Below, piece after piece: positions 1-64,000 of a stretch of 64,000 nucleotides of DNA. The position numbers and the translations under genes are program-made. This stretch comes from Chloroflexia bacterium SDU3-3. GTDB lineage: Bacteria; Chloroflexota; Chloroflexia; Chloroflexales; Roseiflexaceae. The stretch is from assembly GCA_009268125.1 (NCBI GenBank), contig WBOU01000005.1, positions 248,001-312,000 on the forward strand, read 5' to 3'. Under the pieces are notes generated by a model. It saw only the letters and a program-made list of their open reading frames with translations. It had not been told where the DNA came from and searched no databases. How positions within the stretch are numbered: position 1 is the first letter of the stretch; each line of letters starts with the position of its first letter.

Positions 1-229
1 CAGGGATGTGGGCGTACCCTGGCAGCTCGCGGAGCAGCCGGAGCGCCTCGGGGCCGTCTTGGTCGGGCAGGTGCAGATCCATCAGGATCAGCGACACAAC
101 AGCGTGGCGCGCTTGATCGACAGCCTCATCGGCTCGTGCAGCGAGCATCACCCGATACCCCAGCGATCCAAGAAAACGCTCAAGGACCTGCTGCATGAGG
201 AGGTTATCATCCACAAGCAAGATATCCAT
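1..229 (-). CDS. Response regulator receiver domain (partial, runs off the window start)
   Basis: Reading leftward from the ATG at 229 gives 76 codons that continue past base 1. The translation begins MDILLVDDNLLMQQVLERFL and contains the acidic pair DD at residues 7-8, then LILMDLHLPDQDGPEALRLL, in which the Asp of MDLHLP is the expected phospho-acceptor. This is the standard CheY-like receiver (REC) fold seen from its N-terminus to about beta-4. A GAAGGA ribosome site lies 8-10 bases upstream. The output domain, if any, is outside the window, so it could be a single-domain regulator or a REC-fusion protein. The partner kinase is not visible nearby; the orphan histidine kinase at 41.9 kb is a conceivable but unsupported partner. 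Confidence 0.85.
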   Translation of the reverse strand, partial: MDILLVDDNLLMQQVLERFLGSLGYRVMLAARADEAVDQARHAVVSLILMDLHLPDQDGPEALRLLRELPGYAHIP

Positions 230-325
230 ACCCTTGTCCTTCGGTGCAGTGCTGCGAATGCGAGTATTCTATCATTTATTGTCAAGAATGTGTAGCGATT
301 TTTAACCGGGTAGTACGCGCCCCGT

Positions 326-360
326 AGAAAAAGGCCCGCCGAGCATGTGCTCGGCGGGCC
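326..360 (-). terminator. Intrinsic terminator of glutamate dehydrogenase
   Basis: A perfect 12-bp GC-rich stem (GGCCCGCCGAGC) around a 4-base loop at 333-360. On the minus strand it is followed by five T residues. It lies 20 bases past the stop of the leftward dehydrogenase gene. Confidence 0.85.
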
Positions 361-380
361 TGGGGGCGCTCTCGGCGCTG

Positions 381-1646
381 CTAGGGGTAGATGCCGCGCG
401 TGATCGTGGCATCGGCCACGCGGCGCACCGCCAGCAGGTAGGCGGCCATGCGCAGCGGGATGCGCCGCTCGCGGGCGAGCGTGCTGACCTGCTGGTAGGC
501 CCCCACCATGATCCGCTCCAGCTTGGCGTTCACATCCTGCTCATCCCAGAAGAACGACTGGAGGCCCTGGACCCACTCGAAGTAGCTGACCACCACGCCG
601 CCGGCGTTGGCCAGGATGTCGGGCACCACGGTGATGCCGCGCTCGGCAAAGATGGCGTCGGCACCGGGGGTGGTGGGGCCGTTGGCACCCTCGACGATGG
701 CGCGGGCGCGGATGCGGCTGGCGTTCTGCTCGGTGAGCTGGTTCTCTAGCGCGGCGGGCACCAGCACGTCGCAGGGCAGCTCCAGCAGCTCGGCGTTCGA
801 GACACGCTCGACCCCAGGTGCGGCGTAGCCCTCCAGCAGGCGGCGCGGGTGGGCCGCCACATGGGCCTGCATCGCCGCCAGATCCAGCCCACCCGCGCAG
901 TAGTAGCCACCGCTGGCGTCGCTCACCGCCACCACCTTGCAGCCCAGCGACTGGATGAGCCGCGCCGCCGTGCCGCCCACGTTGCCAAAGCCCTGCACCA
1001 CCACCCGCAGGCGGCTCGGCTCCAGCCCCTGCTCGGCGGCCAGCTCGCGCAGCATCAGGCTGACGCCGCGCCCGGTGGCGTCGCTGCGCCCTAGCGAGCC
1101 GCCGATGCCGATCGGCTTGCCGGTGATCACCGAGGGCACGGTGTGGCCCGCGTGCATGGAGATCGTGTCCATGATCCAGGCCATAACCTGGGCGTTGGTG
1201 TTCACATCCGGCGCGGGGATGTCTTTATCGGCTCCGATCAGCACGCTGATCTCGGAGGCGAAGCGGCGGGTCAGCCGCTCAAGCTCGTGGATGGAGAGGC
1301 CCGCCGGGTCGACGACCACGCCGCCCTTCGCGCCGCCGTAGGGGATGTTCACCAGGGCGCACTTCCATGTCATCCACATGGCCAGGGCGCGCACCTCATC
1401 CAGGTCGACCGACGGGTGGTAGCGGATGCCGCCCTTGGCCGGGCCGCGCGCCAGGTTGTGCTGCACGCGGTAGCCGGTGAACACGCGGGTCGCGCCGCTG
1501 TCGAGCTTCACCGGGAAGGTGACCGTCAGCTCGCGGTTGGGGACACGGAGGATGTCGCGGATGCCCTGGGGGAGATCGAGCAGCTCGGCAGCGCGGTCGA
1601 ACTGCTGCTGCGCGATCAGGAAAGGATTCTTCAGCTCGGACGTCAT
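381..1646 (-). CDS. gdhA: Glutamate dehydrogenase (Glu/Leu/Phe/Val dehydrogenase family)
   Basis: Catalyses reversible oxidative deamination of glutamate to 2-oxoglutarate and ammonia in the cytoplasm, linking carbon and nitrogen metabolism. The 421-residue protein has the family's usual length. The substrate site is visible as GPAKGGIRYHP (68-78) and MTWKCALVNIPYGGAKGG (92-109) with its conserved lysines; the Rossmann nucleotide site is VVQGFGNVGG in the C-terminal half. The open frame extends 72 codons further upstream, but the start at 1646 has a GGAGG ribosome site 9 bases away and matches the family N-terminus; the extra segment overlaps repeat DNA and looks non-coding. It is transcribed alone and ends at the terminator at 326-360. 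NAD versus NADP preference cannot be read reliably here. Confidence 0.93.
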   Translation of the reverse strand: MTSELKNPFLIAQQQFDRAAELLDLPQGIRDILRVPNRELTVTFPVKLDSGATRVFTGYRVQHNLARGPAKGGIRYHPSVDLDEVRALAMWMTWKCALVNIPYGGAKGGVVVDPAGLSIHELERLTRRFASEISVLIGADKDIPAPDVNTNAQVMAWIMDTISMHAGHTVPSVITGKPIGIGGSLGRSDATGRGVSLMLRELAAEQGLEPSRLRVVVQGFGNVGGTAARLIQSLGCKVVAVSDASGGYYCAGGLDLAAMQAHVAAHPRRLLEGYAAPGVERVSNAELLELPCDVLVPAALENQLTEQNASRIRARAIVEGANGPTTPGADAIFAERGITVVPDILANAGGVVVSYFEWVQGLQSFFWDEQDVNAKLERIMVGAYQQVSTLARERRIPLRMAAYLLAVRRVADATITRGIYP

Positions 1647-1760
1647 TGTCTTCGCCTCCACACGATGAGATGGTTCATGACACTTGTCTAGCTTCCCGCC
1701 CACATACTTTGTGAGCGGTGTCTCAACGTACCACGAAAAAAGCCATTTCGCAAGGGTCGG

Positions 1761-1877
1761 ACGCCAAAGGAACACAAGAATACCACGAAGACGCGAGGGC
1801 ACGAAGGAAAAAAAGACGGTTTTACCACCAAGGCTCCAAGGAACACAAGAGACCAATACCACGAAGGCGCGAAGGGC
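1761..1877 (+). repeat. Dispersed intergenic repeat, copy 1 (ACCACGAAGGCGCGAAG type)
   Basis: Two tandem imperfect modules of the form TTACCACCAAG...CCAAGGAACACAAGA followed by ACCACGAAG-CGCGA-GGC-ACGAAG. The same words recur at 2104-2146, 14626-14700 and 47841-47968, always between genes. Confidence 0.7.
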
Positions 1878-2103
1878 AACGGGTGATTGGATTCATACAC
1901 AGCCAACCCTGCACCCTAGCCCATGCGGCAAAGCTATGGCTGTTTTGATGAGCATAGGAATATATCATCACTTTAACGCTCGTATCGTATACGTTTTGGG
2001 TATTTTTGATCGTATATGCTGACGCGTTAATCCTAGACTGGATGCATTCTCCAAAACCAAGATAGCGCGATCAAGTGAGCAATGCGGAGATCACGACGAT
2101 TCG

Positions 2104-2146
2104 CCCCTTTTGTTCCTTGGAGTTTTGGCGTCTTGGTGGTAAGGCG
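2104..2146 (-). repeat. Dispersed intergenic repeat, copy 2 (partial, inverted)
   Basis: Carries TTGTTCCTTGGAGTTTTGG followed by CGTCTTGGTGGTAA, the reverse complement of the first module of copy 1. With copy 1 it forms a loose inverted pair spaced about 230 bases apart. Confidence 0.65.
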
Positions 2147-2197
2147 TTCTGCCGCGCGAAACCGCAAAGGCCCTCGCGCAGGCTGCCCCGCATTCGC

Positions 2198-2203
2198 TAT
2201 AAT
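2198..2203 (+). promoter_or_regulatory. -10 element of the GH1-glycosyltransferase operon
   Basis: A perfect TATAAT 51 bases before the ATG at 2254. No good -35 hexamer is seen 16-18 bases upstream. Confidence 0.5.
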
Positions 2204-2253
2204 AGCAGCACCCACCGCCAGACAGGGCCGTGGCTGTTTCTAACGAGGTTCGT

Positions 2254-3567
2254 ATGACGCCGCTTCGCTTTCCCCCTGGCTTCCTGTGGGGCACCGCCAG
2301 CTCCTCGCACCAGCACGAGGGGGGGAACACAAACAACCAATGGTGGGACTGGGAGCAGCAGCCGGGCAGCATCTGGCACGGCGACCGCTCGGGCGCGGCC
2401 TGCGGCTGGTGGGAGGAGATCGAGCCAGATCTCGACCGCGCCGTGGGGCTGGCCCAGAACGCGCTGCGCATCTCGCTTGAGTGGAGCCGGATCGAGCCAG
2501 AGGAGGGCCGCTTCGACGAGGGGGCCATCCAGCGCTACCGCCAGATCCTCCAGGCCATCCGCGCGCGCGGCATGACGCCGATGGTGACGCTGCACCACTT
2601 CACCAACCCGCGCTGGATCGAGCAGAAGGGCGCGTGGCTGCACCCCGAGACGCCCTACCGCTTCGCGCGGTTTGCCGAGCACGCCCTGGCCCGCCTAGGC
2701 GACCTGTGCGAGCTATGGTGCACCATCAACGAGCCGACGATCTACGCATCCATGGGATACCTGCACGGCCACTGGCCGCCGGGCCGCTACAGCGTGGGCC
2801 AGGCGCGGCGGGTGCTGGTGGCCATGCTACGCGGCCACGGGCTGGCCGTGCAGGTCATCCACGCCGCCGGGCCGCAGCACCGCGCCGGTCTGGTGCATAA
2901 CCTGCACATCGTGGACCCCTCTACCCCCAACCTGGGCGATCTGGCCATCGCCAAGTTCCTAGATGTGATCACCAACGGCGCGGTGCTGACCGCCATCCAG
3001 ACCGGGCGGATCATCCCGCCATTTGGCCACGGCAGGCTGGTGCTGCCCGGCCTAGCCGAGAGCGACTTCATCGGCCTCAACTACTACTCGCGCTCGTGGG
3101 TGGCCTTCGACATGCGCCGCCCGCGCGAGTTCTTTAGCCGCAGCTACACCCCCGACCACGCCCCGCAGAGCGACCTGAACTCGCAGGGGCGCTCGTATGG
3201 CGAGATCTACCCGGATGGCCTGTACCGCGCGCTCAAGCGGCTGAGCGGCATCGGCCTGCCGATCTACATCACCGAGACTGGCCTGCCCGACCATGACGAC
3301 GACCAGCGTCCGCAGTTCATCCTCAGCCACCTAGCCGCCGTGCACCGCGCGCTGCGCGAGGGGGCCGATGTGCGCGGCGTGTTCATCTGGTCGCTCATCG
3401 ACAACTTCGAGTGGTCGGAGGGCTGGGAGCTGCGTTTTGGGCTGTACGGGCTGGATGAGCGCACCGGCGAGCGCACGCTGCGGCCATCGGGCGCGCTCTA
3501 CGGGATCATCGCCAGGGCCAACGCCCTGCCCGCACAGCCGCACCAGCACGAGGAAAGGAAGCGATAG
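2254..3567 (+). CDS. GH1 beta-glycosidase (archaeal LacS / SFR2-like type)
   Basis: Retaining glycoside hydrolase family 1 enzyme of 437 residues. The N-terminal FPPGFLWGTASSSHQHEG (6-23), the acid/base motif CTINEP (E160) and the nucleophile motif ITETG (E341; most relatives have ITENG) are present. The C-terminal segment FIWSLIDNFEWSEGW is canonical. The stretch after the nucleophile (PDHDDDQRP) and GADVRG resemble archaeal beta-glycosidases and plant SFR2 more than typical cellobiose-type BglB enzymes; this is a judgement from remembered motifs. No signal peptide is seen, so it should be cytoplasmic or membrane-associated. A GTG at 2230 could add eight residues; the ATG at 2254 places FPxGFLWG at the usual distance. 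Its stop overlaps the next start by one base (TAGTG), implying translational coupling to the glycosyltransferase. Confidence 0.88.
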   Translation: MTPLRFPPGFLWGTASSSHQHEGGNTNNQWWDWEQQPGSIWHGDRSGAACGWWEEIEPDLDRAVGLAQNALRISLEWSRIEPEEGRFDEGAIQRYRQILQAIRARGMTPMVTLHHFTNPRWIEQKGAWLHPETPYRFARFAEHALARLGDLCELWCTINEPTIYASMGYLHGHWPPGRYSVGQARRVLVAMLRGHGLAVQVIHAAGPQHRAGLVHNLHIVDPSTPNLGDLAIAKFLDVITNGAVLTAIQTGRIIPPFGHGRLVLPGLAESDFIGLNYYSRSWVAFDMRRPREFFSRSYTPDHAPQSDLNSQGRSYGEIYPDGLYRALKRLSGIGLPIYITETGLPDHDDDQRPQFILSHLAAVHRALREGADVRGVFIWSLIDNFEWSEGWELRFGLYGLDERTGERTLRPSGALYGIIARANALPAQPHQHEERKR

Positions 3568-5054
3568 TGGAAGAGACACGCGTGCTCATCCTCTCGGCGG
3601 CGGTCGGCGCAGGGCACAAGACTGCGGCGCGGGCGCTGGAGAAGGCGTTTCGCAAGTACCCGCATGTGCAGGTGGCCAACCAAGACATCCTGGACATGAC
3701 CAACGACGCCTATAGCCGGATCTCATCCGAGGTCTACCTAGAGGCGGTGAAGCGCGTGCCCTGGCTGGTGGGCGTGGCCTACCAGTACAACGACGAGCCG
3801 TTCAAGAACGAGGAGCCGCTGCGCCGCATGTGGGACATCCTGAACACGCAGCCGGTGGTGAAGTTTCTCAAAGATTTCCAGCCGCATATCTGCGTGTGCA
3901 CCCACTACACGCCCGCCGGGATCGTGGCTCAGATGATGGCCCAGGGCCAGCTCGACACCTCGCTGTCGGTGGTGATCACCGACTTCGACTTCCAGGGCAT
4001 GTGGCTCTCCAAGACCTTCAACCGCTACTTTGTGGCCCGCGAGGAGGCCAAGGCGCGGCTGGTCGACTTCGACGTTGAGCCAGAGCACATCACGGTCTCG
4101 GGCATTCCGGTGGACAGCAGCTTCGGCGAGCCGGTGGACGCCGAGGCCGTGGCCAGGCGCTACGAGCTGGACCCCGCGCTGCCCACGCTGCTAATCTCGG
4201 CGGGGGCGGTGGGCGGCGGCCCGGCGCTGGAGATCGTGACCGAGCTGATGAAGCTGCGCCACGAGGCCCAGACCGTGGTGGTGTGCGGCTCGAACGCCCA
4301 GCTGCGCCGCGACGTGGAGACCCTGGTGCTGCCCCAGGCCCGCAAGTTCCGCGCGCTGGGCTTCACCAGCGACATGCCCGACCTCATCCGCGCCGCCACG
4401 CTGTTCATCGGCAAGCCCGGCGGCCTGACCGCCTCGGAGTGCATCGCGGCGGGCACGCCCATGATCATCGTCGAGCCAATCCCAGGCCAGGAGGAGCGCA
4501 ACGCCGACTACCTGCTGGAGGAGGGGGCCGCGCTGCGCTGCAACGACCTGGAGATCATCGACTACAAGATCGACCAGCTGCTGGACAGCCCCGAGCGGCT
4601 AGCCCAGCTGCGGGCCAACGCGCGGCGCATCGGCAGGCCCGATGCCGCCGATGTGATCGCCGCCACCGCCCTGGCCGACGAGAACGCGCCGGTGAAGTTC
4701 GACTGGCGCAGCCAGCGCAAGCGGCTGCTGGCCGAGCCGCTGGCCGCCGAGCCGCTGGCCAAGGTCGAGCGCGCCCTGTTCGGGCCAGATGAGAACGAGA
4801 CGCTGGCCTTCTACGAGGATGGCACCGGCGTGTTCTTGGGCACGCTCGACCCCGCGCAGTTTCGCAGCCTGCGCAGGCGGCTGTTCCGCAGCGGCGAGGA
4901 GGTGGCCACCACTACCGTCACCCAGGATGACCTCGACCGCATCCGCGCGCTGGGGATGGGCAGCGAGCTGGTCGACCGGATCAGCAAGCGGGTGCGCTTC
5001 CGCGGCCCGATCACGCTGCGGCGGGTGCGGATCAGCCTGCCCGAGGGCTCGTAG
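3567..5054 (+). CDS. Glycolipid glycosyltransferase, GT28 (MGDG synthase / UgtP-like)
   Basis: Predicted to transfer a hexose from a UDP-sugar to diacylglycerol, making membrane glycolipids at the cytoplasmic face. The 495-residue protein starts with RVLILSAAVGAGHKTAARAL, the MGDG_synth domain signature, and has the GT28 C-terminal donor-binding region with KPGGLTASECIAAGTPMIIV and PGQEERNADYL (about 292-316). After about residue 370 there is an extra 120-residue charged domain not found in short UgtP proteins; I do not recognise it. The GTG start overlaps the stop of the GH1 gene and is preceded by AGGAAAGGAAG. Galactose versus glucose as donor cannot be decided from sequence. MGDG-type lipids are known from phototrophic Chloroflexi, which fits. 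Confidence 0.85.
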   Translation: MEETRVLILSAAVGAGHKTAARALEKAFRKYPHVQVANQDILDMTNDAYSRISSEVYLEAVKRVPWLVGVAYQYNDEPFKNEEPLRRMWDILNTQPVVKFLKDFQPHICVCTHYTPAGIVAQMMAQGQLDTSLSVVITDFDFQGMWLSKTFNRYFVAREEAKARLVDFDVEPEHITVSGIPVDSSFGEPVDAEAVARRYELDPALPTLLISAGAVGGGPALEIVTELMKLRHEAQTVVVCGSNAQLRRDVETLVLPQARKFRALGFTSDMPDLIRAATLFIGKPGGLTASECIAAGTPMIIVEPIPGQEERNADYLLEEGAALRCNDLEIIDYKIDQLLDSPERLAQLRANARRIGRPDAADVIAATALADENAPVKFDWRSQRKRLLAEPLAAEPLAKVERALFGPDENETLAFYEDGTGVFLGTLDPAQFRSLRRRLFRSGEEVATTTVTQDDLDRIRALGMGSELVDRISKRVRFRGPITLRRVRISLPEGS

Positions 5055-5060
5055 GGCGCA

Positions 5061-5089
5061 AAAAAAGGCGGGGCCATAACGGCCCCGCC
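5061..5089 (-). terminator. Intrinsic terminator of the PHP-AlbA_2 gene
   Basis: A 9-bp perfect stem GGCGGGGCC / GGCCCCGCC with loop ATAAC at 5067-5089. Read leftward it is followed by a run of T residues. It lies between two convergent genes but has a T-tract only on the minus strand. Confidence 0.8.
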
Positions 5090-5108
5090 ATGCTGCCTGC
5101 GCGGTCGG

Positions 5109-7439
5109 CTAGACCTCGCCGTACTCCTCAAGCAGCGCGCGCCACTCGCCGGTCAGCTCGTCGCGGCGGGCGGCGTAGTAGATGTGGTCGATACCATTCT
5201 CGTCGCGGTAGACCAGATCGACCTGGCTGCGCATGGGCCGCAGGTAGCCGATATTGCCCCACCAGCGCACCTGATCCTCATCCAGCGGCACATCCTTCAG
5301 GGCCATACGCGCGGCGTACTGGCGCACCGTGCCATCCTCGATATCCTGCAAACGCCACGGCACATTCGAGACCTCGCCGGTGCGCAGGTTGCAGAACACG
5401 AAACGCTTCTCGCCCTCCTCCTCCACCACGCGCACCACCTCGATGCCGGTGCGCGGGCGCGGCACGCGGATGAGGCTGAGCCAGGCATCGGTCAGCTTCT
5501 CGCGCACCACCTCGGGGAACTCGCGGATGTCCTGGCCATCCTTATCCTTCATGGCTAGGTCGAATATCGGCGACTCCTCGTCGTCGTGGTTCACGCGCCA
5601 GATCCCGCCGCGCCCGCGCCAGCGGTAGCGGCGCTCGCCCCAGTTGCCGTTGGCGCTCTCGGGGAGCAGCTCGGGGCTTTCCAGCTCGGGCTGTTTGGGG
5701 TCGTCATCGCTGAAGGCGCGCGGCTCCTGCTCCACTGGCTCCTCGGTCTTGTCGCCCAGCAGGCTCTGCCAGCCCTCGCCCAGGCCCCAGTCGGACACGC
5801 CGAAGAAGATGTGGTCGATCACGCCGTTGGCGTCGCGGTGCACCAGATCGTACTTGATGCGGTTGCCCTGACGGTAGGCCCGCCAGAGGCCCAGCCGCCC
5901 GCGCCACTTCACCTGGCTCTGCACATCGATCTTGCCGTCGCGCAGATCCTCGTAGCGGCTGATCGCATACGACCACAGGCCCTGGGCGCGGTCACGGGTG
6001 ACGCCCGCCGTGGTGCGTAGGTCGCGCACCTCGTAGTACCACTGGCCGCTGCGCTTCTGCGCCGACACCACCTCCACCCCCGAGCGCGGCAGATCCAGCT
6101 CCTGGCCGTTGTCCAGCTCGGTGGAGGCACCGTTGGCGATCGCGCGTCGGCACAGCTGGATGATCTCACTGCGGTCGGCGGGCAGGGTCTGGCCATCGCG
6201 GCGGGTGTAGACCACGCCGTTGCCGCCGATGTAGGGCGGGTGGTCGGGGGCCTTCACCTCCACGCGGATGAGATCCTTGCCCTCATAGTTCAGCAGCTCC
6301 AGCGTCAGGTAGGGCTGGGGGTTGATCTGCTCAAGCACCGTGCGGCGCAGCATGTCGCTCACCTGGTCGGGCTTGCTCACGCCCACCGTCGCACCATCCT
6401 GGCCGCAGCCCACGATCAGGGTGCCGCCGCCGATATTGGCCAGCGCCGCGATGTCGCACCACAGCGTGTCGCTCTGCTCCTCCAGGCGCAGGGCCTGGCG
6501 GTCGGTGGGCGGGCCAAAGCGCAGGGTGTCGATCTCCCACTGCTTCTGGTCGCGCTTGGGCACACGCACGCGGTCGAAGTCGTGCGACGAGAGCAGGGTG
6601 CGCAGGGCCTGGAAGGTGTTGTCGGGCAGCAGCATCTCGTTGTAGCGGTCGCCGATGCCGTGGTAGTGCCAGCCCTCGCCGTTGCCCTCGCTGACGCGGC
6701 GCAGGCGGTGCGCATCCGAGCCTTGGATGCAGAACATGCGGCGCTCGTAGTGCTCGGTCTTGCCGTTGTAGAAGCCGGGCGAGGTAAACTTCTCGTGGTC
6801 GGTGTAGAAGTTGATGAACTCCAGCGCGGCCAGGGCCGGGTGCTGGGTGGCGGCCACGCGGGCCTGGCCGCTGGTGCCCATGCGCAGGGTCTCGGTGATC
6901 ACGCCGTTGGGGCCGTTGGCGTGCGGGGCGATCACCAGGCCACCGGCGCGGGCAATGATCTCGTAGGCCTCGGTGACGTGGCGGGTGTTGGCCACCGATG
7001 TCAGGCCCTTCTTCAGATCCTCGGCGGGGATACCCAGCTGCAGCAGCGTAGCCTCGACCAGGCTGATCGGGCGGTCGGGCGCAAAAATAGCTAAAATATG
7101 CGAGCCATAGTGCGAGGTAAACTCAAAGCCAGGAAGCACGGTCAGCTTTTTCCGCAGTCGCCGGTACTCGTGGATGCGCTCGCTCTCCTCCTCGGTCATG
7201 CGCTGGCCGCGCTCTAGCGCCTCAAGCAGATCAATCTCGCGCAGCATCTGCTCGTAGCCGTGGACCGTGTTGTGGTCGGTGAAGGCGATGATCTCAAGCT
7301 GCCGCCGCTCCGCTTCCTGTAAAATTTCCAAATAGCTGATCGTCGGCTCGGCATAGTCTTCTGAGGCGGGGGTGTGGATGTGTAGGTCGACACGCATCCA
7401 CCGCTTTCCATTCCGCGGTGATTCCCCGTTGGTTGTCAT
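5109..7439 (-). CDS. PHP-domain phosphoesterase fused to AlbA_2 (Schlafen-type) domain
   Basis: A 776-residue multidomain protein. The PHP metal-dependent phosphoesterase occupies about 16-290 with its motifs DLHIHT (18-23), FTDHNT (53-58), GFEF (104-107), PHANG (172-176) and GSDAH (240-244). An AlbA_2/Schlafen-like domain follows at about 318-435, seen in DTLWCDIAALANIGGGTLIV and the later YTRRDGQT. The last 330 residues hold at least two copies of an unrecognised module rich in Trp and Arg (WRGRLGLWRAYR, WRGRGGIWRVNH, WWGNIGYLRPMR) with DLVHRDANG/DLVYRDENG echoes. The start at 7439 has a distant GGAG; the ATG at 7397, right before the PHP motif, is an alternative. It stands alone and has no signal peptide. 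A nucleic-acid or nucleotide-processing role is plausible; a defence role is only a guess. Confidence 0.85.
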   Translation of the reverse strand: MTTNGESPRNGKRWMRVDLHIHTPASEDYAEPTISYLEILQEAERRQLEIIAFTDHNTVHGYEQMLREIDLLEALERGQRMTEEESERIHEYRRLRKKLTVLPGFEFTSHYGSHILAIFAPDRPISLVEATLLQLGIPAEDLKKGLTSVANTRHVTEAYEIIARAGGLVIAPHANGPNGVITETLRMGTSGQARVAATQHPALAALEFINFYTDHEKFTSPGFYNGKTEHYERRMFCIQGSDAHRLRRVSEGNGEGWHYHGIGDRYNEMLLPDNTFQALRTLLSSHDFDRVRVPKRDQKQWEIDTLRFGPPTDRQALRLEEQSDTLWCDIAALANIGGGTLIVGCGQDGATVGVSKPDQVSDMLRRTVLEQINPQPYLTLELLNYEGKDLIRVEVKAPDHPPYIGGNGVVYTRRDGQTLPADRSEIIQLCRRAIANGASTELDNGQELDLPRSGVEVVSAQKRSGQWYYEVRDLRTTAGVTRDRAQGLWSYAISRYEDLRDGKIDVQSQVKWRGRLGLWRAYRQGNRIKYDLVHRDANGVIDHIFFGVSDWGLGEGWQSLLGDKTEEPVEQEPRAFSDDDPKQPELESPELLPESANGNWGERRYRWRGRGGIWRVNHDDEESPIFDLAMKDKDGQDIREFPEVVREKLTDAWLSLIRVPRPRTGIEVVRVVEEEGEKRFVFCNLRTGEVSNVPWRLQDIEDGTVRQYAARMALKDVPLDEDQVRWWGNIGYLRPMRSQVDLVYRDENGIDHIYYAARRDELTGEWRALLEEYGEV

Positions 7440-8520
7440 ATTTTGTGGTTACTCCAAAACATTCAAGATCGCAGATTTCTGTGAGCGCTGGGCGCGCAGC
7501 AATGGCACAACAGTCCACGCGCACCGCGTTCCTTTCTCTTTCTATCTCGTGAGCGCCGCACGACGGCGGCACACCTCGCTTTCCTCTTGTGCTTTTCTAT
7601 CGCCCTGCCGCAGATTCATGCGGCAATAAACCCATAAATGATAAAGACGTAGAACCTGTGACTTTTCGCGCATATCATACTCGAAAGCAAGCCGGATGGC
7701 AATGGTATGGGCTTCTGGCTGCGCTTGTTTTCTGCGGCGCGGCGCGGCGCTTCCCAGTGCGCACGAGCGCGCCATGGCCAGCCACGCGGCGGGGCCGAGC
7801 GGCGGCCAGGGCCGACGATAGCGCTGCCCGATAGTAAGGCATACTACGTGCCACAAAATTGCTCGGGGCCGATGACCAAAGCCATTTAGATATATCTTAC
7901 AAAAACCTAGCGATAATCGCCCTGAAAAATATTCGGGTCTGCAAAGAGAACATACCATATTAATCTTCTTTTTGAAGAAATATACAAATAACGGTAGAAA
8001 ATAACAAGAATTTGTAGTCAATACTTCACGAAAAGAAATAATACATCTTGAGATGGAGAATGAATGCATCGTAAGTCGGTTGCTTGGCTTGACAAAGAAA
8101 AGGGCTTCAAGTACACTTCGGGCATACACACATCCCCCAGATGTAGCAACGAGCGACAGCGCCATGCCGCGTGCGAAGACGGCCCCGCGACGGTTGTCGT
8201 TTTCCCGTTCCCTATGCGCTATGGTGTCACCCTTGTCCCCTCGTGCTACCTGGGCCAAGCTCCAGAACCAAACTGCGCGCAGCGTTCGCCTGCGTGTCCA
8301 AAGCATCCCTGACGCACCCCCGCCGAGGCATACGCCCCTAACGGTCGATCAGGGTAGAGAGAGGGGGAAACAGGCTTTCCAGTCGAGCGCGGCGTTCGCA
8401 CCACTTCAGCGTTGAGGGTCGCCGGGGAGCCGCCGCATGGTTAGCCACCACCTGTCCCGCCAAGGCCCCGGTCATCCCAGATTCCCTTGTGGCCGCTTTG
8501 TAAAGGAGCGACAGATTTCC
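7440..8520. other. 1.1-kb intergenic region with AT-rich island and liv promoter/leader
   Basis: No credible gene. Bases about 7840-8110 are strikingly AT-rich for this GC-rich window. The region carries divergent upstream DNA for the PHP gene and for livK, whose promoter is at 8089-8117, leaving a leader of roughly 400 bases. Open frames crossing it in both directions (7542-8306 leftward, 8053-8415 rightward) have no recognisable domains and no ribosome sites of note. Confidence 0.65.
8089..8117 (+). promoter_or_regulatory. Sigma-70-type promoter of the liv operon
   Basis: TTGACA at 8089-8094, a 17-base spacer and TACACT at 8112-8117. Predicted transcription start about 8124, giving a leader of about 400 bases before livK. 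Confidence 0.75.
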
Positions 8521-9876
8521 ATGAAACGTTACGCAAGCATCGCGATGCTCTCCGTCCTGTTTGCTGGCTCGCTGGCCGCCTGCGGTGGCAGCACGGCCAC
8601 GGCACCTGCCGCCACGGCACCTGCCGCCACCACTGCCGCTGCCACCGAGGCTGCCGCCACCATGGCGCCTGCTGCCACCGAGGCCGCCGCCACCATGGCG
8701 CCCGCTGCCACCGAGGCCGCCGCCACCACGGCACCGGCCACCGGCTCGGGCGATGGCGGCGTGATCAAGATCGCATCCTCGCTGCCGCGCACCGGCTCCT
8801 CGAAAGGCCAGACCGACACGATCGCCAACGCGATCAAGCAGCGCCTTGAGGAGGCCAACAACCAGGCCTGCGGCGGTAAGTTCACCCTGCAGTACCAGGA
8901 CATGGATGATGCTATCGCTGCCACTGGCAAGTGGGATGCGGCGCAGGAGGCCTCCAACGCCAACGCGGCGGTCGCCGACCCCGATGTGATGGTCTACATC
9001 GGCACCTTCAACTCCGGCGCGGCCAAGATCTCGATCCCGATCCTCAACGCCGCCAGCCTGGTGATGATCAGCCCGGCCAACACCTACCCCGGCCTGACCA
9101 AGCCCGGCAAGGGCGAGCCGAACGAGCCGGATGTCTACTACCCCAGCGGCAAGCGCAACTACACCCGCGTGGTGCCCGCCGACGACCTGCAGGGCAAGGC
9201 GGCCGCCAACTTCGCCAAGAGCCTGGGCGTGGCCAAGGTCTACATCCTGGATGACACCGAGCTGTACGGCAAGGGCATCGCCGATGTGTTCGACGCCACC
9301 GCCAAGGAGATCGGCATCGAGGTGGTGGCCCACGAGAGCATCGACGGCAAGGCCGCCGACTACCGCGCGCTGGCCGCCAAGATCCTGGATGCCGCGCCCG
9401 ACCTGGTGTACTACGGCGGCATCACCCAGAACAACGCCGGCCAGCTGTGGAAGGACATCCGCAACGAGGGCTTCGAGGGCAAAATGATGGGCCCCGACGG
9501 CATCAACGAGTCGGCCTTCGTCGAGGCCGCTGGCTCGGCTGCCGACGGCACCTACGCCACCTTCGGCGGCCTGCCGCCGTCGTCGCTCACCGGCAAGGCC
9601 GGCGAGTGGTACCAGGCCTACAAGGCCAAGTTCAACGCCGAGCCCGAGGCCTACGCGGTCTACGGCTACGAGTCGGCCAACGTGGCCCTGGCCGCGATCG
9701 AGAAGACCTGCACCAAGGATCGCGCCGCCATCAACGATGCGGTGTTCGCCACCAAGGATTTCGCGGGCGTGCTCGGCACCTGGAGCTTCGACGCCAACGG
9801 CGACACCTCGCTCACCTCGATGAGCGTGTCGCAGGTCAAGGGCGGCAAGTTCGAATTTGTCCAGGCGGTTGAGTAA
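8521..9876 (+). CDS. livK: Branched-chain amino acid ABC transporter, substrate-binding lipoprotein
   Basis: Captures leucine/isoleucine/valine-type substrates outside the membrane and hands them to LivHM. The 451-residue precursor has a lipoprotein signal peptide ending in the lipobox LAAC (C22). Next comes a 50-residue Ala/Thr/Pro/Glu low-complexity tether built from AATEAAATMAP-like repeats, then a type-1 periplasmic binding domain (Peripla_BP_6) from about residue 78 beginning GVIKIASSLPRTGSSKG. The Cys anchor and long tether suit a single-membrane cell. The ATG at 8521 is chosen because AAGGAG sits upstream and the signal peptide starts there; 28 more in-frame codons upstream are unlikely to be translated. 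First gene of livKHMGF. Substrates such as amides or urea cannot be excluded for this family. Confidence 0.9.
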   Translation: MKRYASIAMLSVLFAGSLAACGGSTATAPAATAPAATTAAATEAAATMAPAATEAAATMAPAATEAAATTAPATGSGDGGVIKIASSLPRTGSSKGQTDTIANAIKQRLEEANNQACGGKFTLQYQDMDDAIAATGKWDAAQEASNANAAVADPDVMVYIGTFNSGAAKISIPILNAASLVMISPANTYPGLTKPGKGEPNEPDVYYPSGKRNYTRVVPADDLQGKAAANFAKSLGVAKVYILDDTELYGKGIADVFDATAKEIGIEVVAHESIDGKAADYRALAAKILDAAPDLVYYGGITQNNAGQLWKDIRNEGFEGKMMGPDGINESAFVEAAGSAADGTYATFGGLPPSSLTGKAGEWYQAYKAKFNAEPEAYAVYGYESANVALAAIEKTCTKDRAAINDAVFATKDFAGVLGTWSFDANGDTSLTSMSVSQVKGGKFEFVQAVE

Positions 9877-9885
9877 GGATCGTTT

Positions 9886-9916
9886 GGCGGGGGGCATTCG
9901 TGCCCCCCGCCCCCTT
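9886..9916 (+). terminator. Intercistronic hairpin (partial terminator) between livK and livH
   Basis: A perfect 11-bp stem closed by a TTCG tetraloop (9886-9911), followed only by CCCTTT. Such hairpins after binding-protein genes typically stabilise the upstream message and let only part of transcription continue. Confidence 0.75.
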
Positions 9917-10039
9917 TGGTGAAGCGTGCCACCGGCCTGGCCCCGCACCCGATGCGCCCTTTGTCCCCGCGCTTCCCACCGCAGCCCATTTCCACACGCC
10001 CCCGAAAAACTCGATCCGTACATTGCACGAGGTTAGGAT

Positions 10040-11161
10040 ATGGCGACAAAGGCGATAGAATCAAACTACCAAAAACGCGCGCTTCCCTGGGCCACGATCG
10101 GGAAGATCGCGCTTCTTCTTTTCTTTATCCTGTTTCTTGCTGTTCCCACCTATAATATTCTGCTGCAGATGATCGCCAACCCGCAGCTGCTGCTGCGCCA
10201 GCTGATCATCGGCCTGACAAATGGCGCGTACATCGCCCTGATCGCCCTGGGCTACACCCTGGTGTATGGTATCGTCGAGCTGATCAACTTCGCGCACGGC
10301 GATGTCTACATGCTGGGGGCGTTCTTCTCGCTGTCGCTGGTGGGCCTCTTCCACCTGAACGAGGACACGCCGATGGGCGTGCGCATCCCGCTGATCCTGC
10401 TCATCCTGTTCCTCACCATGTTCGCCACGGCCATGCTGAACGCCTTCATCGAGCGCTTCGCCTACCGCAGGCTGCGCAACGCCCCCAAGCTCGCGCCGCT
10501 GATCAGCGCGCTGGGCGTGTCGTTTGTGCTGCAGAATGTCGGCCTGCTGTGGGGCTACCTGCGGCTGCCCGCCTTCAACGGCGTGATGGGCACCAACGCC
10601 GTGGCACCCAAGAGCTTCCCGGGCCTGCTGCCCAACACCAACGTGCTGGCCCCGCTGCAGGATGTGTTCGGCAAGGGCTTCACGCTGCGCCTGTCGGTGC
10701 GCGACCTGGTGGTGATCATTGTGTCGGTGGTGCTGCTGATCGCGCTCTACCTGTTCGTGCAGCGCACCAAGATCGGCAAGGCCATGCGCGCCACCGCCCA
10801 GGATCGCGACGCGGCGGCGCTGATGGGCATCGACGTGAACCGCACGATCTCGCTGGCCTTCCTGCTGGGCGGCGCGCTGGCCGGCGCGGCGGGCTTCCTG
10901 GTGGGCATGTACAACGGCACCGTGGTCTACACCAACGGCTTCACCGCTGGCCTGCGCTCGTTCACGGCGGCGGTGCTGGGCGGCATCGGCAACATCATGG
11001 GCGCGATGTTGGGCGGCCTGCTGATCGGCCTGATCTCGGCGCTCTCTGACCAGTATATCAGCGCAAAATGGACCAACGCGGTGGTCTTCGGTCTGCTCGT
11101 CCTCATCCTCGTCTTCCGACCCACCGGCCTGCTCGGCGACGATGTCCAACAGAAGGCATAG
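10040..11161 (+). CDS. livH: Branched-chain amino acid ABC transporter permease LivH
   Basis: Integral membrane subunit forming half of the translocation pore for branched-chain amino acids. The 373-residue protein matches the BPD_transp_2 family: after an N-terminal membrane segment (about 21-46) it shows GLTNGAYIALIALGYTLVYGIVELINFAHGD, and near the end AALMGIDVN followed by LGGALAGAAGFLVG, the usual coupling and membrane region. About 8-9 hydrophobic segments can be counted. It is slightly longer than many LivH proteins because of loops around residues 170-210. It follows livK after 163 bases containing the TTCG hairpin and precedes livM by only 3 bases, so the two permeases are co-translated. 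Confidence 0.92.
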   Translation: MATKAIESNYQKRALPWATIGKIALLLFFILFLAVPTYNILLQMIANPQLLLRQLIIGLTNGAYIALIALGYTLVYGIVELINFAHGDVYMLGAFFSLSLVGLFHLNEDTPMGVRIPLILLILFLTMFATAMLNAFIERFAYRRLRNAPKLAPLISALGVSFVLQNVGLLWGYLRLPAFNGVMGTNAVAPKSFPGLLPNTNVLAPLQDVFGKGFTLRLSVRDLVVIIVSVVLLIALYLFVQRTKIGKAMRATAQDRDAAALMGIDVNRTISLAFLLGGALAGAAGFLVGMYNGTVVYTNGFTAGLRSFTAAVLGGIGNIMGAMLGGLLIGLISALSDQYISAKWTNAVVFGLLVLILVFRPTGLLGDDVQQKA

Positions 11162-11164
11162 CGC

Positions 11165-12643
11165 ATGAACCTACGAACTCGCGCCGCAGTCACCGGCGGC
11201 ATCTTCGGCCTGCTGATCGCGCTGGTCAGCGGAGGCAACGTTGGCTATCTCGCGGGGATCATCGCAGGCACGATCGCGGGCATCCTGGGCACATCCGAGC
11301 CTGCCCCCAAAACCCCGCGCGAGGGCATGCAGCTGGGCGTGCTGGCCGGGCTGGTGGCGGGCGTGCTGGCCGCCATCGGCGTGGCCCTGCGCACCTGGAT
11401 CGATGTCTCTACCGCTGTAGTGGGCGCAAGCGCGGCCACCCTGCCCATGCTGCTGGCGGGCACGCTGCTGCTGGCAGGCGCGTGCGGCGCGGCCTTCGGC
11501 TGGGTGCGCGGCATGCCCCACCCATGGGATCGCAACGGCCTCTACATCGGCATTGTGGCGCTGGCGATCGCCTTCCCCTTCATCGACCAGGCGCTCAAGC
11601 TGCAGTTCCTCAACGCCATCATCCCGGTGCTGATCTTCGTGCTGATGGCGCTGGGCCTGAACATCGTGGTGGGCTACGCTGGCCTGCTCGACCTAGGCTA
11701 CGCCGCCTTCTTCGCGATCGGGGCCTACACCACCGGCATGCTCTCCTCGCCGCACTTCGGCGTGAACCTGCCGTTCTGGATCGTGATCTGGATCGCGGCG
11801 GCGGTGGCGGCGATCTTCGGCATCATCCTTGGCTCGCCCACGCTGCCGCTGCGCGGCGACTACCTGGCGATCGTGACGCTGGGCTTCGGCGAGATCGTGC
11901 CGATCTCGGTCAACAACCTCGACCACTTCTCGCTCAGCATCCTGGGCCAGCAGATCATCCCCGACATCGACCTGACCGGCGGCCCCAAGGGCATCAACCC
12001 GATCAACCGCCCCTCGTTCTTCGGCTACAACTTCCAGGCCGCCGAGCCGATCCCGTGGTACTTCCTGATCCTGGCCATCCTCGGTATCTCGATCTTCTTC
12101 ATCCTGCGGCTGCGCAACTCGCGCCTGGGCCGCTCGTGGGCGGCCATGCGCGAGGATGAGCTGGCGGCCTCGGCCATGGGCATCGACCTGGTGCACACCA
12201 AGCTGCTGGCCTTCGCCATGGGCGCAACCTTCTCGGGCTTCGCCGGGGCGTTCTACGGCGCGTTCATCAGCGCGATCTTCCCCGACGCCTTCCGCTTCGA
12301 CGTGTCGGTGATGCTGCTGTGCATGGTCATCCTCGGCGGCATGGGCAATATCAACGGCGTGATCCTCGGCGGCCTGATCATCCAGTTCGCCGACCGCCTG
12401 TTCCTGCCCAAGTTCTCCGAGCTGGTGCAGCACCTGCTGCAGAACTCGGGCAACGATGTGCTGAAGGAGATCGACTTTGCCAGCAATTTCCGCATGATGC
12501 TGTTCGGCCTCACGCTGGTTATTATGATGTTGGTGCGGCCCGAGGGCCTCATCCCCAGCGAGCGCCGCCGCCGCGAGCTGCACGACGACAGCCCCGACCT
12601 GCCGCAGAAACAGACATCCCTGTACGACACCGAAGCCGCCTAA
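11165..12643 (+). CDS. livM: Branched-chain amino acid ABC transporter permease LivM (N-terminally extended)
   Basis: Second pore subunit of the LivHM heterodimer. The 492-residue protein contains the LivM core from about residue 150 (IFVLMALGLNIVVGYAGLLD and GYAAFFAIGAYTTGML) and the coupling segment REDELAASAMGIDLVHTKLLAFAMGA. The first 125 residues form an extension rich in Gly, Ala and Ile, with three or four hydrophobic segments such as GYLAGIIAGTIAGILG and GVLAGLVAGVLAAIG. Together with the core this gives more membrane spans than the usual LivM. The ATG lies 3 bases after the livH stop. The C-terminal tail ERRRRELHDDS is cytoplasmic. The core assignment is firm; the role of the extension is unknown. 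Confidence 0.92.
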   Translation: MNLRTRAAVTGGIFGLLIALVSGGNVGYLAGIIAGTIAGILGTSEPAPKTPREGMQLGVLAGLVAGVLAAIGVALRTWIDVSTAVVGASAATLPMLLAGTLLLAGACGAAFGWVRGMPHPWDRNGLYIGIVALAIAFPFIDQALKLQFLNAIIPVLIFVLMALGLNIVVGYAGLLDLGYAAFFAIGAYTTGMLSSPHFGVNLPFWIVIWIAAAVAAIFGIILGSPTLPLRGDYLAIVTLGFGEIVPISVNNLDHFSLSILGQQIIPDIDLTGGPKGINPINRPSFFGYNFQAAEPIPWYFLILAILGISIFFILRLRNSRLGRSWAAMREDELAASAMGIDLVHTKLLAFAMGATFSGFAGAFYGAFISAIFPDAFRFDVSVMLLCMVILGGMGNINGVILGGLIIQFADRLFLPKFSELVQHLLQNSGNDVLKEIDFASNFRMMLFGLTLVIMMLVRPEGLIPSERRRRELHDDSPDLPQKQTSLYDTEAA

Positions 12644-12655
12644 GTATTGCACTGG

Positions 12656-12686
12656 CCGCGCGTAGCGCCCCAGCGCGCTACGCGCC
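12656..12686 (+). other. Intercistronic hairpin between livM and livG
   Basis: GCGCGTAGCGC pairs with GCGCTACGCGC across a short loop; no T-tract follows. It may be a message-stability or translation-control element rather than a terminator. Confidence 0.5.
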
Positions 12687-12702
12687 ACCCACGGAGCGGA
12701 TC

Positions 12703-13533
12703 GTGAGCGAAAACTCTCTCCTTCTAGATGCACGCGACGTCACCAAGCAGTTCGGCGGCCTCACCGCTGTCAACAGCGTGAACTTCACCATCGAGCAGCG
12801 CTCGATCAGCAGCCTGATCGGGCCGAACGGCGCGGGCAAGACCACGTTCTTCAACATGATCACCGGGCTGTACGTGCCCACCTCGGGCCAGATCATCTTC
12901 GACGGCCAGGTGATCAACGGCACCAAGCCGCACCTCGTCACCGCCCTGGGTATCGGGCGCACCTTCCAGAACATCCGGCTGTTCAGCCAGATGACCGCGC
13001 TGGAAAATGTGCTGGTGGGCCGCCACAGCCGCCTCAAGGCCGGGCTGGCGGGCATCCTGCTGCAGTTCCCCAGCGTGCGCAAAGAGGAGGCCGAGGCCAA
13101 AAAGGTGGCACTCGACCTGCTGGACTACGTGGGCCTGGGCCGCCGCCGCGCCGACGAGCTGAGCAAGAATCTGCCCTACGGCGACCAGCGCCGCCTGGAG
13201 ATCGCCCGCGCCCTGGCCACCAACCCCAAGCTGCTGCTGCTGGATGAGCCGACCGCTGGCATGAACCCCAACGAGACCGACGAGCTGACCGCGCTCATCC
13301 GCCGCATCCGCGACGATCGCGGCGTCACCGTGCTGCTGATCGAGCACGATATGAAGGTGGTGATGGGCATCTCCGAGAAGGTGACGGTGCTCGACCACGG
13401 CGCGAAGATCGCCGAGGGCCTGCCCGAGGCCGTGCGCAACAACGAGCAGGTGATCGAGGCCTACCTTGGGCGCGGGGCCGCCGCCCACGGCAAGAGCGGC
13501 AGGGCATCCGCCGCCACTTCCACCACGGCGTAG
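12703..13533 (+). CDS. livG: Branched-chain amino acid ABC transporter ATPase LivG
   Basis: ATP-hydrolysing subunit that drives LivHM. The 276-residue protein has Walker A GPNGAGKT (40-47), the LivG-type signature LPYGDQRRLEIARALA, and Walker [17 protein letters not shown], followed by the switch histidine in LLIEHDMKVVM. The C-terminal tail after residue 255 is Ala/Gly/Ser-rich and disordered. A GTG start at 12703 is preferred: GGAG lies 7 bases upstream and the sequence LLLDARDVTKQFGG follows at the family's normal distance; the open frame continuing back into livM is a shadow. It is 59 bases after livM, with a hairpin in between, and 52 bases before livF. Confidence 0.93.
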   Translation: MSENSLLLDARDVTKQFGGLTAVNSVNFTIEQRSISSLIGPNGAGKTTFFNMITGLYVPTSGQIIFDGQVINGTKPHLVTALGIGRTFQNIRLFSQMTALENVLVGRHSRLKAGLAGILLQFPSVRKEEAEAKKVALDLLDYVGLGRRRADELSKNLPYGDQRRLEIARALATNPKLLLLDEPTAGMNPNETDELTALIRRIRDDRGVTVLLIEHDMKVVMGISEKVTVLDHGAKIAEGLPEAVRNNEQVIEAYLGRGAAAHGKSGRASAATSTTA

Positions 13534-13585
13534 CAATTTGCTGGCGGGGCGCTGGCCAGCGCTGCGCTATTCACTGCAGAAGATT

Positions 13586-14308
<723 letters not shown>

Positions 14309-14321
14309 CGCTGTTTGTGGC

Positions 14322-14371
14322 AAAAAAAGCAGGCCCGCCCTGGCAGAGCGCTGGGGCGGGCCTGCTTTTTT
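14322..14371 (+). terminator. Intrinsic terminator of the liv operon
   Basis: A-tract, then GCAGGCCCGCCC pairing with GGGCGGGCCTGC across a 13-14-base loop, then six T residues. The flanking A and T runs also pair, so it can act in both directions. Confidence 0.9.
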
Positions 14372-14373
14372 CC

Positions 14374-14604
14374 GTCGAGGTTCAGTTTGACCCCGTCGAG
14401 GTTCAGTTTGACCCCGTCGAGGTTCGGTTTGACCCCGTCGAGGTTCAGTTTGACCCCATCGAGGTTCAGTTTGACCCCGTCGAGGTTCAGTTTGACCCCG
14501 TCGAGGTTCAGTTTGACCCCGTCGAGGTTCAGTTTGACCCCGTCGAGGTTCAGTTTGACCCCGTCGAGGTTCAGTTTGACCCCGTCGAGGTTCAGTTTGA
14601 CCGC
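14374..14604. repeat. Tandem array: eleven 21-bp units (GTCGAGGTTCAGTTTGACCCC)
   Basis: Eleven head-to-tail copies of a 21-bp unit (GTCGAGGTTCAGTTTGAC plus three bases), beginning three bases after the liv terminator. Copies are nearly identical; one has GGTTCGG for GGTTCAG and one has CCCCA for CCCCG. Because 21 is a multiple of 3, all frames stay open and encode heptapeptide repeats on both strands, but there is no ribosome site or domain, so these are not called as genes. There are no spacers, so it is not a CRISPR array. Confidence 0.9.
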
Positions 14605-14625
14605 GCGCATCCCACCCATCCCCAA

Positions 14626-14700
14626 CCCCTTGGAGCCTTAGTGTCTTGGTGGTAAACCGTTTTCCCCCTTGTGCCTTCGCGCCTTCGTGGCAAAAAACCC
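14626..14700 (-). repeat. Dispersed intergenic repeat, copy 3 (inverted orientation)
   Basis: CTTGGAGCC...GTGTCTTGGTGGTAAA, then CTTGTGCCTTCGCGCCTTCGTGGCAAAAAA: the reverse complement of the module at 1761-1877. It sits between the tandem array and the DUF72 gene. Confidence 0.7.
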
Positions 14701-14733
14701 TTGGTGATGTGTGCCAGAACGCGGTGCAGCCGG

Positions 14734-14739
14734 TATAAT
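14734..14739 (+). promoter_or_regulatory. -10 element of the DUF72 gene
   Basis: TATAAT 43 bases before the ATG at 14777; the -35 region is poor. Confidence 0.5.
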
Positions 14740-14776
14740 GAGGCGTATCCGGTATCAAAGAGAGGCGAGAAGCGAT

Positions 14777-15646
14777 ATGGATGCGCCCTTTCATCTTGGC
14801 TGCGCGGTGTGGGGGTATAAAGACTGGGTCGGGCGGTTCTTCCCCAGCGGGAGCCGCAGCGGCGACCTGCTGCGGCTCTATGGCCAGCGCCTGACGGCGG
14901 TGGAGGGCAACACCACCTTCTACGCCCAGCCCCGCCCCGAGATCGTGCAGCGCTGGGCCGAGGAGACCCCCGAGAGCTTCCGGTTCTGCCTGAAGCTGCC
15001 GCGCGAGGTGAGCCACAGCGACGCGCTGGCCAGACACCTGGCCGAGACCCAGGCCTTTGTGGAGCTGATGCAGCCGCTGGGGCCGCGCCTGGGGCCGTTC
15101 TTCCTGCAGCTGCCATCCAGCTTTGCCCCCGACCAGATCGACGACCTGGCGACCTGGCTGGACGCCTGGCCGACCCAGCAGCGCATCGCGGTCGAGGTGC
15201 GCCACCTCGGCTGGTTCGAGCCAGCCAACGAGGGCATGCTGATGGCCCTGCTGGATGCCTACAGCGCTGGCCGCGTGATCATGGATGTGCGCCCGCTGGA
15301 GCTGGCCCCGCTGCCCAATGCCGAGGAAAACCCCCAGCAGGCCCGCGACAACAAGCCCCGCGTGCCTATGCGCCCGCTGGTGAGCGGCGGCTTCAGCATG
15401 GTGCGCTACATCGGCCACCCCACGCTGGATCTCAACAGCCAGCTGATCGACGAGTGGGCCGCGCGCGTCGCGGGGTGGCTGGCCGATGGCGTCGAGACCT
15501 TTTTCTTCATGCACTGCCCGATCGAGACCTACTCGCCCGAGCTGTGCCGCAGCTTCCAGCAGCGGCTGGAGGGGCTGGCGCCCGTCGCGCCGCTGCCCTG
15601 GGATCAGGTGCCCAGCGGCCCCGAGCAGCTGAGCATGTTCGACTAG
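14777..15646 (+). CDS. DUF72 (YecE-like) TIM-barrel protein
   Basis: A 289-residue member of the DUF72 family, a TIM-barrel group of unproven biochemical role. Recognisable pieces are FHLGCAVWGYKDWVGRFFPSG (5-25), the AVEGNTTFYAQP segment, FRFCLKLPREVSHS, and FFLQLPSSFAPDQ. The family's C-terminal YVYFMHC-like motif appears as ETFFFMHCPIETYSPELCR. The end, PSGPEQLSMFD, resembles the QLSLF-type tail common in this family. The open frame reaches 22 codons further upstream, but AGAGGCGAGAAG before the ATG at 14777 and the family N-terminus favour the shorter form. It is a single-gene unit with its own -10 element; the hairpin downstream belongs to convergent dprA. Confidence 0.88.
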   Translation: MDAPFHLGCAVWGYKDWVGRFFPSGSRSGDLLRLYGQRLTAVEGNTTFYAQPRPEIVQRWAEETPESFRFCLKLPREVSHSDALARHLAETQAFVELMQPLGPRLGPFFLQLPSSFAPDQIDDLATWLDAWPTQQRIAVEVRHLGWFEPANEGMLMALLDAYSAGRVIMDVRPLELAPLPNAEENPQQARDNKPRVPMRPLVSGGFSMVRYIGHPTLDLNSQLIDEWAARVAGWLADGVETFFFMHCPIETYSPELCRSFQQRLEGLAPVAPLPWDQVPSGPEQLSMFD

Positions 15647-15649
15647 CGC

Positions 15650-15685
15650 AAAAAGATGCGCGCTGGGCGGCACCCAGCGCGCATC
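15650..15685 (-). terminator. Intrinsic terminator of dprA
   Basis: A perfect 13-bp stem (GATGCGCGCTGGG) with loop CGGCA at 15655-15685, followed on the minus strand by TTTTTGCG. It sits between convergent genes. Confidence 0.85.
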
Positions 15686-15703
15686 GCGACGGCCAGCCAC
15701 GGC

Positions 15704-16783
15704 CTAGCGCAGCACATATTTGAGCACGCCCGCCTGGCGGATGTAGCCCTTGATCTCCATCATGGCCAGCGAGGCCGCCACATCGGCGGCGGCCAGCCCG
15801 CTCGCGCGCCCGATCTCGTCGATGTGGCGCGGCTCGTAGCTGAGCAGCTGCAGCAGCGCGGCCTCCACCGGGTCGGCGGGCAGGGCCTGGCGGGCCTCCT
15901 GCTGGGCGGTGGCCGAGGTCCAGCTGAGCGCATCCAGAATATCCTCGGCGCAGGTGACCATGGCCGCGCCATTGCGGATGAGGCGGTTGGTGCCCGCGCT
16001 CTTCGCGCTGAAGATCTGGCCCGGCACCGCGAACACCTCGCGCCCCTGCTCCAGCGCGAACTCCACCGTGATCAGCGCCCCGCTCTTCGCGCCCGCCTCC
16101 ACCACCAGGGTGCCGCGCGCCAGCCCGCTGATCAGGCGGTTGCGGGCGGGGAAGTTGCTAGGCACCGGCAGCATACCCAGGGGGAACTCGCTGATCAGCG
16201 CGCCGCTGGCCACCATGCGCTCGGCCAGGGGCCGGTTGGTCTCGGGGTAGGGCACATCCACGCCGCAGGCCAGCACGCCGATGGTGCGCCCCGCCGAGTC
16301 GAGCGCGGCCTGGTGCGCCCGCGCGTCGATGCCCAGCGCCAAGCCCGAGACGATGGTGACGCCCGCCAGGGCCAGGTCGCCCGCCAGCCGCGCGGCGGCC
16401 TCGCGCCCGTAGTCGCTGGGGCCACGGGTGCCCACCACCGCCACCGCCCACTCGTCGGCGGGGGCCAGGGTGCCGCGCACATAGATCAGCGGCGGGGGCT
16501 GGGGGATCTGGCGCAGCAGCGGGGGGTAGCCGTCGCTCTCGATGCTGAGCAGGCGCACACCCAGGCGCGCGGCGCGCGCTAGCTCGGCATCCAGGTCGAT
16601 GCGCCTGCGCGTGGCCAGCAGGGCCTCGATGCTCTTGGCATCCAGCCCGCAGGCCATCAGGTCGCCGGGGCTGGCCTGCCAGGCCGCCTCGGGCGTGCCA
16701 AAATGCTCGATCAGGCGCGCCACCCGCGCCGGGCCGATACCCGAGGTGATGTTGAATCCTAGGTAGAAGCGGGTATAGTCCAT
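15704..16783 (-). CDS. dprA: DNA-processing protein DprA (Smf)
   Basis: Binds incoming single-stranded DNA during natural transformation and loads RecA. The 359-residue protein has all three expected parts: an N-terminal helical (SAM/HhH-like) region with SGIGPARVARLIEHFG, a Rossmann-type core with VGTRGPSDYG and SGLALGIDARAHQAAL, then SEFPLGMLPVPSNFPARNRLISGLA, and a C-terminal winged-helix (DprA_WH) domain from about residue 295 ending YIRQAGVLKYVLR. An AAGGAG ribosome site lies before the ATG. It is monocistronic, with a terminator at the 3' end. DprA is widespread even in bacteria not known to be competent, so it does not by itself prove competence. Confidence 0.93.
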   Translation of the reverse strand: MDYTRFYLGFNITSGIGPARVARLIEHFGTPEAAWQASPGDLMACGLDAKSIEALLATRRRIDLDAELARAARLGVRLLSIESDGYPPLLRQIPQPPPLIYVRGTLAPADEWAVAVVGTRGPSDYGREAAARLAGDLALAGVTIVSGLALGIDARAHQAALDSAGRTIGVLACGVDVPYPETNRPLAERMVASGALISEFPLGMLPVPSNFPARNRLISGLARGTLVVEAGAKSGALITVEFALEQGREVFAVPGQIFSAKSAGTNRLIRNGAAMVTCAEDILDALSWTSATAQQEARQALPADPVEAALLQLLSYEPRHIDEIGRASGLAAADVAASLAMMEIKGYIRQAGVLKYVLR

Positions 16784-16938
16784 GCTCGTGCTCCTTGCGA
16801 TCGCTCGTAGCTACGCCGAGTATAGCAGCCGCATGTTACCCCTCGCCAAAACGATGCCCGTTCGCAAAAAACCAATTACCTATGGCTAGTTGGGAAAAGT
16901 GTACTACTTTCCTATGCTTCGCGGGCAGCGCCAGCCAC

Positions 16939-16944
16939 TATAAT
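16939..16944 (+). promoter_or_regulatory. -10 element of the CAP-protein gene
   Basis: TATAAT about 34 bases before the GTG at 16978. Because the predicted transcript would start near 16951, the ATG at 16954 is unlikely to be the start. Confidence 0.45.
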
Positions 16945-16977
16945 CAACGGGAAATGGTACTATCAAGGGAGACCCCC

Positions 16978-17556
16978 GTGCATCAATATGTTCAACAGCG
17001 CCTGCTGCCCCTGCTCGGCGCCCTGCTGATCAGCGGCGCGCTGGCTGCCACCGTGGCCCACGCCGCCACCCTGCAGCCCCAGGCCTACCTGCCGCTGATC
17101 GTCAAGGCCGCCAACACGCCCACGCCCACCGCCACCAGCGTGCCCACCGCCACCCCCGGCGGCCTGCTCAGCGCCCAGGAGCAGCAGACGCTCGACCTGA
17201 TCAACGGGCTGCGCCGCGACGCTGGCTGCAGCGACCTGAAGGCCGTCGGCACGCTGCAGAACGCCGCCGCCGCCCACAACATCGACATGATCACGAATAA
17301 CTTCTTCGACCATGATAGCAGCGATGGCTCTAGTTTCAGCGTCCGAATTACTAAATACGGCTACAAATGGTCGCTGCTGGGCGAGAACATCGCGGCGGGC
17401 TACACCACCCCCGCGTCGGTGGTGAATGCCTGGAAGAACAGCCCGGGCCACTACGCCAACATCGTCAACTGCAAGTTCCAGGACACCGGCCTCTCGGCCA
17501 AGGCCGACAGCGAGGGCACGCTATACTGGACTCAGGATTTCGGCAGGCCCCAGTAG
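16978..17556 (+). CDS. Secreted CAP/SCP-domain protein
   Basis: A 192-residue exported protein. Residues 1-29 form a signal peptide (hydrophobic [19 protein letters not shown], likely cleaved after AHA). Immediately after comes AYLPLIVK (36-43), a motif also found at the ends of two other secreted proteins in this window, then a Thr/Pro linker [16 protein letters not shown]. The CAP domain (PF00188 type) spans about 68-190: [11 protein letters not shown], the conserved His in [24 protein letters not shown] and [20 protein letters not shown]. Bacterial CAP proteins are extracellular and of uncertain function. The GTG start is supported by GGGAG at the right spacing. Single gene with its own -10 element and terminator. 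Confidence 0.88.
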
Positions 17557-17573
17557 GCCGCGCAGCCATACCA

Positions 17574-17610
17574 GCAGGCCCAGGGCAAACGCCCCAGGGC
17601 CTGCTTTTTT
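17574..17610 (+). terminator. Intrinsic terminator of the CAP-protein gene
   Basis: GCAGGCCC pairs with GGGCCTGC, with an inner GGGC/GCCC extension after one mismatch, followed by six T residues. Confidence 0.85.
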
Positions 17611-17645
17611 GCGCCGCGCAGCCGACGCAGCAATTCGGCACATGC

Positions 17646-17651
17646 TATACT
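17646..17651 (+). promoter_or_regulatory. -10 element of the nucleotidyltransferase/mutase fusion gene
   Basis: TATACT 45 bases before the ATG at 17697; no convincing -35. Confidence 0.45.
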
Positions 17652-17696
17652 ACCCCTTGCACAGCAGCAGGCAGCACAGGAGAGAGGAACAGCACG

Positions 17697-20195
17697 ATGA
17701 AGGCTGTGGTCATGGCCGGTGGCGAGGGCTCGCGGTTACGCCCGCTCACGATCAGCCGCCCCAAACCGATGGTACCTATCGTTGACAGACCGGTGATGGA
17801 GCACATCATCGAGCTGCTCAAGAAACATAACATCACCGAGATCGTCGTCACCGTGCAGTACCTCGCCAACGTCATCCAAGATCACTTTGGCGACGGCTCG
17901 GCGTTCGGCGTGCATATCGACTACTCGCTCGAAGACCAGCCGCTGGGCACCGCAGGCAGCGTCAAAAATGCCGAGCACCTGCTCCGAGAGCCGTTCCTCG
18001 TCATCTCCGGCGACGCGCTCACCGACTTCGACCTCACCAAGATCATCGCCGCCCACGACGCCAGCGGCTCTATGGCCACCATCACGCTCACCCGCGTGCC
18101 CAACCCGCTGGAGTACGGCGTGGTGATCATGGACGAGCAGAACAACATCCGCCAGTTTCTCGAAAAGCCCAGCTGGGGCGAGGTCTTCTCCGACACCGTC
18201 AACACCGGCATCTACGTGCTCGACCCCAAGGTGCTGAAGTATATCGAGAAGGGCAAGCCCACCGACTGGTCGAAGGACGTGTTCCCATCCATGCTGCGGC
18301 GCAAAGACCCGATCAAGGGCTATATCGCCGAGGGCTACTGGACCGACGTGGGCACGATCGATGAGTATATGCGGGCCAGCCGCGACTATATGTCGGGCAA
18401 GGTGAACCTGCCGCGCGTGGGCCACCTGCTGGATGGCGAGATCTGGCTGGATGGCGACGCCGAGATCGCCCCCGACGCCCAGCTGTACGGGCCGGTGTAC
18501 CTGGGCCACGGCGTGAAGATCAAGGGCGGCGTGATCGTGCACGGCCCCACGGCCATCCGCGACTACACCGTGGTGGACACCCGCGCCACCATCGACCGCT
18601 CGATCATCTGGCGCAACTCCTACATCGGCGAGCGGGCCGAGCTGCGCGGAGCGATCGTGCTGCGCCAGTGCAACATCAAGAGCCGCTCGGTGCTGTTCGA
18701 GGGCGTGGTGGTGGGCGACCAGACAATCATCAACGCCGGGGCGGTGATCGGCGCGAATGTGAAGATCTGGCCTTCCAAAGAGGTGGATGAGGGCGCGACA
18801 ATCAGCTCCAGCATCATCTGGGGCTCGCAGGGGCGGCGCGTGCTGTTCGGGCGCAACGGCATCACCGGCCTGGTGAACATCGACCTGACGCCCGAGTTCT
18901 GCGCCAAGCTGGGCGCGGCGTTCGGCACCACGCTGCCGCAGGGCTCCACCGTGCTGATGAACCGCGACGCCCACTACACGCCGCGCATGCTCAAGCGCGC
19001 CATGCTGGCGGGCCTCTCCTCATCCGGCATCACCATCGCCGACATCCACAGCGTGCCCATCCCCGTGGCCCGCTTTATGACCAAGGCTAGCGGCGCGGCG
19101 GGCGGCATCCACGTGCGGCTCTCGCCCTTCGACAACCGCGTGGTGGACATCAAGTTCTTCGAGCCGCAGGGCCTCGACATCGACACCGCCACCGAGCGCA
19201 AGATCGAGGGCGTGTTCTTCCGCGAGGACTACCGCCGGGTCTACCTGGATGAGATCGGGCGGATCAGCGACGGCGAGGACATCGAGAGCATCTACACCGA
19301 CGCGTTCTTCGCCGCGCTGCGCGACGACGCGCTGGCCCGCATCACCAAAAACTTCAAGCTGGTGGTCGACTACGCCAACTCCAACCCGTCGCCCATCCTG
19401 GCCAACATCCTGCGCCGCCTGGGGGCCGATGTGGTGGAGCTGAACGCCAACCTCGATGACACGCGGATCTTCCAGACCACCCAGCAGTTCGAGGAGGGAA
19501 TGGAGCGGCTGGCCCGGATCACGCCCGTGCTGGATGCCAGCATCGGCGCGCGGATCGACAGCGGCGGCGAGAAGCTGTTTTTGGTGGACAACACCGGCAA
19601 GCACGTGCCAGGCGTGCAGGCCCTGCTGGCGCTGACCGCGCTGACCATGGCCGTGAACGGCGGCGGCAGCGTGGCGGTGCCCGTCACCGCGCCGCGCGCC
19701 TTCGAGCAGATCGCCGCGCGCTACGGCGGCAAGATCGTGCGCACCCGCGCCACGCTCTCGGCGCTGATGCGCACCGCCTCGCAGAACCGCGACATGCACC
19801 TGCTGGGCGATGGCCAGGGCAACTACATCTTCCCGCACTTCTTCCCAGTGGCCGATGGCCTGTTTGCGATCGTGAAGATCATGGAGCTGCTGGCGCTGCA
19901 CGATCTGCCGCTCTCCGAGGTGATCGCGGGGCTGCCATCCTACCACATCGACCAGACGCGCGTGCCCTGCCGCTGGGAGTACAAGGGCAAGGTGATGCGC
20001 ATCCTCAACCAGCAGTACCAGGACCGCAAGCTGGAGCAGATCGACGGGATCAAGATCGACCTAGGCGACGAGTGGGTGCTCATCCTGCCCGACACCGATG
20101 GGCCGTTCTTCCACGTGATCGCCGAGGGCGCGACCGACGACCACGCCCGCGTGCTGACCGAGAAGTACGCCGGGCTGGTGGCGGGCCTGCAGTAG
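17697..20195 (+). CDS. Sugar-1-phosphate nucleotidyltransferase fused to a degenerate phosphohexomutase
   Basis: An 832-residue fusion. Residues 1-235 are a nucleotidyltransferase ([18 protein letters not shown], then [18 protein letters not shown]), most like mannose-1-phosphate guanylyltransferase. About 255-370 is a left-handed beta-helix of hexapeptide repeats. From about 385 to the end is an alpha-D-phosphohexomutase-like region (PMM/PGM). That last region lacks the catalytic hallmarks: no TASHNP phosphoserine loop (the place reads [17 protein letters not shown]) and no DGDGDR metal loop ([14 protein letters not shown]). So the N-terminal enzyme is probably active and the mutase part is structural or regulatory. 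Similar fusions exist in cyanobacteria and Chloroflexi. AGGAGAGAGG precedes the ATG. GDP-mannose synthesis for glycans is the likely role. Confidence 0.87.
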
Positions 20196-20197
20196 CG

Positions 20198-20243
20198 TAA
20201 AAAAGCCCCGCAGCGCTGGCACGAGCAGCGCTGCGGGGCTTTG
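20198..20243. terminator. Bidirectional terminator between convergent genes
   Basis: A perfect 15-bp stem AGCCCCGCAGCGCTG with a 7-base loop at 20204-20240, flanked by six A residues on the left and TT on the right. It serves the leftward subtilase best and probably also the rightward fusion gene. Confidence 0.85.
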
Positions 20244-20258
20244 CCATGCGGCCAGCGC

Positions 20259-22481
20259 CTAGCGCTGCAGCAGCGGCAGGTAGATGTGCGAATCGACCGC
20301 CGTGCCCAGCACAAACGGCGAGAAGCTGGCGGTGGTGCCGCAGATCCGATTCGCCGCCAGATCATGCGATACGGTGATGTCGTGCCACGCGCCCTCGGCA
20401 AAGTGCCAGAGCCGCAGGTCGCCCTCGGCCAGCCCAGCGGCGGCCAGATCGGCATCCTGATAGGGGAAGCAGACCTGCGCGGTGTGGAAGCTCAGCTGCT
20501 GCTCGGCAAGCTCGAAGTAGCTCGGCAGCCCCTTGATCACCCCAGCGGTCGCAGCCGCCGCGCCATGGTGCGCCGCAACCTGAAGCGACCCAGCGCCCAC
20601 AAGCCCGCCGAACGCCACCGTCACCGGCCCATCTGGCGTCTCCACCGAGGCGCGGACCTCCTCGCCTGGTATGGCTGGGGCCGCAACATCCACCGGCTGC
20701 GCGTTGACCGGCACCAGCCAGGCCACCGATATGCCGCCCGCCGCCGTCACCTGCACGCTGTGCCAGCCAACCGCCGCGGTGTCGCCTGCGGCGGTGGTAA
20801 AGGTCAGGCGGTCGTCGCCCACGTAGGCCGTATCGCGCGGCTCGCCATCCCAGAGCACGGCGCTGCCCGCGCCGAAGCCCTCGCCCGCAACCGTGATAAC
20901 GCGCGGTGCGTCGCCCACCTGCAGCGCATCGGGCAGCAGCGCCGTAATGCTGGGCACCGGTAGCCCAGGTGTCGCCGTGGGCGTGGGCGTAGAGGCTGGC
21001 GCGGTCGCCGTGGGTGTGGATGCTGGCGCGGTCGCCGTGGGTGTGGGCGTAGAGGCTGGCGCGGTCGCCGTGGGTGTGGGCGTGGATGCTGGCGCGGTCG
21101 CCGTCGGCGTGGGCGTGGATGCTGGCGCAGTCGCCGTCGGCGTGGATGCTGGCGCGGTCGCCGTCGGCGTGGGCGTTGCCGAAGTCAGCTGGTAGAGCCG
21201 AGCCAGCGCGGTATCCACACGCAGCGCGCCATAGCCATAGGTCGCATCAAAGCCCGCCGCGCCCAGATCCTGCGCGCCCTGCTCAAGGGCCTGGCGAACC
21301 TGAGCGCGGCTCGCCGAGGGGGCCGCAGCCCGCAGCAGCGCCGCCGCGCCCGCCACATGCGGGCTGGCCATCGACGTGCCCTGCATGAAGCAGTAGGCGA
21401 ACGCGCTGGCCGAGCCGCACGCCGACCCCAGGGTCTGCTGCAGCACGCCGTCGCCGTAGCCGTCGCCGGTGGCATCCGCGCCCATGTTGCCGCCGGGCGC
21501 AGCAATGCCGATCGCGCTGCCGGTGTTGGTGTACGGCGCGGGCGCATCCAGCGCATCCAGCGCGGCCACGGCCAACACGTCGGGGTGGTTGGCGGGGAAG
21601 GAGACCACGCTCTGGCTGGCGTTGCCCGCCGCCGCTACGATCAGCACATCGGCGGCGGTGGCCATCGCGATGGCGTCATTCACAATGCCCGCCGAGCAGT
21701 CGGGCCACAGCCCCGAGCCGACCCCGGCGCAGTTGGTGCCCAGCGACAGGTTGATCACGCCCGCACCGTGTGAGCTGGCCCAGATAATCCCCTCGGCGAT
21801 GTCCGACATGCTGCAGCCGCCAAACGCATTGCAGACCTTGACCGGCATCAGTGTGGCGCTGCCGGCCATGCCCGCGCCGCCCTGGCCGTTGCCGCTACAC
21901 TCGGCCACCGTGCCCGCCACGTGGGTGCCGTGGCCGTTGTCATCCTGCGCCGCTGCCAGGCTGGCCTCGCCGGTGATGGCGCTGTAGGGCGACACAAAGC
22001 TGTGGCAGCCCATGTCGGGCGCGGCGCTGGCGATGCCGGTGTCGAGCACGGCCACCACCGCGCCAGCGCCGGTGGTGGTGGGCCACACCGCCGGGGCGTT
22101 GGTGGCGCGCAGGTGCCACTGGTAGCCGTAGTAGGGGTCGTTCACGTCGGACTGCAGGGAGGCGCTGGCCATGTCGCTGATCTGGATGGTGTAGTCGGGC
22201 TGGGTCAGCTCCACATTGGGCAGCGCACCGATCTCCTGCGCGCGCGCGCCCGCGCTGATGCCCGCCACCAGCGGCACCGAGTACCACGATCCGAACAGAT
22301 GGGTGGCCCCGGCCACCTGGGGCGCGCCGCCCGAGGTGCGCACCAGCACGTGGTCAACCGCCGCTGCGGCGTTGAGCGCGCCGCCCGTGCCAGCCGAGGG
22401 CTGCGGCTGCCCCTGCAGGGGGGCGATAGGGACGATGGACAGGGCAATAGCACACGAAAGGAAGAGGGTGTGAGATGACAT
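20259..22481 (-). CDS. Secreted subtilisin-like serine protease (S8) with YLPL C-terminus
   Basis: A 740-residue exported protease. A signal peptide (about 1-24) and a propeptide-like segment precede the S8 catalytic domain (about 115-430). The triad is readable: D147 in AVLDTGI, H184 in GHGTHVAG and S370 in GTSMASPHVAG. A Thr/Pro/Ala linker of repeated TPTPTATAPAS units follows (coded at about 20969-21187). Next comes an IPT/Ig-like domain (SITALLPDALQVGDAPRVI) and a final beta-rich region ending SHIYLPLLQR. That end resembles the C-terminus of the protease at 59.7 kb and may be an export or anchoring tag. Ribosome site GGAAG. The domain order signal-S8-linker-Ig-tail fits an extracellular nutrient or predation protease. 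Confidence 0.92.
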   Translation of the reverse strand: MSSHTLFLSCAIALSIVPIAPLQGQPQPSAGTGGALNAAAAVDHVLVRTSGGAPQVAGATHLFGSWYSVPLVAGISAGARAQEIGALPNVELTQPDYTIQISDMASASLQSDVNDPYYGYQWHLRATNAPAVWPTTTGAGAVVAVLDTGIASAAPDMGCHSFVSPYSAITGEASLAAAQDDNGHGTHVAGTVAECSGNGQGGAGMAGSATLMPVKVCNAFGGCSMSDIAEGIIWASSHGAGVINLSLGTNCAGVGSGLWPDCSAGIVNDAIAMATAADVLIVAAAGNASQSVVSFPANHPDVLAVAALDALDAPAPYTNTGSAIGIAAPGGNMGADATGDGYGDGVLQQTLGSACGSASAFAYCFMQGTSMASPHVAGAAALLRAAAPSASRAQVRQALEQGAQDLGAAGFDATYGYGALRVDTALARLYQLTSATPTPTATAPASTPTATAPASTPTPTATAPASTPTPTATAPASTPTPTATAPASTPTATAPASTPTPTATPGLPVPSITALLPDALQVGDAPRVITVAGEGFGAGSAVLWDGEPRDTAYVGDDRLTFTTAAGDTAAVGWHSVQVTAAGGISVAWLVPVNAQPVDVAAPAIPGEEVRASVETPDGPVTVAFGGLVGAGSLQVAAHHGAAAATAGVIKGLPSYFELAEQQLSFHTAQVCFPYQDADLAAAGLAEGDLRLWHFAEGAWHDITVSHDLAANRICGTTASFSPFVLGTAVDSHIYLPLLQR
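20969..21187 (-). repeat. Coding tandem repeat: Thr/Pro/Ala linker of the subtilase
   Basis: Six or so imperfect copies of a unit of 24 or 33 bases encoding TATAPASTP or TPTPTATAPAS. Different spellings (GTGGGCGTAGAGGCTGG, GTGGATGCTGG) show active unit turnover. Confidence 0.85.
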
Positions 22482-22761
22482 GGTCGGTGTCTTCCTGCCT
22501 ATCTGTCTGACAAGGACAAACAGCTATTGGCTACAGGATGGTGGGTTTGTCTGGGCTAACTATAGCCCTCGCCCGAACCAGGGCTGTACCATAGAGCACT
22601 TCTAGGTCAGGAGTTCACGAGAGCTGGTAGTTATGCGCCAAATCCAGCTCGAATAGAGAGACATCTCGATCATGTATCGCTTTTTTTGCTTCTATGCTGG
22701 TGATACCATGCGGCAGTCGGCAGCGATTTCACGGGTGAGGGAGAGGGCTGATCACGCGGCA
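22482..22761. other. Intergenic region between the subtilase and tRNA-His
   Basis: About 280 bases with no gene. A TATAGT on the minus strand (22559-22564) is a possible -10 element for the subtilase, about 78 bases before its ATG. Just upstream of it is a small hairpin GCCCT-N-AGGGC. No -35 of quality was seen. Confidence 0.45.
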
Positions 22762-22797
22762 AAATGAAGACCACCCGTTGTATAACGGGTGGTCTTC
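22762..22797 (-). terminator. Intrinsic terminator of tRNA-His
   Basis: A perfect 14-bp stem GAAGACCACCCGTT with a 4-base loop (22766-22797), followed leftward by ATTTTG. It begins four bases after the tRNA CCA end. Confidence 0.8.
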
Positions 22798-22800
22798 TGG

Positions 22801-22876
22801 TGGGGTGCCCGATGGGACTCGAACCCACAACATCTTGATCCACAATCAAGTGCTCTGCCATTGAACTACGGGCACC
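22801..22876 (-). tRNA. tRNA-His (anticodon GTG)
   Basis: A full cloverleaf folds on the minus strand: acceptor GTGCCCG/CGGGCAC, D arm GTTCAATGGCAGAGC, anticodon stem CTTGA/TCAAG with loop TTGTGGA (anticodon GTG), T arm GTGGG-TTCGAGT-CCCAT. The extra 5' G at 22876 faces C73, the special G-1:C73 pair of histidine tRNA, and CCA is encoded at 22803-22801. Confidence 0.97.
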
Positions 22877-22939
22877 ACAGCAACGCGGCGCATTATAGCA
22901 CGCCGCCCGCACGCTGTCAAATAGCTATGCTGGACGCCG

Positions 22940-24988
22940 CTAGGCCAGCCAGCCCGAGGCCCGCCACTCGGCCAGGGCGGCGCGCAGGGCGAAGGCCGCG
23001 CCGGGACGCAGCGGGGCCAGCGCCAGGGCCAGCCGCTCGCAGCGGGCCGCGCCCAGGCGGCGCGCCAGGGCGGCCAGCAGCGCCGCACCGCTGTAGCGCA
23101 GGTAGTCGCCCGCCCACCGGGCGTAGCCAACTGCCCCCAGCACCGCCCAGGCATCCAGCACCACGCGCGGGCGGCGCACCAGCATGCCCAGCACCATCTG
23201 GTGGTAGTCGCCCCAGCGCATCTGGTCGCGGAAGAAGCGCTGCGCCAGATCGGTGCCGAGGTCGCGCAGCACGCCCAGAAAGATATTTTGCAGCACGTTC
23301 ACATCATCCGCCCGGCCCCACGGCTGCATGAAGCGGCTAAACACCCAGCCCAGCGAGGCGTTGGCCTGGTAGGGCGCAACCCAGCGCAGCTGCTGCGGGG
23401 CCAGCAGGCCCTGGCGCAGCGCCGCATCCAGCAGCGCGGTGGTGCGGCCCAGGTTGCGCACGTGCGACCCGAAGCCGCAGAAGGTGAGCGGCGACTGCTG
23501 GGCCGCCGCGTCGCCGATCGGCAGCACGCCGGGCAGCAGCGGGGCCTCCTGCCGCCGCAGGCTGTGGCGCGCGGGGATGTAGCCGAACACCGGCTTGTGG
23601 TGGCGGAACTGCGGCCCGGGCCGCTTGTAGCTGGGCAGCAGCGCGAAGTAGTCTTCGAACAGCTGCAGCAGGCCGGGCGCATCAGGGCGGTGGCGCTTGC
23701 CCAGGGTCTCGTAGTAGAACAGGTAGACCGTCAGCTCGTCGCCGCGCCCTGGGAAGCCCTCCCACATGTACTGCTGGCCGCGCTGGGCGTGGTCGATCGA
23801 GAGCAAGATCTCGCCCACCCCCGGCTGGTGCTGGTCGGGCGCGGCCCCTGGCTGCAGGCCGCTCACCACGGTGCCCACGGTGGGGCACACCGCCGCGAAG
23901 GGCTGGCCCGCGAAGCGCTGGAGCGCCAGCGGCGACGCGCTGCCCATGCCGTCCAGCAGCAGCCGCCCACGGTAGCGCTCGGTGCCGCCGTCGGGCCGGG
24001 CCAGCTCCACCGTCAGCGGGGCGGCGCGGTCGGGTGGCACCAGCACGCGGCGGAAGGCCCGGCCATCCAGCACCACGCCGCCCGCCTGCTCCAGCCTGCG
24101 CCGCGCCATGCGCTGCAGCTCGCCCGCGTCGATGGCCACATCCAGCACGTGGGGCAGCCACAGCTCGGCGGGCCGCTGCTCGCGGTGGAAGCGCACGAAG
24201 CCGCGCTCGTACTCGCGCATCACCACCGCGCCCAGCTCGCCCCAGGTGAACAGGCCCAGATCGACCAGCGCGGCCAGCTCCTCGCGCGAGATGTTCCACT
24301 CGCGGTGGGCGGTGCCGACCTCGCCCCGGTCGAACAGCAGCACGCGCCAGCCGTAGCGCTGGGCCATGGCGGCGGCGTGCAGCAGCCCCAGCCCGCCCCC
24401 GGCGTAGATCAGGTCGAAGCTGGGCAGCGGCTCGGCGCTAGGGCTGGGGTCGGCCACCCAGGCATCCTCGGCGGCGGGGGCGGCCCCAGCGCGGATGGCG
24501 TCCCACGCGGCGTCCAGCCGGGCCACCTGCTCAAGCTGGGGCAGCGCGCCCATGGCCGCGAAGGCGGCGGCGGTGCGCGGGTAGCGCGCGGCCAGCTCGG
24601 CGGGCGGGCGCGGCGCAGGCAGCAGCGCGGGCAGCGCGCCCGCCACCTGCGCGGCCAGCCGCGCCAGCCTGGCCCTGGCCCGCACATAGCCCCACGCCGC
24701 CACCTGCGCGCTGGCCGTCACCCGCACGCGGGTGGTGATGGTGGTATCCTCAAACGCGAACGCCAGCCGGAGCGAGCGATCTGGGCAGGCGGGGCAGGCC
24801 ACATCCAGCGCCACACCATCGCTGGCATCGACCCGCAGCTCGTACAGCTCGCCTTGGTAGCGCCAGTAGCCGCCTAGCCGCCGCAGGCCCGGCAGCAGCT
24901 GTGGCCAGCGCCGCTCATCCAGCAGCGCGGCGCGCAGCTCGTGCGCTGCCACCGCAACCTCGCACCATCTCTGCACCTGCGCCCGCAT
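22940..24988 (-). CDS. CruA/CruP-like lycopene cyclase family flavoprotein
   Basis: A 682-residue FAD-dependent protein. Residues 1-205 are an N-terminal extension; the Rossmann dinucleotide site is FDLIYAGGGLGLLHAAAMAQ, followed by GWRVLLFDRGEVG and the EWNISREEL motif that I associate with the CruA/CruP lycopene cyclases of green sulfur bacteria and cyanobacteria. A second flavin region reads LPIGDAAAQQSPLTFCGFGSHVRN. Predicted to cyclise lycopene to gamma- or beta-carotene at the membrane; a monooxygenase or reductase role cannot be excluded. The ATG at 24988 has AAAGGAG at ideal spacing; 17 codons upstream are not needed. It stands alone, 63 bases from tRNA-His, with no other carotenoid genes in the window. 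Family placement rests on motif memory, not a search. Confidence 0.65.
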   Translation of the reverse strand: MRAQVQRWCEVAVAAHELRAALLDERRWPQLLPGLRRLGGYWRYQGELYELRVDASDGVALDVACPACPDRSLRLAFAFEDTTITTRVRVTASAQVAAWGYVRARARLARLAAQVAGALPALLPAPRPPAELAARYPRTAAAFAAMGALPQLEQVARLDAAWDAIRAGAAPAAEDAWVADPSPSAEPLPSFDLIYAGGGLGLLHAAAMAQRYGWRVLLFDRGEVGTAHREWNISREELAALVDLGLFTWGELGAVVMREYERGFVRFHREQRPAELWLPHVLDVAIDAGELQRMARRRLEQAGGVVLDGRAFRRVLVPPDRAAPLTVELARPDGGTERYRGRLLLDGMGSASPLALQRFAGQPFAAVCPTVGTVVSGLQPGAAPDQHQPGVGEILLSIDHAQRGQQYMWEGFPGRGDELTVYLFYYETLGKRHRPDAPGLLQLFEDYFALLPSYKRPGPQFRHHKPVFGYIPARHSLRRQEAPLLPGVLPIGDAAAQQSPLTFCGFGSHVRNLGRTTALLDAALRQGLLAPQQLRWVAPYQANASLGWVFSRFMQPWGRADDVNVLQNIFLGVLRDLGTDLAQRFFRDQMRWGDYHQMVLGMLVRRPRVVLDAWAVLGAVGYARWAGDYLRYSGAALLAALARRLGAARCERLALALAPLRPGAAFALRAALAEWRASGWLA

Positions 24989-25147
24989 GTCGCTCCTTTC
25001 GTATTTTTCAATCGCGCTGGCGCTCTTCAGCCAATACAACAGTGCCTACGCGCGTTTTGTTTCTTCTTGGACAGTTCTGACGAGATATCCCCGGTTTCTA
25101 TGTACTTTCACTGGTGACACCCCCATCTGGGCCGGTATAGCTTACGT

Positions 25148-26131
25148 TCAGGGCAGCGACTCGTAGAGCGCACGGCCCAGCGCCTCGGTATCGTGGCGGA
25201 TGGTGTCCTGCTTGTTCCAGATCGCCCGCTTCTCGCCCACGGCCTCGGTCAGCGGCCCCACCACCAGCCGCGGCACCAGCGCGCGGATGGCATCCAGCTC
25301 GACGTCATCGGGCTGCAGCAGGTGCAGGCCCTCGGCGTCGTACTGGCGCAGCAGCGCGGGGTCGGGGTCGCTGCGGTTGACCAGCGCCACATCCAGCGCG
25401 CCGGGGCCAAGCACCTTCGTCACCCAGCGCACGTGGTCCAGCGCGCGGAAGCCGTCGGTCTGGCCGGGCTGGGTGGTGGTGTTGCAGACATAGGCCACGG
25501 TGCCGCGCGTCTCGCGCAGCGCCTGGGCCATGCCCTGGTGCTGGAGCACGGCCAGCACCGTGGTGAACAGGCTGCCTGGGCCTAGTACGACCAGATCGGC
25601 CTGGTGGATGGCCGCGACCGCCTGGGGGAGAGCGGGGGCTGGCGCATCGAGCCACAGCCGCGCGATAGGGGCCTTGTCGCGCCCGCGCACATCCAGCTCG
25701 CCCACACGGGTGGAGCCGTCGGACAGCTCGGCGCACAGGTTCACCGAGGCGGTGGAAGCGGGCAGCACCGCGATGGCGGTCTTGGCCAGGGAGGCCACCC
25801 GCGCCACCGCCGCGCCGAAGTCGCCCAGCTCCTCGGCCAGCGCCGCGATCATCAGGTTGCCGAAGGCCATGCCCTCCAGCTGGGCCACGCCCGCCCCGCT
25901 GAAGCGATGCTGAAGCAGGCGGCCCAGCTCGGCATCCTGGGCAAAGGCCGCGATGGTGGCGCGCAGGTCGCCGGGGGCGGGGATGCCCGCGATAGCGCGG
26001 GCCAGGCCAGTCGAGCGGCCCGTGTCGGTCACGGCGATCACGGCGGTGCGCTGGCCCGCGAAAGGCGCGACGGCGTGCAGCACCTGGGTGGCCCCGCCGC
26101 CACCGCCAATCGAGACAACATTCGGCGGCAT
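25148..26131 (-). CDS. yvcK: YvcK/CofD family protein (gluconeogenesis factor, UDP-GlcNAc-binding type)
   Basis: A 327-residue cytoplasmic protein. The family core is clear: VVSIGGGGGATQVLHAVAPF at the N-terminus, VIAVTDTGRSTGLARAIAGIPAPGDLR, MAFGNLMIAAL, ADLVVLGPGSLFTTVLAVL, and VAYVCNTTTQPGQTDGF. YvcK homologs bind UDP-GlcNAc and help balance carbon flow into cell-wall precursors and cell shape. One difference is TDTGRSTG where most members have ADDGGSSG. AAAGGAG precedes the ATG. It is the last gene of a leftward cluster but lies beyond a terminator hairpin (26158-26186), so it may be transcribed partly by read-through and partly on its own. A second, membrane-bound paralogue is at 27.6 kb. 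Confidence 0.87.
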   Translation of the reverse strand: MPPNVVSIGGGGGATQVLHAVAPFAGQRTAVIAVTDTGRSTGLARAIAGIPAPGDLRATIAAFAQDAELGRLLQHRFSGAGVAQLEGMAFGNLMIAALAEELGDFGAAVARVASLAKTAIAVLPASTASVNLCAELSDGSTRVGELDVRGRDKAPIARLWLDAPAPALPQAVAAIHQADLVVLGPGSLFTTVLAVLQHQGMAQALRETRGTVAYVCNTTTQPGQTDGFRALDHVRWVTKVLGPGALDVALVNRSDPDPALLRQYDAEGLHLLQPDDVELDAIRALVPRLVVGPLTEAVGEKRAIWNKQDTIRHDTEALGRALYESLP

Positions 26132-26157
26132 AGCATGGCTCCTTTCAGCCGATAGAG

Positions 26158-26186
26158 AAAAAGAGCGCGAGGGGCTTCCCTCGCGC
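26158..26186 (-). terminator. Intrinsic terminator after the GlmU-like gene
   Basis: GCGCGAGGG pairs with CCCTCGCGC around GCTT (26165-26186), followed leftward by TCTTTTTCTC. It lies between the GlmU-like gene and yvcK. Confidence 0.75.
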
Positions 26187-26215
26187 CTGTCACACCCGCA
26201 TGGTTGAATGATACG

Positions 26216-27592
26216 CTACTTGTCCGGCGCGGCAGGCTCGAAGGCCAGCAGCGCCTCGGCCTCGGCGTTGGCCAGCGCCATGCTGTCCGCCGACATCGGC
26301 GGCGGCGCGGCCTCGGCCTGGTCGATCAGCTGGGCGCGGCTGCCGCGCGTGAAGGCGAACACCTCGCGCAGCATGGCCTCCTGCTCGTCGGTCAGCGCGA
26401 TCTTGCGGCGCGACATCACCTTGCGCGTCACCGCGATCATGCGGTCGATCTGGTACTCGCGGAAGCGCTCGCCGCCCCAGGTGAACGAGGGCACCGTCTT
26501 GGGGGCGAAATGCGCGCCGAAGATGTTCGAGCCGGTGCCGATCATCGAGCCGCCGTTCAGGTGCAGGCCGATGCCCAGCTTCACGTGGTCGGCCAGGAAG
26601 CAGCCCAGCTTCATCTGTCCGCTGTCCACCTGGCCCATGCCCTCGATCACGATCTTGATGTTGCCGTAGGTGTTCTTCAGATCGCTGGTGGTGGTCATCG
26701 CGCCAATGTTCACCCACTCGCCCAGGTACGAGTGGCCCAGAAAGCCATCGTGGTGCTTGTTGGTGTAGCCCTGCACGATGCTGGCCTCCACCTCGCCGCC
26801 GATGCGGCACACCGGACCGATGGTGGTCTCGCCACGGATGCGGGCGCTGCTGATCAGCGCGCCAGGGCCGACCGCGCACGGCCCCTGGATGAACGAGAAC
26901 GGCTCGATATGCGCCGCGTCGATCACGATCGGGCCGCCGCGCGCATCCAGCACCAGCGGGCCATCGAGCTGGGCCTGGGGGTGGATGTAGATCTGCTCGG
27001 GGTTGTGCAGCACCACGTGGGGCGCGCTGGGCGGCTGCTGGGCGGCGCTGCGCCAGCCCAGCCGCTCGATGGTGCGGGCGTCGCGCTCGATCTGCGCGCC
27101 GTTCTGGGTGATCAGATCCCACGGGAAGGAGAGCAGCGGCGTCTCCACCTCCACCACACGGCAGAAGCGCCGCAGCTCGGCCAGGGCTGGCTCGGCGCGC
27201 TGGGCCAGCAGGTCGGCGAACACCGCGCTGGCCACGGCGGGCGCGAGCCGCGCGCCCAGCAGCACGTGCGCGCCCAGCACATGCGGCCCGGCATCGGCCA
27301 CATACACCGTGTTCAGCGGCTCGCGGTCGAGCTGCGCGATCCAGCCAGCATCCAGCGCCCGCCCGTTCACAAAGGTGAGCGGGGCGCTGCTGGACAGCAG
27401 GCCCAGCGGCCAGCGGCCAGCGCCAAACACGGTGGCTAGGTGGCTGCGGCACAGCGCCTCGGGGCGCACGTGGTAGGCCAGCTCGATCCGCTCGCGCAGC
27501 GTCCAGATCCCGCAGCGCACGTCGAAGATCGGGCGCGAGTAGGCCAGCGGCAGGAACGAGCGGAAGCTCTCATCTTCAAAAAGAATGATCAT
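26216..27592 (-). CDS. GlmU-like sugar nucleotidyltransferase/acyltransferase
   Basis: A 458-residue protein with an N-terminal NTP_transf_4-type nucleotidyltransferase region (MIILFEDESFRSFLPLAYSR, PIFDVRCGIWTLRER) and, from about residue 195, a left-handed beta-helix with hexapeptide repeats (GPGALISSARIRGETTIGPVC). The segment NKHHDGFLGHSYLGEWVNIGAMTTTSDLKN matches the acyltransferase-like part of the alternative GlmU family known from Bacteroidetes. The predicted product is UDP-GlcNAc or a related UDP-sugar for envelope polymers. The last 40 residues are Ala/Glu-rich. It begins 7 bases after the membrane YvcK stop and ends before a terminator. Which sugar is used, and whether the acyltransferase is active, cannot be read. 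Confidence 0.8.
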   Translation of the reverse strand: MIILFEDESFRSFLPLAYSRPIFDVRCGIWTLRERIELAYHVRPEALCRSHLATVFGAGRWPLGLLSSSAPLTFVNGRALDAGWIAQLDREPLNTVYVADAGPHVLGAHVLLGARLAPAVASAVFADLLAQRAEPALAELRRFCRVVEVETPLLSFPWDLITQNGAQIERDARTIERLGWRSAAQQPPSAPHVVLHNPEQIYIHPQAQLDGPLVLDARGGPIVIDAAHIEPFSFIQGPCAVGPGALISSARIRGETTIGPVCRIGGEVEASIVQGYTNKHHDGFLGHSYLGEWVNIGAMTTTSDLKNTYGNIKIVIEGMGQVDSGQMKLGCFLADHVKLGIGLHLNGGSMIGTGSNIFGAHFAPKTVPSFTWGGERFREYQIDRMIAVTRKVMSRRKIALTDEQEAMLREVFAFTRGSRAQLIDQAEAAPPPMSADSMALANAEAEALLAFEPAAPDK

Positions 27593-27599
27593 AGCAGTG

Positions 27600-28790
27600 C
27601 TAGTGGCGCTTCAGGATCTCAAGGATCGCCACCCGAAGCTTCTCCGGATCGTGGCGCAGCACCTGGACCGCGCGGCTCTCGGTGGGGTTGTTGAGCGAGG
27701 TCGAGAGCTGCACCACCGAGGATGCCAGGTCGGCCTCGACCACCACCGACCCCTCCACCACAATATCGCGGGCGGTCAGGCGGTCGCTTGCGCCCACCAT
27801 GGTCTCCTCGTACTCCTCGGGGGTCAGGTACACCGGCGACTGGTGGGCGGCCTCGTAGATGCGGCGGATCTCCGGCTCGATCCGCTGGGCGTTCACCAGC
27901 ACATAGTCGGGCGTCACGCCGCCGAAGCGCACGAACTGGCGGATGTGGTCGGCCACGGTGAAGCCGGTGGTCAGGCCCGGCTCGGTCATTAGGTTGCAGA
28001 TATAGATTGTCTTGGCGTGGCTGGCGCGGATGGCGTCGCGGATCTCGGGGATCAGCAGGTTGGGGATGATGCTCTCGAACAGGCCGCCGGGGCCAAAGAT
28101 GATCATGTCGGCGTGGGAAAAGGCATCGGTGGCCTTCTGGAACACCTGCTGGCGCTCGCCGCCATCCACCAGCTCCACATCCACCACATGGCGCTCGGCC
28201 AGCAGCGGGTTCTGCGAGATAGCATCCTTGATGCTGTGGCGCGAGCCATCATCCAGCGTCACCACCACCGCCAGCGGCCTGGGCATGGGCGCGACATACA
28301 GCACCTTCTCGAAGTTGAACAGGCTGGCGGCGCGGTAGTAGTACTCGATCGGGTCCTGCACCGGCGTCACGCAGGTCACCTGCTTGGCGGCGCGGCCCAG
28401 GTCGGCCAGGCGCAGAATGCCCGCCCCGCCCGCCATCACCGCGATGGTGGGCGGCGGGGCCGACTGGCGGTAGCCCACCACCAGCTCGGCGGTGGCGTCG
28501 CGCTGGCCATCCAGCGGGATCACGGCCACATCGCTCATCTGCCAGATGCCCATGCCCAGCGCCACCATGCCGACAATGGTAAACACCACCCCGCGCAGCC
28601 AGCGGTCGATCGGCTGGAGCGTGATGATGTAGATGATGTCGTGCAGGAAGGGCGGCGCGTTCACGGTGCGGTAGGCGGCCACAAAAAAGTAGGCCACGCC
28701 GATAGAGAACAGCGTGACGCCGATAAAGGTCAGCGTCAGCGACTTGGCGAGGTAGGAGAGCTTCGAGAGACGTTTTGCGATAGATTGCAT
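27600..28790 (-). CDS. Membrane-anchored YvcK/CofD-like protein
   Basis: A 396-residue protein with two N-terminal membrane segments (about 17-41 LTLTFIGVTLFSIGVAYFF and 64-82 RGVVFTIVGMVALGMGIW), then a YvcK/CofD-like cytoplasmic domain from about residue 113. Matching features are ADMIIFGPGGLFESIIPNLL and TIYICNLMTEPGLTTGFTVADHIR. The nucleotide-loop region is divergent: VMAGGAGILRLADLG instead of the GGGTGLS-type sequence, and the DDGGSSG motif is absent (VTPVQDPIEYYYR). It may therefore bind a different ligand or act as a scaffold. It lies 6 bases after the degenerate mutase gene and 7 before the GlmU-like gene, firmly within one operon. Confidence 0.8.
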   Translation of the reverse strand: MQSIAKRLSKLSYLAKSLTLTFIGVTLFSIGVAYFFVAAYRTVNAPPFLHDIIYIITLQPIDRWLRGVVFTIVGMVALGMGIWQMSDVAVIPLDGQRDATAELVVGYRQSAPPPTIAVMAGGAGILRLADLGRAAKQVTCVTPVQDPIEYYYRAASLFNFEKVLYVAPMPRPLAVVVTLDDGSRHSIKDAISQNPLLAERHVVDVELVDGGERQQVFQKATDAFSHADMIIFGPGGLFESIIPNLLIPEIRDAIRASHAKTIYICNLMTEPGLTTGFTVADHIRQFVRFGGVTPDYVLVNAQRIEPEIRRIYEAAHQSPVYLTPEEYEETMVGASDRLTARDIVVEGSVVVEADLASSVVQLSTSLNNPTESRAVQVLRHDPEKLRVAILEILKRH

Positions 28791-28796
28791 AGGTTC

Positions 28797-29930
28797 CTAG
28801 GGCTGCTGGATGCGGGCGCGCAGGTCATCCAGCTGGGCGCGCAGCTTGCCGCCGTTCACGGCGATCATCTCGGTGAGCAGCAGGGCGGCCATGGCGGCAT
28901 CCGCCGAGCCGCTGTAGCGGCCCAGGGTCGGCTCGCCCAGCTCGGTGACGCCCACCAGCAGCGCGGTGCGATCCTGGGCCACCAGCTCGGCCACACGGGC
29001 GGCGGGCTGGCCGCTCGGCTCCACCTTCAGGCCGGTAGCGCTTTCCCAGGCAGCGATCCCAGCGGGCATATCGGGCTGAAACGGCACCACCACATGGCCG
29101 CGCAGGCGGTGGTGGCGGGCCAGGTGCTGGGCCAGCAGCAGCGCCAGCTCCAGCGGCGTGGCGACCTCGCCGCTATTGTCGGTCACGCCCAGCGCGCGCC
29201 CATCGGCAGATATAGCCACGCCCATATGCGAGTCGCTCTCCTTCACCAGCTTGCGCAGGCGGGGGAAGCCGGTCTCGGCGGGGGATGGGATCTGGCGGTT
29301 GAACAGCGGGTCGGCCTCGCGGTTGATCTCCACCGCGCGGGTCTGCGCGCCCTCGCCCAGCAGCGCGGGGAACAGGCCGCTGGCCGGGCCGTTCATCGGG
29401 TCGACAAACACGGTCAGCGTCGAGCGGCGGATCAGGTCCATGTCGGCCACCTCGCGCAGCAGCTCCAGGTAGGGGCCGCGCAGGTCGGCGTGGGCATGCT
29501 CGGGCAGGGGCGACAGCTCGGGCGGGAAGGGCGGCGCGGGGTCGGGCGCGGCGGGCAGCGCGGCGAAAGGCTCGGCATCGGCGGCGGGCAGCAGGGCGTG
29601 GAGACCCGCGTACCAGTAGGGGCGGTTGCCCGCCGAGAGCATCAGGGCGCTCTCGAAGCGGCGGCGCTCGATGGCCAGCTCGACCATGGCCACCGAGGCG
29701 GGCGTGGGGCACAGGCCCACGCGCACCCCGGCCATATCAAGCATCTGGTAGGCGTAGCGGGCGAACTGCGCCCCCATAAAGCGGGTATCGCAGGCCACTA
29801 GGCAGCTGCGCTGCTGGGCGCGCAGCAGGTCGGCCACCGCCTGCACCCGCTGCGCCAGGCCCGCCAGCGTCACATCGACCGTGTAGATACCCTCCCAGCG
29901 ATACCACTGCAATCGCGCGCGCTGGTTCAT
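28797..29930 (-). CDS. Degenerate alpha-D-phosphohexomutase-like protein
   Basis: A 377-residue relative of phosphomannomutase/phosphoglucomutase with catalytic motifs lost. The phosphoserine loop TASHNP is replaced by SAGNRP (99-104, Gly at the Ser position), and the DGDGDR metal loop by ISADGRALGV. Fold-level features remain: SCLVACDTRFMGAQFARYA, GVRVGLCPTPASVAMVELA, and VFVDPMNGPASGLFPALL. The family usually has about 450 residues; the fourth domain appears missing or shortened. The ATG overlaps the stop of the active mutase by 4 bases (ATGA), so the two are likely made in fixed ratio. An allosteric or structural partner of the active enzyme is the simplest inference. Confidence 0.7.
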   Translation of the reverse strand: MNQRARLQWYRWEGIYTVDVTLAGLAQRVQAVADLLRAQQRSCLVACDTRFMGAQFARYAYQMLDMAGVRVGLCPTPASVAMVELAIERRRFESALMLSAGNRPYWYAGLHALLPAADAEPFAALPAAPDPAPPFPPELSPLPEHAHADLRGPYLELLREVADMDLIRRSTLTVFVDPMNGPASGLFPALLGEGAQTRAVEINREADPLFNRQIPSPAETGFPRLRKLVKESDSHMGVAISADGRALGVTDNSGEVATPLELALLLAQHLARHHRLRGHVVVPFQPDMPAGIAAWESATGLKVEPSGQPAARVAELVAQDRTALLVGVTELGEPTLGRYSGSADAAMAALLLTEMIAVNGGKLRAQLDDLRARIQQP

Positions 29931-31324
29931 AGTTTTGCTGCCGCGCTCCCGCCCCGGCGGAAGGCCTCGACCTCGTCCAGCATCAGCGTGCGGATCTCGG
30001 CCACGCGCTCGGGCGTCACCGCCTCGAAGCGGGTGGTGAGCACCGGCTCGGTGTTGGAGGCGCGCACCAGGCCCCAGCCATCGCCGAAGTCCACGCGAAC
30101 GCCGTCGATGTCCACCACCGGGTAGCTTTTCTTATACACATCGCGCAGGTGGTCGATCACGGCGAACTTGGACTCCTCGTCGCAGGGCACGCGCTCCTCG
30201 GGCAGCGAGGGCCGCTCGGGGTAGGCTGCCAGGATCTGGCCCAGGCTCTCGCCCAGCTGCGCCAGGCCGTAGAGCAGGTAGGCCCCGGCGAAGGTGCCGT
30301 CGTCGAAGGTGTGGTAGCGCACGCCGGTGAGCACGTGGCCCGACAGCTCGCCCGCCAGCGGCGAGCCGACCTCGCGCATCTTGGCCGACTGCTTGGGGTA
30401 GCCCGTGCCCGAGAGCACCGGCTGGCCGCCGAAGTCGCGGATGGCGTCCTCAAGCACGGCGCTGCACTTGGTGTCGATCACGATCGGCGCGGGGCCGTGC
30501 TGGCGCAGCACATACTTGGAAAGCGCGATCAGATAGCGGTCGGCGAAGATCATCTTGCCGCTGCTCTCCACCACGCCCAGGCGGTCGCCATCGCCATCTA
30601 GGCCGATGCCCAGCTCCGCGCCGGTCTCCAGCACCTTGGCCTTCAGGTCGCGCAGGTTCTCCTCTTTCAGCGGGTCGGGGTGGTGGTTGGGGAAGCGGCC
30701 ATCCGGCTCGATGTAGAGCGGCACCACCTCGCAGCCGATCGCCTCCAGCGTGCGCAGGCCCAGCGGCCCGGCCACGCCGTTGCCGCCATCCAGCACCACG
30801 CGCACCGGGCGCGGCAGGCGGAAGTGGCCCACCACATCGGCCACATAGGCGTCTGACACATCCAGCTGCTCGTAGCCGCCAGCGCCCTGGGCGAACTCGC
30901 CGCCGTTGGCGAGCCGCCCGATCTCCTGGATGGCCGCGCTGTCGAGCGGCTCGCCGCCGTAGACCGGGTCGGACTGGCGCAGCTTCAGGCCGTTGAAATT
31001 CGGGGGGTTGTGGCTGGCCGAGATCACCGCGCCGCCATCCGCGCCCAGGTAGGCCAGCGCGAAGTACATCAGCGGCGTGGGCACCATGCCCAGGTCGACC
31101 ACATCGCAGCCGGTGGAGCGGATGCCCTGGATGAAGGCGGCGGCGTAGGCGGGCGAGGTCAGGCGGGCATCGCGGCCCACCACGATCCGGCTGCGCCCGC
31201 TGCGGCGGAAGTAGGTGCCCGACGCGCGGCCAAGCACCTCGTACACTGGCTCGGAAAGATCGACATCAACGATCCCGCGGATATCGTACGCGCGGAAGAT
31301 CGTCGGGTTGACGGCAAAACTCAT
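29927..31324 (-). CDS. manB: Phosphomannomutase/phosphoglucomutase
   Basis: Interconverts hexose-6-phosphate and hexose-1-phosphate (mannose or glucose; glucosamine cannot be excluded). All four family signatures are intact in 465 residues: AYDIRG (12-17), the phosphoserine loop SASHNP (S104), the metal loop GLDGDGDR, and the sugar/phosphate-binding GELSGH and RASNTEP. The ATG at 31324 is preferred over one 10 codons upstream because of its GGGGATGG and the family N-terminus. It heads the leftward cluster manB, degenerate mutase, membrane YvcK, GlmU-like, then yvcK. Its product could feed either GDP-mannose synthesis (17.7 kb enzyme) or the GlmU-like enzyme next door. Confidence 0.9.
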   Translation of the reverse strand: MSFAVNPTIFRAYDIRGIVDVDLSEPVYEVLGRASGTYFRRSGRSRIVVGRDARLTSPAYAAAFIQGIRSTGCDVVDLGMVPTPLMYFALAYLGADGGAVISASHNPPNFNGLKLRQSDPVYGGEPLDSAAIQEIGRLANGGEFAQGAGGYEQLDVSDAYVADVVGHFRLPRPVRVVLDGGNGVAGPLGLRTLEAIGCEVVPLYIEPDGRFPNHHPDPLKEENLRDLKAKVLETGAELGIGLDGDGDRLGVVESSGKMIFADRYLIALSKYVLRQHGPAPIVIDTKCSAVLEDAIRDFGGQPVLSGTGYPKQSAKMREVGSPLAGELSGHVLTGVRYHTFDDGTFAGAYLLYGLAQLGESLGQILAAYPERPSLPEERVPCDEESKFAVIDHLRDVYKKSYPVVDIDGVRVDFGDGWGLVRASNTEPVLTTRFEAVTPERVAEIRTLMLDEVEAFRRGGSAAAKL

Positions 31325-31342
31325 AGCAACCATCCCCCGATG

Positions 31343-31382
31343 GAAAAAGGCCATAGATGCGCGTGTGGACGCGCATCTATGG
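31343..31382 (-). terminator. Intrinsic terminator in the manB leader
   Basis: A perfect 14-bp stem CCATAGATGCGCGT with loop GTGG (31351-31382), followed leftward by CCTTTTTCC. It ends the leftward hydrolase gene but also lies downstream of a possible manB promoter, so it could attenuate manB. Confidence 0.8.
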
Positions 31383-31414
31383 GCAGATCACATCTTCAAA
31401 CATAAGCTGTAGGG

Positions 31415-31443
31415 ATGGTATCGTAAAGGGGGCGTTCCGTCAA
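31415..31443 (-). promoter_or_regulatory. Possible promoter of the manB cluster
   Basis: On the minus strand TTGACG (31443-31438), a 17-base spacer and TACCAT (31420-31415). The -35 overlaps the stop of the hydrolase gene. Confidence 0.35.
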
Positions 31444-32270
31444 GAAACCACGCTGGTCTGCTGCAGCTTGACGCGGGGTGCCGAGCGCTGCTGCTCCTGC
31501 TTGAGGAAGCGCAGCAGCAGGTCGTTAAACACGTCGGCCTCGTCGAGGAAGGGGAAGTGGCGGCTCTCGGGCATCACCACCACCTCGGCGCTAGTCACGT
31601 CGTCGAAGAGATCGGCCTGGTTGGGGTGCACGATATCGTCGCGCCCGCCCTGCACGATCAGCGCAGGCACCTGCAGGCGCTGCAGCTCGGGGCGCAGGTC
31701 GGTGCGCCACATCGAGCTGACCGAGCGGCGCAGGGTGGTGCCGCTGGACTTGAGGCTGTCGGCGATCACCTCGTGCACCGCCGGGTCGTTGGTGCGGCCC
31801 AGGAAGAAGCGGAACAGCGTGCTGCGCAGCCACGGCACGGTCACAAAGGCGTCGGCGAAGAACGGGCGGTCGGTCAGCTTCAGCAGCCACGAGAGCGAGT
31901 CGCCGTCGATAGGCGCGCCCACGGCGGCCACGCGGTTGATGCGCTTGGGGTGGTTGATCGCGGTCTTCAGCGCCACCATGCCGCCCATCGAGTGGCCCAC
32001 CAGGGTCACGCGGTCGATGCCCAGCTCGTCGATGAAGCGGATCACCTGGTTCGAGTAGTTCTGGATGCTCTCGGGGGTCTGCTGCTGCCGCCGCGAGTCG
32101 CCAAAGCCCCAGAAGTCGAACGAGTAGGTGCGGAAATGATCGGAGACGACTTCGATAGTCGGGTACCAGTAGCGCCAGCTTCCCAGCCAGCCATGCAAGA
32201 AGAGCACGGGGCGCCCGTGACCAAACACTTCATAGTGGACGACCTGCCGGTCAATTACCATTACGCTCAT
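31440..32270 (-). CDS. Alpha/beta-hydrolase fold protein
   Basis: A 276-residue cytoplasmic hydrolase of unknown substrate. The oxyanion segment LFLHGWLGSWRYW, the nucleophile elbow GHSMGG, the acid region VQGGRDDIVHP and the catalytic His in MPESRHFPFLDE are in the expected order, with a cap region between about 140 and 200 (SWLLKLTDRPFFADAFV). Esterase, lactonase or haloperoxidase-like activities are all possible; the sequence does not discriminate. The ribosome site is weak (GGACACGACT). It is a single gene ending at the terminator at 31343-31382. It has no obvious functional link to the neighbouring envelope cluster. Confidence 0.87.
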   Translation of the reverse strand: MSVMVIDRQVVHYEVFGHGRPVLFLHGWLGSWRYWYPTIEVVSDHFRTYSFDFWGFGDSRRQQQTPESIQNYSNQVIRFIDELGIDRVTLVGHSMGGMVALKTAINHPKRINRVAAVGAPIDGDSLSWLLKLTDRPFFADAFVTVPWLRSTLFRFFLGRTNDPAVHEVIADSLKSSGTTLRRSVSSMWRTDLRPELQRLQVPALIVQGGRDDIVHPNQADLFDDVTSAEVVVMPESRHFPFLDEADVFNDLLLRFLKQEQQRSAPRVKLQQTSVVS

Positions 32271-32543
32271 AGTCGTGTCCGTGTGATGTGCGGCTACTTG
32301 TTCGAACGAGTAATATGAAGGGCCATGTCGGGCGGACCCGCACGGACGGGGGTAAACTCTATAATACCATAAATAACCACGTATTGATTCAGCGCTGTGA
32401 GCGCGCCGCTCTGACTCTTCTAAACGCGCTCCGCTGCCGCTTCATCATACCGGAATGGCTGTTTTGGATATCAAAATAATAACAGCATTTCCATCAAATT
32501 GTCTACTATCAATGGTCATTTTCTTTGCCATCCGCCCTGGCTA
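32271..32543. other. Intergenic region between the hydrolase and the coiled-coil protein genes
   Basis: About 270 bases, relatively AT-rich, with no gene. A TATTAT on the minus strand (32366-32361) could be a -10 element for the hydrolase. The stretch 32457-32487 can form an imperfect GCTGTT/AACAGC hairpin. Confidence 0.4.
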
Positions 32544-33176
32544 CTAGTAGGAAGCGCCGTTCATGTGGCTGCGAGCGTAGGGTGTGGTCGCCTCGCGCTC
32601 GTGCAGCGAGCGCCGCAGCCGCCACTGCAGCCGCTCGATATCCTCGGATATCCCGCGCAGCCGCTCCATCTCCTGCTCTAGGTCGTGCAGCATCTGAGAG
32701 GCCTGGCTGCTGACATAGGCCGGATTGCGGTCGCGGCTCAGCTCGCCTATCCGCTCCTGCATGGCCACCAGCAGTGTCATCAGGTTGCCCCACGACTCGT
32801 TGTCGTGGTCGCTCTGGGTGCGGGCCTGGGCGTCGCGCTGGCGCATCCAATCCTGCAGCTGCGCCTGCATGTCGCGGATGTGGGTCTCCACCTGCTGCAG
32901 CTCTTGATCAACGTGCGCGTTGGCCGTCACCGGGATGCCGTTTTTGGCCATCACCTCCAGGTGCTCGCGCAACCCCGAGAGCGAGCCGCCCAGCTGGGTC
33001 TGGCGCAGCGTCACCGCCTCCTGCTCATTCAGCAGGTCGAGCAGCATCTCGCGCAGCTGCCCAGTCTCGCCGGCCACGCGGCTGGCCTGCTGCTGCAGCA
33101 GGTGCGGCACAAACCAGAGCAACAGACCCAAAAGCGACAGAACCAGTATTCCTAAGATGATAAACAAGGCATCCAT
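32544..33176 (-). CDS. Membrane-anchored coiled-coil protein, function unknown
   Basis: A 210-residue protein with one N-terminal membrane segment (MDALFIILGILVLSLLGLLLWFVPHLL) and a long predicted cytoplasmic alpha-helical region. Residues about 28-125 and 145-195 are rich in Gln, Glu, Leu and Arg in heptad-like spacing (QQQASRVAGETGQLREMLLDLL, MLHDLEQEMERLRGISEDIERLQ). I do not recognise a named family; the layout resembles RmuC-, YtxH- or ZipA-like small scaffold proteins without their signature domains. The ATG at 33176 follows GAGGAGGGG, a strong ribosome site. It is driven by an excellent promoter at 33199-33227 and is divergent from a lipoprotein gene. Confidence 0.75.
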   Translation of the reverse strand: MDALFIILGILVLSLLGLLLWFVPHLLQQQASRVAGETGQLREMLLDLLNEQEAVTLRQTQLGGSLSGLREHLEVMAKNGIPVTANAHVDQELQQVETHIRDMQAQLQDWMRQRDAQARTQSDHDNESWGNLMTLLVAMQERIGELSRDRNPAYVSSQASQMLHDLEQEMERLRGISEDIERLQWRLRRSLHEREATTPYARSHMNGASY

Positions 33177-33198
33177 CGGCCCCTCCTCGTTTAGCACG

Positions 33199-33227
33199 AT
33201 TATAGCTAGTGAACCGAGCGAGGGTCA
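33199..33227 (-). promoter_or_regulatory. Promoter of the coiled-coil membrane protein gene
   Basis: On the minus strand TTGACC (33227-33222), 17-base spacer, TATAAT (33204-33199). Confidence 0.8.
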
Positions 33228-33309
33228 ATGGTTTAGAGGCCCCTGGGATGACAGCTGGATTACACACCGTCAGGCAGATCTGGCCGCACGCCCGCGCGGC
33301 GCGGCAGCG

Positions 33310-33338
33310 TTGACAATCGCGAAACGGCCTCCTATAAT
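33310..33338 (+). promoter_or_regulatory. Consensus promoter of the duplicated-domain lipoprotein gene
   Basis: TTGACA at 33310-33315, exactly 17 bases, TATAAT at 33333-33338: a perfect sigma-70 consensus. Predicted transcript start near 33345. Confidence 0.85.
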
Positions 33339-33436
33339 GCGCGTCGAATACCGCCGCTACATCCTGGCTCTCTGGCGTGTGTGACGGTCAGCGCATCGCT
33401 TCCCCACGCCACGTATGCCGCTGCGAGGAAACTATC

Positions 33437-34288
33437 TTGCGAAACCGTTCTACACTGCTGCGACCATGGCGCGCGGCATGTCTCCTGTTTGCCCTGATCG
33501 GCGCGTGGGCTGTCTCGGCCTGCCAGAACCCGCTGGCCCCCAGCGCGCTGATCGTACCGAATCTGACCGCCGCGCCCGACCGCTACAAGGGCAGCGTGGT
33601 GGAGGTGCAGGGGGCCTACCTCAACCGCGCTGGCACCGACGCCGTCGGCGTGCTGGCCCTGGGCGTCAGCACTCAGGACAACGGCCTGGGGGCCGAGCCG
33701 CTGGGCGACCCGATCTGGCTTGAGGGCTTCCCCGAAGATCAGCTGCGCGGCCAGCTGCACCAGCCCGGCGACTCGACCTACGGCTTCGTGCGCGTGACTG
33801 GCACCTTCGACGCAGGCGGAACCTACGGCCCAAGCAACACCTATAAATACAAGATCAGCGTGACCAGCGCCGAACCAATCGAGCGCATCCACCGCACCGA
33901 GCAGCGCGTGGCCGCAGGCTCGCCCGGCGAGGGCAAGGTGGCGCTCGCCGAGCTGGCCGACAACCCCGCCGCCCGCAACGGCCAGCAGGTGATCACCCAG
34001 GGCTACTACTTCTGGAACGGCTCGGTGAACATTCTGTCCGAGGGTATCTCCGCCGAGGATGACGGCAGCAATCCGCAGCCGATCGGCAAGATCATCTGGA
34101 TGGAGGGCTTCCCGCCCTCGATCTCGGGCCAGCTGCACGTGGGGCCGGGCAGCCCGGCGGCCTATGTGTGGGGCAAGGTCGAGGTGAAGGGCCAGTTCAG
34201 CGCGGGCACCTTTGGCAAGGATGGCGCGTACAGCGCGCAGCTGCAGCTCGACCCGAATGCGGCTGATGCGGCGAAGGCCATCCAATAG
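33437..34288 (+). CDS. Lipoprotein with two tandem copies of an unrecognised beta-rich domain
   Basis: A 283-residue lipoprotein. The signal peptide (RPWRAACLLFALIGAWAVSAC) ends in the lipobox VSAC with C29 as anchor. Two related domains follow, about 35-150 and 165-280. Both contain a GxxVxxxGxY segment (KGSVVEVQGAYL; NGQQVITQGYYF), then a glycine-rich turn, then IWLEGFPEDQLRGQLH or IIWMEGFPPSISGQLH, and then VRVTGTF or VEVKGQF followed by a gamma-turn-rich end. An OB-like beta barrel is plausible. I suggest a TTG start at 33437 because GAGGAAA sits 8 bases upstream and the signal peptide begins there; a GTG at 33377 is an in-frame alternative. It has a perfect promoter and terminator of its own. 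Confidence 0.8.
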   Translation: MRNRSTLLRPWRAACLLFALIGAWAVSACQNPLAPSALIVPNLTAAPDRYKGSVVEVQGAYLNRAGTDAVGVLALGVSTQDNGLGAEPLGDPIWLEGFPEDQLRGQLHQPGDSTYGFVRVTGTFDAGGTYGPSNTYKYKISVTSAEPIERIHRTEQRVAAGSPGEGKVALAELADNPAARNGQQVITQGYYFWNGSVNILSEGISAEDDGSNPQPIGKIIWMEGFPPSISGQLHVGPGSPAAYVWGKVEVKGQFSAGTFGKDGAYSAQLQLDPNAADAAKAIQ

Positions 34289-34313
34289 CGCTTGACCCGC
34301 GCATACACCAGCC

Positions 34314-34351
34314 GAATGTGAGGGGCGATCGCCCCTCACATTCGCATTTTT
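34314..34351 (+). terminator. Intrinsic terminator of the lipoprotein gene
   Basis: A perfect 30-base palindrome centred on GCGATCGC (34314-34343), then GCATTTTTG. Confidence 0.85.
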
Positions 34352-34514
34352 GCCACGGGCTGGGAAAATATGGGCGAGAAACGCGCGCCAGAATCCGCTA
34401 GTATAGGTACAATACTAACAGCGACAGCAGTGCGGCTGCCGCTGTTAGGCTTATACCACCCAGATCAGGCGAGCAGCAGGCCATCCAAAACCGGCGAGAC
34501 ATGCGAGGCGTAGC

Positions 34515-35384
34515 GTGTATTACTTCATTGAACCGATGGTAGAGGCCGATATCGAGCGCGTCCAGGCGATCGAGCGCCAGAGCTTTGCGACGCCATGGTC
34601 GGCCAACACCTACCGCAGCGAGCTGCGCAACCAGTCCACTAGCCGCTACGTGGTGGCCCGCGCTAGCCCCACCCCGCCCCCGCCCCAGCGCGACGACACC
34701 ACCCGCAAGCGCGGCATCCTGGCCGATATCGTCTCGGCGCTCTTCGGCGAGCCGCCCGAGCCGACCACATCCAGCCCCCACCCGATCGTGGGCTACGGCG
34801 GGCTGTGGCTGGCCATCGACGAGGGCCATGTCACCACCATCGCCGTCGAGCCTGCCTACCGTGGCCACGGCATCGGCGAGCTAGTGCTGAATGGGCTGAT
34901 CGACCAGGCTATGCAGCTGAACGCCGAGATGCTGACCCTGGAGGTGCGGGTGAGCAACGTAGTGGCCCAGCAGCTCTACCTCAAGTATGGCTTCCGCGCT
35001 ATCGGCACGCGCCCGCGCTACTACACCGACAACAACGAGGACGCGCTGATCATGTCCACCGACCCGATCCGCACGCCCGCCTACCAGGAGCGCCTCAAGC
35101 AGCTGCGCACCGCCCTGTTCGAGCGGCTGCGCCAAGAGGCGGCCAACGCCCCGCCGGTGGTCAAGCAGCCCATACCGCAGGCCCCAGCCCCAGCGGCTGC
35201 GCCAGTAGCCCCAGCCGCCGCACCGCAGCCCAAACCCCAGCCGCCTGCGCCCCAGTCAGCTGCGCCCGCCCCAGCGCCGAGCACGCCGCCTGCCCCAGCG
35301 CAGCCCGCGCCGAGCCTGCCCCAGCCGCCTGCCCCAGCGCCGAGCACGCCGCCTGCGCCGCAGCCGCAGCCCGAGCAGAAGTAG
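34515..35384 (+). CDS. rimI: RimI-like ribosomal-protein N-acetyltransferase with inserted loop and Pro/Ala tail
   Basis: A GNAT acetyltransferase of the RimI type, acetylating N-terminal amines of proteins such as S18 using acetyl-CoA. The start MYYFIEPMVEADIERVQAIERQSF is characteristic, as are TTIAVEPAYRGHGIGELVLN (acetyl-CoA loop) and LEVRVSNVVAQQLYLKYGFRAIGTRPRYY. Two oddities: a 38-residue insertion (about 51-88, PTPPPPQRDDTTRKRG...) between the second and third strands, and a 75-residue tail from about 215 made almost only of Pro, Ala, Gln and Ser. The tail should be disordered. Total length is 289, versus about 150 for ordinary RimI. A GTG start with GAGG upstream is used. Convergent with RNase J across a shared terminator. 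Confidence 0.88.
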   Translation: MYYFIEPMVEADIERVQAIERQSFATPWSANTYRSELRNQSTSRYVVARASPTPPPPQRDDTTRKRGILADIVSALFGEPPEPTTSSPHPIVGYGGLWLAIDEGHVTTIAVEPAYRGHGIGELVLNGLIDQAMQLNAEMLTLEVRVSNVVAQQLYLKYGFRAIGTRPRYYTDNNEDALIMSTDPIRTPAYQERLKQLRTALFERLRQEAANAPPVVKQPIPQAPAPAAAPVAPAAAPQPKPQPPAPQSAAPAPAPSTPPAPAQPAPSLPQPPAPAPSTPPAPQPQPEQK

Positions 35385-35397
35385 CCCGCGCAAACAC

Positions 35398-35436
35398 AAA
35401 GGCCGCCCCCGCGACTGTTCGCAGGGGCGGCCTTTT
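35398..35436. terminator. Bidirectional terminator between rimI and RNase J genes
   Basis: AAAGGCCGCCCC pairs with GGGGCGGCCTTT, with an inner GCGA/TCGC extension after one mismatch; T residues follow in both directions. Confidence 0.85.
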
Positions 35437-35448
35437 GGCTCTGCAGAG

Positions 35449-37128
35449 CTACATCTCCATCACCACCGGCAGGATCATGGGGCGGCGCTTGGTGCGCTCA
35501 AGCAGGAACTCGCTCACCACATCCTTCACCTTGCGGTTGATGAACCCGGCGTCTACCTCGGTCTCGCCATTGTTGCTGGTGGCGCGGCGCAGCGCATCGC
35601 GCACCACCGCCTTGGTCGCGTCGATCAGGTCGTCGGACTGGCGCATGTACACGAAGCCGCGCGAGACCACATCCGGCCCCACCACCAGCTCGCCGGTGGA
35701 GCGGTCGATGCCCACCACCACCATCAGGATGCCATCGCGCGAGAGCAGCTGGCGGTCGCGCACCACCACGTTGCCCACATCGCCCACCGTGGTGCCATCC
35801 ACATACACATAGCCCACCGGGGCCTTCGAGACGATCTTGCCAAACTCGTGGCTGAACTCCATGATCGAGCCGTTCTCGGCCACGATCACGTTCTCATCCT
35901 TCACCAGGCCGCCCATACCCAGCGCCATCTTGCGGTAGAGCATCAGGTGGCGGTAGTCGCCGTGGAAGGGTACCACAAACTCGGGGCGGAGCATGGCCAG
36001 CAGCATCTTCAGCTCCTCCTGGGCGGCGTGGCCGGAGACGTGCACGTTGGATGTGCCGTAGACCACATCCGCGCCCAGGCGGAACAGATTGTTGATCACG
36101 CGGCTGACCGAAACCTCATTGCCAGGGATGGGCGTAGCCGAGACCACCACGGTGTCGCCCGGTTTGATCTTGACGTGAGGGTAGTCCTTGTTGGCCATGC
36201 GGGCCAGCGCGGCCATCGGCTCGCCCTGGCTGCCGGTGCAGACCACCGCGATCTGGTCGTCGGGGTAGTTGTTGGCCTCGTTGGGGCGGATGACCGTGCC
36301 CGGCTCGGCGTGCAGATAGCCCAGCTCGAAAGCGATCTTGCTGTTGTTCTCCATGCTGCGCCCGGCCAGCACCACCTTGCGGCCATAGGCCTCGGCGGAG
36401 TCGATCGCCTGTTGCACGCGCGAGATGTTCGACGCGAACGTGGCCACGATGATCCGGCCAGGGGCGGTGGCAAAGATGTTGTCGAAGGCCTCGCCCACGG
36501 TCTGCTCGCTGGGCGTGTAGCCGCGCGACTCGACGCGCACGCAGTCGGTGAGCAGCACCAGGGGCTTGCGGTGGCCCAGCTCGGTGATCTTGGCGATATC
36601 GGTCGGTCGGCCATCCACGGGGGTGTGGTCGAACTTCCAGTCGGTCAGGTAGATCGCCAGGCCAGCGGGCGTGGTGATCGCGAAGCCCACCGTGTCGGGG
36701 ATGGAGTGGGCCACATGGAACGGCTCGACCGTGAAGGTCTCGCTCACCTTGATGGTGTCGCCCGCCGTAAAGCGGTTCAGCGACACCTTGTCCAGCAGGC
36801 GGTGCTCCTTCAGCTTGCCCGTAACCATGCCGATGGTCAGCGGCGTGCCGTAGACCGGCGGGAAACCCAGCTCGGCGATCAGGTGCGGCACCGAGCCGAT
36901 GTGGTCCTCGTGGCCGTGGGTCAGGAACAGCGCCTTGATCTTGTGCTGCTGCTCGCGCAGGTAGGAGATGTCGGGCAGCACAAGGTCGATGCCGAGCATC
37001 TCGGCCTCGGGGAACATCACGCCACAGTCAAGCAGGATGATCTCCTCGCCGTACTCGCACACCCACATGTTGCGCCCCACCTCACCGACACCGCCGAGAG
37101 GGATCATGCGCAATCGGTTTTTCGCCAT
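35449..37128 (-). CDS. rnj: Ribonuclease J
   Basis: Metallo-beta-lactamase/beta-CASP ribonuclease with 5'-exonuclease and endonuclease activity; matures and degrades RNA in the cytoplasm. The 559 residues match the family's usual length. The zinc motif HGHEDH is at 71-76, with later ligands in AHSIPDT and LTDWKFDH. beta-CASP motifs appear as ATFASNISRVQQ, VCTGSQGEPMAALARMA, SATPIPGNE and VHVSGHA, and the C-terminal dimerisation domain is in place. The ATG at 37128 has a weak ribosome site (ATAACAACC) and a long upstream region. A TATACT on the minus strand at 37379-37374 could give a 240-base leader; long leaders are common for RNase genes that self-regulate. Confidence 0.95.
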   Translation of the reverse strand: MAKNRLRMIPLGGVGEVGRNMWVCEYGEEIILLDCGVMFPEAEMLGIDLVLPDISYLREQQHKIKALFLTHGHEDHIGSVPHLIAELGFPPVYGTPLTIGMVTGKLKEHRLLDKVSLNRFTAGDTIKVSETFTVEPFHVAHSIPDTVGFAITTPAGLAIYLTDWKFDHTPVDGRPTDIAKITELGHRKPLVLLTDCVRVESRGYTPSEQTVGEAFDNIFATAPGRIIVATFASNISRVQQAIDSAEAYGRKVVLAGRSMENNSKIAFELGYLHAEPGTVIRPNEANNYPDDQIAVVCTGSQGEPMAALARMANKDYPHVKIKPGDTVVVSATPIPGNEVSVSRVINNLFRLGADVVYGTSNVHVSGHAAQEELKMLLAMLRPEFVVPFHGDYRHLMLYRKMALGMGGLVKDENVIVAENGSIMEFSHEFGKIVSKAPVGYVYVDGTTVGDVGNVVVRDRQLLSRDGILMVVVGIDRSTGELVVGPDVVSRGFVYMRQSDDLIDATKAVVRDALRRATSNNGETEVDAGFINRKVKDVVSEFLLERTKRRPMILPVVMEM

Positions 37129-37534
37129 AGGTTGTTATGAAGTCAGGAACCGTCGAATCCTCAGGTCCGTCCTTCGCTCCTTTCTAAGCAGGGACGCCCG
37201 CCGACGCGCCGCCACGGCGGTAGCGCTGCGCCCCAATCGATTTCCAAACAGGACGTATATACAAAAGCCGCCCGCGAGGGGGACGGCCTGTGCGACATAG
37301 GTTGGCTCGCCGGGTGGCGAGAGCCGTCAAGTGTAATGCTAGGCAATAGACACATGTCACAAGCACTGCCCTAAGTATATCATGCATGGTGGAGGTTTGG
37401 CTACCACCCCAACAGCACGCGCTGCGGTGGTAAGGCGCGGCTTATTCCCAACATACGCGCGGCGCGGCGCAGTGGATGTATTGGCCCAGAGGCTGCGGGT
37501 GAAGATCGGCTATTGCGGCGATGCATTTTTTTGC
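37129..37534. other. Divergent region between RNase J and the metG leader
   Basis: About 400 bases without a credible gene. It would contain the leader and promoter of RNase J (possible -10 TATACT, minus strand, 37379-37374) and the upstream part of the metG promoter. Short open frames across it have no domain. Confidence 0.5.
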
Positions 37535-37540
37535 TATAAT
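37513..37540 (+). promoter_or_regulatory. Promoter of the metG leader
   Basis: TTGCGG (37513-37518), 16 bases, TATAAT (37535-37540). Predicted start near 37547, about 23 bases before the leader ORF. Confidence 0.65.
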
Positions 37541-37569
37541 AAGGCCCGGATGAGAAACAGCGAGGTGAC

Positions 37570-37653
37570 ATGATGGATCGCCCGATCAACTTCAACATCA
37601 TGCGCATGGGGATGGACATGTGCCGGGCCATACCGGTCGTTTCCCTATGCTGA
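37570..37653 (+). CDS. Met-rich leader peptide of metG (putative attenuator ORF)
   Basis: A 27-codon ORF with a good ribosome site (GCGAGGTGAC) directly after a TATAAT promoter. It begins with two Met codons and has four more at alternate positions (IMRMGMDMC), so 6 of 27 codons are ATG. It ends in TGA at 37651. A G+C hairpin followed by TTTCTGTT starts 29 bases later, and metG begins at 37783. This is the layout of ribosome-mediated attenuation: slow decoding of Met codons would let transcription pass the terminator into the methionyl-tRNA synthetase gene. The peptide is too short for homology judgement. The regulatory role is inferred. Confidence 0.6.
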   Translation: MMDRPINFNIMRMGMDMCRAIPVVSLC

Positions 37654-37681
37654 GATCGCGCCTCCCCAACCTTGTTCTTTC

Positions 37682-37711
37682 GGGGCCGCCCAGCGGGGCG
37701 GCCCTTTCTGT
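37682..37711 (+). terminator. Attenuator-type terminator in the metG leader
   Basis: GGGCCGCCC pairs with GGGCGGCCC around AGCG (37683-37704), then TTTCTGTT. It lies between the Met-rich leader ORF and metG. Confidence 0.7.
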
Positions 37712-37782
37712 TGCCCCAGGGCGGTAGCCTTGTACGAACCGACGGTCTGATCTATCCTGAAGCGACACCAAGGAGATCTTCC

Positions 37783-39549
37783 ATGCCAGAAAACATCCAC
37801 GTCTCGGTGGCGTGGCCGTACGCCAACGGCCCGTTCCATGTCGGCCATATCGCGGGCGCGTACCTGCCCGCCGATATCTTCGCCCGCTTCCAGCGCCTGC
37901 GCGGCAACAACGTGCTCATGGTCTCGGGTTCCGACTGCCACGGCACGCCGATCACGCTCAAGGCCGAGCAGGAGGGCATCCCGACGCAGGATGTGATCCG
38001 CCGCTACCATACCTCGTTCCTCCAGTCGTTTGTGGCGCTGGGCATCAGCTTCGACCTGTTCACCCAGACCTACACCGACAACCACTACGCGGTAACGACC
38101 GATATCTTCCTGCACCTTCAGGAGCGCGGCTACATCTACAAGCAGCAGATGGTCGGCTCCTACTCGGAGACGCTGGGCCGATTCTTGCCCGACCGCGAGG
38201 TGGAGGGCACCTGCCCGCACTGCGGCTTCGCCAGCGCGCGCGGCGACCAGTGCGACAACTGCGGCAAGCTGCTCGACCCGCAGGATCTGGTCAACCCGCG
38301 CGCCAAGATCGACGGCAAGCCGATCAGCTTCCGCGACACCGAGCACTACTTCCTGGATCTGGCCAAGCTGGAGCCGACCCTGCGCGCGTGGCTGGACAGC
38401 GCCGACCGCAGCTACTGGCGTCCCAACACCGTGCAGTTCACCACCAACTGGCTGCACGAGGGCCTGCGTGGCCGCGCTATCACCCGCGACCTGGAGTGGG
38501 GCGTGCCGGTGCCGGTCGACGAGCCGGAGTTCAAGGACAAGCGCATCTACGTGTGGTTCGACGCCGTGATCGGCTACCTCTCGGCCTCGGTCGAGTGGGC
38601 TAAGCGCGTGGGCCGCCCCGACGCCTGGAAGGAGTGGTGGGTCTGCGGCGCGGATGGCGCGGCGCCGGCGCGGGCGTTCTACTTTATCGGCAAGGACAAC
38701 ATCCCCTTCCACACCATCATCTGGCCGGCCATGCTGCTGGGCTACGGCGAGCGCACGCTGCCCTACGATGTGCCCGCCAACGAGTTCCTCAACCTGGAGG
38801 GCGAGAAGATGAGCACCAGCCGCAACTGGGCGCTCTGGTCGCCCGACATCGAGTCGCGCTACCAGCCCGACCAGATCCGCTTCTACCTGACCGCCGCTGC
38901 CCCCGAGGGCCGCGACAGCAACTGGTACTGGTCGGACTTCGTGCAGCGCAACAACGCCGAGCTCGTGGCCAACTGGGGCAATCTGGCCAACCGCGTGCTG
39001 AACATCGCCCACAAGAACTTCGGCGCGGTGCCCACCCCCGGCGAGCTGGCCGAGGCCGACAAGGCGCTGCTGGCCGATGTCGAGGCAGGCTTCCAGCGCG
39101 TCACCGAGCTGCTCGACGCGGTGAAGATCAAGCAGGCGCTCACCGAGGCCCTGCAGATCTCGCAGCGCGTCAACCAGTATCTGGCCGAGACCACGCCCTG
39201 GAAACTGGTGAAAGAGGACCGCGAGCGCGCCGCCACGGTGCTGTTCGCCAGCCTGCGCGCCATCGACACGCTGAAGGTGCTGTTCACGCCGTTCCTGCCC
39301 CACTCCAGCCAGCAGCTGCACGAGCTGCTGGGCTACAGCGGGGTGATCGCGCCGCTGCCCCACACCGAGGATGCCGAGGACAAGGATGGCGGCACCCGCC
39401 AGGTGCTCACCGGCGACTACCAGACCGGTGCAACCTGGGCGATCAGCCAGCTGCCCGCTGGGCAGGCCATCCACGCGCCCACACCGCTCTTCCGCAAGCT
39501 GGAGGAGGCGGTGGTGGAGGAAGAGCTGGCGCGGCTGCGCAGCGCATAG
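37783..39549 (+). CDS. metG: Methionyl-tRNA synthetase
   Basis: Class I aminoacyl-tRNA synthetase charging tRNA-Met in the cytoplasm. The 588-residue protein has the HIGH-type motif HVGH (19-22), the zinc knuckle CPHCG...CDNCG, and KMSTS (342-346). The anticodon-binding helical domain covers roughly the last 200 residues, with LVANWGNLANRVLNIAHKNFG. The C-terminal Trbp111-like domain of E. coli MetG is absent, as in many shorter bacterial forms. The ATG at 37783 has AAGGAG at 9-10 bases; 37 in-frame codons upstream overlap the attenuator and are not translated. Expression is probably governed by the Met-rich leader. A small membrane-protein gene follows 62 bases downstream. Confidence 0.95.
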   Translation: MPENIHVSVAWPYANGPFHVGHIAGAYLPADIFARFQRLRGNNVLMVSGSDCHGTPITLKAEQEGIPTQDVIRRYHTSFLQSFVALGISFDLFTQTYTDNHYAVTTDIFLHLQERGYIYKQQMVGSYSETLGRFLPDREVEGTCPHCGFASARGDQCDNCGKLLDPQDLVNPRAKIDGKPISFRDTEHYFLDLAKLEPTLRAWLDSADRSYWRPNTVQFTTNWLHEGLRGRAITRDLEWGVPVPVDEPEFKDKRIYVWFDAVIGYLSASVEWAKRVGRPDAWKEWWVCGADGAAPARAFYFIGKDNIPFHTIIWPAMLLGYGERTLPYDVPANEFLNLEGEKMSTSRNWALWSPDIESRYQPDQIRFYLTAAAPEGRDSNWYWSDFVQRNNAELVANWGNLANRVLNIAHKNFGAVPTPGELAEADKALLADVEAGFQRVTELLDAVKIKQALTEALQISQRVNQYLAETTPWKLVKEDRERAATVLFASLRAIDTLKVLFTPFLPHSSQQLHELLGYSGVIAPLPHTEDAEDKDGGTRQVLTGDYQTGATWAISQLPAGQAIHAPTPLFRKLEEAVVEEELARLRSA

Positions 39550-39611
39550 GTAAGCCGTGGGGCGCGGGCTGCATAGCGGCCCGCACCTCGCCAAGGGAAG
39601 GGAGCAACACA

Positions 39612-39926
39612 ATGGAACAAGCTATCGCCCGTGCGGTTATCGTGCTGGTCGTCGCGGTGGTGCTGGCCATTATGGCCATCCGCTCGAAGGGGCTGCGCTT
39701 CCGCCAGCTCAGCTTCGGGCTATTCTCCGCCGCGCTGGTGCTGCTGGGCATATCCAGCCTCACGGGCATTCAGCCGCTGGTGTGGGTGGCCATGGCCCTG
39801 CTGGCGGGCATGCTGGTGTGCTACGCCCTCTCGTGGAGCACCGGCGAGGTGCGCAAGCAGCAAGATGCGTTTATCGCCAAGATGGCCGAGGCCGCCAAGA
39901 AGCACCGCGAGGCCTCGTCGAAGTAG
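39612..39926 (+). CDS. Small membrane protein, function unknown
   Basis: A 104-residue protein with three hydrophobic segments (about 6-23 ARAVIVLVVAVVLAIMAI, 33-49 LSFGLFSAALVLLGISS and 53-74 PLVWVAMALLAGMLVCYAL) and a charged C-terminal tail (EVRKQQDAFIAKMAEAAKKHREASSK) that should be cytoplasmic and helical. Its ATG follows GGGAAGGGAGC at good spacing. It is 62 bases after metG on the same strand and probably shares its transcript. A longer open frame running back through metG is only a shadow. I recognise no family. Confidence 0.75.
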   Translation: MEQAIARAVIVLVVAVVLAIMAIRSKGLRFRQLSFGLFSAALVLLGISSLTGIQPLVWVAMALLAGMLVCYALSWSTGEVRKQQDAFIAKMAEAAKKHREASSK

Positions 39927-39966
39927 CCGCGCCGAAGGTGATCTAGATTACAGCCAAGAGCTGCAA

Positions 39967-40007
39967 CTATGGGTATACTTCTTGGTACGGGTACCCCCTA
40001 TGGGTAT
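39967..40007 (+). promoter_or_regulatory. Putative operator/promoter of the glutaredoxin gene
   Basis: A direct repeat CTATGGGTAT (39967-39976 and 39998-40007) flanks an inverted repeat GGTAC-GG-GTACC (39984-39995). TATACT at 39974-39979 within it is a possible -10. Confidence 0.4.
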
Positions 40008-40045
40008 CCAGAAGATACTAGATGCAGAAGGATACACATACAGCT

Positions 40046-40300
40046 ATGGCAGATCTCAGCGTCACCCTCTACGGAACCAACTGGTGCGGCGACTGCAAGC
40101 GGGCGCTTCGCGTGCTCAAAGAGATGGAGTGGCCGGTCAACTATATCAATATCGAGCAGGATGAGAACGCGGCGGCCTACGTGCAGCAGGTGAACAACGG
40201 CAGCCGCAGCGTGCCCACCATCATCTTCCCCGACGGGTCGGTGCTGGTCGAGCCGTCGAACGCCGCGCTCAAGGGCAAGCTCGAAACCTTTAAGTCGTAG
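40046..40300 (+). CDS. Glutaredoxin-like protein (mycoredoxin type)
   Basis: An 84-residue thioredoxin-fold protein with the redox motif WCGDC (C14, C17) after strand SVTLYGTN, and the cis-proline region RSVPTIIFPDGSVLVEPSN. CGDC rather than CPYC suggests the mycoredoxin-like group, which reduces protein disulfides or mixed disulfides with low-molecular-weight thiols in the cytoplasm. The ATG at 40046 gives the family N-terminus; another ATG at 40022 would add eight residues. It has its own possible promoter region with a repeat-flanked -10 and a clear terminator. Redox control is possible but not shown. Confidence 0.88.
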   Translation: MADLSVTLYGTNWCGDCKRALRVLKEMEWPVNYINIEQDENAAAYVQQVNNGSRSVPTIIFPDGSVLVEPSNAALKGKLETFKS

Positions 40301-40318
40301 GGCTGGCACACGAGCACA

Positions 40319-40354
40319 GCAGGCCGTGGCGCGATGCCACGGCCTGCTTGTTTT
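40319..40354 (+). terminator. Intrinsic terminator of the glutaredoxin gene
   Basis: GCAGGCCGTGGC pairs with GCCACGGCCTGC around GCGAT (40319-40347), then TTGTTTT. Confidence 0.88.
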
Positions 40355-40369
40355 GCGCGCCCCAGCGGG

Positions 40370-41662
40370 CTACAGCACGCGGTTGACCTCGATCACCTGG
40401 TCGCGGCCCTGGCCCACGCCCACCATGCCGATCCTAGCCCCCACCAGCTCGCAGATCCGGGCCACGTAGGCCTGGGCCTGCTCGGGCAGCTGATCGAAGT
40501 GGCGCGCGCCGCTGGTGGATGTGCGCCAGCCCGGCAGCTCCTCGTAGATCGGCTCGACCTTGCCGTAGGTCACAATGTCGGCGGGCGGGTAGTCCAGCTC
40601 GGCATCGTGCAGGCGGTAGCCGGTGCAGATCTTGACGGTGGGCAGGTCATCCAGCACATCCAGCTTGGTGATGGCGATGGTATCGAAGCCATTCAGCTGC
40701 GCCGAGTAGCGCGCCAGCACCGCGTCGAACCAGCCCACGCGGCGCAGACGCCCGGTGGTGGTGCCCACCTCGGCCCATGGCTTGCCGATCTGGCGCAGCG
40801 CGTCGGCCTCGGCGCCCTGCACCTCGCTGGGGAACGGCCCCTCGCCCACGCGCGAGACAAACGCCTTGTACACGCCCACCACCGACGAGAAGCGCGTCGG
40901 GCCGATACCCGAGCCCTGGGCCGCACCCGCCGCACCAGGGGGCGACGAGGTGACGTAGGGGTAGGTGCCGTAGTCGATGTCGAGCAGCACGCCCTGCGCG
41001 CCCTCCAGCAGGATGCCCACGTCCTTGTCCAGCGCACGGTGGATGATCGGCTGCACATCGGTGATATGCTCGGACAGCTTGCGGCCATAGTCGAGGTACT
41101 TGAGGTAGATCTCGTGCAGCGAGAGCGGCTGCGCACCGTAGAAGGTGGTCAGCAGCTTGTTCTTGATCTCCAGCACCTGGCGCAGCCGGCTGAGCAGCAG
41201 CTGCTCGTTGAGCAGATCGCCCATGCGGATGCCGATGCGCGACATCTTGTCGGCGTAGACCGGGCCGATACCACGCCCAGTTGTACCGATCTTGCCATCG
41301 CCGCGCATGGTCTCATCCATCTGGTCCTGCATCACGTGGTAGGGCATGATCACGTGGGCGCGGTCGCTGATGAACAGGCGCTCGAGGCTGATATTGCGCT
41401 CGCGCAGGCCCTCGATCTCCTTGATCAGCACCGCCGGATCGATCACCACGCCCGACCCGATCACATTTACGGTATGGGGGTAGAACAGGCCGGATGGCAG
41501 CAGGTGTAGTTTGAATGTGCCGAGATCATTCACCACCGTATGGCCGGCGTTATTGCCGCCGCCATAGCGGACTACGAGCCGCGCGCGCTCGGCGTACATA
41601 TCGATGACGCGACCCTTCCCCTCGTCGCCCCACTGGGCACCGATCACAGCCACGACCGGCAT
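40370..41662 (-). CDS. purA: Adenylosuccinate synthetase
   Basis: Condenses IMP and aspartate with GTP to adenylosuccinate in AMP synthesis (cytoplasm). The 430-residue protein begins MPVVAVIGAQWGDEGKGRVID, with the GTP loop and catalytic Asp; RYGGGNNAGHTVV, QMDETMRGDGKIGTTGRGIGP and GAQGVLLDIDYGTYPYVTSS are all family hallmarks. The ATG at 41662 follows AAGGGGGAG; the open frame upstream would add 24 residues of low-complexity sequence and is rejected. A TATAAT at 41797-41792 on the minus strand is the likely -10. It is convergent with the glutaredoxin gene and divergent from the histidine kinase. Confidence 0.95.
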   Translation of the reverse strand: MPVVAVIGAQWGDEGKGRVIDMYAERARLVVRYGGGNNAGHTVVNDLGTFKLHLLPSGLFYPHTVNVIGSGVVIDPAVLIKEIEGLRERNISLERLFISDRAHVIMPYHVMQDQMDETMRGDGKIGTTGRGIGPVYADKMSRIGIRMGDLLNEQLLLSRLRQVLEIKNKLLTTFYGAQPLSLHEIYLKYLDYGRKLSEHITDVQPIIHRALDKDVGILLEGAQGVLLDIDYGTYPYVTSSPPGAAGAAQGSGIGPTRFSSVVGVYKAFVSRVGEGPFPSEVQGAEADALRQIGKPWAEVGTTTGRLRRVGWFDAVLARYSAQLNGFDTIAITKLDVLDDLPTVKICTGYRLHDAELDYPPADIVTYGKVEPIYEELPGWRTSTSGARHFDQLPEQAQAYVARICELVGARIGMVGVGQGRDQVIEVNRVL

Positions 41663-41791
41663 AAGCTCCCCCTTGTTCATGCTGCATCCAGCAGGCGGCA
41701 CGGCACGCACGCGCGCTCCACCGCGGGAGAGCACACCTTGCTACGAAACCACCCAGCGCTGCTGTTCGCAATGATCTGTTTTTAGATGCCT

Positions 41792-41797
41792 ATTATA
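41792..41797 (-). promoter_or_regulatory. -10 element of purA
   Basis: TATAAT on the minus strand about 130 bases before the purA ATG; no good -35. Confidence 0.45.
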
Positions 41798-41855
41798 GCT
41801 CAGGCTGATTATTTGTTTGGCGCGCGAAGCTGCGAAGATAGCCCGTAGAGCCACC

Positions 41856-41884
41856 TTGTCACACATGCGCCATCGCGCTACAAT
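41856..41884 (+). promoter_or_regulatory. Promoter of the histidine kinase gene
   Basis: TTGTCA (41856-41861), 17 bases, TACAAT (41879-41884). It supports the ATG at 41916 as the start. Confidence 0.65.
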
Positions 41885-41915
41885 ACCCCCAGCACTGTGC
41901 GTTAATGGTAGCAGC

Positions 41916-44045
41916 ATGCTTGCACTCTCTCCGATAACTCAGCCCGCCCCCGCCGCGCTGGCCGCGCTGGCCCGCCTGCTGTCCAGCGAGCGGGCCTTCG
42001 AGTCACGCATCGCTGACATGTTCGGGCTGCTGCGCGCCGCCGTGGACTATGGCGACGCCCGCCTGATCTGCTGGAACGCTAGCGCCAGCGGAGGACACCG
42101 CATCTTCACATCCGACGATGCGCTGCCGCAGCCATGGGATGACACTCTCGCCGACCAGACCGCGCAGCAGCTGACGGTGCGCCGGGTCAGCCTCGCGCCC
42201 GCCGCCATGGCCGCCGCCGCCGACTCGCTCACGATCTACAGCGCGCCGGTGGTGTGGCTCGGCCAGCTCCACGGCGTGGTAGAGCTGCGCTCGACGCTGC
42301 CCGAGGCATTCTCGCCCGCCGAGCAGGCCTTTATGGCCGCGCTTATACCGCTGCTGGCCGCCGCCATCGCCACCGCCCCGGCCCCGCAGGCCCAGGCCCT
42401 CGCGCCGCGCCCCGCCGAGCTGAGCATCCGCCAGCATCGGCTGCTCGACACCGCCCGCGCCGAGCTGGAAGACCCCTTCACCCTGAATGAGCTGCTGCTG
42501 CACGTGCTGCGCTGGGCCATGGACACCACCGGCGCCGAGGCGGGCATGATCAGCCTGGTCGACCACGACCAGGGCGAGCTGATCGTGCAGGTGTTCGAGG
42601 GCTACCCGCGCGAGCCATTCAGCCGCGACACCTACGGCGAGGCCAAGCGCCGCTGGAGCTGGAGCGCCGGGCTGGCCGGCAAGGTGGCCCGCGAGGGCCG
42701 CGCCCTGCTGCTGCGCGATGTCTCGCACGACCCCGACTTCATCCCTGCCACGCCCGAGATCCGCGCCGAGCTGGCCGTGCCTATCGGCGAGCCGGGCCAC
42801 GCCGTGGCCGTGATGGTGCTGGATAGCCCGCGCTCCGCCGCGTTTGGCGAGGCCGAGCTGGCCTTCGTGCGCGCGCTGGCCCAGGCCGCCCAGCTGCCGC
42901 TGCAGCGCGCCATGGGCTACCAGCACGCCCTAGAGACCAGCATGCAGCTCGGGCAGGTGTTCGGCAGCATCCCCAGCGGGCTGGCGCTGATCGATGGCCA
43001 GGGCAAGCTGCTGCGCTACAACCCCGCCTGGCTCGCGATCTGGGGCCTGGACGATGGCGACATCGACGCAGGCTTCCACCTGCCATGGGATCTGGTCACA
43101 CGCCTGCTGGCCCGCCTGACCGACCCGCTTAAGCTCAGCGAGTTCTGCACCACCGGGCAGGCCAACCCCACCGACATCCAGCAGGCCACGATCATGCTGC
43201 GCGACCCGCATCAGGAGCTGGAGGTGTTCTCGGTGCCCACCCGCGACAGCCTGGGGCAGCTCACCGGGCGGCTGTGGGTGCTCTCCGACGTCACCCGCGA
43301 GCGCGAGGCCGACCGGCTGAAGAGCGAGTTCATCTCGATCGTCTCGCACGAGCTGCGCACGCCGCTCACGTCCATCCTCGGCTACACCGAGCTGCTGCTG
43401 GCCCGCAGCTTCACCCCCGCCGAGCAGAAGGACTTCATCAAGACGGTCTACGACCAGGCCAACTACCTCTCGCAGATCGTGGAGGACATGCTGGGGATCT
43501 CGCGCATCGAGGCAGGCAACGTGCGGCTCAACCAGTGGGTGGTGTCGCTGCGCCAGCTGATCAGCGAGATGATCGCCCAGCTGAACACCCACGTCTCCAG
43601 CCGACACCGCGTGGTGATCGACGTGCCGCAGCGCCTGACGCCCGCCTACCTCGACCGCGACCGCATCAAGCAGGTGCTGGTCAACCTCGTCACCAACGCG
43701 ATCAAGTACTCGCCCAAGGGCGGCGAGATCACGTTGCGCGTGCAGGAGCACCCCAAGCTGCCGCCCGATCACCCCGAGGGCAGCTTCCTGCTGGTCTCGG
43801 TAAGCGATCAGGGTATGGGCATCCCCTCCGAGGATCTCTCGCGGATCTGGGAGCGCTTCTACCGTGTGGACAACTCGAACACGCGGCGGATCGGCGGCAC
43901 CGGGCTGGGCCTCAGCATCACCAAGGCGCTGGTCGAGCTGCACGGCGGGCGGATCTGGGTCGAGAGCAAGGTGGGGGTCGGCAGCACCTTTTTCTTCTCG
44001 GTGCCCGCCGCAACCGAGGCGATGGCCGCCATGCGCGAGCCATAG
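41916..44045 (+). CDS. Cytosolic sensor histidine kinase (GAF-GAF-PAS-HisKA-HATPase)
   Basis: A 709-residue kinase with no membrane segment. A weak GAF-like region lies at about 20-165, a clearer GAF at about 190-330 (ELLLHVLRWAMDTTGAEAGMISLVDHDQGEL through RAELAVPIGEPGHAVAVMVL), a PAS at about 345-465 (VFGSIPSGLALIDGQGKLLRYNPAW), HisKA with the phospho-accepting His in SEFISIVSHELRTPLTS, and HATPase_c with N-box NLVTNAIKYS, DQGMGIP and GGTGLGLSI. GAF domains may bind a small ligand, light or redox cofactor. No response regulator is adjacent, so it is an orphan. The start at 41916 follows from the promoter position, although its ribosome site is poor. Confidence 0.9.
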   Translation: MLALSPITQPAPAALAALARLLSSERAFESRIADMFGLLRAAVDYGDARLICWNASASGGHRIFTSDDALPQPWDDTLADQTAQQLTVRRVSLAPAAMAAAADSLTIYSAPVVWLGQLHGVVELRSTLPEAFSPAEQAFMAALIPLLAAAIATAPAPQAQALAPRPAELSIRQHRLLDTARAELEDPFTLNELLLHVLRWAMDTTGAEAGMISLVDHDQGELIVQVFEGYPREPFSRDTYGEAKRRWSWSAGLAGKVAREGRALLLRDVSHDPDFIPATPEIRAELAVPIGEPGHAVAVMVLDSPRSAAFGEAELAFVRALAQAAQLPLQRAMGYQHALETSMQLGQVFGSIPSGLALIDGQGKLLRYNPAWLAIWGLDDGDIDAGFHLPWDLVTRLLARLTDPLKLSEFCTTGQANPTDIQQATIMLRDPHQELEVFSVPTRDSLGQLTGRLWVLSDVTREREADRLKSEFISIVSHELRTPLTSILGYTELLLARSFTPAEQKDFIKTVYDQANYLSQIVEDMLGISRIEAGNVRLNQWVVSLRQLISEMIAQLNTHVSSRHRVVIDVPQRLTPAYLDRDRIKQVLVNLVTNAIKYSPKGGEITLRVQEHPKLPPDHPEGSFLLVSVSDQGMGIPSEDLSRIWERFYRVDNSNTRRIGGTGLGLSITKALVELHGGRIWVESKVGVGSTFFFSVPAATEAMAAMREP

Positions 44046-44066
44046 CGGCGAGGGGCGCACGACATG

Positions 44067-44104
44067 AAACGAGGCGGGGCTGGATGCAGCCCCGCCTCGT
44101 TTGT
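44067..44104. terminator. Bidirectional terminator between kinase and STAS-sensor genes
   Basis: AAACGAGGCGGGGCT pairs perfectly with AGCCCCGCCTCGTTT around GGATGC (44067-44102). Confidence 0.85.
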
Positions 44105-44126
44105 GTTGTAGCTAGCGAGCGGACGG

Positions 44127-45443
44127 CTAGTTGGCGCTGAACCGCGAGCGCGATTTGGAGAACGCCGCATCCAGGCTGTTCTGCAGCGAGCTGAACGTAG
44201 TGATCTCGCCCAGATCGACGCCCAGGCCCACGATCGACTGCGCCACCTCGGGGCGAATGCCCACCACCATCACACGGCAGCCCAGCAGCTGCGCCGCCTG
44301 CACGATCCGGATGAGGCCCTGCGCCACCTGGGTGTCGACGATCGGCACACCGGTGATGTCGAGGATGAGCGAGAGCGCCCGCGACTGCTCGATCGCGCGC
44401 AGCGCGGACTCCTGGGCGATGAGCAGGCGTGCCGAGTCGAGCGCGCCGATCAGCGGCATCACCAGGGTGCGCTCGTTCAGCGGCAGGATGGGCACGCTCA
44501 TCTCGCGGATGGTGGCCTGCTGGGCCTCGATGGTCTCAAGCTGCTCGGACAGCTTGGCGCGCACCGCCACCGCCTCGGCGCGGGCAGCCTCGGTGCGCGA
44601 GTACTGGGCGTGGAGATCGCGGGTGTTCTGCTGGATGACCGATGCCATATGGTCGAAGGTACGCGCCAGCGTGCCGAACTCGTCGCGGCGGGTGATGCCG
44701 GTGCGGGTGTCGAGATCGCCGTCGGCCACGCGCTGCACGGCGCTGGAAAGCTCGCGCATGGGGCGGGCCAGCCAGATTGGAAACAGGATGCACCACAGCA
44801 GCGCAAAAATAGTGGTGACAGCAGCGAGACCGATCACGCGCTTCACCGCCAGATCGTAGTTCTGCCCCAACGTCACGGCGGTAGCCTGGGCCTCCTGGTC
44901 CTTCTTTTCGGCCTGCACCACCACCTCGTCGCTCAGCAGCGAGATCGCGCTCTGGTAGTTGGCAAAATAGGTGCGCGCGGTCTGCTCATCCTGAATGATG
45001 CCGCTGGTCACCTGCTGCTCGACACGCTCGATGCCCTTCTCATAGCTGGCGAGCTGGGCGTGCCAGGCATTGATCCGCTGGCGATCCTCGGGGCTTTGCG
45101 CCACGGTCTCGTAGTCATCGATGGCCTGCCCAAGCTCGACATTGCTCTGCTTCCAGCGCTTCAGGTAGCTGTCGATGTCGCGGCTGCGCACATTTAGCAG
45201 GTAGTCTTTCTCGTAGCGGCGCGACTGGAGCGCCTTGATGGCGATCTGGCTAGAGAGGCGGCTCAGGCGGCCATCCACCGAGATGGCATGCTCGGTTTCC
45301 TGATGCAGCCGCGTGATATCTAGCACGGCGATAGCAGCAACAATGATGACAAGCAGCGCAACAAAGCCAAGCGCCAGGCTCAGCCGCAGACGGAACCCAA
45401 GGTGTGGGAAGAAGGCAGGAAATGAGCGACGTTCCACAGACAC
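44127..45443 (-). CDS. Membrane sensor with HAMP and STAS domains (RsbR-like output)
   Basis: A 438-residue receptor. TM1 is about 19-41 (SLALGFVALLVIIVAAIAVL), an external helical sensor spans about 42-205, TM2 about 206-226 (AAVTTIFALLWCILFPIWL), then HAMP (ARPMRELSSAVQRVADGDLDTRTG), a coiled coil (AQYSRTEAARAEAVAVRAKLSEQLETIEAQQ) and a STAS domain from about 320 (ILPLNERTLVMPLIGALDSAR). The STAS part has LDITGVPIVDTQVA, where RsbR-type proteins carry phosphorylated Thr/Ser. It probably converts an external signal into partner switching in a stressosome-like pathway. The matching phosphatase could be the gene at 54.3 kb. A GTG start with AGGAGG is used. Single gene. Confidence 0.87.
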   Translation of the reverse strand: MSVERRSFPAFFPHLGFRLRLSLALGFVALLVIIVAAIAVLDITRLHQETEHAISVDGRLSRLSSQIAIKALQSRRYEKDYLLNVRSRDIDSYLKRWKQSNVELGQAIDDYETVAQSPEDRQRINAWHAQLASYEKGIERVEQQVTSGIIQDEQTARTYFANYQSAISLLSDEVVVQAEKKDQEAQATAVTLGQNYDLAVKRVIGLAAVTTIFALLWCILFPIWLARPMRELSSAVQRVADGDLDTRTGITRRDEFGTLARTFDHMASVIQQNTRDLHAQYSRTEAARAEAVAVRAKLSEQLETIEAQQATIREMSVPILPLNERTLVMPLIGALDSARLLIAQESALRAIEQSRALSLILDITGVPIVDTQVAQGLIRIVQAAQLLGCRVMVVGIRPEVAQSIVGLGVDLGEITTFSSLQNSLDAAFSKSRSRFSAN

Positions 45444-45515
45444 TGAGACCTCCTAGGTGATCTGGCTTGGCGATATGATCGGCATGGATCAATAATCGTT
45501 ATGTATACGAGCCAG

Positions 45516-45543
45516 CCTATAAACACGTAAGGCACCCGTCCAA
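45516..45543 (-). promoter_or_regulatory. Possible promoter of the STAS-sensor gene
   Basis: On the minus strand TTGGAC (45543-45538), 16 bases, TATAGG (45521-45516), about 75 bases before the GTG. Confidence 0.35.
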
Positions 45544-45641
45544 AATAAACGTGATGCCACTGTTTCCTTACGTATAGTGTACCACTCATTTGTCATACAA
45601 AAGAGAAACGACAGCCTACCAGCCGCCGCAGCGCAATGGTA

Positions 45642-47705
45642 CTAGGGCGTGATGGTAATCGTTGCAACATGCACTTCACCCGCATCCTGAAGCGCACCAT
45701 CGATTTGCAGCGGTGGATGTTGTTGTAGCTCAGGATTATACATCCCTGCCATAACCGAATAGGTACCAGCGGGAAGATCCGCCGGAAGTTGTACATCATT
45801 TATGTCCATCAGCAGAGTGCCGGGCTGCCAGGATGTGGTGGGGAACAGGCCCTGCCACGGCACGGTGTCGCGCTGGGCCACCGTCGTACCCTGCGCATTG
45901 CGGATATGCACAAAGATCAGATAGGGCGTATCAAAGGCAGATTCGACCTGCCAGAAGCTGCGGATGCCCACAATGTCACCAGAATGAAATGTGGAGGTGG
46001 CAGCCACACCTATCTGCCGCTGCTGGGCGGGCAGCGCGCCCACCGCAAGCCCTAGCAGCCGAGCGCCGCCAAGGTGCACATCCTGGCCTAGCGGCTGGGG
46101 CACATCCGCCGCGCTCAGGCCGGTGGCGTAGATGCGAATATGCGGCCCGAGCATCTCGTAGGGCGTCGCACCGCCGAACTCGGCCAGGGGCGGCCCCGAG
46201 GCCAGATGCTGGTAGGCCTCGGGCATGGCCCACTGCCGCCACACATCCGACGAGGCCAGAATGTAGCTGTAGCCCTGCTGGCGGTACCAGGCCATATCAT
46301 GCCCCAGCAGCGACTCGACCTCGGTCCAGCGGCTCTCGATCGGGCCGGGGATGGGGGCGAGCTCGGCGGCGATGCGCGTGCCAGGCGGCAGCATGCGGGC
46401 GATCCAGTCGAGCGCGTGCACGCGGGTGTCGCCCGCCGCCATGCGCAGGCTGTGCTGCACCGAGGCCTGCGCCGGCACCCACAGCAGGGCCAGCAGCGCC
46501 GCAGCCGCAGCCACAGGCCCGAGCCAGGCCCTGCGCCGTGCGGCCTGGGCCGCGCCCTCGGCGCAGGCAATGCCGATAGGCAGCGCGCACAGCACCACCA
46601 GCGGGATGAGGTTGCGGGTGAAGTGGCTGCCCTGCGAGACATGCAGCAGCAGATAGGGCAGGCAGAAGCTGAGCCAGAGCGCCAGCGCGGCCCGCCAGCG
46701 CCAGGCCATGATCGCTAGCCCCGCCAGGGCCAGCAGCAGCGCGGCTAGACCAAACTCGCTACTCGTGAAAAACTCGCCGTAGCCGCCCCAGTTCCACGCG
46801 CCAGTGAAGTCGCCGTGGTTGCCGCTGCTGTAATCATCCACCTGCCCCAGGATGCCGCGCTGGAACTCGCCAAAGCTCAGCAGCGCATAGGGCGTGCCGA
46901 TCACAAAGCCCGCCAGCGCCGCGCCGCCGCTGGCCACCAGCCGCAGGCCCTGGCGCAGCAGATCGCGCCGCCAGCATAGCACATGCGCCACCACGATCGG
47001 GATGGCCGCCACGCCCACATTGTACTTGGTGGATGCGGCAAAACCCGCCAGCAGCCCGGCCAGCAGGTAGTCGCGCCAGCCGCCCTTGGCAGCCACGCGC
47101 AGCGCGAAGGCATAGCAGAGCAGCACGAATAGCCCGCTGGTGACATCTGTGGTAACATACTGCGAGTGACGGAGGTGAAATGGCGAGGTTGCCAGGAACA
47201 GAGCCGCCGCAACGCCCGCCCCTTGCCCCCAGAAGCGCCGACCGACCTGATACACGCACCAGACGCTCAGCCCACCTATCGCCGCCGTGAGCACGCGCCC
47301 CCACAGAAAAAACTGCGGCAGCGTGGTGTACACATGGGTGGTAATAAACATCTGGTTCAGATCGCTGTAGAGGCCGCTGGAAAGCCCCAGCCGATAGTTC
47401 ACCGATAGCACCGCAAGCAGCAGATACACGTAGAGCGAGGGCTTCTGGAAGGCGTGGGGGTTCAGATCGCCCGTCTTGAGCATACCAATCACATAGGTCA
47501 CTGGGTTTGGCTCGTCGGGATGGTCAACGTAGGGCAGGCCGCGCCGCACTGTCCACGCGCGCACAGCGAAGGCCGCCAGCGCAATAGCAAGCGCTAGGGT
47601 CGCCCACAGCCAGCCTCGGCTGGTGGCCAGCGGCGCGGCGTGGGGAAGGGTATCTGCCCGAGCCGAGTTCGGCTGCGATGTTCGTTTGGTTTCTGGTGTG
47701 ACCAC
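45642..47705 (-). CDS. Integral-membrane glycosyltransferase, GT39/PMT_2 family
   Basis: A 687-residue polytopic membrane protein. After TM1 (LWATLALAIALAAFAVRAW) it has the YVDHPDEPNPVTYVIGML loop; the DHPDE acidic motif in the first external loop is typical of GT-C lipid-linked sugar transferases (ArnT/PMT-like). Further membrane segments run to about residue 430 (GVAAALFLATSPFHLRHSQYVTTD; FALRVAAKGGW). The last 250 residues are an external beta-rich domain. It likely transfers a sugar from a polyprenyl phosphate to lipid or protein outside the membrane. The GTG at 47705 is chosen because AAGGAGGGCAGAC precedes it; the frame reaches 29 codons further. A TATAAT lies at 47735-47730. Single gene. 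Confidence 0.85.
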   Translation of the reverse strand: MVTPETKRTSQPNSARADTLPHAAPLATSRGWLWATLALAIALAAFAVRAWTVRRGLPYVDHPDEPNPVTYVIGMLKTGDLNPHAFQKPSLYVYLLLAVLSVNYRLGLSSGLYSDLNQMFITTHVYTTLPQFFLWGRVLTAAIGGLSVWCVYQVGRRFWGQGAGVAAALFLATSPFHLRHSQYVTTDVTSGLFVLLCYAFALRVAAKGGWRDYLLAGLLAGFAASTKYNVGVAAIPIVVAHVLCWRRDLLRQGLRLVASGGAALAGFVIGTPYALLSFGEFQRGILGQVDDYSSGNHGDFTGAWNWGGYGEFFTSSEFGLAALLLALAGLAIMAWRWRAALALWLSFCLPYLLLHVSQGSHFTRNLIPLVVLCALPIGIACAEGAAQAARRRAWLGPVAAAAALLALLWVPAQASVQHSLRMAAGDTRVHALDWIARMLPPGTRIAAELAPIPGPIESRWTEVESLLGHDMAWYRQQGYSYILASSDVWRQWAMPEAYQHLASGPPLAEFGGATPYEMLGPHIRIYATGLSAADVPQPLGQDVHLGGARLLGLAVGALPAQQRQIGVAATSTFHSGDIVGIRSFWQVESAFDTPYLIFVHIRNAQGTTVAQRDTVPWQGLFPTTSWQPGTLLMDINDVQLPADLPAGTYSVMAGMYNPELQQHPPLQIDGALQDAGEVHVATITITP

Positions 47706-47840
47706 GTCTGCCCTCCTTCTAGAGGGGCCATTATAGCGCAGCAGATCACCGACGCTGAACACTTGGACGCCGTCGAGAGCCAATAGCGCCATCTGATCGT
47801 ATCTACCTCAGGGCCGATGCGTTCCTGATTCACGAAAGAT

Positions 47841-47968
47841 TCTTTACCACGAAGACGCGAAGGCTCGAAGGTTTCTCTTCCTTTTTCCTTCACGTCTTCG
47901 TGCCTTCAAGGTAATTGATTCCCTAAGGTAATTGATTCCCTTTTTTCTTGGTGTCTTGGTGGTGAAAG
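47841..47968. repeat. Dispersed intergenic repeat, copy 4, with internal 17-bp duplication
   Basis: TTACCACGAAGACGCGAAGGC (forward) is followed by CTTCACGTCTTCGTGCCTTC and TTCTTGGTGTCTTGGTGG (reverse), making a large imperfect inverted repeat. In its middle, AAGGTAATTGATTCCCT occurs twice head to tail (47908-47924, 47925-47941). Confidence 0.75.
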
Positions 47969-48019
47969 TATCGGTGCTCTGTCGAGAACGCGTAGGCCCT
48001 AGTATCTACCTTGTGATAT

Positions 48020-48048
48020 TTGACGCAAAGAATAGCGTGTGCTAGACT
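48020..48048 (+). promoter_or_regulatory. Promoter of the ctaA-ctaB fusion gene
   Basis: TTGACG (48020-48025), 17 bases, TAGACT (48043-48048). Confidence 0.55.
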
Positions 48049-48129
48049 CACACCTACTACACCTCATTTTTCAGCAGCATCGCGCCACATGTGTGCAGAT
48101 GACACACATCTCAGCTAGAACGAAAACAT

Positions 48130-49692
<1,563 letters not shown>

Positions 49693-49707
49693 CGATCTGG
49701 TATTGGC

Positions 49708-49745
49708 GCGGTCTGGATTCGCCTGATCCAGGCCGCATTTTCTTT
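49708..49745 (+). terminator. Intrinsic terminator of the ctaA-ctaB gene
   Basis: GCGGTCTGGAT pairs with ATCCAGGCCGC (one T-G wobble), then ATTTTCTTT. The acetyltransferase start is only 20 bases further. Confidence 0.8.
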
Positions 49746-49765
49746 CCCCAACGAAAGGATGAGCG

Positions 49766-50353
49766 ATGCTGAACATCGACGCGGCATTCGCCAGCTTCCC
49801 CACGCTGGAGACCCCACGCCTGACCCTGCGCGAGGTGCGCGACGAGGACGCGGCACCGCTGTTCCGCATCCGCAGTAACCCGTTGGCCATGCGCTACTTT
49901 GGCAGACCCATGATGACCCAGCCCGAGCAGGCCGCCGAGCGCATCCAGCGGCTGCGCGCCAACTTCGCCGAGCGCGAGGCGGTGCAGTGGGCGATGGTGC
50001 TGCGCTCCAGCGGCAGCTTCGTTGGGATGTGCGGGTGCTGGCGGATCGAGCGGGAGCACGCCCGCGCCGAGCTCGGCTACGAGCTAGAGCCGGCCTACTG
50101 GGGGCAGGGGCTGATGCCCGAGGCGCTGGCGGCGGCGCTGGGGTTCGTGTTCGGCACGCTGGGCCTGCATAGCCTAGAGGCCCACATCCACCCCGCCAAC
50201 ACCGGCTCGCGCCGCGTGCTGGAGAAGAGCGGCTTCGTGCAGGAGGGCTACTTCCGCGAGAACTTCTACGACCAGATCGAGGGCCGCTTCACCGATACGG
50301 CGGTCTTCTCGCTGCTGCACGCCGACTGGGCCGCGCGCCCGCCCGCCCGGTAG
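49766..50353 (+). CDS. GNAT acetyltransferase (RimJ/RimL type, Acetyltransf_3)
   Basis: A 195-residue acetyl-CoA-dependent N-acetyltransferase. TPRLTLREVRDEDAAPLFRI is the family start, ELGYELEPAYWGQGLMPEAL covers the acetyl-CoA pyrophosphate loop, and AHIHPANTGSRRVLEKSGFVQEGYFREN is the typical C-terminal core. Members acetylate ribosomal proteins L12/S5 or other amines; the substrate is not known here. GAAAGGATGAGCG precedes the ATG. It begins right after the ctaAB terminator, so expression may depend on read-through or on an unseen promoter. Confidence 0.88.
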   Translation: MLNIDAAFASFPTLETPRLTLREVRDEDAAPLFRIRSNPLAMRYFGRPMMTQPEQAAERIQRLRANFAEREAVQWAMVLRSSGSFVGMCGCWRIEREHARAELGYELEPAYWGQGLMPEALAAALGFVFGTLGLHSLEAHIHPANTGSRRVLEKSGFVQEGYFRENFYDQIEGRFTDTAVFSLLHADWAARPPAR

Positions 50354-50523
50354 CCAGCTGCCCGCGCCGCACGATCCCGCTTTTGTCCCATAGTAGCTCC
50401 GCCCTGGGGCGGAATACCGCCAGTGTACCGTATGGTATAGTACCCTGGCGCGTCGCGACCTGCGGCGCGCTTCTTGCCGTTTTCCCCAAACCTACCCCAC
50501 ACAATTGATCAGGAGGTAACTGC

Positions 50524-52347
50524 ATGCAACAGCTTCGAGCGCTTGTCCCCTTTGCGATGCGCTATAGGGGCAGGTTGCTACTGGGCCTGCTCTTCTCGAT
50601 CTGCGCCGCGACTACATCCGTCACCCTACCACAGATCATCCGCTCGGTCGTCGATCTCCTGAACACCCGCGGGGTTGTCCCCAGCGAGCTGCTCCGCTTC
50701 GGCCTGATCATGTTTGGCATCGGCATTGTCGACACACTGTTTCGCTTTGGGCAGCGCCAGACGATCAACGCCAGCTCGTACCTGGTGGAGTTCGACATGC
50801 GCGAGGCGCTATTCGCCAAGCTGATCACGCTCGACCAGCGCTTCTACGGGCGCAACCACACCGGCGACCTGATGACGCGCGTCACCAACGATCTCTCGGC
50901 GGTGCGCCAGTTCCTGGGGCCTGGGATCAACTCGCTGATGAGCGCGGTGCTGCTGATCGTGTTCGCTGGCACGCTGCTGGTGCGCACCAACGCGCTGCTG
51001 GCCGTGATCGTGCTGCTGCTGCTGCCGATGGTGTCGCTGCTCTTCATCGTGATCGGCGACCGCATGCGCCGCCTGTTCCGCCGCGTGCAGGATCAGTTTG
51101 GCGATCTCTCCACCCGCGCCCAAGAGAACTTCAGCGGCATCCGCACCATCAAGGCCTACGCCCAGGAGGACGCCGAGATCGAGACGTTCCGCGAGGCCAA
51201 CGAGCAGTACCGCCAGCTGAACGTGCGCTACGTGCTGCTCTCGGGCCTGCTGTGGCCCTCGATCGGCCTCATCCTGGGGCTGGTGGCGGCGATCGTGCTG
51301 TTTATCGGCGGGCGCCTCGTGGCCGAGGGCAGCATGTCGCTGGGCGACCTGGTGCTGTTCAACACCTACCTGGGGCTGCTCTCCTTCCCCATGATCAATC
51401 TAGGCTGGACAGTCAACCTCTTCCAGCAGGCATCCGCGTCGATGACGCGCATTGGCGAGGTGCTGCACTACCACGCCGACATCACCACCCAGGTCGATGA
51501 GGGCACGGTCGAGATCGCGGGCGCGATCGAGTTCCGCGACGTTGGCATCCGCTTCAACTACAGCGAGGCGATGCACAGTCATGGCGAGGGTAGGCCCGCG
51601 CTGCCCGCCCCCGCCGCGCATGCCGAGCGCTGGGTGCTGCGCCACATCTCGTTCAGCGTGCCGCGCGGCAGCTCGCTGGCGATCGTGGGGGCGACTGGCG
51701 CTGGCAAGACCACCCTGGTGAACCTGCTGGCCCGCGTGCGCGACCCCGACGAGGGCCACGTGCTGATCGATGGCACCGACGTGCGCGACCTGCCGCTGGA
51801 GGGGCTGCGCCGCAACATCGGCTATGTGCCGCAGGACACCTTCCTGTTCAGCGTGCCGGTGCGCGAGAACGTGATGTTTGGCCGCCCCGACGCCGAGGAG
51901 GACGAGATCGAGCGCGCCCTGCAGATCTCGCGGCTCTCAAACGACATCGAGCAGTTCCCCGATGGGCTGGAGACCATGCTGGGCGAGCGCGGCGTGACGC
52001 TCTCGGGCGGGCAGAAGCAGCGCACCGCCATCGCCCGCGCCGTGCTGCGCAACCCAGCCATCCTGGTGCTAGACGACTCGCTCTCCAGCGTGGACACCAA
52101 CACGGCGGCCCAGATCCTGGGTGGCCTGCGCGAGGTGATGGAGGGGCGCACCAGCATCCTGATCGCCCAGCGTATCGCCACCGTCAAAGACGCCGACCAG
52201 ATCATCGTGCTGCACGACGGTCAGATTGTCGAGCAGGGCCGCCACCAGCAGCTGATCGCGCAGAACGGGCGCTACGCCGCCATGTACCGGCGCGAGCTGC
52301 TCGAGGCCGAGATGGAGGACAGATCTCCCCTTTCGGATGTCGGGTGA
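50524..52347 (+). CDS. ABC exporter half-transporter A (degenerate-site subunit)
   Basis: A 607-residue exporter with six membrane helices (about 15-315) and a C-terminal ATPase. The ATPase has Walker A GATGAGKT, signature LSGGQKQR, D-loop and Walker B ILVLDDSLSSVDT. The residue after the Walker B Asp is Asp, not Glu, the mark of the non-catalytic site in heterodimeric exporters such as TM287/288 or LmrCD. An insertion of about 20 residues (HSHGEGRPALPAPAAHAER) precedes the first ATPase strand. Substrates of this group are lipids, drugs or peptides. AGGAGG lies just before the ATG, with a possible TATAGT at 50436-50441. The partner gene begins 30 bases downstream. Confidence 0.9.
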   Translation: MQQLRALVPFAMRYRGRLLLGLLFSICAATTSVTLPQIIRSVVDLLNTRGVVPSELLRFGLIMFGIGIVDTLFRFGQRQTINASSYLVEFDMREALFAKLITLDQRFYGRNHTGDLMTRVTNDLSAVRQFLGPGINSLMSAVLLIVFAGTLLVRTNALLAVIVLLLLPMVSLLFIVIGDRMRRLFRRVQDQFGDLSTRAQENFSGIRTIKAYAQEDAEIETFREANEQYRQLNVRYVLLSGLLWPSIGLILGLVAAIVLFIGGRLVAEGSMSLGDLVLFNTYLGLLSFPMINLGWTVNLFQQASASMTRIGEVLHYHADITTQVDEGTVEIAGAIEFRDVGIRFNYSEAMHSHGEGRPALPAPAAHAERWVLRHISFSVPRGSSLAIVGATGAGKTTLVNLLARVRDPDEGHVLIDGTDVRDLPLEGLRRNIGYVPQDTFLFSVPVRENVMFGRPDAEEDEIERALQISRLSNDIEQFPDGLETMLGERGVTLSGGQKQRTAIARAVLRNPAILVLDDSLSSVDTNTAAQILGGLREVMEGRTSILIAQRIATVKDADQIIVLHDGQIVEQGRHQQLIAQNGRYAAMYRRELLEAEMEDRSPLSDVG

Positions 52348-52377
52348 AAGCCGAGCAACAGCGTATGGAGGCCCCAA

Positions 52378-54234
52378 GTGGCAGGAATCCAACACGAAGA
52401 AGATGAGATCCTTGGGAAGGCATACGACGGGCGGCTAATGCGCCGCCTGAGCGTGTTCGTGCGGCCCTACTGGCGCAAGATCGCGGTGGTGATCGCGCTG
52501 CTGTTTGGCGCGGCCCTGGCCGAGCTGGCCCCGCCCTACCTAGTGAGCCGCGCGATCGACGGCCCGATCGCCCACGGCGACATCGCCGGGGTGACGCCGA
52601 TCTTCGCGCTCTACGTGGGCGCGCTGCTCCTATCGTTCGCGTGCCGCTACGCCCAGACCTACATCATGCAGTCCACCGGCCAGCAGGTGATGGTGGACAT
52701 CCGCATGACGATCTTTAGCCACATCCAGCGCATGAGCCTGTCGTTCTTCGACCGCAACCCGGTGGGCCGCCTGCTCACGCGGCTCACCAACGATGTAGAT
52801 GCGCTGAATGAATTTATCTCGCAGGGCATGGTGGCGCTGCTGGGCGATGGCAGTCGCCTGATCTTCATTATCATCACCATGCTGCTGATCAACTGGCGGC
52901 TAGCGCTGATCAGCTTTGCGGTGCTGCCGTTTGTCATCATCGCCACGGTCTTTTTCCAGCGGGTGATGCGCTCGTCGTTCCGCCAGGTGCGCCAGCGGCT
53001 TGCCCGCATCAACGCCTACCTGAACGAGCAGATCACGGGCATCCTGGTCACCCAGCTGTTCAACCGCGAGGAGCTGAGCCGCATTCGCTTCGCGGAGCTG
53101 AGCCGCGACTACCGCGCCGCGCAGTACCGCTCGCTGATGGCGTTCTCGGTGTTTTTCCCCACCGTCAGCTTCCTGTCGATCTGCGCCAGCGCGCTGCTGC
53201 TGAACCTAGGCGGGCCGGTGGTGCTGGCCGGATTCGCCACGCTGGGCACGCTGGTGGCCTTCATCCAGTACACCGACCAGACCTTCGGGCCCATCCGCCA
53301 GATCGCCGAGAACTACAACACGCTGCAGAGCGCCATGGCCTCGTCCGAGCGGATCTTCCGCATCCTCGACACCGAGGAGGACGTGCGCGACGCCGAGCAG
53401 CCGCAGCACCTGGCCAAGCCGGTGCGCGGCGAGATCGCCTTCAACAACGTGTGGTTCAGCTACAACGCCGAGGGCGCGGCGGCGGCCCAGGGCGACCCCA
53501 GCGCACATGCCAATTGGGTGCTGCGCGGCCTGTCGTTCAGCATCCCGCCGGGGCAGTCGGTGGCGATCGTGGGGGCCACGGGCGCGGGCAAAACCTCGCT
53601 GGTGAGCCTGCTAGCGCGCTTCTACGACATTCAGCGCGGCAGCATTACGCTGGATGGCGTGAACATCCGCGACCTGCCCCAGCGCGAGCTGCGACGCCAC
53701 ATCTCGGCGGTGCCGCAAGATCCAGTGTGCTTCAGCGGCACGGTGGCATCCAACATCCGCCTGCACGACAGCAGCATCAGCGACGATCAGGTGTACCGCG
53801 CCGCCCAGGTCGCCAACGCCCACCCCTTCATCGAGCGCCTGCCCGGCGGCTACGAGTTCGAGGTGCGCGAGCGCGGCTCCAACCTCTCGGTGGGCCAGCG
53901 CCAGCTGCTGGCCTTCGCCCGCGCGATCGCCTTCAACCCCGAGGTGCTGCTCATCCTCGACGAGGCCACATCCAGCGTGGACACCGAGACCGAGTCGCTC
54001 ATCCAGGAGGGGCTGGAGCGGCTGCTGCATGGCCGCACGTCGATCGTGATCGCCCACCGGCTCTCGACCATCCGCCACGTCGACCGCATCATCGTGCTGC
54101 ACAAGGGCAAGATCGTGGAGGACGGCAGCCACGACGAGCTGCTGGCCCAGCAGGGCTACTACCACCGGCTCTACCAGCTGCAGTTCGCCGAGCAGGCCGC
54201 CCAGCGCGACCTCTCGCAGCGCGAGACGACCTAG
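52378..54234 (+). CDS. ABC exporter half-transporter B (catalytic-site subunit)
   Basis: A 618-residue exporter, the partner of the preceding subunit. Six membrane helices span about 30-330. The ATPase has Walker A GATGAGKT and Walker B LLILDEATSSVDTE with the catalytic Glu, and the switch His in VIAHRLSTIRH. Its signature is LSVGQRQL rather than LSGGQ. It too has a short insertion (EGAAAAQGDPSAHAN) before the ATPase core. Having one subunit with Asp and the other with Glu after Walker B supports a heterodimer with one active site. A GTG start has GGAGG upstream. It ends with the terminator at 54236-54276. Confidence 0.92.
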   Translation: MAGIQHEEDEILGKAYDGRLMRRLSVFVRPYWRKIAVVIALLFGAALAELAPPYLVSRAIDGPIAHGDIAGVTPIFALYVGALLLSFACRYAQTYIMQSTGQQVMVDIRMTIFSHIQRMSLSFFDRNPVGRLLTRLTNDVDALNEFISQGMVALLGDGSRLIFIIITMLLINWRLALISFAVLPFVIIATVFFQRVMRSSFRQVRQRLARINAYLNEQITGILVTQLFNREELSRIRFAELSRDYRAAQYRSLMAFSVFFPTVSFLSICASALLLNLGGPVVLAGFATLGTLVAFIQYTDQTFGPIRQIAENYNTLQSAMASSERIFRILDTEEDVRDAEQPQHLAKPVRGEIAFNNVWFSYNAEGAAAAQGDPSAHANWVLRGLSFSIPPGQSVAIVGATGAGKTSLVSLLARFYDIQRGSITLDGVNIRDLPQRELRRHISAVPQDPVCFSGTVASNIRLHDSSISDDQVYRAAQVANAHPFIERLPGGYEFEVRERGSNLSVGQRQLLAFARAIAFNPEVLLILDEATSSVDTETESLIQEGLERLLHGRTSIVIAHRLSTIRHVDRIIVLHKGKIVEDGSHDELLAQQGYYHRLYQLQFAEQAAQRDLSQRETT

Positions 54235-54235
54235 C

Positions 54236-54276
54236 AAAAAGGCCCTCGCCGCTCATCCCAGAGCAGCGAGGGCCTT
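54236..54276 (-). terminator. Terminator shared by the ABC exporter and phosphatase genes
   Basis: AAGGCCCTCGC-GCTC pairs with GAGC-GCGAGGGCCTT around ATCCCA with one mismatch; it has a T-tract on the minus strand and short T run on the plus strand. Confidence 0.75.
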
Positions 54277-54290
54277 CCAGTACATCCTGA

Positions 54291-55001
54291 CTAGGGCAGC
54301 GGAAACGAGACCTGAAGGCGACGCGCCGAGTGCGTGATCGGCTGCTCGATCGCGGCCAGCACCAGGATGGTCATGTCGTCGGTCGGCGCGTGGCGGTCCA
54401 GCTCCAGGGCACGCGCGAGGATCTGCTCGCACAGCGCCTCGGCGCCCAGCTGCCTTTCCACCGGCCAGCCCGCCAGAAAGTTGCCGATCTCGCCATCTTC
54501 CTCAAACCGCTCGCCCGCCTTCAGCAGGCCATCGGTGAAGACCACCACATACAGATCGGGCTTGATAGCAATATCGACGATCTGGGGCTTTGTCATGGGG
54601 TGGATGCCGATGGGCTGCGAGCTTTCGCCATAGGTGCGCACGCCATGCCGGTCGAGCACAAAGAACGGGGCGGGGTTGTTGCGCGACACCAGAATGCTGC
54701 TCGACTGAAAATCCACCGACACAATATTCAGCGTAGCCGCCTCCTGGCCCATGCGGTAGGTGTAGAGGTAGTCGTGGGCGGTGCGGGCCGCCACGCCGTC
54801 GCGCGCGCCATCTTTCAGCTGCGCCATCGCGCGTGTCACCACCAGGTTGCTCAGCGATTTCGCGCCGCGACCGCTGCCCTGCCCATCCACCAGCACAAAC
54901 GAGAAGCCGCCGCCGGGCCGCTCGATCATCTCAAGCGTGTCGCCGCTCTCGGCCTGGCCATGGCGGGCCACCTTGGCAGCCGCGACCTGTAGTTCGATCA
55001 T
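54291..55001 (-). CDS. SpoIIE/RsbX-type PP2C-like phosphatase
   Basis: A 236-residue cytoplasmic phosphatase of the RsbX/RsbU catalytic class. The N-terminal AAAKVARHGQAESGDTLEMIER, VLVDGQGSGRGAKSLSN (metal-binding Asp-Gly), RNNPAPFFVLDRHG and VVFTDGLLKAGERF are the fold's conserved pieces, and DDMTILVLAA near the end carries the last metal Asp. There is no regulatory N-terminal domain, so it is close in size to RsbX. It may dephosphorylate STAS proteins such as the HAMP-STAS sensor at 44.1 kb; that link is inferred. AAGGCGGATG precedes the ATG. It is divergent from the cyclase-like gene. Confidence 0.87.
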   Translation of the reverse strand: MIELQVAAAKVARHGQAESGDTLEMIERPGGGFSFVLVDGQGSGRGAKSLSNLVVTRAMAQLKDGARDGVAARTAHDYLYTYRMGQEAATLNIVSVDFQSSSILVSRNNPAPFFVLDRHGVRTYGESSQPIGIHPMTKPQIVDIAIKPDLYVVVFTDGLLKAGERFEEDGEIGNFLAGWPVERQLGAEALCEQILARALELDRHAPTDDMTILVLAAIEQPITHSARRLQVSFPLP

Positions 55002-55365
55002 AGCGCATCCGCCTTATGAAAGTTCGCTCACAAGATCGTGAGGATTGTTAAAGAAAATGGCTGCGCAGCAGTGGAGACAGCCATAGGTATTGTATCACAG
55101 CGAAGCCGTACCAAAGCCTTAGAGAAGCGGATGATTACCGCCAAACGATAACAACAAAGCGACCTGATTGACACCGCTTCGCAATACAAACCATTGTACA
55201 AAAGCTCATACTATACTCGTTTAGATCAACAATAGTGTTTGTAGCGCAAAAAAGGCATCTTTGGCTCGGGCGGCGAGCGCGCTCGCCAAAGGCCGCACGC
55301 ATCAACCATCCGCTGTTCCATGTCGTTCATAGCCACCCCAGCGCCGCTCGATAAGGACGCCCACC
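55002..55365. other. Divergent regulatory region
   Basis: About 360 bases, AT-rich in parts, with no gene. A TACAAT on the minus strand (55094-55089) is a possible -10 for the phosphatase. TATACT at 55212-55217 is a possible -10 for the cyclase-like gene. A TTGACA at 55168-55173 lacks a well-spaced -10. Confidence 0.45.
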
Positions 55366-58300
55366 GTGAACCAGCCCGACCCGCTGCCAGTCCACATCCC
55401 CGATCGGCTCCGATCGCTGCTCGCCCTCGGCAACACCGAGCGCGCCGCCCAGATCGCCGCCGAATCGGCCCGCCTGCACGACGAGCTGCGCAGCCTGGCG
55501 GCCTATATCCCCGCGATCATCATCCAGCAGCAGCTGCGCGACCCAGCCCCAGGGCGCGTGCGCGGCGAGTACTGGGATGGCAGCGTGCTGTTTGCCGACC
55601 TGTCGGGCTTCACCGCGCTCTCCGAGCGGCTCAGCACGCTGGGCAAGCAGGGCGCCGAGGAGATCTCGGGGATCATCAACCAGCTGTTTGGCGCGCTGGT
55701 CGACGATATCCTGCGCTATGGCGGCACCGTGCTCAAGTTTGGCGGCGATGCGATCACCGCCTTCTTCGCCGAAGAGTCGCTGGGCCAGCAGCACGCCGCG
55801 CTGGCCACCAGCGCGGCCCTGGCGCTGCAGCAGCGCATGCAGAGCTTCGCGCAGACCGAGACGCGGGCGGGCACCTTCCGGCTCCAGCTGCGCATCGGGG
55901 TGCACAGCGGGCGCGTGTTCGCCGCCCAGGTGGGCGACGCCGAGCATATCGAGCTGGTCGTCACCGGGCGCAACATCAACCGCGTGGCGCTCGCGCAGGA
56001 GATCGCCGAGACCGGGGAGATCGTGATCTCCTCGGCCACCCACGCGCTGATCGAGGGCGCGCAGACCGAGGAGCGCCACGCCGGGTTCCGCCTGCTCACC
56101 GATTTCCCCCAGGCTACGCCGCCCGCCCAGGCCAGCCAGCCGATCTGGCAGCCCGGCCCACCATCATTTGCCCAGCTCTGCATGCTCGACGCCTACGCCG
56201 AGGCGCTGCGGCCCTACCTGCCGCGCCAGCTGCCCCACCGCTTCCTGGGCGACACCCCCGACGAGTCGGGCGAGTTCCGCCCCGTCACCGTGCTGTTCGC
56301 CAACTTCCTGCCCTTCAGCAGCGCCCTCGACATCCTGGGCGAGAACACCGCCACCGCCGCGCAGGTGCTCAACGCCTACTACCAGCGCGCCCAGTCGGTC
56401 GTCCACCGCTACGGCGGCATCGTGAACAAGGTGGACATGTACACCTACGGCGACAAGCTGATGGCCCTGTTTGGCGCCCCCAGCGCGCACGAGAATGACC
56501 CCGAGCTGGCGGTGCGCGCCGCGCTCGACCTGCAGGCCGAGCTTGAGCACACCAACGCCGAGATCCTGGCGCTGCTGCGGCCAGCCGCCAAGGGGCTGCT
56601 GGCGATCGACGAGCGCTTTCTCAAGCAGCGCATCGGCATCAACACCGGCGTGATGTTCGCCGGGCTGGTGGGCAGCCAGCAGCGCCGCGAGTACACCGTG
56701 ATGGGCCAGCACGTCAACCTCGCGGCGCGGCTAATGTCGGCGGCGGAGGAGGGCAGCGTGGTGCTCTCGCCATCCACCCGCCGCGCCGTCGAGCGCCACA
56801 TCGCGCTGCGCCCGCTGGAGCCGATCCGGCTCAAGGGCATCGCCGAGCCGGTGGCAGCAGCCCAGGCCATGCGCCCGCTCGACTTCAGCCAAGATCTGCC
56901 CACCGGCCTGGCCAGGGCCGGGCTGGTGGGGCGCGCCGCCGAGCGCGAGCAGCTGCTGGCGATCGCCCGGCGAGCGCTGGCGGGCCAGGGCAGCGTGGTG
57001 TCGATCACCGGCGAGGCCGGGATCGGCAAGTCGCGCCTGATCGAGGAGCTGCTGCGCCACATGGTGCTGCAGAGCGCCGACCCAACCCAGCCGATGCCGC
57101 CGTTCTTCCCCTACAGCGTGGAGTGCCAGAGCTACGAGCAGAACACGCCCTACGCGCTCATCCGCCAGATGCTGCGCCAGGTGCTCAATCTCGACTTCTT
57201 CGAGAGCCTAGGAGACACGCGCTCGATCGAGCGCCGCATCCGCGAGTTCGCCCCCGACCTCATCCGCTTCACGCCGCTCTTGTCCGACCTGACGGTGGCC
57301 CACATCGCCGACACCGAGCTGACGGCGGCGCTCAGCCCCGAGCAGCGCCGCGACCGCGCCCGCGAGCTAGCCGAGGCGATCTTTCTCAGCGCCGCACGCC
57401 AGCAGCCGATCGTGTTCATCCTGGATGACCTGCACTGGGCCGACGCATCATCGCTCGATCTGCTGGCCGGGCTGGTGCGCCACGCCGCCGACACGCCGCT
57501 GCTGATGCTGCTGAGCTACCGCCGCGACAGCGGCGCGGTCGACCGCTGGGCCAGCCTGCCAAACGCCAGCCACATCGCCATCGGCGAGCTGTCGCCCGAG
57601 CTGAGCGCCAGGCTGGTCGAGCAGCTGCTCGACAGCCCGCTGCCAGCCGACATCGCCCCGCTGATCGAGAAGACCCAGGGCAACCCCTTCTACATCGAGG
57701 AGGTGATGCACAGCCTGATCGAGTCGGGGCTGCTGGTGCGCAGCGCCGAGCGCGGCTGGCAGTTCACCATGCCGATCGATCAGGCCGCCATCCCCGACAG
57801 CATCGAGGGCGTGATCATCGCCCGCCTCGACCGGCTCGAAGAGCGCAGCCGCGAGATCCTGCAGGTGGCATCGGTGGTGGGGCGGCGCTTCCCCTACCAG
57901 GTGCTCAGCGGCGTGCTGCTAAAAACTGACGATGTGAAAGAGAAGCTGGGCAGGCTCACCGACGCCGACCTTATCCAGCTAGAGGAGATCGAGCGCGAGC
58001 TTTCGTACCTATTCAAGCACGCGCTCACCCGCGACGTGGCCTACGAGGCCATCCTCTACGCCCGCCGCCGCGACCTGCACCGCCGCGTGGCCCGCCAGAT
58101 CGAGACGCTCTACCCCGAGCGCCTCGACGAGCAGCTGGGCGTGCTGGCCCACCACTACCTGCTGGCCGAGCAGTGGCCGCAGGCGTTCGAGTACCACATG
58201 CGGGCGGGCAGGCAGGCCCAGGCGCGCTACGCCAACCGCGAGGTGATCGCGTTCTTCGAGCGCGCCAGGCAGGTGGCCGAGAAGCTGCCCGCCAGCGCCG

Positions 58301-59595
58301 AGCTTGGCCACGCGCTGGTCGAGGTGCACGAGCGGCTCGGCTTTGTCTACGCCCTGACCGGCGAGTACGACGCCGCGCTCGGCCACTACCAGCACGCGCT
58401 CGACCTGCTGCACCAGCAGCCCGACGATATGGTCGGCGACGCCGTCGATGGCGTGATTCGGCTGCACCACCACATCGCCCGCATCTACGAGAAGCGCGCC
58501 GACTTCGAGACCGCATCGGGCTGGATCGAGCGAGCGCTGGTCTTCGACCCCCAGATCCAGAGCGTGGAGAGCATCCGCGGGCTGCTGCTGGGCGCGGGGC
58601 TGCACAAGCGCCAGGGCCGCTACTTCCAGTCGCTGGAATGGAGCGAGCGCGCGCTGCAGCTGGCCGATAGCGCCGGGCACCTGCGCGAGAAGGCCCAGGC
58701 GATGAAGGCGATCGGCAACATGCACCGCACGCTGGGCGACAACACCCAGGCGCTGCCGCTGCTCAACCAGTGCATCGCGCTCTACCAGCAGACATCCGAC
58801 CTGATCGGCCTTGCCGATGCCCATAACGATCTGGCCAACACCCACTACGATCTGGGCCAGCTCGACCTGGCCGACACCCACTACCGCGCCGGGGCCGAGA
58901 TCAAAGAGCGGATCGGCGATGTCTACGGGCAGGCCATGATCGCCAACAACCTGGGCGAGCTCTACCGCCTGCAGAACAAGCTCAACGAGGCCATCGAGTC
59001 GTACCAGCACAGCCTCCACAAGTTCGAGCAGCTCGGCTCGCTCCACGCTGTCGGGCTACTGCACATGAACCTGGGCGCGACCTACATGCTGCTCGACCAG
59101 CTCGACACCGCCGAGCAGCACTTCTTCCAGAGCACCGACCTGTTCGAGCGCGCCAACGCCGAGGATTTCCTGCCCGAGCTGGAGCGCTACCTCGCCGAGC
59201 TGCAGATGCGCCGGGGCGACACCCCCAGGGCGCTGCTGGCCGCCGAGCTGGCGCTGACCACCGCCATCCGCCTTGAGGCCCGCGCCGAGGAGGCGATCAC
59301 CCGCCGCGTGCTCGCCTCCATCCACCTGCAGAACGGGCGATACGCCGAGGCCTGGGATGAGGTTTGCCAGAGCGCGCAGGCGCTGCGCAGCGCTGCCAAC
59401 CCGCTCGAAGAGGTGCGCGCGCTGCTGCTGAAGGCGCGGATCGCCCCCTACCTTTCGTCCTATGATCATGGGCAGATAGCGATCGACGATGCGCACCGAC
59501 TGCTGCAGAGTATCAGCGCCCCGCACGAGCAGCGCGAGATCGCCCAGATCGCCGAGCAGCACCGCTACACCCTGCCAGCGCCCACGGTACGTTAG
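55366..59595 (+). CDS. Guanylate/adenylate cyclase-type, AAA ATPase and TPR signalling protein
   Basis: A 1409-residue cytoplasmic protein. Class III cyclase homology domain 1 is at about 70-215 with metal residues D78 (LFADLSGF) and D128 (KFGGDAIT). Domain 2 is at about 302-510: its first metal Asp is replaced (N313 in LFANFLPF) though D363 (TYGDKL) and HVNLAARL remain. An AAA_16-type ATPase follows from about 522 (LVGRAAEREQLL, Walker A GEAGIGKS at 549-556, Walker B FILDDLHWADAS). About 940-1400 is a run of tetratricopeptide repeats (GDVYGQAMIANNLGELYR). The layout matches cyclase-ATPase-TPR regulators common in Chloroflexi and myxobacteria. The GTG start has AAGGA upstream. The second cyclase domain is unlikely to be fully active alone. 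Confidence 0.9.
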   Translation: MNQPDPLPVHIPDRLRSLLALGNTERAAQIAAESARLHDELRSLAAYIPAIIIQQQLRDPAPGRVRGEYWDGSVLFADLSGFTALSERLSTLGKQGAEEISGIINQLFGALVDDILRYGGTVLKFGGDAITAFFAEESLGQQHAALATSAALALQQRMQSFAQTETRAGTFRLQLRIGVHSGRVFAAQVGDAEHIELVVTGRNINRVALAQEIAETGEIVISSATHALIEGAQTEERHAGFRLLTDFPQATPPAQASQPIWQPGPPSFAQLCMLDAYAEALRPYLPRQLPHRFLGDTPDESGEFRPVTVLFANFLPFSSALDILGENTATAAQVLNAYYQRAQSVVHRYGGIVNKVDMYTYGDKLMALFGAPSAHENDPELAVRAALDLQAELEHTNAEILALLRPAAKGLLAIDERFLKQRIGINTGVMFAGLVGSQQRREYTVMGQHVNLAARLMSAAEEGSVVLSPSTRRAVERHIALRPLEPIRLKGIAEPVAAAQAMRPLDFSQDLPTGLARAGLVGRAAEREQLLAIARRALAGQGSVVSITGEAGIGKSRLIEELLRHMVLQSADPTQPMPPFFPYSVECQSYEQNTPYALIRQMLRQVLNLDFFESLGDTRSIERRIREFAPDLIRFTPLLSDLTVAHIADTELTAALSPEQRRDRARELAEAIFLSAARQQPIVFILDDLHWADASSLDLLAGLVRHAADTPLLMLLSYRRDSGAVDRWASLPNASHIAIGELSPELSARLVEQLLDSPLPADIAPLIEKTQGNPFYIEEVMHSLIESGLLVRSAERGWQFTMPIDQAAIPDSIEGVIIARLDRLEERSREILQVASVVGRRFPYQVLSGVLLKTDDVKEKLGRLTDADLIQLEEIERELSYLFKHALTRDVAYEAILYARRRDLHRRVARQIETLYPERLDEQLGVLAHHYLLAEQWPQAFEYHMRAGRQAQARYANREVIAFFERARQVAEKLPASAELGHALVEVHERLGFVYALTGEYDAALGHYQHALDLLHQQPDDMVGDAVDGVIRLHHHIARIYEKRADFETASGWIERALVFDPQIQSVESIRGLLLGAGLHKRQGRYFQSLEWSERALQLADSAGHLREKAQAMKAIGNMHRTLGDNTQALPLLNQCIALYQQTSDLIGLADAHNDLANTHYDLGQLDLADTHYRAGAEIKERIGDVYGQAMIANNLGELYRLQNKLNEAIESYQHSLHKFEQLGSLHAVGLLHMNLGATYMLLDQLDTAEQHFFQSTDLFERANAEDFLPELERYLAELQMRRGDTPRALLAAELALTTAIRLEARAEEAITRRVLASIHLQNGRYAEAWDEVCQSAQALRSAANPLEEVRALLLKARIAPYLSSYDHGQIAIDDAHRLLQSISAPHEQREIAQIAEQHRYTLPAPTVR

Positions 59596-59710
59596 GTAGC
59601 TGCGCCCCCCTCCACCCAGGCGACAAAAAAACAGCGTATTGCCGTTCTAACCCATAGCTGGCACCTGTTGGCATCAACGCAACCGGCGCTCATACCAAAG
59701 GAGCACTCTT

Positions 59711-62700
59711 GTGAATGTCGTATCCCCCACCCAGGCGCTCCATCGGGCGCGGCTCGTGCTGGCGCTGCTGGCGGCGGCGAGCCTCGCCCCCAGCGCCACC
59801 ACCCATGCCCAGCCCGCTACTGTGGAGGTAGCCACCGAAAGCGAGCCTAACAATCTCACCAGCCAAGCCAACCCGCTCTCGCTCAGCAGCGGCAGTATCA
59901 CCGTCAGCGGCACCATCGACGATGCCGCCGCGCCAGCAGGCGATGAGGGCGGCATCTACGGCGACTGGTATGTGATCACCAGCGATGTGCCGGGGGCTAG
60001 CATCAGCATCCGGCTCTCGCAGCTGCCCGCCGACTACGATGTGGCGCTGGTGGCCGACCCCACCACCGTGATCACGAACAGCGACGGCATCGACCTGAGC
60101 CAGATCGCCGACACCGGCAGGCTCGAATCCACCGGCAGGCTCGAATCCACCGGCAGACTTGAGTCCACCGGCAGGCTCGAATCGATCGGGCGGCTTGAGT
60201 CCACTGGCAGGCTTGAGTCGACCTCCACCAACACCGGCACCAGCGCCGAGAGCATCGACGCCTACCTGCCCACCGCAGGCAAACACTACATCCTGGTCTA
60301 CAGCGCCACCGGCCAGACCAGCGACAGCCCCTACGAGCTGAGCGTAAGCCTCACACCGGGCGCGCTAGCTGTGCCCGCACAGAAGGCCACACCCGTCAAC
60401 ACCTTCACGGGCAGCCCCGACACCAGCATCAAGACGCTCTACCTCTACCACAGCCTGCGGATGCAGAATATCTATAACCCCTCGGGGGAGGACGCATCCG
60501 TCAGCTCCAACATCTCGGCGATTGTCGCGATACTGAACAGCTCGTCGAGCAAGCTGCTGTCGACGACCAATGTCAAGGGCATCGGTGTCGATCTGGCGGG
60601 GTACAACGCCCCGCTGTACTACAACGACGGCAACCTCTCCGCGCTCTACGATCAGTGGGATGGATCGAAGTTCCAGCCGCTCTACGCCAACGAGGTCGCA
60701 ACCCAGATCTCGTATATTGTTAACCAGCTGATCAGCGATCTCTACCCCAATGTTGAAAATATCGTGCTGGTGGGCGGCGATGACATCATCCCGTTCTTCC
60801 GCGTGCCCGACGAGACCACCATCGCCAACGAGAGCGAGTACTACGGCCAGCTCAACGATGGCCAGTCGAGCTTCAGCCCCGACAGCACGCTGGGCGGAAG
60901 CCTGTTTTTCAACATGATCCAGACCGACAACTACTACGCCGATAGGCAGCCCACCCGCTGGCGCGGGCGCGCGCTCTACATGCCCGATCTGGCCGTCGGG
61001 CGGCTGGTCGAGCAGCCGAAAGACATCCGCAGCTACCTGGAGAGCTACGAGTACTCGCTCGACCCCGACCGCTTCTTCATCCGCGCCGACCGCGTAGATA
61101 CCGACAGCGGCGGGGTGGTGCACCAGGGCGCGGCCTTCGTCACCGGCTACGATTTCCTGAGCGACCAGGCCACCCGCATCGCGATGCGCTTCAAGGCCTA
61201 TGGCTTCAGCCCAACCACCAGCGCAACCCCGCCGCTCCACCCGCTGTCGGTGCTCAACGATGACACCTGGGACAGCGAGGATCTGGCCAAGGTGTGGTTC
61301 AGCGGTCGGCTCGCGCAGTTTGGCGACGGCTACACCGTGCAGAACAAGCACCACCTCACCTCGCTCAACGCCCACTTCACCCACTACGGCATTTTCCCGG
61401 CCCAGGGCGACACCATGCTGTACGCCGAGCGCATCTACACGCCCACAGCCGCCTACAGCACCACGCTGTTCTTCGGCGACCTGAATAAGACGCCCGGCAA
61501 CCGCGCCTCGCCCACCAACTCCACATCGCTGATCTGGTCGATCGGCTGCCACTCGGGGCTGAGCGCCCCCGACGAGTACTTCTACGACCCGCAGTTCCAG
61601 GCCGATTTCCCGCAGGCCACGCTGAAGCAGGGCGGCAACTGGATCGGCAACACCGGCTTCGGCTATGGCGACAGCGATCTTGTGGCCTATAGCGAGAAGC
61701 TCTCGGACCTGTTCACCGTGATGATCGGGCGCAAAGTGCTCAACCAGATCGGGGCCTACCAGGGCGTGCCAATCGGCGCGGCGCTGGTGCGGGCGAAGCG
61801 GGCCTACCTGCAGGATGCCAGCGTCGGCAGCTTCAGCGTCTACGACGAAAAGGTGCTGCTGCAGTCCACCCTCTACGGCCTGCCCTTCATCCGCGTGCTG
61901 GTGCCCAACCCACAGGAGCCATCCCGCGACCAGATCGGCAGCTACGACGCCCCGGCGCGCCGGATCAGTGTCGACCCCAGCGCGCTGCCCGCCGTGTTTA
62001 CCCGCACGATCACCTTCACCAACCAGTTCCTCACGCCCGACGGCAGCGCAGGCGAGGTGCCCGATGTGGTCAGCAAGGTCCGCGACAGCATCGCCCCAGG
62101 CGAGGAGATCACCGTCAAGGGTAGCCGCCAGATCATGCTGGGCAAGCCGGTGCTGCCGAGCCTGCCGTACGACATCACCCTGGTGTCCTCCAACGGCAGC
62201 CAGCGCTACCAGCCGCGCGGCGTGCGGGTAAAAAGCGCCATCACGCTGCCCGACCTGAGCCGTGTTGACCCGCATGTCACCACCATTGTGAGCGACACCA
62301 TCCTGCCGCACCAGCAGGATGACCCCGATATGGCGCTGATCGGGTCGTGGCTGCCCGAGGTGCCCTTCACCCAGCAGAGCATCCACCAAGAGCTGGGCGG
62401 ACTGGATGTGGTGACCAGCACGCTGCTGATCAACCCGGTCCAGTTCCGCGCCACCGACACCGAGCGTGGCTGGATGCGCCGCTTCGGGCAGATGGTGTTC
62501 GAGATCACCTACCTCGACCCAAGCGACCCCAACGGCCCGGCCCTGGAGAGCGACACCCTGCCGCCGCTGATCCGCAACGTGCAGTTTGGCACACTGCGCA
62601 GCCAGGCGCGCGCTGCGGGCGCGGTCAGCATCAGCGCGCAGGTGAGCGACAACACCGGCATCACCAGCGTGCAGGCGTTCTACACCGGCGATGGCAAAAA

Positions 62701-62896
62701 CTGGCAGGTGCTCGCCCTCACCGACCCCGATGGCGACGGCACCTACGCCGGGCAGACCGGCGCGCTGCAGTTCAGCACCGATGTGGTGGCGATGGTGCAG
62801 GCCACCGATAGCGCGGGCAATATCATCGTGCAGACATCCAAGGGCACGCTGACGCCTGGATTCAACGACACCTACCTGCCGCTGATCTTCCGCTAG
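59711..62896 (+). CDS. Secreted gingipain-like cysteine protease (peptidase C25 type) with YLPL C-terminus
   Basis: A 1061-residue exported protein. A signal peptide (about 1-34) precedes a pre-peptidase-like beta domain (EPNNLTSQANPLSLSSGSITVSGTIDDA). Within it are six repeats of TGRLES (135-170). From about 235 a large caspase/gingipain-like domain follows: VENIVLVGGDDIIPFFRVPD, MPDLAVGRLVEQPKDIRSYLESY, candidate His at NAHFTHYG (about 555-559) and candidate Cys in WSIGCHSGLSAPDEY (C613). The last 300 residues are Ig-like beta domains ending TYLPLIFR. That tail matches the subtilase at 20.3 kb. GTG start with AAAGGAG. A secreted protease is the best guess; the catalytic pair is assigned by eye. 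Confidence 0.82.
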   Translation: MNVVSPTQALHRARLVLALLAAASLAPSATTHAQPATVEVATESEPNNLTSQANPLSLSSGSITVSGTIDDAAAPAGDEGGIYGDWYVITSDVPGASISIRLSQLPADYDVALVADPTTVITNSDGIDLSQIADTGRLESTGRLESTGRLESTGRLESIGRLESTGRLESTSTNTGTSAESIDAYLPTAGKHYILVYSATGQTSDSPYELSVSLTPGALAVPAQKATPVNTFTGSPDTSIKTLYLYHSLRMQNIYNPSGEDASVSSNISAIVAILNSSSSKLLSTTNVKGIGVDLAGYNAPLYYNDGNLSALYDQWDGSKFQPLYANEVATQISYIVNQLISDLYPNVENIVLVGGDDIIPFFRVPDETTIANESEYYGQLNDGQSSFSPDSTLGGSLFFNMIQTDNYYADRQPTRWRGRALYMPDLAVGRLVEQPKDIRSYLESYEYSLDPDRFFIRADRVDTDSGGVVHQGAAFVTGYDFLSDQATRIAMRFKAYGFSPTTSATPPLHPLSVLNDDTWDSEDLAKVWFSGRLAQFGDGYTVQNKHHLTSLNAHFTHYGIFPAQGDTMLYAERIYTPTAAYSTTLFFGDLNKTPGNRASPTNSTSLIWSIGCHSGLSAPDEYFYDPQFQADFPQATLKQGGNWIGNTGFGYGDSDLVAYSEKLSDLFTVMIGRKVLNQIGAYQGVPIGAALVRAKRAYLQDASVGSFSVYDEKVLLQSTLYGLPFIRVLVPNPQEPSRDQIGSYDAPARRISVDPSALPAVFTRTITFTNQFLTPDGSAGEVPDVVSKVRDSIAPGEEITVKGSRQIMLGKPVLPSLPYDITLVSSNGSQRYQPRGVRVKSAITLPDLSRVDPHVTTIVSDTILPHQQDDPDMALIGSWLPEVPFTQQSIHQELGGLDVVTSTLLINPVQFRATDTERGWMRRFGQMVFEITYLDPSDPNGPALESDTLPPLIRNVQFGTLRSQARAAGAVSISAQVSDNTGITSVQAFYTGDGKNWQVLALTDPDGDGTYAGQTGALQFSTDVVAMVQATDSAGNIIVQTSKGTLTPGFNDTYLPLIFR
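60113..60220 (+). repeat. Six 18-bp coding repeats (TGRLES)
   Basis: ACCGGCAGGCTCGAATCC and close variants, six units, encoding TGRLES (once IGRLES). Variants AGACTTGAGTCC and CGGCTTGAGTCC show synonymous drift. Confidence 0.9.
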
Positions 62897-62914
62897 GCAT
62901 CCTGACCGCATAGC

Positions 62915-62947
62915 AAAGGGGGCGCGGTGCAATACCGCGCCCCCTTT
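62915..62947. terminator. Bidirectional terminator between protease and ABC ATPase genes
   Basis: AAAGGGGGCGCGGT pairs perfectly with ACCGCGCCCCCTTT around GCAAT (62915-62947). Confidence 0.85.
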
Positions 62948-62970
62948 ACTATTACCCCAAAATGGCTACG

Positions 62971-63768
62971 CTAGGCCGCCTGCTCGCGGCACAGCCCATA
63001 CGGCAGGCAGAGCGGCACCCCCGTGCGCGTGTCGCTCACAATATCGGCCTCAATGCCAAACACGCGGCGCAGCAGATCGGGCGTGATCACCTCGCTGGGC
63101 GCGCCCGCCGCCACCACCGCGCCAGCGCGCACCGCCACAATATGCTGCGCATAGCGCGTGGCGTGGTTGAGATCGTGCACCACCATCACCACGGTGCGGC
63201 CCTCATCGCGATTCAGCCGCTCTAGCAGGTGCAGCACCTCAAGCTGGTGCGCCATATCTAGGTAGGTGGTCGGCTCATCGAGCAGCAGCAGCTCGGTCTC
63301 CTGGGCCAGGGTCATCGCGATCCAGGCGCGCTGGCGCTGCCCGCCCGAGAGCGCATCCACCGGGCGCGCGGCCAGATCCACCATGCCCGTGATCTCCAGC
63401 GCGCGCTCGACCGCCCGCTCATCCTCGGGCGACCACTGCTGGTACCAGTGCTGGTGCGGGTAGCGGCCCTGCGCCACCAGCTCGCGCACCAGCAGGCCCT
63501 CGGGCGCGACCGGGCTCTGCGGCAGAATGCCCATGATCTTGGCCAGATCGCGCGTGGCGATGCGGTGGATGTCCTTGCCATCCAGCAGCACCGAGCCGCC
63601 GCGCGGGGGCATCAGCCGCGCCAGGCCGCGCAGCAGGGTCGATTTCCCGCAGCCGTTCGGGCCGATCAGCGCCGTGATCTTGCCCGCCGGGATAGCCGCC
63701 GAAAGCTGGTGGATAATAGGCTGCCCATCGTAGGCCAGCGTCAGGTCTTGGGTCTCCAGCATGCTCAT
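62971..63768 (-). CDS. Iron-siderophore/cobalamin ABC transporter ATPase (FecE/FepC type)
   Basis: A 265-residue ATPase that powers a FecCD-type importer. Walker A GPNGCGKS (37-44), the Q-loop in [18 protein letters not shown], the family-specific GRYPHQHW, signature [18 protein letters not shown], Walker [13 protein letters not shown] and switch His in [15 protein letters not shown] are all seen. Ferric siderophore or heme is the usual substrate; vitamin B12 is an alternative. Its ATG is about 20 bases after the stop of the permease gene, so they form an operon running leftward from beyond the window. GGAG precedes the start. It ends at the bidirectional terminator. Confidence 0.92.
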
Positions 63769-63787
63769 ACCAACTCCATAGGGTCGC

Positions 63788-64000
63788 TCAGGCGCGAGCG
63801 CGATACAGCAGATAGATAAAGAACGGCGCGCCGATCGCGGCGGTGATCAGGCCGCAGGGCAGCTCGATGGGCGCGATGATCGTGCGACCCACGAGGTCGG
63901 CGGCCACCACGATCAGGCCGCCGAACAGCGCGGCGGTGGGCACCACGCCCTCGCCGCTCGGGCCAACCAGGCGGCGGGCGATGTGCGGCGCGATCAGGCC
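63788..64000 (-). CDS. FecCD-family ABC permease, C-terminal end (partial)
   Basis: Only the last 70 codons are inside the window. They read [20 protein letters not shown], then [44 protein letters not shown] and stop. [29 protein letters not shown] and the short basic tail are classic for BtuC/FhuB/FecCD iron-complex permeases. The gene continues rightward beyond base 64000 and is upstream of the ATPase in the same leftward operon. The substrate-binding lipoprotein is expected further right but cannot be seen. Confidence 0.9.

What the first reader, a model, noticed from the sequence alone, without database searches (positions are those of the whole stretch)
2254..5054. GH1 glycosidase translationally coupled to a glycolipid glycosyltransferase
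Seen: a GH1 enzyme with LacS/SFR2-like features (ITETG nucleophile motif, PDHDDDQRP) whose stop overlaps the start of a GT28 MGDG/UgtP-like gene by one base. Known: plant SFR2 is a GH1-family protein that transfers galactose between galactolipids, and MGDG-type synthases make its substrate. Inference: the pair may make and remodel glycolipids, with the GH1 acting as a transglycosidase rather than a hydrolase.
Basis: partly seen in the sequence, partly recalled or inferred. Interest (0 to 1): 0.65.

Follow-up and report, generated by a model that had tools for sequence, protein, structure and literature searches.

The report
Lipid-type glucosidase coupled to glycolipid synthase
A Chloroflexota bacterium carries a two-gene operon in which an enzyme that probably cuts sugars off greasy molecules is read directly before an enzyme that puts sugars onto membrane lipids; both families are known, the pairing is uncommon, and nothing shows that it works like the plant frost-tolerance enzyme SFR2.

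Summary
A GH1 gene (ATG 2254, stop 3565-3567) shares one base with the GTG start of a UgtP/MGDG-synthase-like gene (3567-5054). The GH1 is not an ordinary cellobiase. Its nearest solved relative is BGPh (1vff), the membrane-bound Pyrococcus horikoshii glycosidase that prefers long-alkyl glucosides (41% identity, collinear; 326 bits against 245 for the next). With BGPh, LacS and SFR2 it stands apart from the Thermotoga BglA type, which includes the three other GH1s of this genome, two of them in sugar-uptake operons. A specific tie to SFR2 is not supported: 28% identity, no membrane anchor, none of its inserts, and unstable tree placement. Nothing in the sequence points to transglycosylation. 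The pairing is narrow: in 158 Chloroflexia genomes 14 carry this GH1, 8 of them also the GT, 3 side by side (this genome, a same-family relative, one from another family). In two more an ordinary GH1 sits upstream of the same GT. Of 80 GH1 loci across phyla none has it adjacent. Most likely this is a cytoplasmic, membrane-associated beta-glycosidase that trims or recycles the glycolipid made by its partner. Both proteins are new members of known kinds. The lipid substrate is inferred, not shown.

The parts
2254..3567 (+). BGPh-like GH1 beta-glycosidase, 437 aa; acid/base E160 (TINEP), nucleophile E341 (ITETG)
3567..5054 (+). UgtP/MGDG-synthase-like GT28 glycosyltransferase, 495 aa, GTG start; its last ~115 aa match no Pfam family
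3565..3569 (+). TAGTG: stop of the GH1 and start of the GT share one base
3551..3562 (+). gaggaaaggaag, likely ribosome-binding site of the GT inside the end of the GH1 gene (read by eye)
5067..5089 (-). terminator-like hairpin with T tail on the - strand, between the convergent GT and the next gene

Best explanation
The gene pair is a small bicistronic unit. The GT (shown by family: MGDG_synth plus GT28 C-terminal domain, closest to UgtP/YpfP) is inferred to transfer a hexose from a UDP-sugar to diacylglycerol or a glycosyl-diacylglycerol at the inner face of the membrane. The GH1 (shown by family: retaining beta-glycosidase with intact catalytic residues, in the same assemblage as the membrane-bound, alkyl- and steryl-glucoside-cleaving enzymes of Thermococcales) is inferred to be a cytoplasmic, membrane-peripheral beta-glycosidase that hydrolyses the partner's product or a similar amphiphilic beta-glycoside, so that the unit makes and trims or recycles a membrane glycolipid. 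Coupled translation would keep the two enzymes in step. Shown: gene order, overlap, families, catalytic residues, phylogenetic position, recurrence of the pairing. Inferred: substrate, membrane association, direction of the reaction.
For: One-base overlap with an apparent ribosome-binding site for the GT. BGPh 1vff is the best solved relative by sequence (326 bits against 245) and ranks first by fold (Foldseek TM 0.89; VIA Z 53.4, though tied with other GH1s); 41% identity without internal indels of 8 or more residues. The tree separates this assemblage from BglA-type GH1s with SH-aLRT 100, and the genome's three other GH1s fall on the other side. BGPh and its Thermococcales kin hydrolyse long-alkyl or steryl glucosides and associate with membranes (PMC4687101). 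GT: PF06925 and PRK13609 diglucosyl-DAG synthase 235 bits, PDB processive DAG glucosyltransferase 9wde E 4e-39, MGD1 4wyi E 3e-20. Two other GH1s of this genome lie in ABC-sugar-importer/GH42/GH31 neighbourhoods; none lies beside this one. No signal peptide is apparent in either protein (read by eye), and no 19-residue stretch of either is as hydrophobic as SFR2's N-terminus. The pairing recurs in G062 and G018, and an ordinary GH1 sits upstream of the same GT in G036/G037, against about 0.01-0.05 expected by chance (post hoc).
Against: Eleven of 14 Chloroflexia genomes with this GH1 do not have it beside the GT; six, one of them 100% complete (G061), have no such GT at E<=1e-40. Neighbours across phyla show no lipid theme. 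A crude count of hydrophobic and basic residues in the loop beside the active site did not set this protein apart from ordinary GH1s. BGPh is a 41% relative, so its substrate range need not carry over.
Confidence: 0.5

Rival explanations
1. An ordinary cytoplasmic beta-glycosidase of soluble oligosaccharides or glycosides that happens to lie in front of the glycosyltransferase; the overlap is gene packing.
For: All -1 subsite and catalytic residues of GH1 hydrolases are kept. The GH1 is usually unlinked to the GT. Family neighbours are unrelated, including a GH3 and an MFS transporter in single genomes.
Against: Nearest characterised relative is BGPh, and the ordinary GH1s of the genome fall on the other side of the tree. 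Pairing with the same GT recurs, also with a different GH1 type.
Confidence: 0.33
2. A bacterial counterpart of SFR2: the GH1 transfers hexoses between glycolipids made by the GT, giving oligoglycosyl-diacylglycerols.
For: Same superfamily side in the full tree and shared short post-nucleophile loop. SFR2 finds members of this family as its best GH1 matches in Chloroflexota. A lipid GT is the neighbour. N-to-T after the nucleophile is a subclade trait of unknown effect.
Against: 28% identity, no N-terminal anchor and none of SFR2's inserts. SFR2 plus the window's subclade mildly rejected (AU p 0.037) and SFR2 placement unstable.
Confidence: 0.07
3. The GH1 acts on another amphiphilic glycoside (for example a carotenoid or polyprenol glucoside) and shares only membrane location or regulation with the GT.
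For: The BGPh type accepts alkyl and steryl aglycones (PMC4687101). The GH1 occurs without the GT in six Chloroflexia genomes.
Against: No pigment or isoprenoid gene identified beside it in the genomes inspected.
Confidence: 0.1

Closest known systems
BGPh (PDB 1vff), membrane-bound beta-glycosidase of Pyrococcus horikoshii, and the steryl-glucosidase of Thermococcus litoralis
   Same: Best sequence and top-ranked fold match; 41% identity, collinear; F at position 116 where BglA has W, short post-nucleophile loop, all catalytic residues
   Different: Bacterial lineage; T instead of N after the nucleophile; encoded with a lipid GT; membrane binding untested
UgtP/YpfP diglucosyl-diacylglycerol synthase and plant MGD1
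   Same: MGDG_synth plus GT28 C-terminal domains over residues 1-370
   Different: Below the NCBIfam equivalog cut-off (235 of 500 bits); about 115 extra C-terminal residues without a Pfam match; donor sugar unknown
SFR2 (plant galactolipid galactosyltransferase, GH1)
   Same: GH1 family, short post-nucleophile loop, catalytic pair
   Different: 28% identity; no N-terminal anchor or inserts; placement with this subclade mildly rejected
LacS (1uwq), Sulfolobus beta-glycosidase
   Same: D..D..RP loop after the nucleophile
   Different: 30% identity; below the BgaS equivalog cut-off (219 of 475 bits); lacks the LacS insert after position 121

Membership tests
GH1 (retaining beta-glycosidases) | GH1 profile match, acid/base and nucleophile glutamates | tested here: met
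   PF00232 250 bits against cut-off 22.6; E160 and E341 with Q20, H115, N159, N276, Y278, W379, E386, W387 kept
Ordinary bacterial beta-glucosidase (TIGR03356 BGL) | Score above the equivalog cut-off and grouping with BglA-type enzymes | tested here: not met
   268 of 478 bits; separated from TmBglA and the three paralogues with SH-aLRT 100
BGPh-like membrane-bound GH1 | Closest sequence kinship and collinearity with BGPh | tested here: met
   in the smaller tree without LacS the exact position of BGPh is weakly supported
BGPh-like membrane-bound GH1 | Hydrophobic mound and basic ring at the active-site mouth, membrane location, alkyl-glucoside preference | tested here: inconclusive
   Loop composition did not differ from ordinary GH1s; activity and location not testable here
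SFR2 (GGGT) | N-terminal anchor and family-specific inserts | tested here: not met
SFR2 (GGGT) | Specific common clade with SFR2 | tested here: inconclusive
   AU p 0.037 against, long branch, recalled sequence
SFR2 (GGGT) | Processive hexosyl transfer between glycolipids | not testable with these tools
   needs an enzyme assay
UgtP/MGDG-synthase GT28 | MGDG_synth and Glyco_tran_28_C domains | tested here: met
   PF06925 83.9 bits (cut-off 25), PF04101 37.2 (cut-off 22)
Diglucosyl-diacylglycerol synthase equivalog | Score above NF010135 cut-off | tested here: not met
   235 of 500 bits

The most novel reading that the evidence does not exclude
The pair is a bacterial glycolipid make-and-remodel unit in which the GH1 moves sugars between glycolipids made by the coupled GT, a prokaryotic parallel of MGD1 plus SFR2 reached from the BGPh branch, with the N-to-T change after the nucleophile tuning it towards transfer.
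Probability: 0.06. Interest if true: 0.75.

Novelty: new member of a known kind. Interest (0 to 1): 0.36.

Why it matters
If right, it would give the large uncharacterised bacterial branch of BGPh-like GH1 enzymes a first physiological setting, the turnover of membrane glycolipids, and a simple gene pair in which synthesis and removal of a glycolipid sugar are coupled. Plant MGDG synthase has been proposed to come from Chloroflexota (Yuzawa et al. 2012, as cited in PMC5809773), so glycolipid enzymes of this phylum are of wider interest.

Tried and rejected
SFR2 kinship: searched, aligned, put in trees and AU-tested; its branch is long and moves, so no claim is made. LacS kinship: weaker than BGPh by score and domain model. 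Hydrophobic/basic loop as a sign of membrane binding: no difference from ordinary GH1s. Neighbour survey across the family for a lipid theme: mixed functions, no theme. GT structure: model with a two-row alignment too poor to use (pLDDT 48), so no fold search was made with it. Roston et al. 2014 on SFR2 is not held; literature on Chloroflexia glycolipids gave nothing usable.

Full report
OBSERVATION. The window is G000:C5:248001-312000 of a 6.76 Mb Chloroflexia genome. The GH1 gene runs from ATG 2254 to TAG 3565-3567 (437 aa) and the next gene from GTG 3567 to 5054 (495 aa), so stop and start share one base. The purine-rich gaggaaaggaag lies just upstream of the GTG, inside the GH1 gene (read by eye). 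The flanking genes are on the other strand: glutamate dehydrogenase-like upstream (by eye) and a gene with a Schlafen/AlbA_2 domain downstream, so the pair is a two-gene unit.

WHAT THE GH1 IS. It matches PF00232 (250 bits), clearly less than the genome's three other GH1s (520-567 bits), and falls below the equivalog cut-offs for BGL (268/478) and BgaS (219/475). Its best solved relative is BGPh of Pyrococcus horikoshii, 326 bits against 245 for the next. The identity is 41%, with no internal indel of 8 or more residues, against 30% for LacS, 32% for Thermotoga BglA and 28% for SFR2. An AlphaFold2 model (pLDDT 92.4) has 1vff as first Foldseek hit and first, though tied, by VIA-align (Z 53.4).

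In an 83-row tree (quick method, SH-aLRT only) the window GH1, BGPh, LacS, SFR2 and relatives from Chloroflexota, Omnitrophota, Asgard and other archaea form one side of a branch with support 100; BglA, the three paralogues and other Chloroflexia GH1s form the other. Within it SFR2 and LacS join as long branches, which the program flags. With LacS removed, SFR2 moved; holding SFR2 with the window's subclade gave AU p 0.037, and with the ordinary GH1s p 0.29. SFR2's position is therefore unresolved.

ACTIVE SITE. All usual GH1 -1 subsite and catalytic residues are present. The family differs from ordinary GH1s by F for W at position 116 (115 of 118), T or S for D at 117, and a shortened loop after the nucleophile. 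T for N at 342, next to the nucleophile, is found in 20 of 118 rows, all in the Chloroflexia subclade that holds the window (some of those rows are the same gene fetched twice). Nothing here predicts transfer over hydrolysis.

WHAT THE GT IS. MGDG_synth plus GT28 C-terminal domains, closest to UgtP/YpfP (235 bits, below cut-off), PDB processive DAG glucosyltransferase 9wde and plant MGD1 4wyi. About 115 C-terminal residues have no Pfam match; most Chloroflexales homologues align through them, while those of one genus align only to about residue 388. The donor sugar cannot be read from this.

CONSERVATION OF THE PAIR. In 158 genomes of the class, 14 have this GH1 type and 30 the long GT; 8 have both (Fisher p 0.0009, not corrected for shared ancestry). 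The genes are adjacent in three: this genome, G062 (60-nt gap) and G018 of another family (4-nt overlap; its GT is split over two frames in the draft). In one genus with both genes they are far apart, about 590 kb in the single-contig genome G065. In G036 and G037 an ordinary GH1 lies directly upstream of the same GT. With about four GH1s per genome and 5000 genes, 0.01 to 0.05 such adjacencies would be expected in 30 genomes; the estimate is rough and made after the fact. In the GT tree the three paired GTs fall in one group with a second copy from G005, support 83/92. Among 80 GH1 loci from many phyla, none has the GT adjacent and one has a UgtP-like gene within about 2.2 kb on the other strand.

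CONTEXT. Two of the three other GH1s of this genome lie beside ABC sugar-importer genes, one also beside GH42 and GH31, as expected of soluble-sugar enzymes; this one does not. Family neighbours elsewhere are mixed.

MECHANISM. BGPh and its Thermococcales relatives prefer glucosides with long alkyl chains, cleave steryl glucosides and associate with membranes through a hydrophobic patch with a basic rim (PMC4687101). No signal peptide is apparent in either window protein and neither has a hydrophobic stretch like SFR2's N-terminus, which fits both acting at the inner face of the membrane. The best reading is that the GT makes a beta-glycosyl lipid and the GH1 removes sugar from it or a similar amphiphile. 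The family assignment is strong; lipid substrate, membrane binding and joint function are inferences. A composition test of the loop at the active-site mouth gave no support for membrane binding.

VERDICT. Real pair, GH1 of a lipid-oriented branch, partner a lipid glycosyltransferase, pairing narrow but recurrent; SFR2-like transfer unsupported.

Noticed in passing
window:1782-1875, 14636-14691, 47846-47963: A short dispersed repeat near ACCACGAAGRCRCGAAGG: 9 matches with up to 3 mismatches at three places against 0.19 expected; the copies at 1782-1875 lie upstream of the GH1.
   Followed up: partly
window:5109-7439 (-): Downstream convergent gene with a Schlafen/AlbA_2 domain and an N-terminus that reads like a PHP domain (by eye); a similar gene with the same domain lies at the same place beside the pair in G062 (L144:3693-6113).
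   Followed up: partly
L162:9162-10523 and L165:2275-3642: In G037 and G036 an ordinary GH1, from the other side of the tree, sits directly upstream of the same GT, so the GH1-GT pairing may have arisen twice.
   Followed up: partly
window:3277-3279 (residue T342 of the GH1): N-to-T change next to the catalytic nucleophile, shared by the Chloroflexia subclade and replaced by I or V in its nearest relatives; effect unknown.
   Followed up: partly
L051, L054, L055, L058, L061, L062, L083, upstream of the GH1: One protein cluster (c6) lies upstream of the GH1 in seven Anaerolineaceae-type loci; the L051 member is a DegV-family protein. DegV proteins are known as fatty-acid binders (own knowledge).
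   Followed up: no
L174:6754-7533: A bacteriorhodopsin-like gene about 540 bases downstream of the unpaired GH1 in G065.
   Followed up: no
window:4689-5054 (GT residues 375-495): C-terminal extension of the GT without a Pfam match, shared by most long Chloroflexales homologues; the structure prediction failed.
   Followed up: partly

Follow-up and report, generated by a model that had tools for sequence, protein, structure and literature searches.

The gene at positions 5109 to 7439 of the window, by which we mean the whole analysed stretch of 64,000 nucleotides, is a near-universal, mostly single-copy core gene of the Chloroflexales, and its product carries a strongly conserved C-terminal module, present in several copies, which has no name in any of the libraries searched and is new. 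The initial annotation had read a PHP domain, an AlbA_2 domain and repeated C-terminal modules in this gene; all three are present in the open reading frame of 776 amino acids, and the modules were left unmatched by the searched libraries. We put it at about an even chance that the protein is a core, vertically inherited and stress-linked factor for the processing of nucleic acid, with RNA a more likely substrate than DNA, and that it is produced jointly with Lon and Hsp20 in the outgroups. The features are:

5109..7439, minus strand: whole gene, ATG start, 776 amino acids; PHP - AlbA_2 - module 1 - half module 2 - module 3
6570..7403, minus strand: PHP phosphoesterase domain (residues 13-290), in which nine putative metal-ligand positions are invariant
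6129..6542, minus strand: SLFN_AlbA_2 domain, residues 300-437, without the E-x-E-h-K acidic motif upstream of AN..GG
5745..6095, minus strand: C-terminal module 1, residues 449-565, the most conserved part of the gene
5460..5645, minus strand: half module 2, residues 599-660, strands and helix only
5112..5459, minus strand: C-terminal module 3, residues 661-776
7440..8436, no strand: upstream gap, richer in A+T, without Rfam match

The initial annotation had also pointed to a large AT-rich gap upstream and to a gene as GC-rich as its neighbours. The gap is real, its G+C content being 0.50-0.58 against around 0.68 in the surroundings, and the gene itself has the G+C content of its flanks. A search with Rfam yielded no RNA element across window positions 5000-8500, and no CIRCE or HAIR heat-shock operator was detected within 400 bases ahead of the window gene. 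The flanks hold a glycosyl hydrolase and a glycosyltransferase (Pfam), as well as a transporter set for branched-chain amino acids (from reading the translations). Elsewhere in the window, a tandem array with a period of 21 (14372-14602; 11 copies, 98% matches) is flanked on one side by an ABC ATPase gene for branched-chain amino acids and on the other by a DUF72-like gene, both named from their translations.

The PHP and AlbA_2 domains

Pfam recorded PHP at residues 18-69 (E 1e-4, under its gathering score), and the NCBIfam profiles related a longer region to two known proteins. Residues 10-266 resemble the N-terminus of TrlF (NF045780, model positions 1-247; E 1.5e-27) and residues 11-248 that of Ppl (NF042955; E 8e-18), and the Ppl model of PADLOC also matched the PHP part (E 3e-13). 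The full-length cut-offs were reached for neither TrlF (96.8 versus 350) nor Ppl (63.7 versus 1000). The match to Ppl stops where the PHP domain ends, and Pfam and NCBIfam gave no match to the C-terminal ATPase of Ppl/TrlF; in this protein AlbA_2 and the new modules follow instead. Judged by these profiles, the PHP part is remotely related to the TrlF/Ppl N-terminus. Weak NCBIfam matches were obtained as well with RNase AM (E 9e-5) and NF041577 (E 7e-4).

Nine residues (H20, H22, D55, H56, E106, H114, H173, D242 and H244) correspond to the motifs of PHP proteins and are what we take to be the candidate metal ligands. The complete metal motifs that had been claimed for this domain were recovered, as all nine positions are the same in each of 76 aligned homologues, a count that leaves out the rows L089, L090 and L091, two of which have lost most ligands. 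The site is thus intact in most homologues. One distant Chloroflexota genome encodes a TrlF/Ppl-like protein (L091:2036-4636) in which a PHP domain with all nine positions is followed by a P-loop-like stretch.

The full-length AF2 model (mean pLDDT 77.5, pTM 0.44) does not define the mutual placement of the domains, and within the PHP domain the stretches 174-193, 209-227 and 243-261 are of low confidence. The PHP region nevertheless matched many PHP structures with Z up to 16.6, including RNase AM (7ug9, Z 12.3) and 2yb1 (with AMP, Z 11.1). RNase AM (RNM/YciV) shares the PHP phosphoesterase fold but lacks AlbA_2 and modules, its model of 275 positions being PHP-sized.

The top match, and thus the closest solved PHP fold, was Endonuclease Q (5zb8, Z 16.6 over 224 residues). 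The lead is narrow (Z 16.6 and 16.1 versus 14.6 for the next PHP), but it does suggest a housekeeping endonuclease of DNA repair, the PHP domain of which would cut damaged DNA while AlbA_2 and the modules would find the lesion. Endonuclease Q has a different C-terminus, however, and is described as carrying a four-cysteine CPXCG zinc motif (PMC4357722). The protein described here lacks such a motif, C237 being the only invariant cysteine among 44 homologues, and its predicted operon partners (see below) are genes of proteostasis and not of repair. We therefore regard a role in DNA repair as unlikely.

The SLFN_AlbA_2 domain (PF04326) was found at residues 320-421, clearly above the Pfam cut-off (E 1.2e-14; 55.3 versus 25.3 bits), and its model has the same fold as 2kyy (Z 12.9), 3lmm (Z 12.6) and the Schlafen cores (Z around 9). 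An acidic E..E.K motif marks the nuclease core of Schlafen-type endoribonucleases. None of the 77 family members showed E-x(3-5)-E-h-K before AN..GG, and given this absence we take AlbA_2, which is here joined to a PHP domain, to be a putative binding part.

The C-terminal modules

The last 330 residues consist of two full modules (449-565 and 661-776) and one half module (599-660). Where the initial annotation had described repeated Trp/Arg-rich modules, these are rich in Gly as well and are in fact copies of one folded unit, and a profile made from the module picked up the copies in relatives independently. The number of copies varies, as the outgroups have a single module (PHP - AlbA_2 - one module) and the Chloroflexales the arrangement module - half module - module. 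Nothing in Pfam, NCBIfam or PHROGs accounted for the C-terminal 330 residues or for the module.

An HMM search with the module, as had been suggested, recovered copies in relatives and gave matches in 53 of the 300 genomes sampled in the phylum. As read from the listings these matches fall within the same gene, although at most 15 candidates were scored per genome and proteins consisting of the module only could therefore be missed. For genome G000 all candidates were scored, and both matches of the module profile lie inside this gene. Among 44 sequences of the order, the invariant columns number 49 of 117 in module 1, 41 of 116 in module 3, 94 of 278 in PHP, 23 of 138 in AlbA_2 and 9 of 62 in half module 2, module 1 having the highest share.

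Structural prediction, another check that had been put forward, yielded a confident model of the C-terminal region alone (mean pLDDT 86.8) but no convincing known fold. Each full module is predicted to start with a hairpin and a helix, followed by three strands and a second helix. Foldseek found nothing for it in the PDB at E <= 0.001, and a profile search of the PDB sequences gave no credible match. Three BFVD rows with E under 0.001 were discarded (TM 0.06-0.14, rmsd above 22). With VIA, for which a PUR-repeat or PH-like fold of the module was considered, the best Z was 3.2; the rows for PURA (Z 3.1, 2.6 and 2.1 over 56-58 residues), Rtt106 and the polo-box were at noise level.

Distribution and inheritance

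The occurrence of the gene within the class was counted from the listing of a sample of genomes with a completeness of 90% or more (60 Chloroflexales and 40 of other orders). It was present in 59 of the 60 Chloroflexales (in one, G016, as a fragment) and gave long, strong matches in 20 of the 40 other-order genomes; the remainder comprised one fragment, two weak matches only and genomes without a match. Within another class, that of genome G195, 123 of 199 genomes matched at E <= 1e-30, mostly with one copy. In four genomes of one family (G378, G405, G431 and G470) there is an additional copy that is more divergent (37-39% to L086). Among the set of relatives, 56 of 60 matched at E <= 0.001 when weak matches are included, and a scan of contigs, covering close relatives only, returned 47 loci, all from Chloroflexota or unresolved MAGs. 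The collections searched outside the Chloroflexota were those of phages, viruses and plasmids.

The best full-length matches across the order show an identity of 59-82%. A FastTree phylogeny of 74 sequences, from which L091 and duplicate loci were left out, held most families together, genus g8 being the exception. As distribution and tree largely follow taxonomy, the core gene appears to be vertically inherited. Recent transfer, at which the AT-rich gap had seemed to hint, is not supported, given the identity maintained through the order, the largely family-wise tree and the flank-like G+C content.

A possibly defensive role had been proposed as well. The PHP domain of Ppl and TrlF is known from defence, and an anti-phage or stress-suicide effector of that kind, in which AlbA_2 and the module take the place of the ATPase, would be in line with the resemblance to the TrlF and Ppl profiles described above and with the plasmid matches listed, which span roughly the PHP part alone (23-29% identity). 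Such effectors would be expected to be patchy, mobile and near defence genes, features that were absent from distribution, context, PADLOC results and tree; the gene is instead near-universal, mostly single copy and vertical, and shows no mobile spread. Phages gave no match to the gene, viral contigs none to the protein (P0001) or the module profile, and plasmids none over the whole length; a phage origin was rejected on the former two. Whether homologs sit in defence islands had been raised explicitly: no defence genes were found among the neighbours, and of the seven neighbours of the window gene scanned with PADLOC only a DprA-like one matched, via DprA-like models, so that a defence island is not supported. 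What was found is largely the picture that the initial annotation had named as speaking against its proposal, namely a core gene among housekeeping neighbours; in the outgroups its context is lon/hsp20. An anti-phage function is thus very improbable, and the sole link with defence is that the PHP part remotely resembles Ppl and TrlF. The idea of a nuclease-type enzyme, on the other hand, remains the best biochemical guess on basis of the PHP and AlbA_2 profiles and folds.

Genomic neighbourhood and proposed function

The context was analyzed for 65 loci, of which 25 came from earlier matches and 40 from the 123 matching genomes of the G195 class, the latter picked for upstream room; neighbours were identified with Pfam and NCBIfam. 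The upstream counts are based on 59 loci whose upstream stretch spans 2.8 kb or more; in the other 6 it was too short. In these outgroups lon lies upstream on the same strand in 34 of 59 loci, in 32 cases within 700 bp, and was not found in the other 25. It is preceded by hsp20 in 22 of 59, a gene for a single receiver domain is linked in 14 of 59, and all three genes are present in eight. The intergenic gaps calculated from the coordinates at L086 are 9, 22 and 26 bases. The arrangement suggests that in the outgroups the gene closes a predicted operon, hsp20 - lon - (receiver) - gene. No excess of CIRCE or HAIR over shuffled sequences was seen, either in 77 sequences preceding the gene or in 21 preceding hsp20. 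A conserved cluster of opposite-strand ORFs beside lon was discarded as the shadow of lon itself.

Downstream, where 58 of the 65 loci have at least 900 bases, an RNase Z gene follows on the same strand in 6 of 65 loci and a mogA-like gene in 12; the latter, a molybdopterin gene of the outgroups, is directly adjacent (e.g. L147:6685-7290). Inside the Chloroflexales no general neighbour was found but only clade-local ones, for instance a small ORF and an integrase-like gene, each in 11 loci. A small conserved ORF (109-187 amino acids as called; L023:9402-9764 and 10 further loci) is divergent from the gene and occurs both in g8 and in relatives of the window's family (cluster 8). Its L023 member was scanned without a Pfam match, and in the gap of the window it gave weak tblastn matches only.

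The linked receiver gene (14 of 59 outgroup loci) could also be read as the regulator of a small-molecule phosphoesterase sensor, acting on a nucleotide second messenger or a 3',5'-nucleoside bisphosphate. The PHP part does show weak matches to PHP proteins with such substrates, NF041577 and 2yb1, but by profile its closest relatives are of the TrlF/Ppl type, and the large C-terminal part that comprises AlbA_2 and the modules, 450 residues long, is what one would sooner expect for a polymer or protein partner. We consider such a sensor quite unlikely.

The reading that we prefer, a stress-linked factor acting on nucleic acid, would work as follows. The protein would be made together with Lon and Hsp20 upon protein damage; its PHP site would hydrolyse phosphodiester bonds of nucleic acid, more likely RNA than DNA, while AlbA_2 and the modules would bind the substrate, a ribonucleoprotein or a protein partner. 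In the Chloroflexales the gene lies outside that operon and the module has multiplied. Counting against this reading are the 25 outgroup loci in which lon was not found, the missing general context in the Chloroflexales, the heat-shock operators that showed no excess and the loss of catalytic residues in genus g8 (see below). RNA is favoured over DNA on indirect grounds, namely the relation of AlbA_2 to Schlafen, the few RNase Z neighbours and the relation to RNase AM; against this stand the DNA-repair enzyme Endonuclease Q as closest PHP fold and the small number of loci adjoining RNase Z.

PHP and AlbA_2 are known kinds of domain. For the module and for the combination no account was found in the open-licence literature searched, where neither titles nor abstracts describe a PHP - AlbA_2 - module architecture. 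An old and near-universal protein of several Chloroflexota lineages thus contains a conserved domain without a name in the libraries searched, and adjoins Lon/Hsp20 in many relatives. If protein quality control is truly linked to nucleic-acid cleavage, the phylum, in which genetics is little developed, would gain a stress pathway that can be tested. A housekeeping relative of the Ppl/TrlF PHP domain also bears on the origin of such defence enzymes.

Degeneration of the PHP domain in genus g8

Genus g8, which belongs to the window's own family, provides a natural experiment in which the part played by the catalytic site can be told apart from that of the modules. In all ten gene copies examined, H22, H56, H114, H173, D242 and H244 are altered, and of the remaining candidate ligands H20 is retained in 6 copies, D55 in 4 and E106 in 1. 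Since catalytic residues have been lost in all ten, phosphoesterase activity is apparently not needed in g8. The omega values, taken from the two least saturated pairs (L108-L104 and L109-L090; most other dS values are saturated), are 0.07-0.08 in the PHP region and lower, at 0-0.05, in the modules. The PHP region is therefore retained under purifying selection without its metal site, with the modules under the strongest constraint, and in our preferred interpretation the modules are no less important than the phosphoesterase.

One may go further and regard the protein as a scaffold or binding factor throughout, with PHP catalysis dispensable and the essential function held by the modules and AlbA_2. 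The substitutions and omega values in g8 agree with this, but the nine positions intact in all 76 other homologues do not, and we consider it improbable. A more specific form of the stress-linked reading has the module as a new recognition domain for nucleic acid or ribonucleoprotein, which upon protein damage would steer the PHP nuclease to RNA or stalled translation products, with RNA clearance and Lon proteolysis as a co-expressed unit of quality control in the Chloroflexota and the g8 protein as a catalytically dead scaffold that is still under selection; this is offered tentatively, as unlikely.

In the tree, the g8 sequences form a long basal branch within the order, apart from their own family, probably because their PHP domain has degenerated. 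Three of the ten g8 copies are incomplete: two lie at or near contig ends, and one is split in two frames. In L103, a locus of g8, the gene is broken into two open frames that match query residues 49-581 and 619-776.
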